From Deltaproteobacteria bacterium (lineage in GTDB: Bacteria > Myxococcota_A > UBA796 > UBA9615), in assembly GCA_023954745.1 (NCBI GenBank), contig JAGSHC010000002.1, forward strand, positions 1 to 64,000: a DNA stretch of 64,000 bases, given 5' to 3'. Of the stretch, positions 1 through 64,000 are shown piece by piece (within the stretch, counting starts at the first letter, position 1; every line of letters starts with the position of its first letter). Made by a program: the position numbers and the translations under genes. The notes under the pieces are model-generated. The model searched no databases, was not told the origin of the DNA, and worked only from the letters and a program-made list of their open reading frames with translations.

Positions 1-9
1 CATCTCTAG

Positions 10-453
10 CTAGGCTTCGGGGCGGTTCGGGCTCGGTTTGGCCTCGCGCGCAGCCTCGACCCCGAGCTCGAGGACGAGCCCGGCAGCCCGGCGGGACGCC
101 TGGGCATCCGCAATCCCCCAGGCGCCGACGAGCTCGCCCAGCGATTCGTGGCCACCGGTGGGGGAGCCATCGCAGTGCGCAGCGACGAGGTGATGTCCAT
201 GGCGGCTCGCCTCTCGGAGCGGGGTGCCGAGGACGGTGGCCCGCTCCGCGTCTCCCCCGAGGGCGCAGCCGTGCTCGCGGGGGTGGCTCAGCTCGCCGCC
301 GAAGGCCGTGTGGGGGGCACCGTCGTCGCGGTGATCACCGGACGAGGCGACCAGTGGCACGACGACGACAGCGAGGGCGGCGCGGAGGCCGACGCGACCT
401 CGTACCTGGAGCTGCGGGACCTGCTGATCCAGCGCGGGCTGAGCCCCCTGTGA
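10..453 (+). CDS. Threonine synthase-like PLP enzyme, C-terminal part only (5' end missing or interrupted)
   Basis: Frame open from nt 10 to stop 451-453; residues ..GADELAQRFVATGGGAIAVRSDEVM..SPEGAAVLAGVAQLAAEGRVGGTVVAVITGRG resemble threonine synthase C-terminus; in-frame TAG at 7-9. Confidence 0.55.
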   Translation, partial: LGFGAVRARFGLARSLDPELEDEPGSPAGRLGIRNPPGADELAQRFVATGGGAIAVRSDEVMSMAARLSERGAEDGGPLRVSPEGAAVLAGVAQLAAEGRVGGTVVAVITGRGDQWHDDDSEGGAEADATSYLELRDLLIQRGLSPL

Positions 454-1700
454 GTCGACTCCTCGCCACGCTGCACGACCCGTGGATGGCCCTGTGCCTC
501 GCGCACGCCCTCAGCGAAGAGCTCAGCGCGGTCATCACCTACGGGGATGCGGCGTGGGCGGCCCGTTTCGAGGCGCTGGGAGTGCCCTTCCTTCTGGTCC
601 CCTTCCCTGACGAAGCAACGACCCTCCGGCTCCTGGCGGACGACCGCGTGGCGGCGTTCATCGCCGAGGAGCCGTCGCGGCTGTTGAGCTTCAAGCCTTC
701 GCGGCGCCTCGAGCAGCGCGCCGCCGAGCTCGGGGCGACCCTCGCCCTGCCGCCCGCGAGCATCGCCCAGCGGCTCGAGAACAAGCTCACCCTGCGGCAG
801 CTGGCAGCGGAGGCCGGGATCGTGCCCGCTCCTGGGCCGTCAGACCCCGTGGGGCTGCCCCCCCAGGCAAAGGTGACCGTGGGCCCGCAGATCACCCTCG
901 AGGGGCTCAGAGAGCTCGTGGGGGCCCCTGAGGATGAGTCTGTGGTGGTGCAGTCACCCCGCGGGTTCATGGGTCGGAAGACCTGGTCCGTGGGCGATGA
1001 GACTGAATGGGACTCGCTGGTCCAGGAGCTGAACCGCCGTCCCGTGAAGGTGAGCCGCTTCATCTCCGGCCGCCCGGGGACCATCAACGCAGTCGTCGAC
1101 AGCGCGGGCACGGTCCTGTGCACGGCCCCGATCGTCCAGGTGACCGGCGATCCACGCCTGACGCCCTATCGCCTCGGGTCCTGCGGCAATGACTTCACCT
1201 GGCGACCCTCGCCCTCGCCCGAGGACGGCCCCTACGAGCTCGCGCGCCGCCTGGGGCCCGTGCTGGCGATGCACGGGTACCGAGGGCACTTCGGGCTCGA
1301 CTTCGTCGTCCAGGACCTGGGCGAGCAAAAGGCCCGCACCTGGCTGATCGAGATCAATCCACGGCTGACCGCATCCATGGCGCTCTACTCCGCCTGGCGA
1401 CCCGTGCTGGCCCGGGCCCACGTCGCGGTGCTGGACGGGTCCGAGTTGCGCTCCACCGGGGAGCTTCCGCCCCTCGGGGGAGGCCAGCTCATCCTCCACA
1501 ACCTCGGCGACCAGCCGTCGTCGCCCCTCACCGCGTCCGAGACGGGCTTGCCGGTGGGGGGGCACACACTGCCCGCCACGGCGTGCGTATGGCCCCAGGC
1601 CACCACCGAGGTCGCCCCTGGCGGCACGCGAGGCCGTCTCGTGAGAAAGGGCGCCGTCGTGAATCACGACGGCGCCCTTCTCATGTCTCTTCGGAATTAG
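450..1700 (+). CDS. ATP-grasp domain protein
   Basis: GTG start overlapping the upstream TGA (GTGA); ATP-grasp features (LENKLTLRQLAAEAGIVPAPG, GHFGLDFVV...WLIEINPRLT). Confidence 0.7.
   Translation: MSRLLATLHDPWMALCLAHALSEELSAVITYGDAAWAARFEALGVPFLLVPFPDEATTLRLLADDRVAAFIAEEPSRLLSFKPSRRLEQRAAELGATLALPPASIAQRLENKLTLRQLAAEAGIVPAPGPSDPVGLPPQAKVTVGPQITLEGLRELVGAPEDESVVVQSPRGFMGRKTWSVGDETEWDSLVQELNRRPVKVSRFISGRPGTINAVVDSAGTVLCTAPIVQVTGDPRLTPYRLGSCGNDFTWRPSPSPEDGPYELARRLGPVLAMHGYRGHFGLDFVVQDLGEQKARTWLIEINPRLTASMALYSAWRPVLARAHVAVLDGSELRSTGELPPLGGGQLILHNLGDQPSSPLTASETGLPVGGHTLPATACVWPQATTEVAPGGTRGRLVRKGAVVNHDGALLMSLRN
1643..1682. terminator. Strong inverted repeat, candidate bidirectional terminator between convergent genes
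   Basis: AAGGGCGCCGTCGTGA-A-TCACGACGGCGCCCTT (1647-1679), near-perfect 16-bp arms, overlapping the last codons of the ATP-grasp ORF; second hairpin AGGAGTTGGC-AGGC-GCCAACTCCT at 1718-1741. Confidence 0.65.
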
Positions 1701-1802
1701 CCCGAGGGGCGACTCCCAGGAGTTGGCAGGCGCCAACTCCTCGGGACCAGCAGGCCCCCAGGAGCTCGCCGAGCGAACTCCCAAGGAACCCGCAGGGCTC
1801 CT

Positions 1803-3719
<1,917 letters not shown>

Positions 3720-3860
3720 CTACGTGGACCGCTCTTGGATCCTCAGCAGTCAAACTGCGGCCAGGATACCTGGGGCACCCCGGAGCCGCGTGGCCCCGCT
3801 CAAGGATGAAGTAGACACGAAGCGGTGGGGCTATCGCCACTCCGACCGCGAGAAAGAGCC

Positions 3861-4319
3861 TCAGGCGGCCAGAACCGCCTCGAGGGTGCTGTGCAGTTGC
3901 ATGAACTGCACGGGCCGGACGAGCACCGCTTCGACTCCGAGTGCACGCCGATCCGACGGCGTCCACTGGGTGGCGCCAGCGAGCCGGGTGCACACCACGA
4001 CGGGCAGCGTGCTGCTCCGACGACGCACCGCGGCGACGAACTCGAACCCGTCGATGTCCTCACCGTCGAGCTCGGTCACCACGACATCGGGACGAAGCCG
4101 GTCCCAGTCGCGCAGCGCCTTCCGTCCGTCAGAGACCCACAGGGCCCCCCAGCCCCGCGTCTCGAGGAATCCCTTGAGCAACAGGCCAAAGCGCACGTCC
4201 GGATCGACCACGAGCACCCTCGCGCGGGTGGGGATCCCCGTGTTGCCCACGATGCTCGTGGACAACGGGTCGTAGGGCAGACTCTCCCCTGCGGCGTTGC
4301 GGGGATCGTCGTCGGCCAT
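3861..4319 (-). CDS. Receiver-domain protein with atypical active site
   Basis: RARVLVVDPDVRFGLLLKGFLE...RPDVVVTELDGEDIDGFEFV...PVVVCT...AVLVRPV; TGATG overlap with the upstream bcsB-like stop. Confidence 0.75.
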   Translation of the reverse strand: MADDDPRNAAGESLPYDPLSTSIVGNTGIPTRARVLVVDPDVRFGLLLKGFLETRGWGALWVSDGRKALRDWDRLRPDVVVTELDGEDIDGFEFVAAVRRRSSTLPVVVCTRLAGATQWTPSDRRALGVEAVLVRPVQFMQLHSTLEAVLAA

Positions 4320-6574
4320 CAGACCACCTCTCCGGGCATCTCCTCGCCGTCGTAGGCGTCACTGCGTCCCAGTGCGAGCCAGAAGGCGCGGAGGACCAGG
4401 GCGACGAACACGAGCAGCGCGATCCCCGCGAGGATCAGCCAGTAATTGTTCCGGATCGGCTCGTAGGCGGCCTCTCGGACGGGGCGCTCGCCGATGACGC
4501 GCGCCTCCTCGACGGGAATCGCCGCGAGATCAGTGCACGACGCGACGCGCGTCACGCGACCAGTGAGCCGGTCGAACAGCGGGCTGCCGTTGAGGCAACG
4601 ACCGACTCGCTCGAACAGGGTGGGCTCGGCTGCGTACGCCACGATGGCCGCCCGGTCCTTGTTCCAGGGGAGAATCATCTCCTCGAAGTACGCCACACGC
4701 GGGTCCGCGCCCAGGGCCACCATCCCGCCGCTGGCGAGAGCGAGGCTGACGCCGGGTGCTCCCTTGGGAGTGAACGACATCGAATCGAGCAGGCCCATCT
4801 TCTGGATGAGGGCGCCCTGCGGCCCGCTGTCGACGACGATGATGTCGCGGCCCTCGGTGGCCTCCCGCGTCAGCGCACCGACGCGCACGTCGTAGGCGAA
4901 GCGGTCACCACGGGCGACGCGGCCGAGCTCGGCCGACAGCCACGCGTAGAGCTGAAGCTCGGTGCGCGAGGGCTGGCTGGGCAGCACGAAGACGGTCTCG
5001 GAGAGGTCCGGGTGCAGCCCGAAGGGGTAGGCGCCGTAGCGAACCAGCGAGAGGTCGGGAATGCGGGCCCAGCGGTCGCGCGGCATGGTCAGCCGCGAGT
5101 CGCTGTGCACAGTGCCCCAGAGGTGCTCGCGATCCTCACCGATGCAGGTGGGCTCTTCCTTCTGGAGCAGGGCGAAGCGCACGTCGAGTCGAGACTCGGG
5201 TCCCATCTCATGGACGGGCAGCTCGAGCAGCAGCTTGACGTGGTTGCGACCGTCCACCTCGTCCAGCGCGACGCCGCCGACGGCCGCGCCGTTGAGGAAG
5301 ACATCGAGGCGGGAGTTCGTGGGGTCGGCCTGGGCCGAGTAGGAGTAGACGAGCTCGAAGCGCGCGGATCCGGGGACCGGGTGGTCGTCCGGCACCATGT
5401 TCAGGGGGATGCTGACGGTGCCGCCGTGGTAGCCCATCGCCATGCGATCGTCGTTCCCGAGGTCGCTCAGGGTGAAGCTCGTCTCGGGGGGCACGGTGCC
5501 CGTCCAGCGTCGCGGCTCCATCTTCGTGGGCGGCTCGAACCCGTCGATGAGCTGGACCATGCCGACGGGCAGGCCACTGGACTCCTTGTTCGACAACACC
5601 CGCGCGAGGTTCACGAGCCCCTCACCGTCTGAGCCGACGATGCCGAGCACGGAGCGCATGGACCCGGGTGCCCGGGGCGCGAGGGTGATCATCCCCGACT
5701 TCGGCAGGTTGTTCGTGGAGATGCGATCCGCTGCCTGACTGAGCTCTGCCTCCGGCCGCCCCCCCAGCAGTGCGCTGAGGTCGCCAATCACCTGCCCCGG
5801 CGCGTCGTTGCGGCCCAAGGCGATGATGTGTCCGGCCGGCGCGGTGGCGAAACTGCCCTGGTGCACGTAGAGGTCCATGGGGCGCCAGCCGCTGATGTGG
5901 CCGAGGTGCGACGCGATGTAGCCCGCGGCCTTCACCTCTTCGGCGCTGGGATCTTCGCCCAGGGCGAGCACGACCCGCGCCGGATCCGGGTCGCGGTCGT
6001 CCCGAAAGGGGTAGGGCCAGTCACTCAAGCTGAGGTCAGGGCTCTTCGGGCGGTAGGTCACGCGCACGAACGAGCTCTCGAGGATGCGACTCCAGAGGCC
6101 GGGGTGGTCGCTCAGCTCGCAGGGCAGACGGGACCGGTGATAGGCCCAGAACTGCAAGGAGTGGTACCCGCTCTCCGCCTGAAGCGGCAGCTTCAGGATC
6201 TGCGTATCCACCTCGGCGGGATCACCGTCGAGGGAGAACGTCCCGATGGGACGCCCGTCGGCCCACACCGTGATCGCCGACACATCGGGGATCAACATCG
6301 CCGAGCGAGCGACATCCAGGTGCAGCTCGGGCTCCCCCTGCACGTCCCAGTAGTCGGGAATACCGAAGCGCACGCTGCTGATGGCGTTGATGCCCACAAG
6401 CGCCATGTCGCCGTCGCGGGCCAGGTCGGTCCCGAAGGAGATGTCGCGCACGCGCATCTCATTGGCGGCGAGGTCCTCAAAGGCTGCCTCCCGCGCATCC
6501 TCGGCGGCATGAGCGGGGGCAGGGGCGGCGAGGGAGCCGGCGAGAGCGAGCAGAACGAGAAGTCGGGTGGACAT
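4319..6574 (-). CDS. BcsB-like periplasmic/membrane-anchored polysaccharide synthase subunit
   Basis: Signal peptide MSTRLLVLLALAGSLAAPAPAHA; BcsB-like repeats (FGIPDYWDVQGEPELHLDVARSAMLIPDVSAITVWADGRPIGTFSL); C-terminal TM helix. Confidence 0.75.
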   Translation of the reverse strand: MSTRLLVLLALAGSLAAPAPAHAAEDAREAAFEDLAANEMRVRDISFGTDLARDGDMALVGINAISSVRFGIPDYWDVQGEPELHLDVARSAMLIPDVSAITVWADGRPIGTFSLDGDPAEVDTQILKLPLQAESGYHSLQFWAYHRSRLPCELSDHPGLWSRILESSFVRVTYRPKSPDLSLSDWPYPFRDDRDPDPARVVLALGEDPSAEEVKAAGYIASHLGHISGWRPMDLYVHQGSFATAPAGHIIALGRNDAPGQVIGDLSALLGGRPEAELSQAADRISTNNLPKSGMITLAPRAPGSMRSVLGIVGSDGEGLVNLARVLSNKESSGLPVGMVQLIDGFEPPTKMEPRRWTGTVPPETSFTLSDLGNDDRMAMGYHGGTVSIPLNMVPDDHPVPGSARFELVYSYSAQADPTNSRLDVFLNGAAVGGVALDEVDGRNHVKLLLELPVHEMGPESRLDVRFALLQKEEPTCIGEDREHLWGTVHSDSRLTMPRDRWARIPDLSLVRYGAYPFGLHPDLSETVFVLPSQPSRTELQLYAWLSAELGRVARGDRFAYDVRVGALTREATEGRDIIVVDSGPQGALIQKMGLLDSMSFTPKGAPGVSLALASGGMVALGADPRVAYFEEMILPWNKDRAAIVAYAAEPTLFERVGRCLNGSPLFDRLTGRVTRVASCTDLAAIPVEEARVIGERPVREAAYEPIRNNYWLILAGIALLVFVALVLRAFWLALGRSDAYDGEEMPGEVV

Positions 6575-6575
6575 G

Positions 6576-9383
6576 TCAGGGTCCTCCGGTCCGGATGAAG
6601 GTCGGAGCGGGCGCACTTTGCCACGCTCCTTCAGCAGCCTGCTCCTGGAGAGAGCGGCTGTAGGGTGCGACGCGCCAGGCGATCGCGTGGTCGGGAAAGA
6701 GAGTCGCCACCTCGCGAGCGAGGGACGGGGTCGGGTGGGGAGCAGCGACGACGAGCGCTCCGGGCTGAACGTCCAGCAGTTGGATGTCCCCGCGAAGGGC
6801 CCAACCGGGCGGAAGCCAGTCGTCTTGATCATCCACGCGACTCGCTCCAGCGAGAGCGACGCCCATGGCGCGAGCGCGGAGGCGGGCGCCCATGTCGGCG
6901 GACACCCCTCCAGCGGCCAGCAGGTAGTCGATGGGCGCGCGGGCCGTGCGCACGGCGCCGGCTGCGAGGGACTCGAGGTCGCCGCCCCAGTCGGGATCGG
7001 CGGAGATCGCCTGGAGTTCACAGCCGTCGAGGCCGCCGGTGTTGGCGACGATTCCGTCGGGCCACGCCTGGTTGCTCGCGGCCGCCAGGGCGGAGCGCAC
7101 ATCAAGGGCGGGCGCCAGCAGCGTGCGGACGGGCGTCCCGAGCTTCGCGCTGATGAGCAGGAGGACCTCGTCGTGCACTGGCCCCGAGGCGGCCACCGCG
7201 AGGGCGCCGTCGTCGAACTCGGTGTTCAGCGGCACCACGCCGTACAGCGCACAAAGGCCGTAGCCCACCGTCCGAAGGGCGTCGGGATCCGCCTCAGCGG
7301 CGGAGATGGTGCGGAAGCCGCCGGAGTGACGCTGGGCGAGGGTCCGCGAGATCTCCGCCTCCTTGACCCAGCCCTTGCGCACGAGCAGCTCACCGAGCAA
7401 CTCGCCGGTCTGGCCCTGCTCTTCGAGGGCTTCGTGGAGCTCGGTCTCCGTGAGGAGGCCTCGATTCTTGAGGACCTGGCCCAGCCGCTGAGGCCGTAGC
7501 GTGCCGTCCTCCTCGGTGAGGATGCGCCGATACGCGCGCTCCCGAGAGCGTCGCAGCGCCCCCTCGGCGGCGAAGACGAAGCGCACCTTGGCGCCCAGCA
7601 GCTCTTCGAGCCTCACGCGCAGGTCGGACTCGGGGGCCTGGCCCACCGCCACGTCGACGTGTTCGTCGTCGAAGGACAGCGGCAACACACCCCAGAGCTC
7701 GGAGTCGGCCTCGGGGACCCTCCTGAGAAGCTGGAGGGGGATCGAGTAGGGATCCGGGTCCACCACGGGCATCGACAGCTGATCCGCGAGGGCGTCGGCC
7801 ACCGATCGCGTGCTGACCATCCCCGTCATCGTGAACACCTCGCCGAGGCGAAGGCCGGTGGCCCCCTGCAGCTCGAGGGCCTGCTGGATCTGGTCTTCGC
7901 TGAGACCCTCCCGGTCCATCAACAGCTCGCCGAGGCGCCGCTGATAGGTCCGCAGCACGTCCACGCTGGGGAAGGCGTGCTCGGTCTTGAGCCACCGCAG
8001 AGGCTCGCCCGTGATCTTGTGGTTGATGTACTGCTTCAGGGCCTTGCTGGTGGCGGCGAAGTTGATGACGTTGCTCACGAAGAACCGCGGCAGCGTCAGG
8101 AAGCCGTGCAGCGGACCGTAGATCCGGTCCACGGCCAGGTACTTCATCAGTGCGCGCCACGTGAGGATGAGGGTGTTCCCCATCACCAACCACCACAGGA
8201 TGGAGCCCGGGGCGAAGATGTTGTCGAAGGTCCACGGCCGACCGCTCACCCAACCCACCGTCAGCCGCGTCACGCAGTAGGCAGCGAGCACGTACGCGAA
8301 GATGCTCATGTAGTTGGTGAAGAGCGCCTTGCGGTCCCGGTACAGGCAGTACAGGACGGGCAGGGTGCCCTTCCAGCCGATCTGCTCCCAGCCCTGCATC
8401 GCGATGCCCAGGACCCAACGAGAACGCTGACGAACGGCGAACCTGAGGGAGTCGGGGAAGAACTCGCGCGTGGCGATGTACTCGTCCTCGATGATGCGGA
8501 CCTTGCGCTTCTTGAAGAGCCCGCGCTCGACGATGCGGCTTCGCTTGATCGAGCGGCACGCGAAGTAGGTCTTCTTGTTGGCGAGTCGGAACTTCATCCC
8601 GATCTCGTAGTCCTCCGTCAGCGAACCGGTGTTGAACACCTCGTTGCTGTGCTGGACCGCGATCTCTTCGAAGGCTTCGCGGGCGAACCCCGAGCCGACA
8701 CCCGCCGACGGGACGAGCCCGCCGATCTGCTCCCGCACGAGCATGTCCTTGAGATGGTGTTCGCAGAACTCGTCCTTGTAGGTGTTGGCCACCCACGAGT
8801 TCCAGTTCATCTCCAAGGGGAAGACTGGGGTCTGCACGAAGTCGTAGTCGGGCAGGAGGTAGTTGTAGAGCCGCATCGCCAGCGGATGGATGATGTCCTC
8901 GGCGTCGTGCATCAGCAGGATGTCGAAGCGCTGGCCCCGGCGCTCCTCGAGCAACTGAATCGACTGGTAGACCCAGTTCAGCGCGTCGGCCTTCATGGTC
9001 GGGCCGTCGTGAGGCACGACCACCTTGTGGACGTTGCGTACCCGCCGCGCGACGTGGTCCACCCGATCCTGGGTGGCTTTGTCGTTCTGGTAGGTGCCGA
9101 CGAAGATGTCGTAGTGGTCGGCGGGGTAGTCCAGGGTCTTGAGGTTCAGCTCCAGCATCTGCTGGATGACCTCGGCCTCTTGCCAGGCGGGCACCATCAT
9201 CGCGATGCGCTGGGGGGCCTTGTCCTTGAGCGCCTCGACCGTGATGTCCCGGTTTTCACTCTTGAAGATGCCGCGCAGGTAGTAGTTGGCATCGATGAAC
9301 ATGTCATCGATGCCATTGACGAGGATCGAGCCGCACACGGGGTACGCCACGAGTCGCATCGCCAGATCGAGCGCGTCAGCCAT
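6576..9383 (-). CDS. nfrB: NfrB-like inner-membrane glycosyltransferase with tandem MshEN-type modules
   Basis: MMVPAWQEAEVI...TLDYPADHYDIFVGTYQNDKATQDRVDHV..NVHKVVVPHDGPTMKADALN..LMHDAEDIIHPLAMRLYNYL..GSLTEDYEIGMKFRL resembles E. coli NfrB as I recall it; C-terminal RLGxxL..G..ALxxQ repeats. Confidence 0.88.
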   Translation of the reverse strand: MADALDLAMRLVAYPVCGSILVNGIDDMFIDANYYLRGIFKSENRDITVEALKDKAPQRIAMMVPAWQEAEVIQQMLELNLKTLDYPADHYDIFVGTYQNDKATQDRVDHVARRVRNVHKVVVPHDGPTMKADALNWVYQSIQLLEERRGQRFDILLMHDAEDIIHPLAMRLYNYLLPDYDFVQTPVFPLEMNWNSWVANTYKDEFCEHHLKDMLVREQIGGLVPSAGVGSGFAREAFEEIAVQHSNEVFNTGSLTEDYEIGMKFRLANKKTYFACRSIKRSRIVERGLFKKRKVRIIEDEYIATREFFPDSLRFAVRQRSRWVLGIAMQGWEQIGWKGTLPVLYCLYRDRKALFTNYMSIFAYVLAAYCVTRLTVGWVSGRPWTFDNIFAPGSILWWLVMGNTLILTWRALMKYLAVDRIYGPLHGFLTLPRFFVSNVINFAATSKALKQYINHKITGEPLRWLKTEHAFPSVDVLRTYQRRLGELLMDREGLSEDQIQQALELQGATGLRLGEVFTMTGMVSTRSVADALADQLSMPVVDPDPYSIPLQLLRRVPEADSELWGVLPLSFDDEHVDVAVGQAPESDLRVRLEELLGAKVRFVFAAEGALRRSRERAYRRILTEEDGTLRPQRLGQVLKNRGLLTETELHEALEEQGQTGELLGELLVRKGWVKEAEISRTLAQRHSGGFRTISAAEADPDALRTVGYGLCALYGVVPLNTEFDDGALAVAASGPVHDEVLLLISAKLGTPVRTLLAPALDVRSALAAASNQAWPDGIVANTGGLDGCELQAISADPDWGGDLESLAAGAVRTARAPIDYLLAAGGVSADMGARLRARAMGVALAGASRVDDQDDWLPPGWALRGDIQLLDVQPGALVVAAPHPTPSLAREVATLFPDHAIAWRVAPYSRSLQEQAAEGAWQSAPAPTFIRTGGP

Positions 9384-9532
9384 GGTCCCCGGGAGTCTCC
9401 TCTGCTTCGATCCGCCTCCCCGCGGATCTATCGATGCACGAAGCCTTCAGCCTCATCCCATTGGATATCACGGTCCGTTGGGCGACAAACGCGCCAACTG
9501 TCCCCAGTTGTCTCCGGTGACCGTCTGCCGTC

Positions 9533-11710
9533 TCAGAACGCGATGTAGGTGGCGGCCTGAAGCCTCAGCTCGGCAAACCCGAGGGGGTTGGGCGCGGGGT
9601 CGTTGTTCTCGAGCCCGAAGTAGCTACCGCCGTGCACGCCAAGCATCACGTCGAGACCAAAGGGCATCAGCAGCCGCCACCGCATCCCCACCCCCGCGTC
9701 GATGAGGTTGTTCCAGTAGTCGTTGTTGATGTCCTTGAACACCCGCACTTCGGCGATGGGCTGCCAGGCGACCGGTCCGGTGACCAGCGCAGTGAAGCCC
9801 AGACGACCGCGGCCGAGGGTGAAGACGTTGTTGTCGAAGCGGCTGACCCACACCGCCTCGGCGTAGACCTCGGCGCACCCAGCGAACCCCACCCGAGCTC
9901 CGGGGGCCGCCATTTGAGGGGCTGGGGAGCAGGTCGGCGCCGAGACCGCGAAGAACGCGGCGACGCGCGCGTCGAAGAACACGCGCTGCCGGCCGTCGTC
10001 GAGCAGGTTGAAGGCAGGCCCCGCTTGCGCGTAGATCCCGACCCGCCGCTTCCACCCCCGGAGGAGCACGCCCGCGCCGATCATCGCGACATTGTCCGCC
10101 AGGATGAGAGGCACTCCGCTGACGGTGTTCCCCTGCGAGGCCAGGTCGCGGCTGATCTGAGCGAAGATGTAGGGGTCGAGGTCGAGCTTGGGGATGGGGT
10201 GGATGTACCCCCGGACGCGCACCGTGGGCACGAGGTTGGTCGAGCCAGTCGACGGCAAGAACCGATGCCAGCCATACAACTCGGCGTACAAGTCACCCCA
10301 GAAGAGGCGATACCTGGCCTTCAGCTCGCCCTTGGCCGCCGCGGACACGGCCTCGTCGTCGCAGCGCGCGGCCTCCCGAAATGCCTTGCGCGCCTTCGTC
10401 CCGTGGCCCTGCTCGCCCTCGAGGTACCCGCGCTCCAGCGCGACGGAGCAGGCGTCCCCGCCCTGCTCTTCGGCGGTCTCCAACGACATCGCAGCCATGG
10501 AGTAGTTCTCCTCGGCTCGGTAGGCGCGAGCCTGGGCGAGGAAGCGCTCCCCGAGACGGCGCGCAACGCTGGCGAGCAGCTGCTTTGCGCGACCAGCGAT
10601 GTCGGCATCGGGGCCTTTGCTGGCTGACTCCAGAGCAAGACGCGCTGCCTCGGGCCGCTCCGCGTCGAGCATCGTGTAGGCCAGCTCCATGTCGATGACC
10701 TGGTCGCTCACTCCAAGTCCGCGCGCCCGCTCGAACTCCTCCTCCGCCCGGACGTACTGGCCATCGGCCCGCAGCGCCTTGGCTGCCGCCATGGTGTCTG
10801 CGATGGCAGATGCCGCATCGGGCGGTGTGGTCTCGGCGACGCGCTCCGGCGGCTCGGCCGCGGGGTCGATCGGTGTGTCTGCCGCCGAGGTCTCGGCCGG
10901 TGGCGTCTCAGCGCCGACCGCCAATGCCGCGAGCTGCGAACGCGCGGACTCGGCGAGGGTTGCGTCCTCCCCGGCCACGGCTTCGGTCAGCCATGGGTCG
11001 GCACCCTCGGGGTCACCGGCAGCGACCGCGGTCCAACCCAGCTCCAGCGCGATCCGTTGGCGGTTCTCGAACGGGAGAAGCGCGCGAAGGAGGCGCTCCG
11101 CCGCCGCCGTGTCCCCCGCAGCGCGCAGGTCGCGAGCTTGCCCGAAGACGCCTTCGGCCAGAGTCTTCGGCAGCACCCAGATCTCCCGGTAGGCCAGGAC
11201 GGACACTGCGTCATCCGCCCCTTCGGAGGCGCGCTGGAAGTGGTCGCGGGCCCGCAGGGATCGGCCCTGGGCCGAGGCGATATACCCAAGCTCGAGCTGC
11301 GCAGCCTGCTGGTCTCGCACGCCTCGGAGAGCCCACTCCGCCTCGTCGAGCTTGCCCTCTGCGCGAAGCGCCATCGCGGCGTTCAATCCATTGGCCTTCG
11401 ATGCGGGCGGCAGTCCGCCGACGAGATCCGCGAGACCCCGGGTGCCCTCCAGCACTCCATCGACGAGGAAGCGGGCGGCGTGCGGCCGGCGCTGCCCAAC
11501 AGCCACCTCGCCAAGCTCGACCTTGATCTCGTCGTTCTGCCCGAGGCCCCAGACGGCCCACAGGGCCTCCTCGGCGAGGTCGAGCCGGTTCTCCGCCCTC
11601 CAGACGGACGAAGCCTCCAGCGCCTCCGCCCGCGCCGTGTCGCTCTGTGCCCGAGCACCGAGCGGCAACGCCAACGCGACGACCAGCGCGGCGAGAATCC
11701 CTCTCCTCAT
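9533..11710 (-). CDS. nfrA: NfrA-like TPR protein with C-terminal outer-membrane barrel
   Basis: Signal peptide MRRGILAALVVALALPLGARA; TPR-like helical repeats; C-terminus (ARYRLFWGDLYAELYGWHRFL..FKDINNDYWNNLIDAGVGMRWRLLMPFGLDVMLGVHGGSYFG) NfrA_C-like; ATGA overlap with wecB. Confidence 0.7.
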   Translation of the reverse strand: MRRGILAALVVALALPLGARAQSDTARAEALEASSVWRAENRLDLAEEALWAVWGLGQNDEIKVELGEVAVGQRRPHAARFLVDGVLEGTRGLADLVGGLPPASKANGLNAAMALRAEGKLDEAEWALRGVRDQQAAQLELGYIASAQGRSLRARDHFQRASEGADDAVSVLAYREIWVLPKTLAEGVFGQARDLRAAGDTAAAERLLRALLPFENRQRIALELGWTAVAAGDPEGADPWLTEAVAGEDATLAESARSQLAALAVGAETPPAETSAADTPIDPAAEPPERVAETTPPDAASAIADTMAAAKALRADGQYVRAEEEFERARGLGVSDQVIDMELAYTMLDAERPEAARLALESASKGPDADIAGRAKQLLASVARRLGERFLAQARAYRAEENYSMAAMSLETAEEQGGDACSVALERGYLEGEQGHGTKARKAFREAARCDDEAVSAAAKGELKARYRLFWGDLYAELYGWHRFLPSTGSTNLVPTVRVRGYIHPIPKLDLDPYIFAQISRDLASQGNTVSGVPLILADNVAMIGAGVLLRGWKRRVGIYAQAGPAFNLLDDGRQRVFFDARVAAFFAVSAPTCSPAPQMAAPGARVGFAGCAEVYAEAVWVSRFDNNVFTLGRGRLGFTALVTGPVAWQPIAEVRVFKDINNDYWNNLIDAGVGMRWRLLMPFGLDVMLGVHGGSYFGLENNDPAPNPLGFAELRLQAATYIAF

Positions 11711-12855
11711 CCGTCCCTCCTCCCAAGGGTCGCCGCAGCGGCCCGTAGGGCCTCCAGGCCCACGATGCCCGGGGCGTCCTGGAAGGTCACGGTGGTCTCC
11801 CCACCCCCCAACATCTCCAGCAGCGCGACAATCCGCTCGGCAGCACGTCCGTCCCCGAAGGGATTGAGCCGATACGGTCGCGCGTCGTGCTCGGCGATGG
11901 CCCTCGCCGCGACGCCCGCGAGGTCGGTGTCTCGCGCCAGATCGAAGAGCCGGTTGGCCCCCAGGAAGACGGTCTCCATCCGCTCGGTGTTCGGCCTGAG
12001 CGTGACGCATGGAATGTCGAGGCTGATCGCCTCCTCCTGCACACCACCGGAGTCCGTCAACAGCACCGCAGCGCCCGACATCGCTCGACAGAAGTCGAGA
12101 TAGCCCAGGGGCTCGCTCACGACGATGTTCTCGGGCCACTCGAGCCCGAACGCCTCCAGCCGCGCCGTCGTGCGGGGGTGCACGGGAAACAGGATCGGCA
12201 TGTCCACCCGGGCCAGCTCAGCGAGCGCGCGAGCGAACACCTCGGGGTCGTCGACCGTGGCCTGCCTATGCATCGTCAACACGGCATAGGGCGCGGCGAG
12301 CGCCGGTGCGGGCCGCGCGTCGATCAGGGGACGATGCCGCCGCCAGGCGTCCACCACGAGGTTTCCCACTGCGGGGCAGCTGACCGCGTCGTAGCCCTCG
12401 AAGGCCGTCAGGAACCACGTGGCCAGGCCCGTGGGTGCGAGTCTCAGGGCGGCGATCGCGTCGACCCGCACCCGGTTCACCTCCTCGGGCATCGAACGAT
12501 CGAAGCTGCGGATGCCGGCCTCGATGTGGAAGAGGGGGATTCCCAGCTCTTCGGCGCCGATGCCGGCTGCGAGGGTCGAGTTCGTGTCGCCGTAGGCGAG
12601 GATCACGTCGGGGGCGATGTCCGCCAGGGCGTCGCGGGTGGCCACGGTGAGGGCCTCGGGATCCGAGCTGCCGACATCGAGCCAACGATCCGGAGCCCGC
12701 GCGTCGAGTTCATCGAGGAACACCTGGACCATCGAGGGCGAGTAGTGCTGACCCGTGAAGAGGTAGACGTGCTCGAAGCGAGCGTCGAGCAACGGAATGA
12801 GTGGCGCGAGCTTGATCAGCTCCGGACGGGTGCCAGCCACGGTAACGACGCGCAT
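11707..12855 (-). CDS. wecB: UDP-N-acetylglucosamine 2-epimerase (non-hydrolysing)
   Basis: MRVVTVAGTRPELIKLAPLIPLL..HVYLFTGQHYSP..DVILAYGDTNSTLAAGIGAEELGIPLFHIEAGIRSFDRSMPEEVNR..LLTDSGGVQEEAISLDIPCVTLRPNTERMET. Confidence 0.93.
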   Translation of the reverse strand: MRVVTVAGTRPELIKLAPLIPLLDARFEHVYLFTGQHYSPSMVQVFLDELDARAPDRWLDVGSSDPEALTVATRDALADIAPDVILAYGDTNSTLAAGIGAEELGIPLFHIEAGIRSFDRSMPEEVNRVRVDAIAALRLAPTGLATWFLTAFEGYDAVSCPAVGNLVVDAWRRHRPLIDARPAPALAAPYAVLTMHRQATVDDPEVFARALAELARVDMPILFPVHPRTTARLEAFGLEWPENIVVSEPLGYLDFCRAMSGAAVLLTDSGGVQEEAISLDIPCVTLRPNTERMETVFLGANRLFDLARDTDLAGVAARAIAEHDARPYRLNPFGDGRAAERIVALLEMLGGGETTVTFQDAPGIVGLEALRAAAATLGRRDG

Positions 12856-12909
12856 GATGCCCCTCTCGCCGGCTGGATCGCCGGATGACAGCATCATGGA
12901 GCAGTATTC

Positions 12910-14070
12910 ATGACGGAACGTGACGAGTTGTCTCATCCGCCCCTGAAGGGGGTCCGCGCCCTGGTTCTGGGGGCCGGTTTTGGGACCCGCCTGAAGCCCC
13001 TGACCGAGCACGTGCCGAAGCCCGTGGTCCCCCTTCTTGGGCGTCCGCTCATCGGTCATCCCCTGATCCACTTGTATGCCGCAGGCTGCTTCGAGACCTG
13101 GGTGAACTCGCACCACATGGCAGACAAGCTCGCCGTGCGTCTCGACGCGTGGGTCCAGCGCCGACTCCAGCGCATGCGCGTCACCTACTCGGTGGAGCAA
13201 CCCGAGATCCTCGGCACCGGCGGCGCCCTCAAGAAGCTGGAGGGCGAGCTGACGCAGGACGGATCGCCGTTCCTGCTGCTCAACGGCGACTCGATCCTCG
13301 AGATGGATCTCCCGTCGCTGTGGGGCACGCACTCCGCACAACGCGCCCACGGAGCTCTCGCGACCCTGCTCTGCATCCCCCACCCGGACGCGGAGTCGTA
13401 CGGGGCCGTGCGGGTGGACTCCGAGGGCCGCATCGTCGACCTGGCTGGACTCGGCCGACCCCCCGGAGTGACCGACGAGGATGTCGCGGCGGCAACTCCG
13501 ACCGTCTTCTGCGGTGTGCATGTCATCGAGCCAGGGGTGCTCGCGGTGCTTCCGCCGTCAGGCACGTTCAGCGGGATCGTGCGCCAGGGCTATGCGCCGC
13601 TCCTGAACGACGGAGCCGATCTGCGGGCCCATGTGCTCGCACCCAACGCTCTCTTTCACGACGTCGGGACCCCGAGTCGGTACCTCGACGCTCAGGAGGA
13701 GATGCTGTCGGGGCGCGCGTTTCTGCCAGTCCCCACCGACGTCGACCCTCTCGAGGCGGTCTTCCAGGAGGCGAGCTACGCCGTGGATGCGACCGGACGC
13801 GAGTACGGCAACCCTGACTCCGTGGGTGGCCTGGCAGGTGCAACGCTGGAGCCACCGTTCCTCTTCGGACCGCGGAACTTCGTGGGTCCCGGCGCGACCA
13901 TCGGACCGTCGGCCAGCATCGGGGCGCTGAACACCATCGCCGGCGGAGCCACGGTGAAGGACGCGGCTCTGTGGGCCGAGGTCGAGGTCGGCGCCGGGGA
14001 GCGGCTGGAAGGCGTCCTCGCGGCCAAGCTCGGCGGCGAGCGCATCATCGTGGACGGCCGACCGGCCTAG
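12910..14070 (+). CDS. Sugar-1-phosphate nucleotidyltransferase (mannose-1-P guanylyltransferase-like)
   Basis: VRALVLGAGFGTRLKPLTEHVPKPVVPLLGRPLIGHPLIHL; C-terminal beta-helix-like repeats. Confidence 0.88.
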   Translation: MTERDELSHPPLKGVRALVLGAGFGTRLKPLTEHVPKPVVPLLGRPLIGHPLIHLYAAGCFETWVNSHHMADKLAVRLDAWVQRRLQRMRVTYSVEQPEILGTGGALKKLEGELTQDGSPFLLLNGDSILEMDLPSLWGTHSAQRAHGALATLLCIPHPDAESYGAVRVDSEGRIVDLAGLGRPPGVTDEDVAAATPTVFCGVHVIEPGVLAVLPPSGTFSGIVRQGYAPLLNDGADLRAHVLAPNALFHDVGTPSRYLDAQEEMLSGRAFLPVPTDVDPLEAVFQEASYAVDATGREYGNPDSVGGLAGATLEPPFLFGPRNFVGPGATIGPSASIGALNTIAGGATVKDAALWAEVEVGAGERLEGVLAAKLGGERIIVDGRPA

Positions 14071-14087
14071 CTCGTCCGCGCGCCTGG

Positions 14088-15194
14088 CTACTTGCGCTCG
14101 AGCTCTTCGATGAGCCCCTCGATCGCCTCGTCGACGCCGAGCACCACCTCGTCGAACACCGCGACCTCTTCCTCTTGGCCCGCCCCGCGACGTAGGCGCT
14201 CGATGATGTCGCCCGCGGCGATCACTCCAGCCGCCATGTTCGCCATGACGCGGGTGAAGAGGAGCTCGCGCTGGGTGAACCCGTGCGCGGCGCGACGACT
14301 CGTGAGGCTCAGGGCACCCACAGCGACTTCCTTGACGTAGAGGGGCAGCACAAGCGCGGAGCGCAAGTCGACGGACTTGATGAAGTCGAGGACGACGCGC
14401 ATGTCGTCGTCAGCGTGCACATCCTCGATGAGCACGAGCTCGCCCCCTTCGAGACAACGCCGGATCTCGGGGTACCGGGAGAGCTTGATGGCCCGGCTCC
14501 GCATGTTTGCGTCGTCGTGACTCGCCACCACGATGACTTCGTCGTTCTTGACCCCACGCACAGTGACGTTGCAGCGACTCACGGGAATGGTCTTCGCGAG
14601 GCGACGGACGATCACGAACAGCGCGTCTTCTGCCGAGAGGGAGCTGGCGAAGGCCTCGGAGGCCTCGATGATCGTGTAGAGATCGGGCTCGTAGTAGGAA
14701 TCGAGACCGGTGGGCAGGTGCTCGGGGATGTCCGGTGGCCGGGGGGCGCTGACGTCGTCGCTGGCGTCGGCTGGACTGACGTAGAGCAGCTCCGGAAGGG
14801 CCTCCGAAGCCTTTGCCTGGTTCCGCACCTCGAGCTGAAGCCCGATGCGGTTGAGCAGGTCGCGGGGAATGATGGGACCGGAGATGACGTCGTCGGCCTC
14901 CGCGTCGAGCCACCGGGTGACCGCCCCTTCCTCCGCCTCCGCGGCGAGCACGATGACGGCGCAGTCGTTCCGGCGCGGATCCTTCAGTCGACGCAGACTC
15001 CTCGCCGCGTCGCCGCTGCGGAGCCGATCGCCGAGCAGGACGACGTCCGCCCCAAAAATCCCCACCTCCTCCGACAGGAGCTGCCAATCCATGGGCTCCT
15101 GAAGTCGGTACCCAGCCGGCTCCAGAATTCCCCGGAGGGTGTCCAGCACACCTTTGTCCGAGGTGGCCAGATAGATTTTTCCCCTGGTCTCCAT
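14088..15194 (-). CDS. Degenerate receiver plus GAF-domain signalling protein
   Basis: N-terminal receiver-like fold; GAF-like region (LYTIIEASEAFASSLSAEDALFVIVRRLAKTIPVSRCNVTVRG..LRSALVLPLYVKEVAVGALSLTSRRAAHGFTQRELLFTRVMANMAAGVI). Confidence 0.75.
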   Translation of the reverse strand: METRGKIYLATSDKGVLDTLRGILEPAGYRLQEPMDWQLLSEEVGIFGADVVLLGDRLRSGDAARSLRRLKDPRRNDCAVIVLAAEAEEGAVTRWLDAEADDVISGPIIPRDLLNRIGLQLEVRNQAKASEALPELLYVSPADASDDVSAPRPPDIPEHLPTGLDSYYEPDLYTIIEASEAFASSLSAEDALFVIVRRLAKTIPVSRCNVTVRGVKNDEVIVVASHDDANMRSRAIKLSRYPEIRRCLEGGELVLIEDVHADDDMRVVLDFIKSVDLRSALVLPLYVKEVAVGALSLTSRRAAHGFTQRELLFTRVMANMAAGVIAAGDIIERLRRGAGQEEEVAVFDEVVLGVDEAIEGLIEELERK

Positions 15195-15319
15195 CTCGCC
15201 TGCCGTCTTGTGGGTCGGAATCGACCGGCCGCGATCCTACCAGCGGGCATCGGCCCTCGCTTCGGCGCTCGACGGGCACCGACCGCCCAGTCTCGGACGG
15301 ACGCCCTATCCTCCCGGCC

Positions 15320-17134
15320 ATGAAGTTCGCAAAGGAGACGATCAACGAAGTCCTGCTCTGGCGCATGGACGACCCATCGCCGGAGCCTGCCTACTTTGCG
15401 GAGGAGACGAGCGGGGGGTTCCGCGCCGTCCCGCCCGCAGAAGCGCGTCGCAACAATGCGAGCTGGGCTGCTGGGCTCCTGCGCCGTGGATACGAGGTGG
15501 GGACCCGCATCGCAGTGCTCTCTGGCGTCCGCGCCGAATGGGTCGAGTGCGACTGCGGCAACCTGCTCGGCCGCCTGGTGACCGTCGGCATCTACCCGAC
15601 CTGCACTCCCGAGCAGGTGGCGTACATCCTTCAACACAGCGAGGCGAAGGTCCTGGTGCTCGGTGACCAGGGGGACCTCGACCACTGCGCTCCCGCCCTC
15701 GCGAGCTGTCCGAACGTCGAGCTGATCGTGGGGATGAGTCCCCTCACGGCGCCCGAGGGCATGACCACGCCCATCGTGGACCTGGAGGTGATCCGAAGCG
15801 AAGGAGACGCCGCCCTCGCCCAGGGAGACACCTGGCTGCGCGAACACGCGTCGGCCGCCGAGCCCGACGACCTGATCACCCTGGTCTACACGTCGGGGAC
15901 GACAGGTCCCCCGAAGGGCGCCGAGCTCACCCACCGCAACCTCTTTCACGTCACGGACTCGGTGGCCGAAATCATCGGCTTCGAGCCCCATTGGGTGGGT
16001 CTGGTGTTCCTCCCCCTGGCCCACATTCTTCAGCGCTACGCCGTCTACCAGGGCCTGAGGTTCGGGGGGACCGGCTACTACACCTCTCGAATGACCGAGC
16101 TGGGGGACATCCTCCCGGTGACGCGCCCCCACGTGCTCGCCGTCGTGCCTCGGGTCCTCGAGAAGATTCACGCCCGCGCTCTCGCACGGGTGGAGACCAT
16201 GCCCCCCGCCAAGCAAGCCGGTTTCGCGCGGGCCTTCAGCGTGGCCACCAGGGTGCGCGCCGCCGAGCGGAGGGGAGAGCGCATTGGCCTCGTGGACCGC
16301 TTCCGGATGTGGCTGTACGACCGTCTGGTGTTCAAGACGATCCGCGAGAAGCTCGGAGGCAACCTGGAGCTCATCGTTTCGGGCGGAGCTCCCCTGGCCG
16401 TCGAGCTCTCCGAATGGTTCGACGCCGCGGGACTGCTCGTCGTCGAGGGGTATGGCCTGACGGAGACCAGCGCCCCCGCCACCACCGGAACGCCCGATGC
16501 CTACCGCTTCGGCAGCGTGGGCCGGCCCATCCCGGGCACCGACGTGCGGATCGCCGAGGACGGCGAGATCGAGGTGAGGGGCCCGGGCGTCTTTCGCTCG
16601 TACTTCAAGAACCCCGAGGCCACCGCAGCAGCCTTCACCGAGGACGGCTTCTTCCGCACGGGCGACATCGGAACGCTCGACCCCGACGGCTTCCTGACCA
16701 TCACGGACCGCAAGAAGGATCTGATCATCACCGCCGCCGGGAAGAACATCGCCCCCGCCGGAATCGAGAACCTGCTCAAGCAGCACCGGCTCATCGGACA
16801 AGCGATGGTGCATGGGGACCGACGCAAGTTCCTCAGCTGCCTGCTCACTCTCGACGAGGAGGAGGCGCCGCTCTGGGCAGCAGAGCAGGGCCACGACGAC
16901 ACCTCCCTGGCGGCGATCGCGGCCCGCGCCGACGTACAGGCTCAGATCGACACCTGGATGGCCGACTGCAACGCACAGCTGGCCAACTACGAGCGACCCA
17001 AGAAGTGGCGCCTGCTCTCGGTGGCGTTCACACCGGAGTCCGGGTACCTGACACCGACGCTGAAGCTGAAGCGCCGCGAGATCACCAAGGACTTCGGCGC
17101 GGACCTCGATGCCTTCTACGCCTCCGACGGCTGA
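15320..17134 (+). CDS. Long-chain acyl-CoA synthetase / AMP-binding enzyme (FadD15-like)
   Basis: LITLVYTSGTTGPPKGAELTHRNL, VEGYGLTETSAP, RTGDIGTLDPDGFLTITDRKKDLIITAAGKNIAP. Confidence 0.93.
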   Translation: MKFAKETINEVLLWRMDDPSPEPAYFAEETSGGFRAVPPAEARRNNASWAAGLLRRGYEVGTRIAVLSGVRAEWVECDCGNLLGRLVTVGIYPTCTPEQVAYILQHSEAKVLVLGDQGDLDHCAPALASCPNVELIVGMSPLTAPEGMTTPIVDLEVIRSEGDAALAQGDTWLREHASAAEPDDLITLVYTSGTTGPPKGAELTHRNLFHVTDSVAEIIGFEPHWVGLVFLPLAHILQRYAVYQGLRFGGTGYYTSRMTELGDILPVTRPHVLAVVPRVLEKIHARALARVETMPPAKQAGFARAFSVATRVRAAERRGERIGLVDRFRMWLYDRLVFKTIREKLGGNLELIVSGGAPLAVELSEWFDAAGLLVVEGYGLTETSAPATTGTPDAYRFGSVGRPIPGTDVRIAEDGEIEVRGPGVFRSYFKNPEATAAAFTEDGFFRTGDIGTLDPDGFLTITDRKKDLIITAAGKNIAPAGIENLLKQHRLIGQAMVHGDRRKFLSCLLTLDEEEAPLWAAEQGHDDTSLAAIAARADVQAQIDTWMADCNAQLANYERPKKWRLLSVAFTPESGYLTPTLKLKRREITKDFGADLDAFYASDG

Positions 17135-18500
17135 GCCCTCTACCGACTCCAAGGACGGGTCGGCCCCGCCTCCCCTCCTCGCGCTGCCTCCCGGCCGCGC
17201 CGTCTGGCTCGTCGCGGGCCCGATGATCGCTCTGGGGCTCCTGCGCACCAGCTACTTCCTCACGGACAGCTGGTTCGTCGGCCGCCTCGGAGACGGAGCC
17301 CTCGAGGCGATCGGCGGCGCAGCCTTCGCGTGGTGGATGATCCACATCTGCTGCGACCTCGCGGGAACCGGTGCCCACGCCCTCGTCGCGCGCTACGAGG
17401 GCGCGCAGCAGCGAGAGCGCATCGCCGGCACCCTCGTGCAGGGGCTCTGGGTCAGCGCAGCCGTCACCGCTCTCCTCATGGCGCTGATTCCTGGGCGCGG
17501 TCTGTACTTCGATCTGCTCGGCTATGGCCCGGCGACCGAGGCCTACGCCCTCGGGAGCGAGTATGTGCGGGTCTGCCTTCTCGGCTGCGGAACGCTCGCG
17601 GTCTATGCCGTAGTGACCGCCGCGTTCCGCGCCCTGGGACAGACCCGCACCGCCCTGGCTCTCACCGCAGTGACCCTCGTCGTGAACCTCGGACTCGACC
17701 CTGCGCTCATCTGGGGTTGGGGGCCATTCCCCGAGCTGGGGATTGGCGGCGCCGCCTGGGCCACCTCCATCGCAAACTCCATCGGCGCTGTCGTGGGACT
17801 CGTCATCCTCCGGCGCCGCGGGATTCACCTGGTCCTGGTCCAGCCCGAGCGCGCCGTCACCGCCCTCATCACCCGCATCGGGACGCCAATCACCATCGCG
17901 GGCCTCGGCTTTTCGGCGGTCTACGTCCTGCTCGGACGCATCATCAGCGACTTCGGGAGCTTCCACATGGCCGCTCTGGGCATCGGGCATCGCCTCGAGA
18001 GCCTCGCCTACATGATCACCGTGGGGTTCTCGGTGGGCGCCGCGACCATGGTGGGCCAGCATCTGGGTGCCGGCTCGCCGGAGCGCGCCGCCGAGAGCGT
18101 GCGGGCCGCGCTGCGGATCTGCACTGCGTTCATGCTGCCCTGCACCGCCCTGCTGATGGCTGGCGCTCCGTGGTTCTTCGACGCCTTCACCGATGACCCC
18201 GCAATCATCGAGTCGGGCACGGTGTACCTGCGCTGGCAGGCCGTCGTGTTCGTGGCGATGGGGATCGAGGTCGTCTACGAGGGGGGCTTCTCGGGAGCCG
18301 GCGACACCGTTCCGCCCTTGATCATCAGTGGCTCCCTCACCGCAGCGCGGATCCCCATGGCCTGGGTGTTCGGCTACACGGTGGGCCTCGGCATCGTGGG
18401 GGTGTGGATCGCCATCGCCGTCAGCACGGGCCTCAAGGCCATCGTGAGCTGGTGGTGGTGGCGTCGAGGCAACTGGAAGACCGCGCTCACAACGGAGTGA
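17109..18500 (+). CDS. MATE-family efflux transporter
   Basis: Multi-TM protein with MATE-like features (MIALGLLRTSYFLTDSWFVGRLGDGALEAIG, VGAATMVGQHLGAG). Confidence 0.88.
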   Translation: MPSTPPTAEPSTDSKDGSAPPPLLALPPGRAVWLVAGPMIALGLLRTSYFLTDSWFVGRLGDGALEAIGGAAFAWWMIHICCDLAGTGAHALVARYEGAQQRERIAGTLVQGLWVSAAVTALLMALIPGRGLYFDLLGYGPATEAYALGSEYVRVCLLGCGTLAVYAVVTAAFRALGQTRTALALTAVTLVVNLGLDPALIWGWGPFPELGIGGAAWATSIANSIGAVVGLVILRRRGIHLVLVQPERAVTALITRIGTPITIAGLGFSAVYVLLGRIISDFGSFHMAALGIGHRLESLAYMITVGFSVGAATMVGQHLGAGSPERAAESVRAALRICTAFMLPCTALLMAGAPWFFDAFTDDPAIIESGTVYLRWQAVVFVAMGIEVVYEGGFSGAGDTVPPLIISGSLTAARIPMAWVFGYTVGLGIVGVWIAIAVSTGLKAIVSWWWWRRGNWKTALTTE

Positions 18501-18525
18501 TCAGAGCGGCCAGGAGACCAAGACC

Positions 18526-19125
18526 TCAGGTCGCGGGGCTGGGGTCTTGCAGGTCGAGCGCCTCGGTCACCGCGGTTCGCAGGCGGGGCAGGACGTCCGT
18601 CTCGAACCAGGGGTTCTTCTTCATCCAGCCACGCACGCGCCAGGCTGGATGAGGCAGCGGGAAGCGAAGCGCGCCGTACTGCTCCCCCAGGCGCACCGTC
18701 TCGGTGAGGGTGCGCTGCCGCGCGCTGCGCAGGTAGTGGGCCTGGGCGTACTGGCCCACGAGCAACACCAGGCGGGGAGAGTCGAGGCCGCTCAGCACCC
18801 GCTCGTGCCACGTCGGAGCGCACTCGGGCCTGGGGGGGGCGTCGCCAGAGCCCTTTCGGCCGGGGTAGCAAAACCCCATCGGCAGGAGCGCGACGCGCTC
18901 AGAGTCGTAGAACACCGCGTCGTCGATCTGCAGCCACTCGCGCAGCCGGCGCCCGGAGTCGTCGTCCCAGGGGACGCCGCTGGCGTGCACCTTCGTCCCG
19001 GGGGCCTGCCCCACGATGACGATGCGCGATGAGGACGAGGCCGCGAGAATCGGCCGAGGCCCCAGGGGAAGACTGTCTGTGCAGATCGTGCAGGCCCTTG
19101 CCTCCTCGAGGACCTCGAGCAGCAC
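18526..19125 (-). CDS. Uracil-DNA glycosylase family protein
   Basis: IVIVGQAPGTKVHASGVPWDDDSGRRLREWL, LLVGQYAQ, PLPHPAWR; GTG start in TAGTG overlap with the mevalonate kinase stop. Confidence 0.8.
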   Translation of the reverse strand: MLLEVLEEARACTICTDSLPLGPRPILAASSSSRIVIVGQAPGTKVHASGVPWDDDSGRRLREWLQIDDAVFYDSERVALLPMGFCYPGRKGSGDAPPRPECAPTWHERVLSGLDSPRLVLLVGQYAQAHYLRSARQRTLTETVRLGEQYGALRFPLPHPAWRVRGWMKKNPWFETDVLPRLRTAVTEALDLQDPSPAT

Positions 19126-20072
19126 TAGAGCCCCGTCGTGTAGGCGAGGGCGTCGGGCCCCCAAGCCGTCAGCAGACGTTGGGAGGTCTCGTCGTCTGGC
19201 ACCAGCGCCAGGACGCTTCCCCCCGCTCCTGCGCCCGTGATCTTGGCCGCGAGCGCGCCGGCGTCGAGAGCAACGGCGATGGCCTCACGGTCGCGCACGT
19301 GCACCACCCCGAGGTGGTCGAGCGCTGCCTGTTGGGCGTTGAGGCCGCTCGCGAGCGTCGAGAGGTCGCCCGCCTCCCAAGCGGAGCGGGATTCCCGCGC
19401 GATGCGCCCCATGTCGGCCACCGTGCGCACCAGGGCCGGCTCCCCCGCGAGCCGCTCGCGCAGCGCGCCCACGATGGCGACGGTCGCTTGTTCGCTCTGA
19501 CGGCGCAACAGCACGAGGCGCAGGGGTGACAGGCCCGCCAAGGCCTCGGTCCCCTTGCCCTTGATGAACCAGAGCGGGCGCTCCATCGCGCTGACCGTGT
19601 GATCGATTCCCGAGGGGTTGCCGTGGAACAAGCGCTCCACCGCCTCCGCCGCCCCGAGCACGCGCGCGCCGTCGTCCTCCTCGCCGTGCCACGCGAGCAA
19701 GGCGCGGGCCATGGCGACGCCGAGAGCCGCCGACGTGCCCATGCCGGAACGAAGTCCCCCCGTGCGCACCGCGACGCGGACCGGAAGCGGCACGGCCACA
19801 TCGAGGGCGGCCGCCGCGGTTCCCAGAGCGCGCGAGACGCTGTCGTGGGCGTCCGGAGGCGCGCCCTCCTCCAGATCGACGGCCAGGGGCCGGTCGGGAT
19901 CGGCACCCTCCGCGAGCACGACGCTGAGGCGAAGGGGCGGCAGGGGCACCGCAATGGCGGGCTCTCCGTACACCACCGAGTGCTCACCCAGCAGGATGAC
20001 CTTGCCGCAGGCCGTGGCGATGGTGGGCCGCACGCCGGGGGAGGTGTCGGGCCGGTCGGAGATCGCGCTCAC
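19125..20072 (-). CDS. mvk: Mevalonate kinase (GHMP kinase)
   Basis: ACGKVILLGEHSVVYGEPAIAVPLP, GGLRSGMGTSAALGVAMARALL, KITGAGAGGSVLAL. Confidence 0.88.
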   Translation of the reverse strand: MSAISDRPDTSPGVRPTIATACGKVILLGEHSVVYGEPAIAVPLPPLRLSVVLAEGADPDRPLAVDLEEGAPPDAHDSVSRALGTAAAALDVAVPLPVRVAVRTGGLRSGMGTSAALGVAMARALLAWHGEEDDGARVLGAAEAVERLFHGNPSGIDHTVSAMERPLWFIKGKGTEALAGLSPLRLVLLRRQSEQATVAIVGALRERLAGEPALVRTVADMGRIARESRSAWEAGDLSTLASGLNAQQAALDHLGVVHVRDREAIAVALDAGALAAKITGAGAGGSVLALVPDDETSQRLLTAWGPDALAYTTGL

Positions 20073-20091
20073 GCCGGGAGCCTACCCGGAG

Positions 20092-21084
20092 CTAGAGCAG
20101 GTGGTCTTCGTGCACGCGGACACCGGGTCCCGCCCGGTTCTCGAGAATGCTCAGACCCGGCATCAACTGCTCGATCCGGGCTCGCACCTCGGGGGCGTCC
20201 CGGCTCTCGCAGAGCACGTGCACGTTGGGACCTGCGTCCAGCGTGAAGAACACCGGCAGACCGTCCTCGCGCCACGCGCGAATGGCGTGGAGCAGCTTCA
20301 GCGTCCCGGGCTGCATGTAGAGCGCGGCGGGCTGCCCGCTCATCATGATGGCGTGCATCTCGAGCGCCTCCTGCTCGACCAGGGCTCCCAAGGTCATGAG
20401 ATCGCGGGCAGCGACTGCGCCCTTGGTGGCGAGCATCCGCGCGGGGAGCAGCTCCTGCCGGGCCGCCATGAAGGGGTGGCGCGTGGCGATCTTGTGCCCT
20501 TCGCTCGAGGAGATCGCCTTGGGGGCCCTGCTGACCAGGACCACGAGGTCGCGCAGGTCCCAGAAGTCCTCTCCCGCGAGCTGGACCGCGGTGCTGTCCG
20601 CGTCGGACGTGCCCGGTAGCCACTCCACGAAGCCGCCGTGAATCGACCGGCACGCACTCCCGCTGCCCCGCCGTGCCCAGCGCGTCATCTCCGTGTCCGA
20701 GGGCATCTCCTCGCCCATCGCGGCGAACGCCGCCGTCGCGAGCGCCGCAAATCCCGACGCGGAGGAGGCGATGCCCGTGCCTGCGGGGAAGCTGTTCATG
20801 GACGCGACCCGCGCCGGCATGCGGTAGTAGTCCGCGCGGATGCGGTCGAGATAGCGGGAGACCCTGAGGCCTCGACCATCGAGCACCCGCTCGCCGTCGA
20901 GATAGATCTCGTCTTGAGAGAGCGTGTCGTCCCAGATCACCGTCGTGGTGGTCGTCGCCTGGGACAGGGTCATGGACAACGACCCATTGAGGGGGATGTT
21001 GTCGGTGAAGTCCCGCTTTCCCCAGTACTTGATGAGCGCGATGTTCGAGCAGGCAGACGCGGTGCCGCGCATCTCACGAGTCAC
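20092..21084 (-). CDS. mvaD: Diphosphomevalonate decarboxylase
   Basis: ACSNIALIKYWGKRDFTDNIPLNGSLSMTLSQ, MNSFPAGTGIASSASGFAALATAA; GTG 21084 or ATG 21072 start. Confidence 0.92.
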   Translation of the reverse strand: MTREMRGTASACSNIALIKYWGKRDFTDNIPLNGSLSMTLSQATTTTTVIWDDTLSQDEIYLDGERVLDGRGLRVSRYLDRIRADYYRMPARVASMNSFPAGTGIASSASGFAALATAAFAAMGEEMPSDTEMTRWARRGSGSACRSIHGGFVEWLPGTSDADSTAVQLAGEDFWDLRDLVVLVSRAPKAISSSEGHKIATRHPFMAARQELLPARMLATKGAVAARDLMTLGALVEQEALEMHAIMMSGQPAALYMQPGTLKLLHAIRAWREDGLPVFFTLDAGPNVHVLCESRDAPEVRARIEQLMPGLSILENRAGPGVRVHEDHLL

Positions 21085-22063
21085 GGGGTACCTCCGTTGA
21101 GACCGGCTCCTCCCGGAGCCCGTGGGGGGTGGGGTTGAGGGACAACAGCTCGAAGCCGACGTCGTCGACGGCAGCCGCGCCCCGCCGGGGCTCGTCCACC
21201 AGAAGAAGCACGCAGTCGCCGCCACCAGCGCCGCACATGCGCGCGCCGAGGACGCCCGGTCGCGACTGGATATGGCGCACCTTGTCGTCGAGGTGCGCCG
21301 GGACCGCTCCGAGCGCGCCGAGGAGGGCATGTCCACGGTTCATGGCATCGCCCAGAGCGAAGGAGTTCCCATGCTCGATGAAGGTAATGCCTTCCTTGGC
21401 GAGCCCCCCGATGCGGTCGTAGATCACCTGGCCGGGAGCGTGGGCCCCTTCAACCACGGAGATCATCTTGGTCGTCGACGCCTTGTTGCCCGTATAGGCA
21501 ACCTGCCAGTGCATGCGATGGGTCGCCAGCTGACGCATCTTCACGAGCTCCCCGCGGCTCCGAGCGTCCTGGAACATCACCGTTCCCCCGAGCAACTGGG
21601 TGGCGACGTCGTACCCACTCGCCCTCCCCTGGAGCGAGCGCTGCAGCTCGTGGGCCTCCGTGAAGAGGCCCTTGAGGGGAGGAAGCGCACCCAGCAGCTG
21701 ACGCACAGCCGCGACGGCCGCCACCGAACTCGCCGAGCTGGAGCCGAGGCCCCAGGTGGGCGGGAACTCGGCGTCGAACCGCAGCGAGAGACCACCCAAT
21801 CGGGGCGCCGCCTCCCGAAGCAGGGGCCAGAGCAGCCGAAGCTCGGGGCGAGGGGCCTGGGCTGCCAACTCCGACAGGGGCAGCTCGATCACTTCGTCGT
21901 CGAGGAGCTCGGGCGCGTCGAATCGAAGGACTCCCCCGCCATCGCGAGCCTCGCAGCGAAGCCGACGGTCGAAGCACATCGCGAGCGAAGGGTGCCCTTG
22001 AAGCACCGCGAACTCCCCGAAGAGCATCAGCTTTCCGGGGGCTGAGAAGGCGGCGGCGGTCAC
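21074..22063 (-). CDS. GHMP kinase, probable phosphomevalonate kinase
   Basis: SAPGKLMLFGEFAVLQGHPSLAM, WGLGSSSASSVAAVAAV, ARMCGAGGGDCVLLLV; GTGA overlap with the HMG-CoA reductase stop; pathway context. Confidence 0.78.
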   Translation of the reverse strand: MTAAAFSAPGKLMLFGEFAVLQGHPSLAMCFDRRLRCEARDGGGVLRFDAPELLDDEVIELPLSELAAQAPRPELRLLWPLLREAAPRLGGLSLRFDAEFPPTWGLGSSSASSVAAVAAVRQLLGALPPLKGLFTEAHELQRSLQGRASGYDVATQLLGGTVMFQDARSRGELVKMRQLATHRMHWQVAYTGNKASTTKMISVVEGAHAPGQVIYDRIGGLAKEGITFIEHGNSFALGDAMNRGHALLGALGAVPAHLDDKVRHIQSRPGVLGARMCGAGGGDCVLLLVDEPRRGAAAVDDVGFELLSLNPTPHGLREEPVSTEVPRDS

Positions 22064-23265
22064 GGCTGGTGGGAGGCCATCTCGAGGTTGCGGCGGTGCA
22101 AGCGCAGGTGGCCTCGGTTGATTCCCTCGGTGGACAGCGCGCGCAGGGCGCCCAGGTTCTGAGCGAGTCCCACGGCGGCGAGCACCCGACCCAGGTCCGA
22201 GGCGTGTTGCACGTCCAACAGGCCGATGGAGAAGCGGGCGACGGGGTGCAGCTTCGTCACTCCACCCACGATGCCCACCTGCACAGGAAGCTCGACGCTG
22301 CCGAGCAGATCCCCGGAGTCCGGGTCCTTCGACCACCGGCTCAGCGACCGGTACCGGCCGTCGCGGGCGGCGTAGGCGTGGGCGCCAGCCTCCATGGCCC
22401 GCCAGTCGTTCCCCGTGGCGAGCACCACGGAGTCCACGCCATTCATGATCCCCTTGTTGTGCGTCGCCGCGCGGTATGGGTCGTAGGTGGCGAAGCGTCC
22501 CGCGGCCACGATGCCGTCGATGACGTCCTCCCCGGTGCGTCCGTCGAAGGCCAGCTCCTTGGCGCGGACCCGGCAGGTCGCCCGCACGCGCCGCCGGTCG
22601 GCCAGGTTGCTGAGAATCCGCAGCCCAACGACCCCGCCGGTGAGCTCCTCGAGGCGCGGCGCCTGCTTCTCGCAGATCGTATTGACGATGTTCGCGCCCA
22701 TTGCGTCGCGGCAGTCCACCAGGAAGTGCACGACCAGCACGTCTCCGTCCCCGTCCGTCTCGGATGCCGGGAACGTCCGCAGCTCCACGCCGACGCAGCC
22801 TCCGCCGATCTTGACGAGGGTGGAGTCGGGGTCGTTCGACGTGGAGATCAGCTCAGGGGTCGCGTCGCGCACCGCCTGCACGGCCTCGTCGATGTCCGGG
22901 ACGGAGTGCAGCTGCACCTGGCCGATCATCGTGTCCTCGATGACCTCGGTGCAGAAGCCTCCGGTGGCCCGGACGAGCCGAGCCATGTTGCTGGCTGCCG
23001 CGACCACGGAGCTCTCCTCCACCACCATCGGCACCAGCATTTCGCGGCCGTCGATGAGGAAGTTCGCAGCCACACCGAAGGGCAGCGTGAAGCCGCCGAT
23101 GACGTTCTCCACGAACGCATCAAGCAGCGACTCCTCGATGGGTGCCGCCAGGGCCTCCAGCTCGAGTTCGACCCCTCCGACCCGAGCGAACTCCGCGACC
23201 ACGCGCCGCCGGTCCGCCACAGAGAGCCGGTAGAAGCCTGCGATCCTGCTGCATCTCTCGCTCAC
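22060..23265 (-). CDS. Hydroxymethylglutaryl-CoA reductase, class II type
   Basis: ENVIGGFTLPFGVAANFLIDGREMLVPMVVEESSVVAAASNMARL; DCRDAMGANIVNTICE; GTG start overlapping the fni stop. Confidence 0.93.
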   Translation of the reverse strand: MSERCSRIAGFYRLSVADRRRVVAEFARVGGVELELEALAAPIEESLLDAFVENVIGGFTLPFGVAANFLIDGREMLVPMVVEESSVVAAASNMARLVRATGGFCTEVIEDTMIGQVQLHSVPDIDEAVQAVRDATPELISTSNDPDSTLVKIGGGCVGVELRTFPASETDGDGDVLVVHFLVDCRDAMGANIVNTICEKQAPRLEELTGGVVGLRILSNLADRRRVRATCRVRAKELAFDGRTGEDVIDGIVAAGRFATYDPYRAATHNKGIMNGVDSVVLATGNDWRAMEAGAHAYAARDGRYRSLSRWSKDPDSGDLLGSVELPVQVGIVGGVTKLHPVARFSIGLLDVQHASDLGRVLAAVGLAQNLGALRALSTEGINRGHLRLHRRNLEMASHQP

Positions 23266-24554
23266 CGAACCTCCTGCGCCTCCACCATGCCCAATGCGCT
23301 CACATCCTCGCAGCCGGAACACACCATCGCGATGCGGACCTCCTCGGTGATCCGGCGTCCCAGGGCGAGGGCTTCGTCGACGGACACGTCGGCAGCGCGG
23401 AAGAACGGCAGCGCCATGCCGGCGACGTCAGCTCCGAGAGCCACGGCCTTGGCGACGTCGAGGCCGCTGCGCACGCCGCCCGTGGACATCAGGGGGAAGT
23501 CGGGCCCCACAGCGTTCCGCACGGAGACCAGCGACTCGGCGGTGGGGATCCCCCAGTCGCGGAACGTGGCGCCCATCTCCTGACGCTGAGGGTCAGCGGC
23601 CCGAAAGCCCTCGATCCAGCCCCACGAGGTACCGCCCGTCCCACCGACGTCGATGGCGTGGGCGCCCAGGTTCCGCAGCTGCACCGCCGTCCCTGCGGAG
23701 ATCCCGCAGCCCGTCTCCTTGATGATGACCGGAACGTCGAGCCCGGCGATGAGCGCCTCCACCTTGCCGAGCAGCCCGCTCCAGTCGCGATCGCCTTCCG
23801 GCTGCACCATCTCCTGGAGCACGTTCAGGTGCACGGCCATCGCGTCGGCTTGCACGTCGGCCACCAAACGCTTCACATCATCGATGGTGACGCCGTAGTT
23901 GAGCTGCACCGCCCCGATGTTCCCAATGAGCAGGATGTCTGGCGCCACATCGCGCACGACAAAGGTGGGGAGCAGATCGGGACGCTCCACCATCGCCCGC
24001 TGGGAGCCGAGCCCCATGCCGAGACCCAGCTCCTGACAGACAGTGGCCAGGCGTCGATTCACCGTGCCGGCCCGCTCGGAGCCGCCGGTCATCCCCGCCA
24101 TGAGGAACGGGGCCGACAGCGGCTTGCCGAGGAAGGTGGTGGTCAGATCCACCGCATCCGCGTCGAGCTCGGGGAGCGCGTCGTGCGGCAGCCTCCACCG
24201 GTGCCAGCCAGCGCGAGTCTCTGCGGACTCCACATCCTTCGTGGCCACGATGTTGAGGTGAGCCGACTTGCGCAGAGAGCTGATGTGCCCGACGAGCTTC
24301 TCCCGGCCGGCGCCGAGGAACTCCAGGACCTCCAACTCGTAGCGGCGTCCCTCCGTCGAGACGACGCGGGCGCGGGCCGACACCGACAGGCTCTCGCTGC
24401 AAAGCAACGTGATGCCCTCCTCTACCTCGAGCTTGCTGCCCTTGGGCATGTCCACGAACAAGCGCTGGAGGGAAAGGTGCTGGCATAGACCGATGCGCCC
24501 ACCCAGCCTGACTGGGAGGTATCCGTCGAGCTTGATGAGGGAGTCTGCGCTCAT
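23262..24554 (-). CDS. fni: Type 2 isopentenyl-diphosphate delta-isomerase with ~94-aa N-terminal extension
   Basis: Core RKSAHLNIVATKDVES...APFLMAGMTGGSERAGTVNRRLA..GLGMGLGSQRAMVE..VDVGGTGGTSWGWIEGFRA; start fixed by ATGA overlap with the lnt stop. Confidence 0.9.
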   Translation of the reverse strand: MSADSLIKLDGYLPVRLGGRIGLCQHLSLQRLFVDMPKGSKLEVEEGITLLCSESLSVSARARVVSTEGRRYELEVLEFLGAGREKLVGHISSLRKSAHLNIVATKDVESAETRAGWHRWRLPHDALPELDADAVDLTTTFLGKPLSAPFLMAGMTGGSERAGTVNRRLATVCQELGLGMGLGSQRAMVERPDLLPTFVVRDVAPDILLIGNIGAVQLNYGVTIDDVKRLVADVQADAMAVHLNVLQEMVQPEGDRDWSGLLGKVEALIAGLDVPVIIKETGCGISAGTAVQLRNLGAHAIDVGGTGGTSWGWIEGFRAADPQRQEMGATFRDWGIPTAESLVSVRNAVGPDFPLMSTGGVRSGLDVAKAVALGADVAGMALPFFRAADVSVDEALALGRRITEEVRIAMVCSGCEDVSALGMVEAQEVR

Positions 24555-26209
24555 CCCATGGGGCCCAATCCGCCGAAGACGATGACCGCAGTCACTGCGG
24601 CGCCGAACAGGAAGATTGCCAGGGGCCACAGCTCCCGCCACTTGGTGGCCGGCTCAACCCGGCGACGAGCCACCGTCAGCAGCCCGGAGATCGCGAAGAC
24701 ACAAAGCCACGCGAGCCAATCGCCCCAGGCGGTGTACAGCGACGGCATGCGCACCAGCTTCACGTCCTCGATGAGGGCCTCTCGCGAGAAGAGCCCGCTC
24801 TTGGAGAGGAAGCGTCCGCGCGCGTCGGCGAACGCCGAGATCCCGGTGGTGGCCGAGCGCGCCGTCGGGACACCGTTCTGGGCCGACTGAAGCACGACGA
24901 GCATCAAGAACTGATGAGGGCACGCTGTGTCGCCGTACCAGGCGTCGTAGGAGACGTTCACCAGCAGGTTCGCTCCGTCCTTCACCGCGCGGCGGACGTA
25001 CCTCGACAGGATGGCCTCGTAGCAAATGAGGAACGTGAACTTCACGTCCTCCAGGGCCTCGAAGACGATGATCCCGTCGCCGGGCTGGTAGTTGCCGACT
25101 CCCTGGATCTTCTTGAGCACCGGGAAGAGGGACGCGCCGGGCATGTACTCACCGAAGGGCAGGAGCACGTTCTTGTCGTAGCGGCGGTCGGTTTGCGCGT
25201 CGCCGTACAGACGGAAGGCGGAGTTGAACCACTGCCTGCGGCCGTCCTCGCCCTTCTTGTTGGAGCTGCCTCCGGTCCAGATCTCCTTGCCCGTGTCAGC
25301 CACGAACTTGCGCACCTTGAGGTTCCGCGGCCAGTCGGGCCGGCCCTGCAGCGCACCTTCGGGGAGGATGAAGGCGTCGATCTCGGGATCCCGCGCCAGG
25401 GTGTCCTTGAGCAGCCGGACCTGGTCGTCGGCGATGGCCGTCTTGCTGGAGCGCATCATCGCGCGGCGCTTGAAGACGTCCTGATTGCTCTGAATGGAGG
25501 CGAGGCGCACCGTCGGCGCGGTCTCCTCGGCGGCATCGATGGCCCGCAGGCGCAGCTGGCAGTACCCCAGGCTGAGGAGCAGCGCCGCGACCAACACGAT
25601 GGCCCCGCGGCGAGTGCCCGCCTCGAGGGACGGCGCCGACTCCGGGTTGGCTCGCCGCTCCAGGAAGTGACTGAGGAGCCCGAGGCCCACTGCGTTGCTG
25701 AGCATCACCAGCATCGACACACCGGCCACGCCCGTGAGGGCGGTGATGAGGAAGATCCAGGGCTGCTGGTACCAGGCCACTCCCTGGAAGTACGGGAAGA
25801 GCTGGGGAGTCAGGTACTCGCACGCGCAGAACCAGGCGGCGATGGCGACCGGCCACCAGACCCCGCTGAGCCGGCGCACGCGCCCGAATCCCCAGGCAAA
25901 CACGCCGACGTAGAACCCGAACAGCCCCGAGAACGCCAGCAAGATGAGGATGGCGACGGCCCAGGGCAGGTTCGAGAAGACCGTGATGGTGTCCACGAGC
26001 CAGTAGAAGATCGCGGCCTGCCCCGCCGTCCCGCAGAGCCACCCGTAGCGGAATGCCCGCCCTCCCTCGAGGTGACTGAACGCCCAGAACGCCGGGACCC
26101 ACGACAGCGGGTGGAGCCACACCCAACTCGCGGGAGCCGAGATCATCGCCTGCGTGATGCCGGAGAAGACCACGGCGAGGAGCAGGAGCGCTGGGTGGGG
26201 AGTTCGCAT
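24551..26209 (-). CDS. lnt: Apolipoprotein N-acyltransferase
   Basis: N-terminal multi-TM region; nitrilase-like domain FILPEGALQG, DKNVLLPFGEYMPG, FLICYEAILSRYVR. Confidence 0.88.
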   Translation of the reverse strand: MRTPHPALLLLAVVFSGITQAMISAPASWVWLHPLSWVPAFWAFSHLEGGRAFRYGWLCGTAGQAAIFYWLVDTITVFSNLPWAVAILILLAFSGLFGFYVGVFAWGFGRVRRLSGVWWPVAIAAWFCACEYLTPQLFPYFQGVAWYQQPWIFLITALTGVAGVSMLVMLSNAVGLGLLSHFLERRANPESAPSLEAGTRRGAIVLVAALLLSLGYCQLRLRAIDAAEETAPTVRLASIQSNQDVFKRRAMMRSSKTAIADDQVRLLKDTLARDPEIDAFILPEGALQGRPDWPRNLKVRKFVADTGKEIWTGGSSNKKGEDGRRQWFNSAFRLYGDAQTDRRYDKNVLLPFGEYMPGASLFPVLKKIQGVGNYQPGDGIIVFEALEDVKFTFLICYEAILSRYVRRAVKDGANLLVNVSYDAWYGDTACPHQFLMLVVLQSAQNGVPTARSATTGISAFADARGRFLSKSGLFSREALIEDVKLVRMPSLYTAWGDWLAWLCVFAISGLLTVARRRVEPATKWRELWPLAIFLFGAAVTAVIVFGGLGPMG

Positions 26210-26301
26210 GGGTGTCGCGCGCGGATCTAGCACGCTGCGCCGGGCGAGGCCTCTCGGTCCACCCCCTTGACGCGCGCCCACCGGCGACAAACCCTTCCCC
26301 C

Positions 26302-27144
26302 ATGGCGACGGACTTCGGCAGCTACGCGACGCCCCCTCCCTGGCCCGGCGTGCAGCTCTATGTGCCCGCGGGCCGGATCTTCATGCGCAGGTCTGGGAAC
26401 CCCCGCGGCCCCAAGCTCCTGCTCCTCCACGGGTGGGCAGTGCACGGAGGCATGTACGAGGGGATGCGGGCCGAGCTCGAGAAGCACTTCGAGTTGCTGG
26501 TGCCCGACTTGCGGGGGCATGGCTACAGCTCCACCCCCGCGCGGCCGACCCGCTGGGAGATCGAGCACTTCGCCGAGGACCTCGTCGCGGCCCTGGACCA
26601 GCTCGAGATCGAGACGGTGCACCTCGGCGGGTACTCCATGGGTGGCTTCGTGGCCCTCGCCCTCGCCCAGGCGATCCCCGAGCGGGTGCAGCGTCTGGCG
26701 ATCATGTGCTCCGCAGCCCGACAGGCCGACGACCAACGCCGGAACCTTCGTCTCGCCGAGGCGCTGTTCAAGGTGGCCCCGCCCGCGACCATGCAGGTGC
26801 TCGCCCGCCGCCTCCTCTCCGGCCCGAGCACGCCGGACGAGCTGAACCGCGTGATGCAGTGGCTGCTGGGATACAACACCCGCGGCGGAATTTCTGGCGC
26901 CGCCGGGGCCATGCGGCGCGCCGATCTGCGCGACGGTCTCGCCGCCCTGACCCAGCCAGCGCTGGTGGTGACCGCAGAGCACGACGTCGCCATCTCCTCC
27001 CGCGCCAGCGGCGAGCTCATCTCGTTGCTTCCCAACGCGACGCACCGTCACTGGGACGATGCCGGCCATGCGTTGGTGGCGTCCCACGGCGACCAGCTCG
27101 CCCAGGCCCTCATCGAGTTCTTCATCGCCCACGGAGCCCAATGA
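26302..27144 (+). CDS. Alpha/beta hydrolase
   Basis: LLLLHGWAVHGGMYEGM, VPDLRGHGYSS, LGGYSMGGFVALALAQ, HWDDAGHAL. Confidence 0.9.
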   Translation: MATDFGSYATPPPWPGVQLYVPAGRIFMRRSGNPRGPKLLLLHGWAVHGGMYEGMRAELEKHFELLVPDLRGHGYSSTPARPTRWEIEHFAEDLVAALDQLEIETVHLGGYSMGGFVALALAQAIPERVQRLAIMCSAARQADDQRRNLRLAEALFKVAPPATMQVLARRLLSGPSTPDELNRVMQWLLGYNTRGGISGAAGAMRRADLRDGLAALTQPALVVTAEHDVAISSRASGELISLLPNATHRHWDDAGHALVASHGDQLAQALIEFFIAHGAQ

Positions 27145-27896
27145 GCACCATCCAGCCGCGTTCGATCACCTGCCCCTACTGCACCGCATCCTTCGAGGGG
27201 TGGCTCGTGCTCGCCGGTTCGTCTCGGGGGCCGAAGTCTACGGACCTCCGCAACTTCGACCCAGGCGAAGACCCGCTCCCCAAGCAGATCAACGCCTGCC
27301 CCGGATGTGGATGGGTGGGCGAGGTGTCCGACTTCGAGGAGTTGGCCCCGGCACCCAACCGCGCCGTGGGAGCAAAGGACGGGGGCGCCTACTTCTCCCA
27401 GGACGACTGGGACGACGCCAACGATCCCCTGCTCATCGACGGCCCCCCGCGGAGCGCGTCGACGATCTCCGAGCAGATCGCGGCTCACCTGACCCCTCGG
27501 GCGGCGGACGCCGTGGCCAGCCCGGCGCTTCGCTACGAGCTACATGCCCAGGTGCAGCGCTGGCGCGGTGAGGGCCCGCTTCGCGAAGGCGACGCCTGGC
27601 TGCGCGCCACCTGGCTTCACGGGGACGCCGAACGAGAAGACGACGCGCGGCGCTGCCGCACGCTCGCCCTGGGCTCGTATCTGCGGGGCATCACCGAGCG
27701 ACGCTGGTTCAAGCGGCGCGAGGACCTCGTGGTCATCGCCTACCTGTGTGGCGAATTGAACCGCCGACTGGGCGACTCCGCCGAGGCGGGGCGCTGGTTC
27801 GAGCAAGCCACTGCTTGGAGCTCGGGCCTGCCACACATGCAGGAGCTGGTCGAGCTCGCGGAGCGGCAGGGGCGCGAACCAAGGGACGTGGTCTAG
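27141..27896 (+). CDS. DUF2225-like zinc-ribbon protein
   Basis: CPYC...CPGCGWVG Cys pairs; TPR-like C-terminal half; ATGA overlap with the upstream hydrolase. Confidence 0.6.
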   Translation: MSTIQPRSITCPYCTASFEGWLVLAGSSRGPKSTDLRNFDPGEDPLPKQINACPGCGWVGEVSDFEELAPAPNRAVGAKDGGAYFSQDDWDDANDPLLIDGPPRSASTISEQIAAHLTPRAADAVASPALRYELHAQVQRWRGEGPLREGDAWLRATWLHGDAEREDDARRCRTLALGSYLRGITERRWFKRREDLVVIAYLCGELNRRLGDSAEAGRWFEQATAWSSGLPHMQELVELAERQGREPRDVV

Positions 27897-27932
27897 ACAG
27901 CCGGGGATGCTTCCCCTCCCGTCCGGCGTCGC

Positions 27933-29567
27933 TCAGCGCCCGAGGCGAGTGGGGTCGAGTTCCTCGGTGATGCTCCCGACCCGTCCCGCCAGGAACTGGG
28001 TGATCTCGTCCACCCGGCCGAGATACTCGTCGTTGCTCGCCCGCTTGCGGCGGTCCGCGAGGACCTCGGGGGTGATGCGACACAGCACGTTGGCGAGACG
28101 CTCCTCCACGAAGGTCGGGTCCGCGACGTCGTAGGCCAGGTGCAGAATGTAGTCGTGCAAGGTGTCGCGCACGTCGTCGTCGAGCAGGACGCGGTGCAGC
28201 AACGCGTTGTGGTCAAAGGCGTCGATCACGTCGTTGTCCCCGACGACGACCGGCCCGTCCCAGGTGATGCCCTCGTCCAGCACGTCGTTCTCGGCGGTCC
28301 ACAGGTGGCCCCAGGTCAGGTCCATGTCCCACAACACCGCCTGCCAGCGTGACTCGTCAGCGGAGCGCCGGTCTCGGTACAGGTAGTAGTTCTTGCGCAG
28401 ATGGTCCTGGTTCTGGACCACAGACATGACGGCGGTGTAGGCGAGCAGGTCCGACACCGCGATCTCCTCGCCCGGGGGGAGTCCGTACTCCACCCCTTCG
28501 GGACTCAGTCGATCTTCGATGAGCCCGACGAGGTCTTCGTACTCGATGGTGCCGCGATGGTGCTGATAGACCTGCTGGTACGTGTCCAGGTCTGGCTGGG
28601 GCGTGAGATTCCCCCCAGGGCTGGACAGCGCGAGGGGTGGATCCGCCTCGTAGAGCTGCCCATCGCGATCGAGGCCGCGGCGCTCGAGCCAGTCAGCGTC
28701 GACCCGCTCCGTGTGCATCATCAGTCCGTAGAAGGCCCCGTTCACGCGGAGGTGTACCGGCTGGATTCGTGAGGCCGGCAGCCAGGTTCCGTTCCGCGCC
28801 ACGTCGAACGAGAGCCAGTTCCGCAGCATCGTCTTGTCGGCGTACTCGGCCCGCAGAATCAGGTGGTCCGAGCCGCTGGGCAGTACCTGCTGCTCCCCGT
28901 CGTCGTCTTCCCCAAGATCGATGCGGAACGACTTCTTCGAGAACTCGACGCTGGACCCTCCATGGAGCCGCACGGTGCCGGTGAAGGCCTCGCCGTCGAC
29001 CTCGAGCCCGACGGGCACCCGGACCCGGTCGGTGCCCGACGCCGAGGTACGCAGCGTCTGCCAGTCCTCGGCGGTGGTCTCCAAACGCCAGAGGGGCAGC
29101 TGAGACTCGAAGCCAAAGAGCTGCGCGCTGCCGGTGCGCCCGTCGTCGACGGAGAGGGAGAGACTCACGAGGCCCGGCTGGTCCAGGCGGTACCGGACCT
29201 CCACCACCCCGCCAGAGGCGCTGGCGTCGAGCTCCACCCAGAGGCCCGGAGGGCTCGCCACGATGCCCACCGCCCCATCGAAGTCCGCGTCGAGCTCGCC
29301 CCCGTCGAGGACCTCGATCCGCATGCGAAGCTCGGCCCCAACGGGCTGCATGACGTCCACGTCCGCGAGCACGTCGCCCGTCGGCGAGGCTGCGTCCGGC
29401 ACCGCGAAGGGTCTGGTCCAGGGGGTCTCGCACGCCGGGAGCGGCTGCCGCTCCGTGGGCCACGCGGCGTCATCGAGGGGAACGTCGGTCACGCAGCCGA
29501 CGAGCACGGCGGTCGACACGCTGACCAGGGCGAGGCTCCAGAAGCCGGCGTGAGAAGGAAACCGCAC
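27933..29567 (-). CDS. CotH-kinase-family-like lipoprotein
   Basis: Lipobox LVGC; VRLHGGSSVEFSKKSFRIDL, DKTMLRNWLSFDVAR, RVNGAFYGLMMHTERVD, AVLWDMDLTWG. Confidence 0.85.
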   Translation of the reverse strand: MRFPSHAGFWSLALVSVSTAVLVGCVTDVPLDDAAWPTERQPLPACETPWTRPFAVPDAASPTGDVLADVDVMQPVGAELRMRIEVLDGGELDADFDGAVGIVASPPGLWVELDASASGGVVEVRYRLDQPGLVSLSLSVDDGRTGSAQLFGFESQLPLWRLETTAEDWQTLRTSASGTDRVRVPVGLEVDGEAFTGTVRLHGGSSVEFSKKSFRIDLGEDDDGEQQVLPSGSDHLILRAEYADKTMLRNWLSFDVARNGTWLPASRIQPVHLRVNGAFYGLMMHTERVDADWLERRGLDRDGQLYEADPPLALSSPGGNLTPQPDLDTYQQVYQHHRGTIEYEDLVGLIEDRLSPEGVEYGLPPGEEIAVSDLLAYTAVMSVVQNQDHLRKNYYLYRDRRSADESRWQAVLWDMDLTWGHLWTAENDVLDEGITWDGPVVVGDNDVIDAFDHNALLHRVLLDDDVRDTLHDYILHLAYDVADPTFVEERLANVLCRITPEVLADRRKRASNDEYLGRVDEITQFLAGRVGSITEELDPTRLGR

Positions 29568-29629
29568 CGGCGAACGATAGACCGCGGCGACCGCTCGACG
29601 CTCGGGCGAGGCGCTGCTACCTCTCCGGG

Positions 29630-30784
29630 ATGCTGCAGCGCAACACCCACGACCTCTCCTTCCGTGACTGGATCTCGACGGTCTGCGACCGCGTTCTCGC
29701 CGGCGGGCATGCGACCCCCGACGAAGCGGCGCGGATGCTCACCGCCGAAGGCGCCGACACGTTTGACCTGTTTGCGGGAGCGAACCGGATCCGGGAGGCC
29801 TTCCAGGGTGCGGACATCCACCTGTGCAGCATCGTCAACGCGAAGTCCGGGCGATGCAGCGAGGACTGCGGGTTTTGCAGCCAGTCCGCCCACTTCCCGT
29901 CCCCCATTCCCGAGTACAAGCTCGTCGACACCGAGGAGGTCGTGCGCCACGCCGAGGCAGCCAAGGCCCGCGGCTCCCAGGCGTTGGGCATCGTGGCGGC
30001 CTGGAAGGGCCTGAAGAAGGGCAAGCAGCTGGACGCGGTGCTGGAGCGCATCGAAGCCGTGGCTGCGGTGGAGGGGGTGAACGCGGACGCTAGCCTGGGG
30101 CTCATCGACGATCCCGAGATCCCCGTGATGCTCAAGAACGCGGGGCTGGTCACCTACAACCACAACCTCGAGACCTCGCGGAACTTCTTCGAAGAGGTGT
30201 GTGAGACCCACTCCTACGACGACCGCGTGCAGACGCTCACCCTGCTCAAGAACGCGGGAGTGCACACGTGCAGCGGGGGCATCTTCGGCATGGGGGAGAC
30301 CCGCCAGGACCGGGTGGATCTGGCCTTCGAGCTGCGGGCGCTCGACGTGGATGTCATCCCCATGAACTTCCTCAACCCCATGGAGGGCACCCCCATGGCG
30401 GACCGCCCGCTCCTTCCGCCCATGGAGTGCCTGCGCACCGTGTCGATGTTCCGGTTCGTGAATCCCACGAAGGAGATCATGTTGGCCGGTGGGCGCGAGG
30501 TGAACCTGCGGGACCTTCAACCCCTGATGTACGTGGCGGGGGCCAGCGCGTCGATGGCCGGGCACTACCTCACCTCCGGCGGGCGGGAGACGAGCTCGGA
30601 TTGGCGGATGATCCGCGATCTCGAGATGGACTACGTGCCGCCGGGACGGGCGCGCCCCGAGGGCGAGATGGATCGCCTCGCAGGTCGTCTTCCCGAACCC
30701 ACTGCGGCCAACGTGCGGCGACGTGAAGATGGTGTTGCGGCGGGCAGTCTTGCCTTGCCAGTTCTGTCCGCACCAGTTAAGTAG
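29630..30784 (+). CDS. bioB: Biotin synthase
   Basis: CSIVNAKSGRCSEDCGFCSQSAHFP radical-SAM motif; YNHNLETSRNFF; TCSGGIFGMGETRQDRVDLA; IPMNFLNPMEGTP. Confidence 0.96.
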   Translation: MLQRNTHDLSFRDWISTVCDRVLAGGHATPDEAARMLTAEGADTFDLFAGANRIREAFQGADIHLCSIVNAKSGRCSEDCGFCSQSAHFPSPIPEYKLVDTEEVVRHAEAAKARGSQALGIVAAWKGLKKGKQLDAVLERIEAVAAVEGVNADASLGLIDDPEIPVMLKNAGLVTYNHNLETSRNFFEEVCETHSYDDRVQTLTLLKNAGVHTCSGGIFGMGETRQDRVDLAFELRALDVDVIPMNFLNPMEGTPMADRPLLPPMECLRTVSMFRFVNPTKEIMLAGGREVNLRDLQPLMYVAGASASMAGHYLTSGGRETSSDWRMIRDLEMDYVPPGRARPEGEMDRLAGRLPEPTAANVRRREDGVAAGSLALPVLSAPVK

Positions 30785-30837
30785 CGGTCGACGCGAAGTA
30801 GCCCGAGGACACGGGTCCGCGCGTATAGGATGGCCTC

Positions 30838-33243
30838 ATGTCGAAGAATCGCCTTCTCTCCCTCCTCGCCTCGCTGGTCGCCAGCTTCGCCCTCCTCCCC
30901 GGCTGCGCCGACGAAGGAGAGGTCATCGACTTCGACCTGCCCATCGGTCAGTCCGGTATGGCGATGTCCACGAGCGGCAACGGCCCTCGGGGTCTCAGCG
31001 TCGCCGCCACCGCCGGTGCGGACACCGAAGTGTGGGCCATCACCCGTGACTGGGCCGAGATCGAAGGCGAAGCCGGAATGGCGTGGGGTTCGGGCTCAGG
31101 CCTGAACTGGGAGCAGAAGTACTCCGCGTGGGTCCAGAGCATGGAGGAGACCGCCATCGGTAGCGGCTCCCGCAAGACCTTCATCATCACGTCGCCCTAC
31201 GGAAAGTCCCTCGCGGTCCCGTACCTCGAGTGCGCCGAGCTGGCGATGGCGGCCCGGGTGCTCTTCGCGTCCTGGTACGGCCTGCCCTTCTACATGCAGG
31301 CGAGCAGCGGCGGGAAGGCTCTGTACGCAGGGCACTTCGGCTTCCGCACCGCCGACGGTCGCTACAAGAACAGCGCCCGCTACAAGGTCAACTACAACGA
31401 CTACAGCCACCTGTCCCAGGCCGACATCGACAGCAGCTGGCCCGTGGACAACAAGCTTCGTGGCCGGGCCATCTACCAGGGCCAGGACGACAACGACTTC
31501 CTCGCCGAGGGCGCGAAGTCGGGTCACTACTTCGACGAGCTGCTCCTCAACAAGCGCGTCGGATACTTCCTCCTGAACCTGCTGCCCTTCTTCGGGTCCA
31601 TCAACATCGCCGACCCCGCCAACGCCTGGGACGCCACCGCCGAGTCGGTGCGCGCGGGCGACGTGCTGCTCAAGCGCTGGAAGAAGCGTGGCATTGGCCA
31701 CGTGATGCTGACCAAGTCGGTCGACACCCGCGCGAGCGGCAAGAAGACGGCCACGCTGGCCTCGGGCTCGATGCCCCGCCGCCAGGCGGTCTGGGAGTCG
31801 CCGGCCGCCTCGAAGATGCTCTTCACCAACCAGTACACCGGTGGCGAAGGCGAGAACTACGACGGCGAGAAGTACGTCGACCTCGGTGGTGGGCTGAAGC
31901 GCTGGCCGTCTCCCATCAACGACGGCGGCCGCTGGCGCAACCGCGTGCTGCCCGCCGACATGCCCACGTTCCTGCACCGCGACCGCAAGGACGACATCGC
32001 CGCCCGACCGGGCCTCTTCGAGGACCTGCTGGTGACGCCGTCGCCCGAGGTGCTGCGGGACGAGTTGCTGGCCGTCATCGAGAGCAAGCGCGACTGGCTG
32101 CGGGACCACCCGAGCTCCTGCTCCGCCCGCATCGCCCGGGAGGACGCCTGGGACGTGCTGTACGAGTTGATGGAAGACAAGTTCAATCAGGACAAGGCCG
32201 AGACGGACCTCGCCTACCGCGAGCTCGAGGACTACGTGTTCGCCGAGCTTCGCTACGACGACAGCCGCACCTGCTGCTGGAACAGCACGACCCGCGCCAT
32301 GTACGACGCCGCCATGGACTTCAACATCAACCGCACGAACACCGAGGGTGAATGTGTGGACCCGCTGTCCTTCATGATGCGCGACGGCGAGTACGCCGAC
32401 TTCTCCGGCCACGCCGACACGCTCGGGCTCCCCTGGGTCGCCTGGAGCGCCGACGAAGGCTGCCCGCAGGAAGCCACGGTCACCACCGACACCGAGGAAG
32501 ACCACAACTGGACTCCCTGGTGCGAGCTCGAGGCCATGCGCGAAGGCAACGAGGAGAACCCGCCGGCCGGAGCGGACCCCTATGAGGCCAACGACCGCTG
32601 GCAGGAGGCTGCCGTCGTCGCGGCCGGCGTGCACGAGGGTGCGCGCATCACGGTGAACGACCGCGACTGGTTCCGCATCGACGCTCCCGTGGGCGCGCTG
32701 GTTCGCTTCCAGATCGACTTCGACCACGGCGCGGGCGACCTCGACATGGAGATGTTCGAGGGCGACGAGAAGGTGGATAGCGCGACGGGCACGAGCGACC
32801 AGGAGATCGTCGACCACACGTGGGACGGCAGCAAGCCCCTGCTGGTCAAGGTCATCGGGTACCGCGAGGCCGAGGGCGCGTACACCATCACGGTGACGTC
32901 TGAGGGCGGAGTCGACCTGGGTGACCCCTGCGACGACAACAACGAGGTCATGGACGACGCCTTCGAGCTGGGGGCGGGCAACTACCCGGGCCTCGCCATC
33001 TGCACCGGCGACGTGGACTGGTTCCGCATTCCCGCGACGACGGGCTCCTTCGTGGCCCGCGTGAACTGGGCTGGGAACTCCGGTCCCTTCCAGGTCCAGC
33101 TCTTCCGCAGCAACGGCGAGGAGGCGGGCACAGCAAACTCAGGCAACGGCTGGGTGGAGATCGAGAGTTCCGCCGGTCTGCGCTTCCTGCAGGTGCGCGG
33201 CATCGCCGGCTCGACGGGCGAGTACACCCTCGCGATCGACTAG
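30838..33243 (+). CDS. Large secreted lipoprotein with NlpC/P60-like region and C-terminal PPC-like domains
   Basis: Lipobox LLPGC; VPYLECAELAMAARVL ... VRAGDVLLKRWKKRGIGHVMLTKSVD; DPYEANDRWQEA..DRDWFRIDAPVGALVRFQIDF PPC-like. Confidence 0.6.
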   Translation: MSKNRLLSLLASLVASFALLPGCADEGEVIDFDLPIGQSGMAMSTSGNGPRGLSVAATAGADTEVWAITRDWAEIEGEAGMAWGSGSGLNWEQKYSAWVQSMEETAIGSGSRKTFIITSPYGKSLAVPYLECAELAMAARVLFASWYGLPFYMQASSGGKALYAGHFGFRTADGRYKNSARYKVNYNDYSHLSQADIDSSWPVDNKLRGRAIYQGQDDNDFLAEGAKSGHYFDELLLNKRVGYFLLNLLPFFGSINIADPANAWDATAESVRAGDVLLKRWKKRGIGHVMLTKSVDTRASGKKTATLASGSMPRRQAVWESPAASKMLFTNQYTGGEGENYDGEKYVDLGGGLKRWPSPINDGGRWRNRVLPADMPTFLHRDRKDDIAARPGLFEDLLVTPSPEVLRDELLAVIESKRDWLRDHPSSCSARIAREDAWDVLYELMEDKFNQDKAETDLAYRELEDYVFAELRYDDSRTCCWNSTTRAMYDAAMDFNINRTNTEGECVDPLSFMMRDGEYADFSGHADTLGLPWVAWSADEGCPQEATVTTDTEEDHNWTPWCELEAMREGNEENPPAGADPYEANDRWQEAAVVAAGVHEGARITVNDRDWFRIDAPVGALVRFQIDFDHGAGDLDMEMFEGDEKVDSATGTSDQEIVDHTWDGSKPLLVKVIGYREAEGAYTITVTSEGGVDLGDPCDDNNEVMDDAFELGAGNYPGLAICTGDVDWFRIPATTGSFVARVNWAGNSGPFQVQLFRSNGEEAGTANSGNGWVEIESSAGLRFLQVRGIAGSTGEYTLAID

Positions 33244-33276
33244 TCGGCGACGAGTCGTGCCCCAATGCCGGGGCCC

Positions 33277-33987
33277 TCAGCCCCCGCGGGCTTCCCATGC
33301 TCCGAGGAGTGGCTCGACCTGCGTGGCGAACTCCTGCGCCACCTCCTCGTAGTCCTCCCCATAGCGAACGACGCGGTCGGCGAGCTCGATTCCGGGCTGC
33401 ACGAACTCCCAGTGCATGGGAGCCACCGTCGCCGCGAACTGGGCGCGCACCGACGATTCGCTCCGCCCACGGGTCACCACGTCTCGCGCGGTGCGCCGCT
33501 CCAGCCGCACCGGCTCGGGCACGTCGATGAAGACGCGGTAGTCGAACAGCGAGGCCAGCCGGGGGAATGCAAAGAGCAAGATTCCCTCGACGAGCACCAC
33601 GGGCGCGGGCTCCAGGAGCGTGTTTCCTGGGGAGCGCGAGTGATGGGCGAAGTCATAGTGCGGCATCGCTGCCCGCCCACCACGGACCAGGGTCTCCACG
33701 TGCTCGATCAAGAGCTCGGACTCCAGCGAGTCCGGGTGATCGAAGTTCATCGTGACCCGCTCTTCGGCGGCCAGATGCGACAGATCGCGGTAGTACGCAT
33801 CGAAATGCACCACCGTAATCGCACCCGGCGGAAGCTGGCTCACCAACATCCCCACGAGGGTGCTCTTGCCTGAGCCACTGCCTCCGCAGACGCCCCAGAT
33901 GCGGGGCTCAGAGGTGCTTTGTGAGGCCTGCCCATCCGACATGGCGCGCAGGATGACATGGGAAGCCGCGCCGGGTTTGGGGGACAT
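33277..33987 (-). CDS. udk: Uridine kinase
   Basis: GVCGGSGSGKSTLVGML P-loop; VVHFDAYYRDLSHL; NFDHPDSLESELLIEHV; VVLVEGILLFAFPRL. Confidence 0.88.
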   Translation of the reverse strand: MSPKPGAASHVILRAMSDGQASQSTSEPRIWGVCGGSGSGKSTLVGMLVSQLPPGAITVVHFDAYYRDLSHLAAEERVTMNFDHPDSLESELLIEHVETLVRGGRAAMPHYDFAHHSRSPGNTLLEPAPVVLVEGILLFAFPRLASLFDYRVFIDVPEPVRLERRTARDVVTRGRSESSVRAQFAATVAPMHWEFVQPGIELADRVVRYGEDYEEVAQEFATQVEPLLGAWEARGG

Positions 33988-34098
33988 CGATCACCCTCCG
34001 ATCGATCCAGATTGCTGGGGACGGGCTATGGTGAATCTTCCCGGTCTCGCTGGGATGGTCCCTGCGAAGACCCATTGTCCCTTGATGAAGGAGACAGC

Positions 34099-34530
34099 AT
34101 GGACTTCAAGGTGCGTGCCCACTCGATCCAGCTGAGCGCCGAAGACCGTGACTATGCCGAGAAGAAAATCGGCAAGGCGGTCCAGAAGATTCTCGGCAGC
34201 GACGGCAACAACGTCGATGTCGAGATCAGCAACCTCGACTCTGGAAAAGGTGCCCACCTCACCCGTGTGAAGGTGAACGTGTACGTCCCCCACGCCAAGA
34301 CCATCTCGGTCCACGTGGACAACCCCGACGTGAAGGCCGGCATCGATGTAGCTGCCGACAAGATCTGGCGCGCCGTCAAGCGCCTCCGTCAGAAGCGCCG
34401 CGACAGCCGGCGCAATCACACCGCACCCGTCACGATGGATGTGGACCCCGCTGAGCAGACGTTCAGCGGCGAGGATGACCCCGCGGCGATCTCCGCCGAG
34501 CGTCTTCCTATCTCGCCCACGCCGAGGTAG
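34099..34530 (+). CDS. hpf: Ribosome hibernation promoting factor / sigma-54 modulation protein
   Basis: MDFKVRAHSIQLSAEDRDYAEKKIGKAVQKIL..VDVEISNLDSGKGAHLTRVKVNVYVP; AAGGAG upstream. Confidence 0.8.
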   Translation: MDFKVRAHSIQLSAEDRDYAEKKIGKAVQKILGSDGNNVDVEISNLDSGKGAHLTRVKVNVYVPHAKTISVHVDNPDVKAGIDVAADKIWRAVKRLRQKRRDSRRNHTAPVTMDVDPAEQTFSGEDDPAAISAERLPISPTPR

Positions 34531-34548
34531 CTGCCCGCCCCTCTGGGG

Positions 34549-35418
34549 CTAAGCGGCTTCGGCTTCCTTGCCCTGCTTGTCCCACGGAACCTCGGTTCCG
34601 TCGGGCCAAGCAGGCTTGGAGCGGTTCGCCAGCAACACGCTGGTGCCAACGACCACCAGCACACACGAGAACCACTGCGCCGGCGTGAACGGCCCCCAAT
34701 GGTTGTCGGCTGTGGCCAGGTCACTGTGACGCGCGAAGTCGTTGAAGAAGCGGCCGACGCCGTACACGATGGGAGCCGCTCCAAGGAGCAATCCCGGGAA
34801 ACGGGGCTTCCGAGCCAGCACCGCCAGGACCGTGAAGGTCACGAGTCCGTTGAGGCTCTCGAGTAGCCCTCCATCGAAGCGGAGCGAGGCCCGACCAGGC
34901 TCAGCCGTCCCTGGCGGGAACTCGATGGCGAGCCAGCCAAAGAACGTCTGCACGAAGGCAGGGGTGTCACGCACCTCGACGCCGATGTGGTCATGCACCA
35001 CGAAGCAGCCCAGGCGTCCGACGAAGATCCCGAACGCCAACCCCAGCATCAGGATGTCCCCGAACTTGAGCACGTTCAGCTTGCGGCGTCGGAAGAACAC
35101 GATGGCCACGAAGGTGCAGCCGATGTAGCCGCCATAGGAGCTCAGGCCATCCCAGACCTTGAGCAGCTCCAGCGGATTCTGGGAGTAGTGGTCCCACTGG
35201 TAGAAGAACGCGTGGCCGAGGTGCCCGAAGACCAGCCCGCCCAGGGCCAGCCACACCACGATGTCGGCGTACGCGTCCGGGTCCATTCCACGAGGAGCTG
35301 CGTATCGACGGCACACCATGGTGCCGAGGATGAACCCGAGCGCCACGAGCACGCCCCAGGGCTGAATTGCGACCGGGCCGAAGAGCTCGAGCGCGTCGAT
35401 GCGAAAGTACGGAATCAT
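34549..35418 (-). CDS. lgt: Prolipoprotein diacylglyceryl transferase
   Basis: Multi-TM; LSSYGGYIGCTFVAIVFFRRRKLN; GIFVGRLGCFVVHDHIG; ESLNGLVTF; GVGRFFNDFAR. Confidence 0.8.
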   Translation of the reverse strand: MIPYFRIDALELFGPVAIQPWGVLVALGFILGTMVCRRYAAPRGMDPDAYADIVVWLALGGLVFGHLGHAFFYQWDHYSQNPLELLKVWDGLSSYGGYIGCTFVAIVFFRRRKLNVLKFGDILMLGLAFGIFVGRLGCFVVHDHIGVEVRDTPAFVQTFFGWLAIEFPPGTAEPGRASLRFDGGLLESLNGLVTFTVLAVLARKPRFPGLLLGAAPIVYGVGRFFNDFARHSDLATADNHWGPFTPAQWFSCVLVVVGTSVLLANRSKPAWPDGTEVPWDKQGKEAEAA

Positions 35419-35535
35419 CGAGGTCCTCTGGATGGGGGCGCCGGCCTACGCGGCGCACCGGGCCTGATAGCAGCGAGGCTGCGACGGGACAAACCCCCGA
35501 GTCCCCGCGACCGTTCCCTCCTCAGAACGAGCGAA

Positions 35536-35561
35536 GCCCCGACTGCTCTCGCAGCCGGGGC
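35536..35561 (-). terminator. Candidate intrinsic terminator downstream of groEL
   Basis: GCCCCG-A-CTGC-TCTC-GCAG-C-CGGGGC hairpin in the intergenic region 3' of groEL. Confidence 0.6.
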
Positions 35562-35628
35562 CTCGTCGTAGTCTCAGCCGACCTGGGTGCCCCGAGCGCC
35601 GCTCGACGCGGCGCCCGCGGACCTCAAA

Positions 35629-37534
<1,906 letters not shown>

Positions 37535-37617
37535 CGAATCGGTCTCCTTCGAGATCGTGGTGTGTCCAGGGTTCTGGAGGGTTCGGCTCCAGTGCACGCA
37601 GCACGGAGCGAGGCGCA

Positions 37618-37645
37618 GTTCTAGTTCCGACCCCGTGGGTGTCAA
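37618..37645 (-). promoter_or_regulatory. Candidate groESL promoter CTTGACA-N16-TAGAAC
   Basis: Minus strand TTGACA, 16-nt spacer, TAGAAC, about 85 nt upstream of the groES start. Confidence 0.55.
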
Positions 37646-37713
37646 GCGCTCTCCCGACCGATTTGTCGCAATCGAGAGATCGATCGCTGTCTGTGGGACC
37701 CCCTGAAAGGGGC

Positions 37714-37941
37714 ATGCGTCGCTGGTTCCCCGCAGTCCTCCTCTGGACCCTGATCCTCTGGGGCTGCGCGGGCTCGCCACCTCCCATCGCCGAGACCGAC
37801 CCGGCCAGCTCCTGGTGCCTTCCCGATGTGGATCGCGACGGCTTCGGCGAGGACTGCGATGGACACCTGCTCCCGTGGGAGCGAGACGACGGCGGAGACG
37901 GCCTCACGGAGTGCCTCCACGCTGACTGCCCGGCGCAGTGA
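37714..37941 (+). CDS. Small lipoprotein with Asp-rich metal-binding-like motif
   Basis: Lipobox [19 protein letters not shown] motif; 75 aa. Confidence 0.55.
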
Positions 37942-38023
37942 GGACGCCCCCGCCGCGATTCGCTGCATCGCCGCTGAGTGTGTGCGATGGCACTCTTGAT
38001 GCTCCCGCACCCGGAGATCCTCG

Positions 38024-38743
38024 ATGCCGTCACTCTCACGCCTCGACCCTGCCCTGCGCAGCCTCTTCACGGGCTACCTGATCATCATCGGTCTGGGGCT
38101 GCTGATGTCCTTCGGGCAGATTCTCCTCACCCACGGCATGGCCGACGGCAAGCTGGGGCTCTCCGTCGACGACGTCGTCTACAGCTACTACGGCAACCGC
38201 GAAGGGAGCCGCCTGGAGACGAAGCTCCAGGGCTCCATGAAGCTCATGGCCGACGAGCAGACGCGGGCCGCCCTCGTCCAATGGGTGCGCAAGGGCTCGC
38301 CCGAAGCGGAGTGGGACGCGCGCATCGGCAAGCTCGTCGCCGAGAACTGCACCCGGTGCCACGGCGTCATCCCCGGGATCCCCGACTACACGCAGTACGC
38401 CGGGATCAAGACCGTCACCGAGATCGACGAGGGCGCGACCGTGCCCACGCTGGCGCGCGTCTCCCACATCCACCTCTTCGGAATCGCGTTCATCTTCTTC
38501 TTCGTGTGCGGGATCTTCACGATGGCCGAGGGCGTCCCCTCCCTCCTGCGCGTGACGGTGGTCGCCTTCCCGTACGTCTTTCTGGGGATCGACGTGTTTT
38601 CCTGGTGGGCGACGAAGTGGGTGCCCTCGGCGGCGTATCTGACGGTGCTCGCGGGCACGGGCTACGCGCTGTCGTCGGGCTTCATGATCCTCACGTCGCT
38701 GTGGCAGATGTGGCGTCCCGGACGGTCCAAGAAGGACGCCTGA
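38024..38743 (+). CDS. Membrane protein with single c-type haem motif
   Basis: Several TM segments; CTRCHG (CXXCH) motif after the first TM; no other CXXCH. Confidence 0.7.
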   Translation: MPSLSRLDPALRSLFTGYLIIIGLGLLMSFGQILLTHGMADGKLGLSVDDVVYSYYGNREGSRLETKLQGSMKLMADEQTRAALVQWVRKGSPEAEWDARIGKLVAENCTRCHGVIPGIPDYTQYAGIKTVTEIDEGATVPTLARVSHIHLFGIAFIFFFVCGIFTMAEGVPSLLRVTVVAFPYVFLGIDVFSWWATKWVPSAAYLTVLAGTGYALSSGFMILTSLWQMWRPGRSKKDA

Positions 38744-38768
38744 TCGACGCGCTCGACGAGCCTCTCGC

Positions 38769-38796
38769 TTGACAGCAAATCGGGCCTGATTAGGTT
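38769..38796 (+). promoter_or_regulatory. Candidate dnaK promoter CTTGACA-N16-TAGGTT
   Basis: TTGACA 38769-38774, TAGGTT 38791-38796, upstream of the dnaK start at 38905. Confidence 0.55.
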
Positions 38797-38904
38797 CGGC
38801 TCCGTCTGAGCGAAACAGCGCTCCGGACCATGACCAAGCAAGCAAACACGGGCCTCTCGGCACGTTTGAAACCCGTCGTGACGCACGGCGGGATTGGAGA
38901 ACAC

Positions 38905-40806
<1,902 letters not shown>

Positions 40807-40839
40807 GTCCATGCCCCACGGGGCTCTGAACGAGTGAAG

Positions 40840-40872
40840 CGCTCGCCCCTTCGGGGGCGGGCGTTTCTGCTT
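40840..40872 (+). terminator. Intrinsic terminator of dnaK
   Basis: CGCTCGCCCC-TTCG-GGGGCGGGCG (one G-U wobble) followed by TTTCTGCTT. Confidence 0.8.
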
Positions 40873-40913
40873 GGTGCGAGGGCGAGGCCGGAGCAGGCCG
40901 TCCGTGAGTGGCC

Positions 40914-41744
40914 CTACCCCTTGCGGGTGGCGATCCTCTGGCCGAGCTTGACGTCCTGCCCGGGCTCTACCGTCCAGTCGACGGTGCCGTGGGGCAGGAG
41001 CAGGACCACGGTGCTGCCCATGCCGAAGCGCCCGAGCTCGGCAGAGCGCTCGATGGGCTTCGGCTCGAGGAACGCGTGCTCCTCGGGCGCGCTGCCGGTG
41101 TTGGTCACCGTGTCCCCGAAGGCGAGGTCCATGCGGCCGACGCCAAAGGCGCCCACCATCACCACCGCGATCTCGCCCAGGTCCGTGTCCACGCGAATCA
41201 CCAGCCGCTCGTTCCGAGCGAACAGCTCCTTGATGCGCTTCGTGGCTCCGGGGAACACGGGCCAGAGCTCGCCCGGCCGATACCGGTAGCCCACCACGCC
41301 GCCCTCTCGCGGGCTGTGCACGCGGTGGTAGTCCTTCGGCGCGAGGTAGAGCACCGCGAAGTCGGCCTTTTGGTAGCGCTGGTCGCCGCCGAGCAGGGTC
41401 TGCACGGGGTAGTCGAGCTCGGGGCTCTGCGGGATGCGCCCCTCCTCGGTGGTGCCGAGCACGTAGACCTTGGCGTCCACGGGGGACACGAGGGCGTCCG
41501 CAGCGGGGTCCACCGGGCGCGCGTCGGGCAGCAGCGGCCTCGTGAAGAACTCGGCGATGGTCGGATAGTCGTCGACCCCGCCCACGCACTCGTCGAGGTT
41601 CACGCCGTAGTGCTTGACGTACCAGCGCAGGATCGCGCGATGCAGGCCGCGGGGCAGCGCGAGCCGCGTCCCGGCTCCCATGGTGCGGGAGACGAGCTTG
41701 CGGGGAAGCACCGAGAGGAGCGTGATGATGAGTCCGTCTTTCAC
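40914..41744 (-). CDS. psd: Phosphatidylserine decarboxylase
   Basis: DYPTIAEFFTRPLLPDARPVD; LVSPVDAKVYVLG; YHRVHSPREGGV; FGMGSTVVLLLP processing-site region; GTG start. Confidence 0.88.
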   Translation of the reverse strand: MKDGLIITLLSVLPRKLVSRTMGAGTRLALPRGLHRAILRWYVKHYGVNLDECVGGVDDYPTIAEFFTRPLLPDARPVDPAADALVSPVDAKVYVLGTTEEGRIPQSPELDYPVQTLLGGDQRYQKADFAVLYLAPKDYHRVHSPREGGVVGYRYRPGELWPVFPGATKRIKELFARNERLVIRVDTDLGEIAVVMVGAFGVGRMDLAFGDTVTNTGSAPEEHAFLEPKPIERSAELGRFGMGSTVVLLLPHGTVDWTVEPGQDVKLGQRIATRKG

Positions 41745-41821
41745 GACGCGGAACCTTACACCGCAGACCTGAGGCGCGACTCCCGCCAGACACTTCCCTC
41801 GGTTTCCTGGTCGATGTCGGC

Positions 41822-41849
41822 TTGACACCCGCTCCCACGAACTTAGGTA
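41822..41849 (+). promoter_or_regulatory. Candidate dnaJ/Bat operon promoter CTTGACA-N16-TAGGTA
   Basis: TTGACA 41822-41827, TAGGTA 41844-41849, upstream of the dnaJ GTG at 41886. Confidence 0.55.
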
Positions 41850-41885
41850 CCGCCAACGCGCGTCTTCGCGCGAGGAGAACTCCCT

Positions 41886-43022
41886 GTGTCGGAAAAGCGC
41901 GACTATTACGAGGTGCTGGGTGCCAACAAGGACGCCTCGGCCGGTGAGCTGAAGAAGCTCTATCGCAAGCTCGCGCTGAAGTACCACCCGGATCGGAACC
42001 CCGACAACGCCGAGGCCGAGTCGAAGTTCAAGGAGGCCGCAGAGGCCTACGAGGTGCTCTCCAACGAAGAGAAGAAGGCGCGCTACGACCGCTTCGGCCA
42101 CGCCGGCCTCAAGGGTGGCGCCGGCTTCGCCAACACCGACGACATCTTCTCGTCCTTCGGCGACATGTTCGCGGACCTCTTCGGCTTCGGCGGAGGAGGC
42201 GGCGGGCGACGACGCGGCGGTGGCCGCAGCGGCCCCCGTAAGGGCGGCGACGTGCGGTACGACCTCACGGTCTCCTTCGAGGAAGCGGTGCAGGGCGCCA
42301 CCAAGGAGGTCTCCCTCAAGCGCAGCGAGGAATGCGAGACGTGCGACGGCTCCGGCGGCAAGGCCGGCACCGAGCCCACAGCCTGCGGCACTTGCGGCGG
42401 GCGAGGCGAAGTCATCCAGCAGCAAGCCTTCCTCCAGGTGCGCACGACCTGCCCCACCTGCCGCGGAGCAGGCAGCACCTACGCCGAGAAGTGCACCATC
42501 TGCACCGGGCGCGGGCGTCTCGTGGACGAGCGCAACCTCTCGGTGAACATCCCCGCCGGCGTCGACGACGGCATGCAGCTTCGTCTCGCGGGTGAGGGCG
42601 AGGGCGGCTCCCGAGGAGGCCCTCCGGGGGACCTGTACGTGTTCCTGCAAGTGGCACGACACAAGGTGTTCGAGCGCCACGGCGACGACATCGTCTGCAT
42701 GGTGGGCGTGCCCTACCCGGTGGCGGCCCTCGGCGGCATCGTCCCGGTGCCGACCCTGGACGGCGAGAAGGAGCTCACGATCCCCCAGGGCACCCAGCCC
42801 AACGCGCAGCTGCGCTTCTCCGGCCTCGGCGCGCCCAACGTGCGCAGCGGCCGCAAGGGCGACCAGGTGATGGTGGTGCGCATCGCCGTGCCGAAGAAGC
42901 TCGACGACCGGCAGCGCGAGCTGCTCACGGAGCTGGCCGAGATCGAAGGCCAGAAGATCAAGGACGGCGAGACCAGCACGTTCAAGAAGCTCTTCAGCAA
43001 GCTCACGGGGCACGAAGAGTGA
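41886..43022 (+). CDS. dnaJ: Chaperone DnaJ
   Basis: J-domain with HPD ([10 protein letters not shown]); G/F region; four CxxCxGxG motifs. Confidence 0.95.
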
Positions 43023-43792
43023 GCCCAGGCCAGCGCGTCCATCGGCGAGCTGTCCTCCTCCTCGCCCTCGCCTCGCTCCTCACGGCCCTCCCCGCGGCCG
43101 CGGAGACCCGCGCCCGCCTTCTCGTCCGGGGCAACGCGGCCCCGGGCTCGGAGATCCCCATTCAGGTCGAGCTCAGCTGGGACGGTCGCCCCGAGCTGAT
43201 GCTCCCTCGGGTGCCGACGGTGGAGGTCCCCAAGGGAGCCGCCCTTCGTCTGGGCACCACCGGCAGCCGCTTCGACGGGGACCGCAGCGTGTGGTGGACC
43301 AATGGCACGATCACCCTCCCCGACCGAGGCGGGCCCTATGTGCTCGGCCCCGCGACCATTCCCGTCGCGGGCCCTGACGGGTCCATCGCCGGCGAGTTCG
43401 TGGCCGACGCCCGCACCATGGGCCGCGGTCGGAGCCGCAACCTGCTGGGGCAGGGGGTCGCCAGTGGCGGGGTGCTGGCGCTGGCCCTGGGGTTGCTGAT
43501 GTGGGGGTGGCGACGCCTCGTGCGGGAAGCGCAGGCTCCCAACCCCATCGTCCAGCAAGCGGCGGCGCTCCAGGCCGCCTTGGAGGGAGACTCTGCCGAG
43601 CCCGCCATCGACGCTGCCCTCGCGTTGCACGACGCCCTGAGCGCCCATGCGGTGGCCGTGGACTATCTGGGTGAGCGCGCGGGTCTGGAGGCTCGGAGGG
43701 AGGAGCTTCGCTACGGCGGAGCCGAGGTGGACATGACGACCCTCGCTGGCGAGGTCCGGCCCCTGCTGGCAATCGCCGGGGCGTTGGAGTAG
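43019..43792 (+). CDS. Hypothetical BatD-like exported membrane protein
   Basis: Signal peptide, Ig-like N-part, one TM helix, cytoplasmic tail; overlaps the dnaJ stop; operon context. Confidence 0.5.
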
Positions 43793-43824
43793 GACGGGCG
43801 GGAAACGGCCCGGGAGAGACAAAG

Positions 43825-44823
43825 ATGACGCAGACGCAGCCTGTAGACCCGAACCAGCTGAAGACCGAGGTGGAGCAGTCCAGCTCGGCGTTTGCCGCGC
43901 TCCGCGCCGAGGTCGCGCGCGTGGTGGTCGGTCAGACGATGATGGTGGAGCGGCTCCTCATCGGCCTCATCGCCGGCGGCCACATCCTCTTGGAGGGCGT
44001 CCCCGGCCTGGCGAAGACCACCACCGTCAAGGCCGTGGCCGACGCGGTGCAGACGGGCTTCAAGCGGATCTCCTTCACGCCAGATCTGCTCCCCGCCGAT
44101 GTCATCGGCACCCAGATCTACAACCCGAAGTCCGGCGAGTTCGCGGTCAAGCAGGGCCCGATCTTCACCAACATCCTGCTCGCGGACGAGATCAACCGCG
44201 CGCCAGCGAAGGTGCAGTCGGCGCTGCTCGAGGCGATGCAGGAGCGGCAGGTGACCATCGGCACCAACCGCTTCGAGCTGCCCGAGCCGTTCCTGGTCCT
44301 CGCGACCCAGAACCCCATCGAGCAAGAAGGCACCTATCCCCTGCCTGAGGCGCAGGTCGACCGCTTCATGCTGAAGCTGGAGATCGGGTACCCCACCCGG
44401 GACGAGGAGAAGGAGATTCTCCGCCGATCCATGGCGGGGTTCCCGGAGCTGACTTCGGTCATCACTCCTCAGCACCTCACCTACGCCAAGTACGTCGCCG
44501 GACGGATTCGCTTCGACGACAAGCTCATCGACTACATCCTCGACCTCGTCATGGCCACGCGAGACCCCGCCTCGGTGGGCCTCGCCGACCTCACTCCCCT
44601 GCTGCAGTACGGAGCCTCGCCCCGCGCGACGATCAACCTGCAGAAGGCGGCGCGGGCCCACGCCCTCCTCGCCGGCCGCAGCTACGTGACCTCGGGGGAC
44701 ATCAAGGCCATCGCGCCCGACGTCCTGCGCCACCGCGTGGTCCTGAGCTACGAGGCCGAGGCCGAAGAGGTCGACGCCAACCAGATCATCAGCCGCATCT
44801 TGTCGAGCGTGCCCGTCCCCTAG
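43825..44823 (+). CDS. MoxR-family AAA+ ATPase
   Basis: GGHILLEGVPGLAKTTTVKAVADAV; LLADEINRAPAKVQSALLEAMQERQVTIG; ATQNPIEQEGTYPLPEAQVDRFMLK. Confidence 0.95.
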   Translation: MTQTQPVDPNQLKTEVEQSSSAFAALRAEVARVVVGQTMMVERLLIGLIAGGHILLEGVPGLAKTTTVKAVADAVQTGFKRISFTPDLLPADVIGTQIYNPKSGEFAVKQGPIFTNILLADEINRAPAKVQSALLEAMQERQVTIGTNRFELPEPFLVLATQNPIEQEGTYPLPEAQVDRFMLKLEIGYPTRDEEKEILRRSMAGFPELTSVITPQHLTYAKYVAGRIRFDDKLIDYILDLVMATRDPASVGLADLTPLLQYGASPRATINLQKAARAHALLAGRSYVTSGDIKAIAPDVLRHRVVLSYEAEAEEVDANQIISRILSSVPVP

Positions 44824-44838
44824 AGCGCTGGAGTCCCT

Positions 44839-45899
<1,061 letters not shown>

Positions 45900-45903
<4 letters not shown>

Positions 45904-46844
45904 AACACGTCCTGGCGCTGCTCGCTCTCGTGGCGGTCCTGCTCCCGGGCTGTGAGCCGGAGGGCGACACGTTCAACGACACCGCGGACGAGGCGGTGAC
46001 GGTGCGCGGCTGGGTGGACCGGGCCGACGTCGTCCCAGGACGCCCCTTCACCTACACCGTCGAGGTCGAGCAAGCTGACGACGTGCAGTTCGAGCTGCCG
46101 GACCCTGGCGCCGGCATCAAGGGCCTGGTGCTGCTCGAGGTGGACAGCGAGCCCGCCCAGAGCGCCGGGGGCCGCACGCTCTACCGCCAGACCTTCGAGC
46201 TCAAGGCTCCCCTGCCGGGCACGTTCCTCATCCCCGGGGTGGAGGGGCCCTGGCGGCGCGGAGACGAGGTGGGCACCGCGGGGAGCGGCCCCATCCTCAT
46301 CGAGGCCAAGCGCACCGGGGGCACCGAAGAGGCAGGCGACGACACACTCCGCGGCCTCAAGGCGGTCGCCCCGCCCGACCCGAACCGCGGGCCCCTGTAC
46401 GCCGGCGGGCTCGCTCTGACGGCGCTGCTGCTGTTCATGGGCTGGCTGGCGCGACGACGCCATGGTGAGGCCATCGTTCCTCCGCCGCCGCTGCCCAGCG
46501 AGGTCGCCCGGAAGGCCCTCAAGGCTCTGGAGCGCAGCGGCAAGGCAGACGAGCCGGACCAGGGACCCTTCGCCTTCGAGGTATCCGCCATCCTGCGCCG
46601 CTACCTGGAGGGACGCTTCGGCTTCCCCGCCTGGCGCATGACGACGCCCGAGGTGCTGCGCGCCCTCCCCCAGGAGCTCGCCCGGGAACTCAATCTCGAG
46701 GCCGCCGTGCGCACGGTGCTCGAAGCCTCGGACCGGGTGAAGTTCGCCCGGGAGCCCGTGCCGCGCAGCGAGTTCACCCAGTGGCTCGCGTCGGTGCGCC
46801 TGGTCATCGACCGCACCCCTCCGCCCCCGGAGGTGGACGCATGA
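45900..46844 (+). CDS. Bat-operon lipoprotein (DUF4381/BatD-like)
   Basis: Lipobox LLPGC; single TM; C-terminal AILRRYLEGRFGFPAWRMTTPEVLRAL; ATGA overlap with the DUF58 gene. Confidence 0.6.
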
Positions 46845-47830
46845 ACGCCTGGCGCTTCGCGAACCCCGCCCTGCTCGGCCTCGTGGTCCTGCTGGCGCCG
46901 GTGGTCTACGCCTCCCTCGTGGGACGCGGGCAAGGCCGCCTGCGCTTCAGCTCGCTCGACCTGGTGCGGGAAGCCCAGGGTGGCCGCCCCGCCTTGCTGC
47001 GCTCTGTCCCGCTGATGCTGCGAGTCGGAGCCATGTTCCTCCTCGTGCTCGCGGTGGCCCGCCCCCAAGGCGGCGTCGTACAGAAGGAGGTGCTGTCCGA
47101 GGGAGTCGACATCGCACTGGTGATCGACACGTCGGAGTCCATGCGCGCCATGGACTTCAACCTCGGAGCGAAGTCCGCGACGCGCCTTCAGGTGGTCAAG
47201 AAGGTGGTGAACGACTTCATCGGCCGGCGGGTCAACGACCGCATCGGCCTGGTGGTGTTTGGCGAGGAGGCCCTCATCCAGTGCCCCCACACCACCGACT
47301 ACGGAGTGCTCAAGCAGACCCTCGCGGCGGTGAAGCGCGGCATGGCCGGCGGGAACACCGCCATTGGCAACGCCCTCGGGATGGCCGTGACCAGCCTCAA
47401 GGAGCTGCCGGGCGACTCGCGCATCGTGGTGCTGCTGACGGATGGTGAGAACACCACCGGAATCCTGGACCCCCTCCAGGCAGCGCGGGCCGCCGCCACC
47501 TACGGCATCAAGGTCTACACCATCGGGGTCGGCAGCACGGGCCGCGCTCGCTTCCAGACCCCCTTCGGCATCGAGTACCAGGAGGTCAGCCTCGACGAGG
47601 AGACCCTGGAGGGCATCGCCGAGGCCACCGGAGGCCGATACTTCCGGGCCACGGACACCGAAGGCCTCGAGCGGATCTATGCGCTCATCGACGAGCTCGA
47701 GAAGACCAAGGTCGAGGTCCGCGAATACACCGACTACGAGGAGCTCTACCCGCTGCTCCTGTGGCCGGCGCTGCTCCTGCTGACCCTCGACGTGATGCTG
47801 CGCACCACCTGGCTGAGGACGCTGCCATGA
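46841..47830 (+). CDS. batA: BatA-like VWA membrane protein
   Basis: GVDIALVIDTSESMRAMDFN MIDAS; VVLLTDGENTTG; N- and C-terminal TM helices. Confidence 0.88.
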   Translation: MNAWRFANPALLGLVVLLAPVVYASLVGRGQGRLRFSSLDLVREAQGGRPALLRSVPLMLRVGAMFLLVLAVARPQGGVVQKEVLSEGVDIALVIDTSESMRAMDFNLGAKSATRLQVVKKVVNDFIGRRVNDRIGLVVFGEEALIQCPHTTDYGVLKQTLAAVKRGMAGGNTAIGNALGMAVTSLKELPGDSRIVVLLTDGENTTGILDPLQAARAAATYGIKVYTIGVGSTGRARFQTPFGIEYQEVSLDEETLEGIAEATGGRYFRATDTEGLERIYALIDELEKTKVEVREYTDYEELYPLLLWPALLLLTLDVMLRTTWLRTLP

Positions 47831-49836
47831 GCGGCATCGGCTTCGAGCATGTCGAGCTGCTGTGGCTCCTGTGGCTCCTCGTCCCCTTCGGCGCGCTGGT
47901 GTGGCTCGCGGCCCGGCGTCGGCGATCTGCGTTGGAGCGGTTCGCAGACCCGGAGATGCTCGAACGGCTGGCGCCGCCGCTGACCTCGGGACGCTCCGCG
48001 CTCCGCGTCGGCCTGCTCGGCTTCGCCTTCGTGTGGCTCATCGTCGCCCTCGCCGGGCCCACCTGGGGCTTTCACTGGGAGGACGTGCGACGCCGAGGCG
48101 TGGACCTCGTGGTGGCGCTGGACCTCTCGCGCTCGATGCTCGCGGAGGACAGCAAGCCCGATCGTCTGACCGCTGCGAAGCGGGAGATTCGCGACCTGAT
48201 CGACCTGCTACGCGGGGACCGGGTCGGACTCGTCGCCTTTGCGGGCACCGCTTTCGTGCAGTGCCCTCTCACCCTCGACTACCACGCGTTCGAGCTCTTC
48301 CTCGACAAGATGGACCCCAACTGGGTGCCCGTGGGCGGCACGGACCTTGCGGCGGCAGTGCGCGTCTCGATGGAGGCGTTCCCCGAGAACGAGCGCTCCG
48401 GCAAGGCCGTGCTCCTCATCACCGACGGGGAGGACCACTCCGGCGAGCTGCAAGCGGCCGCCGAGGAAGCCCGCCAGCAGGGCGTTCACGTCTTCGTGGT
48501 GGGCATCGGCAACCGCGAGGGGGCGCCCATTCCCGACGGCCGCGGCGGCTTCGTGAAGCAGAACGGCAAGGTCGTGCTGAGCAAGCTCGATGAGCCGGCG
48601 CTCAAGGAGTTGGCTCTCACGACAGACGGCACCTACGTGCAGTCGGTGGCCGGGGACCTGGACCTGCGCACCATCTATCTCGACGACATCAAGGGGACGC
48701 TGGAAGCGCGGGAGCTCTCCAGCTCGCGCCAGCGTCGCGAAGAGGAGCGGTTCCAGTGGGCGCTGCTCCCCGCCATCCTCCTGCTCCTCCTGGAGGGGCT
48801 GACCGGAGCCGGACGCAGTCGCGGGGCTGCCCGGGTCCTCAGGCAGGGGTCCTCCACAGCGACGGTGATCCTGAGCACGATGCTTCTGGGACTCCTCATG
48901 ACTCCCGCTCCGGCGTTGGCCTGGTCCCTGTTCGGCTCCGAGTCGCCGGTCGAGCTGGGGCACGAGGCCTACGAGAAGAAGGACTGGCAGGGGGCGTACG
49001 ACCACTGGAGCGAGGCGCAGCAGGCCAACCCCAACGACCGACGCCTCGACTACAACGTGGCTCAGGCCCTCTACAACCTCGAGGACTACCCCGGCGCGGA
49101 GAGCCAGTTCCTCGCGGCCACCGCCACCGACGCCACCGCCCTGGCTGCCGATGCGTTCTACGGCGCCGGGAACGCCGCCTTCCAGCAGGGGCGCTACCCC
49201 GACGCCATCAGCCACTTCGAGGCGTGCCTCAAGCTGCGGCCCGAGGACGAGGACGCCGAACACAACCGCGACCTCGCGCAGCGTCGCTACGAAGAGCTGA
49301 TGGAGCAGGCCCAGCAACAGCAGGAGAACAGCGACCAGCAGGAACCTCCGCCCGAGGACGGGCAAACGGACGAGCAGGAGCAGGGCGAAGAGGACCAGCA
49401 GGGCGAGAGCGAGCAACAGCAACAGGATCAGCAGCAGGGCCAGGCAGGCGAGCAGGACGAGCAGGCGCAAGACGGGCAAGCCGAGAACGACGGCGAGAAC
49501 CCCGAGGAGCAGGAGCCGTCCGATGGCAGCGAGGGCCAGCAAGAGCAGGAGAACCAAGAACAGCAGGAGCAGCAGGAAGGTGGCGCCGCCGAAGCCGCGG
49601 ACATCGACCGCAGCTCGGAGGCCGGCGACGACACACCCGCCGACGGCGCCGTATCCTCCTCCACCGAAGAGGCCGAAGGCGATGACCGCCCCAGGGCCGT
49701 GGTGGAGGGTGCCCTGACCGAAGAACAGGCCGAGCAGCTCCTCAAGGCGCTGGAAGCGGACCAGTCGAACCGACGCGAAGAGCGCACGGAGCGCGAAGCG
49801 AAGCGTGGTCGGCGCGCGGCGGGCAAGGACTGGTGA
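47827..49836 (+). CDS. batB: BatB-BatC fusion (VWA plus TPR with Q/E-rich linker)
   Basis: VWA (VDLVVALDLSRSMLAEDSKPDRL; LLITDGEDHSG), second TM, TPR block (ELGHEAYEKKDWQGAYDHWSEAQQANP..), then Gln/Glu-rich tract. Confidence 0.87.
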   Translation: MSGIGFEHVELLWLLWLLVPFGALVWLAARRRRSALERFADPEMLERLAPPLTSGRSALRVGLLGFAFVWLIVALAGPTWGFHWEDVRRRGVDLVVALDLSRSMLAEDSKPDRLTAAKREIRDLIDLLRGDRVGLVAFAGTAFVQCPLTLDYHAFELFLDKMDPNWVPVGGTDLAAAVRVSMEAFPENERSGKAVLLITDGEDHSGELQAAAEEARQQGVHVFVVGIGNREGAPIPDGRGGFVKQNGKVVLSKLDEPALKELALTTDGTYVQSVAGDLDLRTIYLDDIKGTLEARELSSSRQRREEERFQWALLPAILLLLLEGLTGAGRSRGAARVLRQGSSTATVILSTMLLGLLMTPAPALAWSLFGSESPVELGHEAYEKKDWQGAYDHWSEAQQANPNDRRLDYNVAQALYNLEDYPGAESQFLAATATDATALAADAFYGAGNAAFQQGRYPDAISHFEACLKLRPEDEDAEHNRDLAQRRYEELMEQAQQQQENSDQQEPPPEDGQTDEQEQGEEDQQGESEQQQQDQQQGQAGEQDEQAQDGQAENDGENPEEQEPSDGSEGQQEQENQEQQEQQEGGAAEAADIDRSSEAGDDTPADGAVSSSTEEAEGDDRPRAVVEGALTEEQAEQLLKALEADQSNRREERTEREAKRGRRAAGKDW

Positions 49837-51557
49837 TGGTTCGTACTCTCATCGTCAGCTTCGTCGTCGCCGTGTGCATCGGGCTCCCTGGCCTGGCGAG
49901 GGCCCAGAGCGTCACGCTCGTGTGTGACCGGCCCATCGTCGCGCTCAACGGGTCAGCCACGGTCGAGGTGGTGGTGCAGGGCGGCACGAACATCACGGGC
50001 AACCCGAGCTTTCCCCGCAGCAACGGATTCGCGCTGGCGTTCGCCGGGCAGTCCAGCTCCTTCCAGATGGCGCGGGGCAGCGTCTCCCAGTCGGTCACCT
50101 ACAGCTACCGCCTCACTGCCAAGACGGTGGGCGACTGGACCCTCGGGCCGGCCGAGGTGAGCATGGGGGGCAAGAAGCTGAAGAGCGCCCAGCTCGAGCT
50201 GAAGGTGGTGAAGGGCAACGCCAACGCCAACAGCGCCGCCGCCGCGCCCCCCGCCGGGGCCGAGCACTACGCCCGCGCCAGAGTCAGCAACCCAACCCCC
50301 TACGTGGGTGAGGCCTTCACGTGGTTCCTCGAGGTGGGTAGCTCGGGCAGAGTGCGCCAGCCGAGCTTGCCGGGGCTGCCCGACTTCGACGGCCTGAGCT
50401 CCGAGCCCGGCATCGAGCCACAGTGGACCAACACGCGGGTGATGCGGGATGGGCGGCGCCTCGAAGTGTTTACCGCGGGACTGCCCGTCTTCGCGGTGGA
50501 GTCGGGGACGACCACCATCGGGCGAGCGGCCGTGACCCTCCCGGAGGTGCTGCGCGGACAAGGGCTCTTCGCCCGGGTGCGCGACCTTCAGTTGGAAGCG
50601 AAGGCCGTGCCGGTCAGCGTCCGAGCGCTGCCGGCCCGCAAGCCCAAGGACTTCAGCGGCGCAGTGGGACGCTTTACCTTGCGGGCTACCCCCGACACGA
50701 CCGAGGTGAACGCAGGAGAGACCCTGACGTTGACGGTGCGGCTGAGCGGGACCGGGGCGCTCCGAGCACCCGAGCTCGTCACGAACCTGCCCGACACGTT
50801 GCGCGTGTACGACGAAGACCCGGACGTGCAGGTCTCGCTCGTCGATGGCGAGGTCCACAGTCGCGCGATCTTCCGCAAGGCCATCGTGCCCCTGGAGCCA
50901 GGCACGTTCACCGTGCCGCCCCTGCGATTCACCTACTTCGACCCCACGTCCGGGAGCTACCAGACCGCCGCCAGCACCCCCATCGTGGTGCAGGTGACGG
51001 GAGCCGCCGTCGCCGAGCCCACGGTGGCTCGCAGCGAGGGCATCGCAGCGGGCAAGGAGGGCGTGGAGATCCTGGCGTCGGACATCCTCCCCCTTCGCAC
51101 CGGAGACCGCCTGATGGGGCGTCAGGGGGTCGGCCTGGGCAGCCCAATCATTCTCGCCCTGCTGCTGCTTCCGTTGTTGGGATTCGGAGGCGCCGCGGCG
51201 CTGCGGGCCCGGGATCAGGCCGCGGGATCCGACCGGGGGCGACGCGCCGCGCTGGGCAAGGAGGCGAAGGCCGCCCTGAAGCGCGCCGGAGACGCAGCGA
51301 AGAGTGGGAGTCACGAGGAGGCCGAGAAGGCAGTCCGCGATTGGCTCACGACCCGCATGGAGCGGTCGGGCGCGAGCCTGTCCGCTGGGGAGGCCGCGGC
51401 CGCCCTCACCTCGGCTGGATGCCCCGCCGCGCTCGCCCAGGGACTGTCCGCGCTCCTGGAGCGGTCGGAGGGCGTGCGCTACGGCGGCGAGTCGCCGGGG
51501 ACCCTCGCCGACGACTACGCGACCTGGGTCGCTGCGGCCCAAGGAGGCTGGCGATGA
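49833..51557 (+). CDS. batD: BatD-like protein
   Basis: Signal peptide; SVTLVCDRPIVALNGSATVEVVVQGGTN; TVPPLRFTYFDPTSGSYQTAAS; TM; operon position. Confidence 0.85.
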   Translation: MMVRTLIVSFVVAVCIGLPGLARAQSVTLVCDRPIVALNGSATVEVVVQGGTNITGNPSFPRSNGFALAFAGQSSSFQMARGSVSQSVTYSYRLTAKTVGDWTLGPAEVSMGGKKLKSAQLELKVVKGNANANSAAAAPPAGAEHYARARVSNPTPYVGEAFTWFLEVGSSGRVRQPSLPGLPDFDGLSSEPGIEPQWTNTRVMRDGRRLEVFTAGLPVFAVESGTTTIGRAAVTLPEVLRGQGLFARVRDLQLEAKAVPVSVRALPARKPKDFSGAVGRFTLRATPDTTEVNAGETLTLTVRLSGTGALRAPELVTNLPDTLRVYDEDPDVQVSLVDGEVHSRAIFRKAIVPLEPGTFTVPPLRFTYFDPTSGSYQTAASTPIVVQVTGAAVAEPTVARSEGIAAGKEGVEILASDILPLRTGDRLMGRQGVGLGSPIILALLLLPLLGFGGAAALRARDQAAGSDRGRRAALGKEAKAALKRAGDAAKSGSHEEAEKAVRDWLTTRMERSGASLSAGEAAAALTSAGCPAALAQGLSALLERSEGVRYGGESPGTLADDYATWVAAAQGGWR

Positions 51558-52327
51558 AGACTCCCCTGCTCCTCCTCCTGGTCACGGCGCTCCTCCTGCC
51601 GAGCCTCGGGTCGGCCACGCCCCAGTCCGACGGCTGCGTCACCCAATACAACGAGGGCGCCTACGCCGACGCTGCGGCGTGTTTCCAGGGACTCGAGGCC
51701 GAGGGCCACCTCACGGGAGACCTGCTCTACGACCAGGGCAACGCCTGGTACCGGGCGGGCGAGCTCGGGCAGTCCATCCTCGCGTGGCGCCGGGCGATGC
51801 TCCTCATGCCCCGGGACGGCGATCTCATCGCGAACCTCGACGCGGCACAGGAACGCACCCGCGACGAGATTCCGACTCCACGTGCCCGGGGCTTCGTTCT
51901 CGGTGCCCTGCTGCTTCCGGTGGACCGGATGTCTGCGAGCGAGCTGTTGCTCCTCGGCGCACTCGGCTGGGCCCTGCTCTTTGGCGTGGGGGCGGTGCGC
52001 CTGCGGCGCGAGTTCCCGGGGGCGGCCGGACTGATGGCTCTGGGCGCGCTGTGCGCGGTCCTTGGTCTCGGAGGCTGGCTCTTCACCACTTGGGAAGAAG
52101 CCAACCACCCCGTGGCCGTCGTCCTCCTCGATGAAGTGACCGTGCGGTCGGGACGGGATCTGGGCAGCCGAGACCTCCTCGTCCTGCACGAGGGTGCGCA
52201 GGTCATCGTGGCCGAGGCCGACGCCGAGTGGGTGCAGGTCGGAATCGTCGACGGGCCGCGAGGGTGGGTCCCAGCAGAGTCGGTCGGCGTCGTTGAGTTA
52301 TCCTCCGCCGACCGTGAGACCCGGTAG
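51554..52327 (+). CDS. batE: BatE-like TPR and SH3-type protein
   Basis: YNEGAYADAAACFQGL..LLYDQGNAWYRAGELGQSILAWRRAMLLMPRD; two TM; C-terminal SH3-like VTVRSGRDLGSRDLLVLHEGAQV. Confidence 0.8.
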   Translation: MKTPLLLLLVTALLLPSLGSATPQSDGCVTQYNEGAYADAAACFQGLEAEGHLTGDLLYDQGNAWYRAGELGQSILAWRRAMLLMPRDGDLIANLDAAQERTRDEIPTPRARGFVLGALLLPVDRMSASELLLLGALGWALLFGVGAVRLRREFPGAAGLMALGALCAVLGLGGWLFTTWEEANHPVAVVLLDEVTVRSGRDLGSRDLLVLHEGAQVIVAEADAEWVQVGIVDGPRGWVPAESVGVVELSSADRETR

Positions 52328-52384
52328 GCCCGGTCCTACTTCGCGGACTGAACCGGACGCATGACGTCCAGCCCGAGGACACCG

Positions 52385-53107
52385 ATGAAGCGTTGGCTCT
52401 CCCCCCTGATTCTCCTGCTCTGCATGGCTGTCGCCACCCCCGCCCTGGCGGGCCAGGTGAACATGAAGAAGCTCAAGAAGTGGCCCGACTCCGACAAGGT
52501 GTTGGCGCGCTCCTTCGACGTCTGGATGACGGACGACGAGGTGAAGGTCTTCGAGAAGCTCACCTCGACTGAGGAGCGCCAGCAGTTCCTCGAGCAGGCG
52601 GGCTACTGGCAGATGTGGAAGGGCATCGAGGACGAGATGATGCCGCTCGTCGTCAAGGGGGACGTCGTCAAGGGGATGAACCAGGACGAGGTCTACATGT
52701 GCTGGGACAAGCCCGTGAAGATCCGGAAGGACTTCAAGAAGGACGCCTACGTCGACATCCTCTACTACACCTTCGAGATCGACCGAAAGGGCAACGAGTT
52801 CCTCCTCGTCGAGGGCTCTCCCACCGCCTACAAGAACGACGAGGTCACCTACTACGTCTACATGGACAACGGCACCGTCTTCGCGGTGGTCGAGGCTGGT
52901 CAGGAGGAGGGCGTCCTCGACGACTTGCTCGAGGAGAAGAAGAAGGCCGCCGAGGAGAAGGACGCCGCGCGCCCCGTGGTCTCCGAGGACGACGCTCCCT
53001 CCTGGGACGACGCCGGGGAAGCCAAGGAAGGCGACGCCAAGGAAGGCGACGCCAAGGAAGGCGACGCCAAGGAAGGCGACGCCAAGGCGAAGGAAGCCTC
53101 TGACTAG
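52385..53107 (+). CDS. Exported hypothetical protein with C-terminal tandem repeat
   Basis: Signal peptide MKRWLSPLILLLCMAVATPALA; KEGDA repeats at the C-terminus. Confidence 0.7.
   Translation: MKRWLSPLILLLCMAVATPALAGQVNMKKLKKWPDSDKVLARSFDVWMTDDEVKVFEKLTSTEERQQFLEQAGYWQMWKGIEDEMMPLVVKGDVVKGMNQDEVYMCWDKPVKIRKDFKKDAYVDILYYTFEIDRKGNEFLLVEGSPTAYKNDEVTYYVYMDNGTVFAVVEAGQEEGVLDDLLEEKKKAAEEKDAARPVVSEDDAPSWDDAGEAKEGDAKEGDAKEGDAKEGDAKAKEASD
53021..53080. repeat. Four perfect 15-bp tandem repeats (GCCAAGGAAGGCGAC)
   Basis: Read directly; encodes AKEGD x4. Confidence 0.97.
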
Positions 53108-53178
53108 ATCAGGAGGCGGGTTCCCACCCGTGAGTCGCGCCGCCCCGCGCCCCCCGGACTGCTAGGCTCGCCCAGTCG

Positions 53179-55257
<2,079 letters not shown>

Positions 55258-55296
55258 TCAAGGGCGCTGCTCGCCAGGGTCTCTGGTGGGACCCAC

Positions 55297-57300
55297 TCAC
55301 GCGCCGGCGACGACCACCAGGACCAGCTCCCAGGACGCGAGCACCGAGCCCCCATCGCTCACGATCTGCATGGGGAACACGAACACCTGGTCCTGCGGAA
55401 TCAGCGACACCCCTGGGAACAGAGTCAAATCGAAGGTCACTGTGGTGCCCACCGTGACGTTCGGGGCCACCGCAGGCTGGATGTCCACGACGAAGTCCAG
55501 CGGGTCGTCATCCACTTCGAGGGTCAGATCGAACTGCCCCGAGTCGGTCAGGGCCTCGATGCCGTCGATGACGAAGGTGGTGACCTGACTGTCGAGCCCC
55601 ACGAACACCATGGGCTCGACGGTGCCGTTGCCGTCGAGGTCCGCCAGTGAGCCGGTCTGATTCGCGAGGCCGTTCATCTGAGCCTGGGGCGTGGGGTCGG
55701 TGCCGATGCCGATGAACTTCGCGCCCAGGCTGTCCGCGGCGGTGACCACTGAGCTGAGCCCCGCGGCCGGAGAGCCCCCGGTCGGGTAGGAGAAGGTGGC
55801 GGGCTGATCCGCGTCACGCATCAGGTTGTCGGTCGTGTACACGAGAATGGGCACCGACCCGGCCCGGAACCCGGCGCCACCGATGGTGCCCGTTCCGGGG
55901 GTCCCCGGCGCGTTGGAGCCGGTGGCCGAGCCGCCGAAAGCGTCGCTGGCGCTGGCGATGAACGGGGGCACGTCGCTGTTGTCGGCGGTGCCGAAGGTCT
56001 GGTCGAGGACGTTGTCCCCATCCATGTCGTACCCGACTCCCGTCAGAGACTGGTAGAGCGCTTCCAGGCTCGACTCCGGGAAGTCGCCCCCGTCGTGGTA
56101 GATGGGCGTCAGCCCGTCCAGAGCCTGCTGTACGAGCGCCGTGCTGGTGGTGATCTGCTGGTTCAGGGTGAAGGGCTTGTCGTTGAACCACCAGAACCCG
56201 AACGGGTCCAGCGCGTAGTCCTGGAACTCCGCGACGCCAAACGCCAGGTCCGGGATGGTGATGTCCGAGACCACGTCGCTGAAGTTGTCCGCCATGCCCT
56301 CGAGTTCGTCCGTCATCGAGCACGTCGAGTCCAACACGAACAACACGTCCGCCTGGATGATCTCGGGCGTGAAGGGCACCTGCAGCGTGGTGTTCGCGCG
56401 GGGAGTGAGCTCGGCGTAGTACCCGGTGATGACGGAGGCAGCGTTGGTGGGGTTGGTGCCCGCGGCGATCTCGGCGAGGTCCGTGAAACCGTCGCCGTCG
56501 GTGTCCCGGTTGAAGGGGTCGGTGCCGTGGCTGGGCTCGATGTTGTCGTTGATCCCGTCGTTGTCCGAGTCGGCGTCCTCGAAGTCGTAGAAGCCGTCGT
56601 TGTCGGAGTCCAGCGGGTTGGAGGGATCCGGGCCGATCTCGTCGGGGTCCAGGATTCCGTCGCCGTCCGCGTCGTCGTCGAGGTACGAGGGGACGCCGTC
56701 CCCGTCGGGGTCATCGTAGCCCTCGAGCTCGTCGGAGACTCCATCGCCGTCGCTGTCGAGGTCTTCGTGGTCGGGAAGCCCGTCCCCGTCGCTGTCCGGA
56801 GGGTCTCCGTCGGTGCCCGCCTCGATGGAGTCCGGGATGCCGTCGCCGTCGTTGTCCGTGTCCGCGGCGTCGTGCACGCCGTCGCCGTCGAGGTCTCCCG
56901 CCCCCTCGGTGCTGTCCGGAATGCCGTTGCCGTCGCTGTCCGCGTCGAGGAAGTCCGGGATGTCGTCGCTGTCGCTGTCGATGGGCGAGGTGTTGGGGTC
57001 GCTGTCCCCCGCCTCGAGGCTGTCCGGCAGGCCGTCATCGTCGCTGTCGAGGTCGTCCGCGTTCGCGGCGCCGTCCCCATCGGCGTCGTCCTCGCCCTCG
57101 TGGATGTCGAGGATCGTGTCGCCGTCACGGTCCCCGGGGGCGGACGCGTCGTCGTCATCCCCGGAGGCGTCGTCGTCGTCGCTCCCGACGAGGTCGTCAT
57201 CGTCGCCCGAGGGGTTCCAGCCGTCGCCGCCCCACGGGTTCTGACAGCCGGTCAGGGCGAGGAGCAAGACGAAGGGCAGACACCGGAGGGCGAAAAGCAT
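55297..57300 (-). CDS. Lipoprotein with Asp-rich tether, TSP3-like repeats and VWA domain
   Basis: Lipobox LTGC; GDDDDLVGSDDDDASGDDDDASAPGDRDGD; many DxDxDGxxD units; DVLFVLDSTCSMTDELEGM. Confidence 0.85.
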   Translation of the reverse strand: MLFALRCLPFVLLLALTGCQNPWGGDGWNPSGDDDDLVGSDDDDASGDDDDASAPGDRDGDTILDIHEGEDDADGDGAANADDLDSDDDGLPDSLEAGDSDPNTSPIDSDSDDIPDFLDADSDGNGIPDSTEGAGDLDGDGVHDAADTDNDGDGIPDSIEAGTDGDPPDSDGDGLPDHEDLDSDGDGVSDELEGYDDPDGDGVPSYLDDDADGDGILDPDEIGPDPSNPLDSDNDGFYDFEDADSDNDGINDNIEPSHGTDPFNRDTDGDGFTDLAEIAAGTNPTNAASVITGYYAELTPRANTTLQVPFTPEIIQADVLFVLDSTCSMTDELEGMADNFSDVVSDITIPDLAFGVAEFQDYALDPFGFWWFNDKPFTLNQQITTSTALVQQALDGLTPIYHDGGDFPESSLEALYQSLTGVGYDMDGDNVLDQTFGTADNSDVPPFIASASDAFGGSATGSNAPGTPGTGTIGGAGFRAGSVPILVYTTDNLMRDADQPATFSYPTGGSPAAGLSSVVTAADSLGAKFIGIGTDPTPQAQMNGLANQTGSLADLDGNGTVEPMVFVGLDSQVTTFVIDGIEALTDSGQFDLTLEVDDDPLDFVVDIQPAVAPNVTVGTTVTFDLTLFPGVSLIPQDQVFVFPMQIVSDGGSVLASWELVLVVVAGA

Positions 57301-57332
57301 GAATCGAGGCTAGAAGCGGGCCTCGACAACCG

Positions 57333-58949
57333 TCAAGGCTCAGTGAATGGGCTCAGTTCGGGAACAGTGGAAGCGCCCGGCGCAGAGGCGAATGGCTCCA
57401 GAGCGAGACGAAATTGTTCCATCGATGAGTACCGACGATCCGGGTCCTTGGAGAGCGCTCGGATGAGGATTCCATCCAGTCCCTTGGGCACCTTGCCCGG
57501 CTCGAGAGCAAGGGAGGGCGGCTCCGGCGGCTCCTCCATGGTCTTCCAGAGCAACTCCTCCATCGTGGACGCCAGGAACACCGGCCGCCCGGTCAGCAGG
57601 TGATACGCCGAAGCTGCCAGCGAGTACTGGTCTGCGCGGTGGTCGGCGCCCCCTCCTTCCAGAACCTCGGGCGCCACATAGAGGGGCGTCCCCATCACCG
57701 TGCCCACCGCGGTGAGGTTGGCGTCGGAGTTGCTCATCCTGGCGGCGGTCTTGCCGAGGCGGCGGCCACGGTCTCCGCGCTGGGTGTTGCCGTCGGTGAC
57801 CTTACGGGCGATGCCGAAGTCGAGGACCTTCACGACCTCGCGGCCGTCGGCGGTGCTCGCCAAGAACAGGTTGTCCGGCTTGATGTCGCGGTGGATGAGG
57901 TCCCGGGTGTGGGCTTCGGCGAGCGACTCGCAGGCGTAGCAGACCCACCGGCACACCCGAGAGAACTCCTGGGGCCCCATCTTGTCGAGTTGTTCCTGAA
58001 GTGAGAGGCCCTCGAGGTACTCCATCACGTAGAAGAGCTGACCCTGCTGGGTGACGCCGAAGTCGAAGACCTGCACGGTGTAGGGGGACCGAAGGAGCGA
58101 GGTCTCTCGCGCTTCGCGCTCGAAGCGTCGGCGCAACGCGCCGGAGGTGTCCCGGTCGGGATTGACGATCTTGATGACGCAGGGACGCCCCAGGTCCCGG
58201 TGCCAGGCCAGGTAGACGACCCCCATGGCACCGCGACCCAGCTCCTTCTTGATCTTGTAGCGGCCCAGCGACCGCGCCGAGATCAAGCGCTGGTGCATGG
58301 CGTGGATCATGTCCGACGCCACGAGCCCCACGCCGGCGATGGCGAACAGCGGAAACAGGTTGGCTGCGAGGTACCCCATGGTGTCGGCGTTGCCGAACCA
58401 GGCGCGGTAGTCCCCTCCCGCGGGTCCGAACAGGAAACAGGTGATCGGATAGGAGAGGACCAGGAAGGACACCACGGGGATGTGCTTCATGGCGGGGCCC
58501 GGGACCAGGATGGTGCGGGCCATGACGAGCAAGGTCGTGCCCGCGACGTACGGGCTCGCAGTGCCGCCCGTGGCCGCGGTCATGTATCCCAGAGCGAGAC
58601 CCGGGGGCGCGAAGATGAGCCAGTCCATGGCCGCCACCGGCAAGCGGCGAGCGGCTCGCAGGAACACCCACAAGGCCACGAACCACAGCGTGATGCCGAA
58701 GCGGAGCACCAGGAACCCGGCGAGGGGGAGCTCGGGACGCCAGCTCTGCGCCGCAAGGAAGTCCACGACTCCGAACAGGGGCGACAGGATTGCGCCGAAC
58801 ATGGCAGCGGTGAGGAGGCGGGTGCGGAACAGCTCGTCGGTCTCGCGACGGTGCCGAGCTCCGAGGTTCTCTCGGATCTGAGTCTGACCCGCAGCACCGG
58901 CGCTCGAGGAAGCGCGCCTCGCGAGGTTCGGCGCTTTGCCCCGAGCCAT
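57333..58949 (-). CDS. Ser/Thr protein kinase with N-terminal ~6-TM domain
   Basis: TM-rich residues ~40-220 then YKIKKELGRGAMGVVYLAWH, CVIKIVN, LIHRDIKPDNLFL, VLDFGIARK. Confidence 0.9.
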   Translation of the reverse strand: MARGKAPNLARRASSSAGAAGQTQIRENLGARHRRETDELFRTRLLTAAMFGAILSPLFGVVDFLAAQSWRPELPLAGFLVLRFGITLWFVALWVFLRAARRLPVAAMDWLIFAPPGLALGYMTAATGGTASPYVAGTTLLVMARTILVPGPAMKHIPVVSFLVLSYPITCFLFGPAGGDYRAWFGNADTMGYLAANLFPLFAIAGVGLVASDMIHAMHQRLISARSLGRYKIKKELGRGAMGVVYLAWHRDLGRPCVIKIVNPDRDTSGALRRRFEREARETSLLRSPYTVQVFDFGVTQQGQLFYVMEYLEGLSLQEQLDKMGPQEFSRVCRWVCYACESLAEAHTRDLIHRDIKPDNLFLASTADGREVVKVLDFGIARKVTDGNTQRGDRGRRLGKTAARMSNSDANLTAVGTVMGTPLYVAPEVLEGGGADHRADQYSLAASAYHLLTGRPVFLASTMEELLWKTMEEPPEPPSLALEPGKVPKGLDGILIRALSKDPDRRYSSMEQFRLALEPFASAPGASTVPELSPFTEP

Positions 58950-58950
58950 C

Positions 58951-60795
58951 TCAGGGGTCCCCGAAGCGCACGATCTTCTTGACCGTCTCTCCGTCGCGGA
59001 CCTTGAAGCTGACGCTCTTCTTCTCTGCGGGTACGCAGCTTCCGCAATGGAACTCGAGCTTGTGCGACCCGGCGGAGACCTCCAGGCCGATCTTCGGGGT
59101 CTGGCCGATGTACGCCCCGTCGAGATACAGGTTGGACCAGGGCTTGCTGTTGGCGTCGAGCTTCCCGCTGCCCGTCGCTGCCACCGGTGCCGGGGTCGGC
59201 TCCGGGGTCGGATCTGGCTTTGGCGCAGGTGTGGGGTCCGGCCTGGGCGCGGGCGTGGGGTCTGGCTTCGGCGCGGGCGTGGGGTCTGGCTTCGGCGCAG
59301 GCGCAGGCGTGGAGTCCGGGATCGGGGCCGGGGTCGGATCGGGGAGCGGAGGCGTGGGGTCGGTCTCCACGACCCCATCCCCGGCGAGATCAGCTCGGAG
59401 AACGGGCGAGTCCCCGGGATCGACCGTGGGACTGGTGACCTCCGGGCCGGGGGCGTCGTCGCTCGGGATGAGCAGGAACGCCACCAAGGCGAGCAGGAGG
59501 GCCGCGGTGACCAGGAGGATCGGCAGCGGCGACTTCTTCCGCTTGATCGTCTTCTGAATCCTGGTGGCGTCGATGGGGGCCGGGCGGGCGGCCCCCTCTC
59601 CCTCCGTCGCAAAGAAGTCCGCGGTCATGGGCCCAATGGGCGGCGGTGGACTGGAGCCCGCCACGGCGAGGGTCTCCGCGTAGGCCCCAGCGGACCCGGC
59701 CGAGGCGACGGGAGCCGGGGATCCCGGGGTAGAGCCGCCGAGGTACTGGACGTCCCCCGTGTCCAGGGTCTCGATGCCCCCGGTCTCGCCCTGGGACGAC
59801 CCCGCGCCGAGCACCACGAGGGGCGCCGGCGGGCCATCCGGGCCCCAGGTGTCGTTGGCGGTGGGCGCCGGGAGAATCGACTCCCCTTCCTCTTCGAGCC
59901 ACTCACTGAGGGTCGGTCCGGGCGGGAGCCCGCGCTTCACCTCCCGCAGAGCCTTCTCGATCGCTCCTGCAGACTCGAAGCGCCCCTCGCGGTCCTGAGA
60001 CATGCACTTCTCCACCAAGGGGGCGAGAGGCGGGAGGCGCTTGGCGACCTCCGCCACGGCGGACTCGGAGTTGGCGTTGAGCACCGCGTGCATGATGGCG
60101 AGGAGGTTGTCGCCCTTGAACGGCACATCGAGCGTGACCAGCTCGACCATGATGCTGCCGAGCGAGAAGAGGTCGGAGCGGGCGTCGAGCTTCTCGCCGG
60201 TCACCTGCTCGGGCGACATGTAGACCGGAGTGCCCTTGGTCACGTCCGCCGCCGTGGTCTTGTAGAGGTTGCTGTCCGCCTTCGCGATGCCGAAGTCCAG
60301 GACCTTGACGTCCCCGCCCCGGCTGACGATGACGTTGCCCGGCTTCAGATCACGGTGCACCAGATTCATGGGCTGGCCGTCGCGGCTCGACAGTGTGTGG
60401 GCGAAGTGCAGCCCCCTGCAGATGCCCGCGAGGATCTCGACGATGACCGAGGGTGGAAGCTCGATCCGTTGGCGGCGCGCCCTCTCGAGGAGCGCGTCCA
60501 GGGTCCACCCATCCACGAACTCCATGGCCATGAAGTAATGGTTCTGGACCGAGTTGAACTCGTAGATCTCGACGATGTTCTTGTGGCGGAGCTGGCCACC
60601 GAGGCGGGCCTCGTTGATGAGGCTGCGCACCATCCGCTCGTCCTCCGTGAGGCGAGGATCGAGCCGCTTGAGCGCCACGTCCTTCTCGAAGCCCATGGGA
60701 CCCGAGAGCACCGCGCGATACACCTTGGCCATGCCGCCCTCACCGAGGAGGCACATGAGGCGATAGCGACCGAAGGGGATCCCTTCAGAAATCAA
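58951..60795 (-). CDS. Ser/Thr protein kinase with Pro-rich spacer and C-terminal PEGA domain
   Basis: YRLMCLLGEGGMAKVYRAV, LVHRDLKPGNVIV, VLDFGIAKA; TM; DPTPAPKP repeats; PEGA SNLYLDGAYIGQTPKIGLEVSAGSHKLEFHC. Confidence 0.93.
   Translation of the reverse strand: MISEGIPFGRYRLMCLLGEGGMAKVYRAVLSGPMGFEKDVALKRLDPRLTEDERMVRSLINEARLGGQLRHKNIVEIYEFNSVQNHYFMAMEFVDGWTLDALLERARRQRIELPPSVIVEILAGICRGLHFAHTLSSRDGQPMNLVHRDLKPGNVIVSRGGDVKVLDFGIAKADSNLYKTTAADVTKGTPVYMSPEQVTGEKLDARSDLFSLGSIMVELVTLDVPFKGDNLLAIMHAVLNANSESAVAEVAKRLPPLAPLVEKCMSQDREGRFESAGAIEKALREVKRGLPPGPTLSEWLEEEGESILPAPTANDTWGPDGPPAPLVVLGAGSSQGETGGIETLDTGDVQYLGGSTPGSPAPVASAGSAGAYAETLAVAGSSPPPPIGPMTADFFATEGEGAARPAPIDATRIQKTIKRKKSPLPILLVTAALLLALVAFLLIPSDDAPGPEVTSPTVDPGDSPVLRADLAGDGVVETDPTPPLPDPTPAPIPDSTPAPAPKPDPTPAPKPDPTPAPRPDPTPAPKPDPTPEPTPAPVAATGSGKLDANSKPWSNLYLDGAYIGQTPKIGLEVSAGSHKLEFHCGSCVPAEKKSVSFKVRDGETVKKIVRFGDP
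59210..59311. repeat. ~24-bp tandem repeats encoding DPTPAPKP/RP units
   Basis: Units GGATCTGGCTTTGGCGCAGGTGTG, GGGTCCGGCCTGGGCGCGGGCGTG, GGGTCTGGCTTCGGCGCGGGCGTG and a 30-nt variant. Confidence 0.85.
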
Positions 60796-60877
60796 ACTGG
60801 TAGCGCTCCCCTCGGTCCATCAGCAACGTCGCATTCTACGTGCGCAACCCGCCGGCGGCCACCGGGCCCGACAGCGT

Positions 60878-63800
60878 TCAACCGCCAGCGAGGGCTCTGG
60901 CAATGGCTCCCGCTGCGCTCCGCGCCTCCTTGGCGCTCACCACTTCGTCGGACGCCTCCCAGCGTTCCGCGAGTGCGTCGAGGATTTCGATGGCGCCATA
61001 CCGCGCATCAGCTGACGGCGGAAGCGCCCGGAGGCCTTCACGGAGGTGCGCCCGGGCGGCCGCGTCGTCGTGTCCCGCCTCGCACAGCGCCAGGGTCAGG
61101 GAGAAGGGACCGCGCAACCAGACAGGGGGGGCTCCGTCACCATCCTCCAGGGCCCGCAGCTGCTCGCGACCCTGCAGACCGCGACCTCGTTCAGCCTCGA
61201 GTCGCGCCAGATTCAGGACCGCGAGGCGAGGCCCGGGGCCCGGGACCAGGTGGAGGAGCGCGGCGCTCTCCCCGTAGTGATGGGCAGCGGCTTCCAGGGC
61301 TCCGCGTCCGCGGTACAGCTCGCCCAACTCGTTGTGGGCCCGGGCGACCATCGGGTGACGCCCCAGAGCGCTCGCGAGGCGGGTGCACTCGGTGAGATGG
61401 GTCAAGGCGTCCTCGGTGCGACCCGCCCGACGCTCGGCCCATCCGAGGTCATAGAGCGCGGTGACGATGGCCGACCGGTGATGGGCCGCCCTCGCGCTGT
61501 TGACGGCCTCTCGATGGTGGGCCATCGCTCCCGTCATGTCCCCCGCCCTCGCTGCCAGGACCCCGAGGCTGCCTGCGATTGCGTACCGGTCCTGGGGGCG
61601 CGTCGCCACGCGCAGCGACTCTGCAGACCAATCCGGCAGCTCGATGTCCGTGAGGCTCTGGGCTGCTTCCTGGAGGGCAGCGAGCCCCCGGCTGGTCTCT
61701 CTCGCCGCCGCCGGGTGTGGCAGATGACTCGTCAGGACCTCGATGCCCTCGACCAGCCGTTGCGCCGCGTCCCGGGGTCGCCGGGCTCCCAGCAAGGCGC
61801 GGCCCCAGCCGATGAGCAGCCGCCCGTGAGGGAGGCCATCGGCGACGAGCCCGCCATCGGCAAGGCCCTCGTAGAACCCAATCGCTTCCTCGTATCGCGC
61901 CCGAAGTCTCGCAACCTCGGCCCCCGCCTCGAGGGCCGCGCGACGCGTGCGATCGGGGGCGGACGCAACAGAGGACAGCGCCAGCAGACGCGCCGCGTCC
62001 CCGAGCCGTCCGGCGTCCCGCGCCCGCAGACCGGCCACGAGGGCGGGGCCGGGCAACTCGTCGTCGGCTCCGCTCAACTCCAACAGACGCACCGTGCTCT
62101 CCGCCAGTCGATCGCGCGCCGGGGCCTCCCACCCCAGGATGAAACGAGCCAGCTCCCGCGCGCGGCGTCGCCCGCGACGGCTGGCTCCGAGTCGCGCCAA
62201 GACCAGGTCCCTCAGCGAGGGGTGCTCCCAGGCCAGCTGATCACCGACGACGTGCGGCGGTTCGGCGAACACGCCCGCCGCGATGAGTTCATCGAGCGCT
62301 TCGTCCACCGCCGAAGACGCGGCGTCCGTGCCCAGGACCGTGAGGCCCTCCACGGCGTCGTCCACCAGGAACTGAAGCCCGAGACCGGCCGCCACGTCGA
62401 GCAAACGCTCGGCCAGGTCCGGGGCCGACGCCGCGCGGGTGGCGGCGTCGATGCGATGACCCCAGAGCTCTCGGAGACTTCCCGGCAGAGCGTCCCGCAA
62501 GTCCATCCCCCCGACGATCCCCATCCGAGAGCCGACGGGGACGAGCTGTTCGCCGGCCTCGAGGTGACGAATGAGCTGGAGCGCGACCAGCGGGAGTCCG
62601 GCGGCCTTCGCCGCGACGGCCCCCGACGCTTGAGGGGTCAGTGGGAGGTTCGCCTCGACGATGGCCACGATGGACGGGTCGGGCAGCCGCTTGAGGGGAA
62701 GCTGAACCACGACGTCCGAGACGGCCAGGCCCGCGCCGGCCACAGTGCTCCACTCCCCCGAGGACTCCCCGCGCCGCGCCCGGGTGACCATCACCCAGAC
62801 CGGATACGGGTCCAGACGCTGCGCCGCGGCGAAGCTGGCGAGCCAGCCCTGCGCGGCGGGCCCCCCGCTCTCGAAGTCATCGAGGGACAACACGACGGGG
62901 CGCTCGCGGGAGACGAGACGGAGAAACCGCTCCACGAGGGCATCGGACCAACCGGCCTCACTGTGTGAGTGCCCCGCGTCACTCTCGGGGCGCAGCCAGG
63001 CGATGAGCGCGGCGCGCTCCTCGTCCGAGAGGGTGGCGCCGGCCCCGGACAGCGTGCCCGCGAGGCGCTGGCGGAGGTGGTCGAGGCCAAGGCTGCGGCT
63101 CCCGAGAAGGTCTTCGATCGACTGCCTCAGCGGGGCCAGAGAGGCGACTCCGGCGACCGCCGCCCCCCGACCGACGTGAGCGCGGGCGGTCTCAGCGAGG
63201 CCGGCGACGAACTCGGCCACCAGCCGCGAGCAGCCGACTCCTTCGACTCCCTCGACGAACACAATCCCGCCTCGCCCCCCGGCGACGTCGTTGAAGTGTC
63301 CGTGCAGACGAGAGAGCTCTTCGTCACGGCCCAGAAAGGGCTCACGGGGAACCAATTGACCGGTCGCGATGGTCGGCGGAAGCTCAACAACCGCCGCGCT
63401 GGGCAGGGTGGGAACCGCCGCGCGCGGAGACCTCGAAGGGGCGCCCTGCGCCTTCCGGAGAGCATCCCGCATGGCGGCCGCCGAGGGATAGCGGTCGCGG
63501 GGGTGCTTCGCGAGGGACCTCTGGACCACGTCGATGACCAACGCGGGGACCTCCAGGTGGGCGGCGGGGCTCAGGCGGGGCGCGACCCGGAACGCGTGAC
63601 TGCGCATCACCTCCATCACGGGTCCCGTGAACGGAGGACGGCCCGAGAACCACTCGTACAGGATGATGCCGACCGCATAGACGTCCGACTCGGGGCGCAC
63701 GGGCTGGCCGAGGGCCTGCTCCGGGGACATGTACAGCGGGGTCCCGACGACGGTGCCCTCGCGGGTGAGCGGGTCGTCGCCGTCGTCCTCGCCGGAGAGC

Positions 63801-64000
63801 ACGGCCGCGATTCCGAAGTCCACCAGCACCAATTGGGTTGGGTCGCCATCCCGAATGAGCATGTTGGCGGGCTTGAGATCGCGGTGGAGCACGTCCCGCG
63901 CATGGGCCGCGGCCAGACCGGTGAGCATCCCATCGGCTGCATCGAGGAACGCGCCGACCGGTGGAGAGGTTCGTGCCCACGCGCCCACAGTCGGCCCCGG
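60878..64000 (-). CDS. Ser/Thr kinase-AAA ATPase-TPR multidomain protein, 5' end beyond window
   Basis: VLHRDLKPANMLI, LVDFGIAAV, GTPLYMSPEQALG; P-loop-like region VFVEGVEGVGCSRLVAEF; C-terminal TPR-like repeats; frame open to the window edge, N-lobe absent. Confidence 0.85.
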   Translation of the reverse strand, partial: PGPTVGAWARTSPPVGAFLDAADGMLTGLAAAHARDVLHRDLKPANMLIRDGDPTQLVLVDFGIAAVLSGEDDGDDPLTREGTVVGTPLYMSPEQALGQPVRPESDVYAVGIILYEWFSGRPPFTGPVMEVMRSHAFRVAPRLSPAAHLEVPALVIDVVQRSLAKHPRDRYPSAAAMRDALRKAQGAPSRSPRAAVPTLPSAAVVELPPTIATGQLVPREPFLGRDEELSRLHGHFNDVAGGRGGIVFVEGVEGVGCSRLVAEFVAGLAETARAHVGRGAAVAGVASLAPLRQSIEDLLGSRSLGLDHLRQRLAGTLSGAGATLSDEERAALIAWLRPESDAGHSHSEAGWSDALVERFLRLVSRERPVVLSLDDFESGGPAAQGWLASFAAAQRLDPYPVWVMVTRARRGESSGEWSTVAGAGLAVSDVVVQLPLKRLPDPSIVAIVEANLPLTPQASGAVAAKAAGLPLVALQLIRHLEAGEQLVPVGSRMGIVGGMDLRDALPGSLRELWGHRIDAATRAASAPDLAERLLDVAAGLGLQFLVDDAVEGLTVLGTDAASSAVDEALDELIAAGVFAEPPHVVGDQLAWEHPSLRDLVLARLGASRRGRRRARELARFILGWEAPARDRLAESTVRLLELSGADDELPGPALVAGLRARDAGRLGDAARLLALSSVASAPDRTRRAALEAGAEVARLRARYEEAIGFYEGLADGGLVADGLPHGRLLIGWGRALLGARRPRDAAQRLVEGIEVLTSHLPHPAAARETSRGLAALQEAAQSLTDIELPDWSAESLRVATRPQDRYAIAGSLGVLAARAGDMTGAMAHHREAVNSARAAHHRSAIVTALYDLGWAERRAGRTEDALTHLTECTRLASALGRHPMVARAHNELGELYRGRGALEAAAHHYGESAALLHLVPGPGPRLAVLNLARLEAERGRGLQGREQLRALEDGDGAPPVWLRGPFSLTLALCEAGHDDAAARAHLREGLRALPPSADARYGAIEILDALAERWEASDEVVSAKEARSAAGAIARALAGG

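Follow-up and report, generated by a model that had tools for sequence, protein, structure and literature searches.

The gene studied here lies within a stretch of 64,000 nucleotides from a deltaproteobacterial genome, the whole of which we call the window, and encodes on the reverse strand a type 2 isopentenyl-diphosphate (IPP) isomerase, Fni, of 430 amino acids (23262-24554, stop codon included), whose first 94 residues form a PilZ-like domain. All the neighbouring genes described below are on the same strand. Upstream is an open reading frame for the apolipoprotein N-acyltransferase Lnt (24551-26290, taken from a putative TTG start; TIGR00546, 217.7 bits), and HMG-CoA reductase is the next gene downstream (22063-23262; TIGR00532, 376.4 bits). 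It is followed by a second GHMP kinase (21077-22072), diphosphomevalonate decarboxylase (20095-21123; TIGR01240, 244.4 bits) and mevalonate kinase (19128-20072; TIGR00549, 178.9 bits, above the cut-off). The second GHMP kinase matches weakly, below the cut-offs for both mevalonate kinase (TIGR00549) and phosphomevalonate kinase, and is probably the phosphomevalonate kinase of the operon, as its place there suggests. The order lnt-fni-HMGR-GHMP-MVD-MVK is common to the window and two related loci (L007 and L008), while a third (L009) has the same order from fni onwards. The genome has no TIGR02150 match for the type 1 isomerase Idi1 and no TIGR00243 match for Dxr of the MEP pathway, and the fused fni is its only isomerase match in the phylum- and order-sample searches; hence the fused enzyme is probably the only IPP isomerase, acting on the only route to IPP.

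The isomerase core is matched by TIGR02151 over residues 95-423 (377.7 bits; curated cut-off 281.3), and because this match begins at residue 95 no part of the extension falls within the isomerase model. When the protein is aligned with phmmer to 2zru, R95, K96, R186, H242 and Q247 correspond to Arg7, Lys8, Arg98, His155 and Gln160 of the S. shibatae enzyme, and the RKSAH motif is placed at R95-H99 (24258-24272). The full-length structural model (pLDDT 92.4, pTM 0.85) has S. shibatae IDI-2 as its top match in the PDB. Judged from its sequence, the protein is a type 2 IPP isomerase with a predicted FMN/Mg-dependent activity.

The extension comprises 94 codons (24273-24554), and the translation indeed places 94 residues before R95-K96-S-A-H99, as the original prediction had stated for the region ahead of RKxxH, although the boundary given there, 24271, reaches two bases too far. 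The start was said to be fixed by an overlap with lnt, and this is what we see: the ATG of fni (24554-24552) overlaps the TGA stop of lnt (24553-24551) as ATGA. GC contents at the three codon positions are 0.65/0.42/0.89 in the extension and 0.72/0.48/0.87 in the core, so that the coding signature runs through the extension, and comparison with a congeneric genome gives dN/dS of about 0.47 for the extension and 0.20 for the core. By these measures the extension is translated and constrained, less tightly than the enzyme core.

We searched a sample of the phylum (379 genomes), the order (seven genomes), GTDB contigs and the relatives of one hit for the same arrangement. Including the window's own genome, seven genomes have a homologous extension at this position: five of one family (G000, G248, G133, G113 and G253), one more of the same order (G004) and one metagenome-assembled genome titled Planctomycetota (G379). 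Their loci are L007/L088 (G248), L089 (G133), L008/L090 (G113), L009/L091 (G004), L117 (G253) and L010 (G379). The finding of the homologous extension in six further, independently assembled genomes excludes a sequencing error that merged two genes, a doubt raised with the original prediction; the broader suggestion that a mis-called start, a frameshift or an assembly join created the fusion is likewise refuted by the homologues, and runs against the coding signature and the ATGA overlap. No evidence in its support was found, and we regard it as practically out of the question. No other fusion was seen among the 379 phylum genomes, where the remaining matches start near residue 93-95. Seven phylum matches reached, or appeared to reach, into the extension, and on reading proved to be without a PilZ-like domain; the apparent reach of L109 crosses a TAG stop and represents read-through. 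A search with the PilZ profile found no stand-alone PilZ-like gene next to an unfused fni in the fetched loci. In a further genome of the same family (G258), whose assembly is 73% complete, no isomerase was found.

The isomerase cores that bear the homologous extension form one clade (support 99/97), which is recovered in a larger tree with support 100/95; the one row there without a label, L141, duplicates the gene of L010 itself. Their extensions are only 29-51% identical to that of the window, and the residues invariant in the family are few (L9, P14, G19, L29, D35, V64, R71, L87 and S92 in the A2 alignment). More divergent PilZ-like extensions with the same ending before RK occur in two other genomes, G380 (L144) and G462 (L143); that of L144 matches Pfam PilZ below the threshold (16.2 bits, E 0.013), and that of L143 has no match. 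A single origin for all eight extension-bearing rows of the tree, with these two included, is weakly disfavoured (p-AU 0.045), and the two extensions may reflect either an independent gain or losses in the lineages between. The L010 isomerase groups with those of the window's order, which belongs to Myxococcota by the record titles of relatives, despite the Planctomycetota title of its own record, a position that may be due to lateral transfer or to a mis-binned contig; within 5 kb of it there is no lnt and none of the window's mevalonate genes.

Elsewhere the PilZ domain is a sensor of the signal molecule c-di-GMP, and it is best known from proteins of motility, secretion and polysaccharide synthesis. 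Four lines of evidence agree in assigning the extension to this domain. Firstly, when a profile of the seven extensions was searched against 71 genomes of the class, the best hits other than the extensions themselves were seven proteins (E 9e-6 to 5e-3); PF07238 is present in six, and the seventh (L130) is similar in pattern but matches nothing in Pfam. Secondly, comparison by hhalign with four of the PilZ proteins so found gave a probability of 96.0 (E 4.6e-9, 79 columns), pairing 'GLCQHLSLQRLFVDMP' with 'GFTQNVSEGGVFVAMP'. Thirdly, the L010 domain by itself reaches 23.5 bits on PF07238, above the cut-off of 22.5; within the whole protein it stays below this, at 19.1 bits. Fourthly, an AlphaFold2 model from the seven sequences (pLDDT 90.1) is ordered, where disorder would have spoken against the original prediction, and has six strands (7-17, 20-27, 31-35, 45-51, 57-68 and 71-79) and a C-terminal helix from residue 83. 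Foldseek leads with PilZ structures for this model, among them 5y4r and 5xly (MapZ complexes) and 4q63 (Lpg0364, TM 0.74), as well as 5vx6 (MotI), 1ywu (PA4608), 4rt0 (Alg44) and 4i86 (cellulose synthase). We therefore identify the extension, by sequence comparison and modelled fold, as a PilZ domain, and the PilZ-like beta barrel first read from the letters is thereby supported. It could instead be another small beta barrel that has converged on the PilZ pattern, since the window sequence alone has no Pfam PilZ match up to E 10 with filters on (a matter of the detection threshold and not a property of the domain), the extension alone gives no meaningful match to Pfam or NCBIfam, and a search of PDB sequences with the family profile brings up no PilZ chain; but the four approaches above all return PilZ, and such convergence seems very improbable. 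Matches to FapR and S-layer entries of the PDB (E 0.076 and above) were weak and taken as chance. Two proteins met in these searches may be mentioned: a 327-residue protein in G137 (L130:871-1851, minus strand), which is similar to the extension at its N-terminus (about 21-23 bits) and probably has there another degenerate PilZ domain, and a gene in G147 (L131:691-2874, plus strand) in which a PilZ domain (23.2 bits) and a region resembling a methyltransferase stand in a single open frame.

The c-di-GMP motifs had been called degenerate, and alignment with canonical NxSxxG PilZ proteins (L127, L128, L129 and L133) bears this out. Where L127 has R24xxxR28 and N50xS52xxG55, the window domain has D4xxxK8 (residues 4-8, 24531-24545) and H26xS28xxR31 (within residues 26-33, H26-L-S28-L-Q-R31-L-F, which take in the strand that follows; 24456-24479). 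Neither the RxxxR nor the [D/N]xSxxG consensus is thus present, and of the motif residues only the Ser is kept, the first Arg being replaced by Asp, D/N by His and Gly by Arg. L010 retains R4-P-L-T-R8 together with a second motif of the form HxSxxS, whereas L008 and L089 have lost both the Ser and the second Arg. Owing to the motif loss, the window protein is unlikely to bind c-di-GMP in the canonical way; L010 may still do so.

These differences bear on whether the domain is still a receptor for c-di-GMP or a related nucleotide, so that the signal would directly set isoprenoid flux through the isomerase. With 14 GGDEF and six Pfam PilZ matches in the genome, c-di-GMP is probably made in the cell and signalling is likely present. 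Moreover, the second Arg, a Lys in the window, is Arg in four of the seven aligned homologous domains, the motif Ser is kept in five of the seven, and L010 has both arginines. Set against the loss of most motif residues in the window protein and their further decay in L008 and L089, this leaves a direct receptor unlikely. One GGDEF gene (G000:C373:69218-69688, minus strand) shares its contig with the fused isomerase and lies about 5 kb past the right end of the window.

The way in which the two parts are joined suggests another role. In the full-length monomer model, one helix (residues 83-105, 24240-24308) contains both the C-terminal helix of the PilZ domain and RKSAH, with junction pLDDT of about 80-86. 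Arg7 and Lys8 of the S. shibatae enzyme, the counterparts of R95 and K96, are listed among the substrate-proximal residues in a review, where alanine mutants of these residues mostly have about 1-35% of the catalytic efficiency (PMC3509576). As the modelled helix is shared with R95-K96, movement of the barrel should be transmitted to the substrate site and might change activity.

The same facts may be read as those of a structural add-on, there to stabilise the enzyme or its oligomer, with no regulatory input. Its faster evolution than the core, its few invariant residues and the loss of the c-di-GMP motif are all in keeping with such a role; yet the same junction is found in seven genomes in spite of the low identity of the domains, and the domain immediately precedes residues that contact the substrate. 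We consider a purely structural role rather unlikely, with slightly more in its favour than a direct nucleotide receptor.

We lean, with modest confidence, towards a non-canonical PilZ module that was joined to the enzyme in the ancestor of the order and uses its last helix to regulate or organise the isomerase. This regulatory module would agree with the shared junction in seven genomes of one clade, the PilZ identity, the ordered model with its continuous helix, the alignment of R95 and K96, the motif loss, the lack of Idi1 and Dxr matches and the adjoining mevalonate genes. The more rapid change of the extension, which fits a mostly structural role too, and the lack of a Pfam PilZ match of the window sequence's own count against it, as does the fact that the continuous helix comes from a monomer prediction. 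The proposed course is that a PilZ domain was joined in frame ahead of a type 2 IPP isomerase in that ancestor, and that the position of the junction has not changed since the fusion. The fold would have stayed intact, with the residues that hold c-di-GMP largely lost in the window species, and the last helix of the domain would run unbroken into R95-K96, residues that border the substrate site in enzymes of this family. If the barrel bound a partner protein or some other ligand, or made a contact within the oligomer, the helix might shift and so alter substrate binding or subunit assembly. As a more specific version, which we think improbable, the domain would bind c-di-GMP, another nucleotide or a prenyl compound, or a partner, and by moving the R95-K96 helix switch the isomerase, with an ancestral nucleotide response kept in more canonical homologues, of which L010 would be one and the divergent extension of L144 perhaps another.

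The fusion offers a chance to test directly what a signalling-type domain does within the core isoprenoid metabolism of a bacterium with the mevalonate pathway, since the domain is fixed on the only IPP isomerase found, beside the substrate site. The series from L010, with its RxxxR, to the window protein would trace how a PilZ domain loses its ligand while staying in place. If the switch proposed above is true, a second messenger or a partner would directly control an isoprenoid branch point.

Both halves of the protein belong to known kinds. A PilZ domain combined with an isoprenoid enzyme was met in none of the open-access texts searched; in this limited search, no paper on PilZ and IPP isomerase or mevalonate reported such a fusion in its title or abstract. 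The catalytic core is all shared with other Fni/IDI-2 enzymes of TIGR02151 (S. shibatae 2zrw, T. thermophilus 1vcg and B. subtilis 1p0k), including the RKxxH, HLNxxQE and QPEG motifs and the TIM-barrel fold, but the RK motif comes at residue 6-7 in the S. shibatae and T. thermophilus enzymes and at R95 in the window protein, and among the solved members matched none extends over residues 1-86 of the window protein. With the PF07238 proteins (MapZ, PA4608, Lpg0364 4q63, MotI, Alg44 and BcsA) the window domain has in common the six-stranded barrel and C-terminal helix, and the strand order and NxSxxG region can be aligned; unlike them, it has degenerate c-di-GMP motifs and is joined to an isoprenoid enzyme. 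The PilZ-DnaK chaperones CsdK1 and CsdK2 of Myxococcus xanthus are similar in having a PilZ domain at the N-terminus of a protein that is ordinary in other respects, and CsdK1, which is without half of the binding motif, is also incomplete in this respect (PMC10313047); these are chaperones, however, and the window protein is a metabolic enzyme. XCC6012 likewise has a PilZ fold outside the canonical c-di-GMP-binding type, and the same paper cites further PilZ proteins whose binding can hardly be detected and which work by way of partners (PMC3131395). It resembles the window domain in being a non-canonical PilZ, but is a stand-alone tetramer with extra helices, whereas the window domain is fused to its enzyme.
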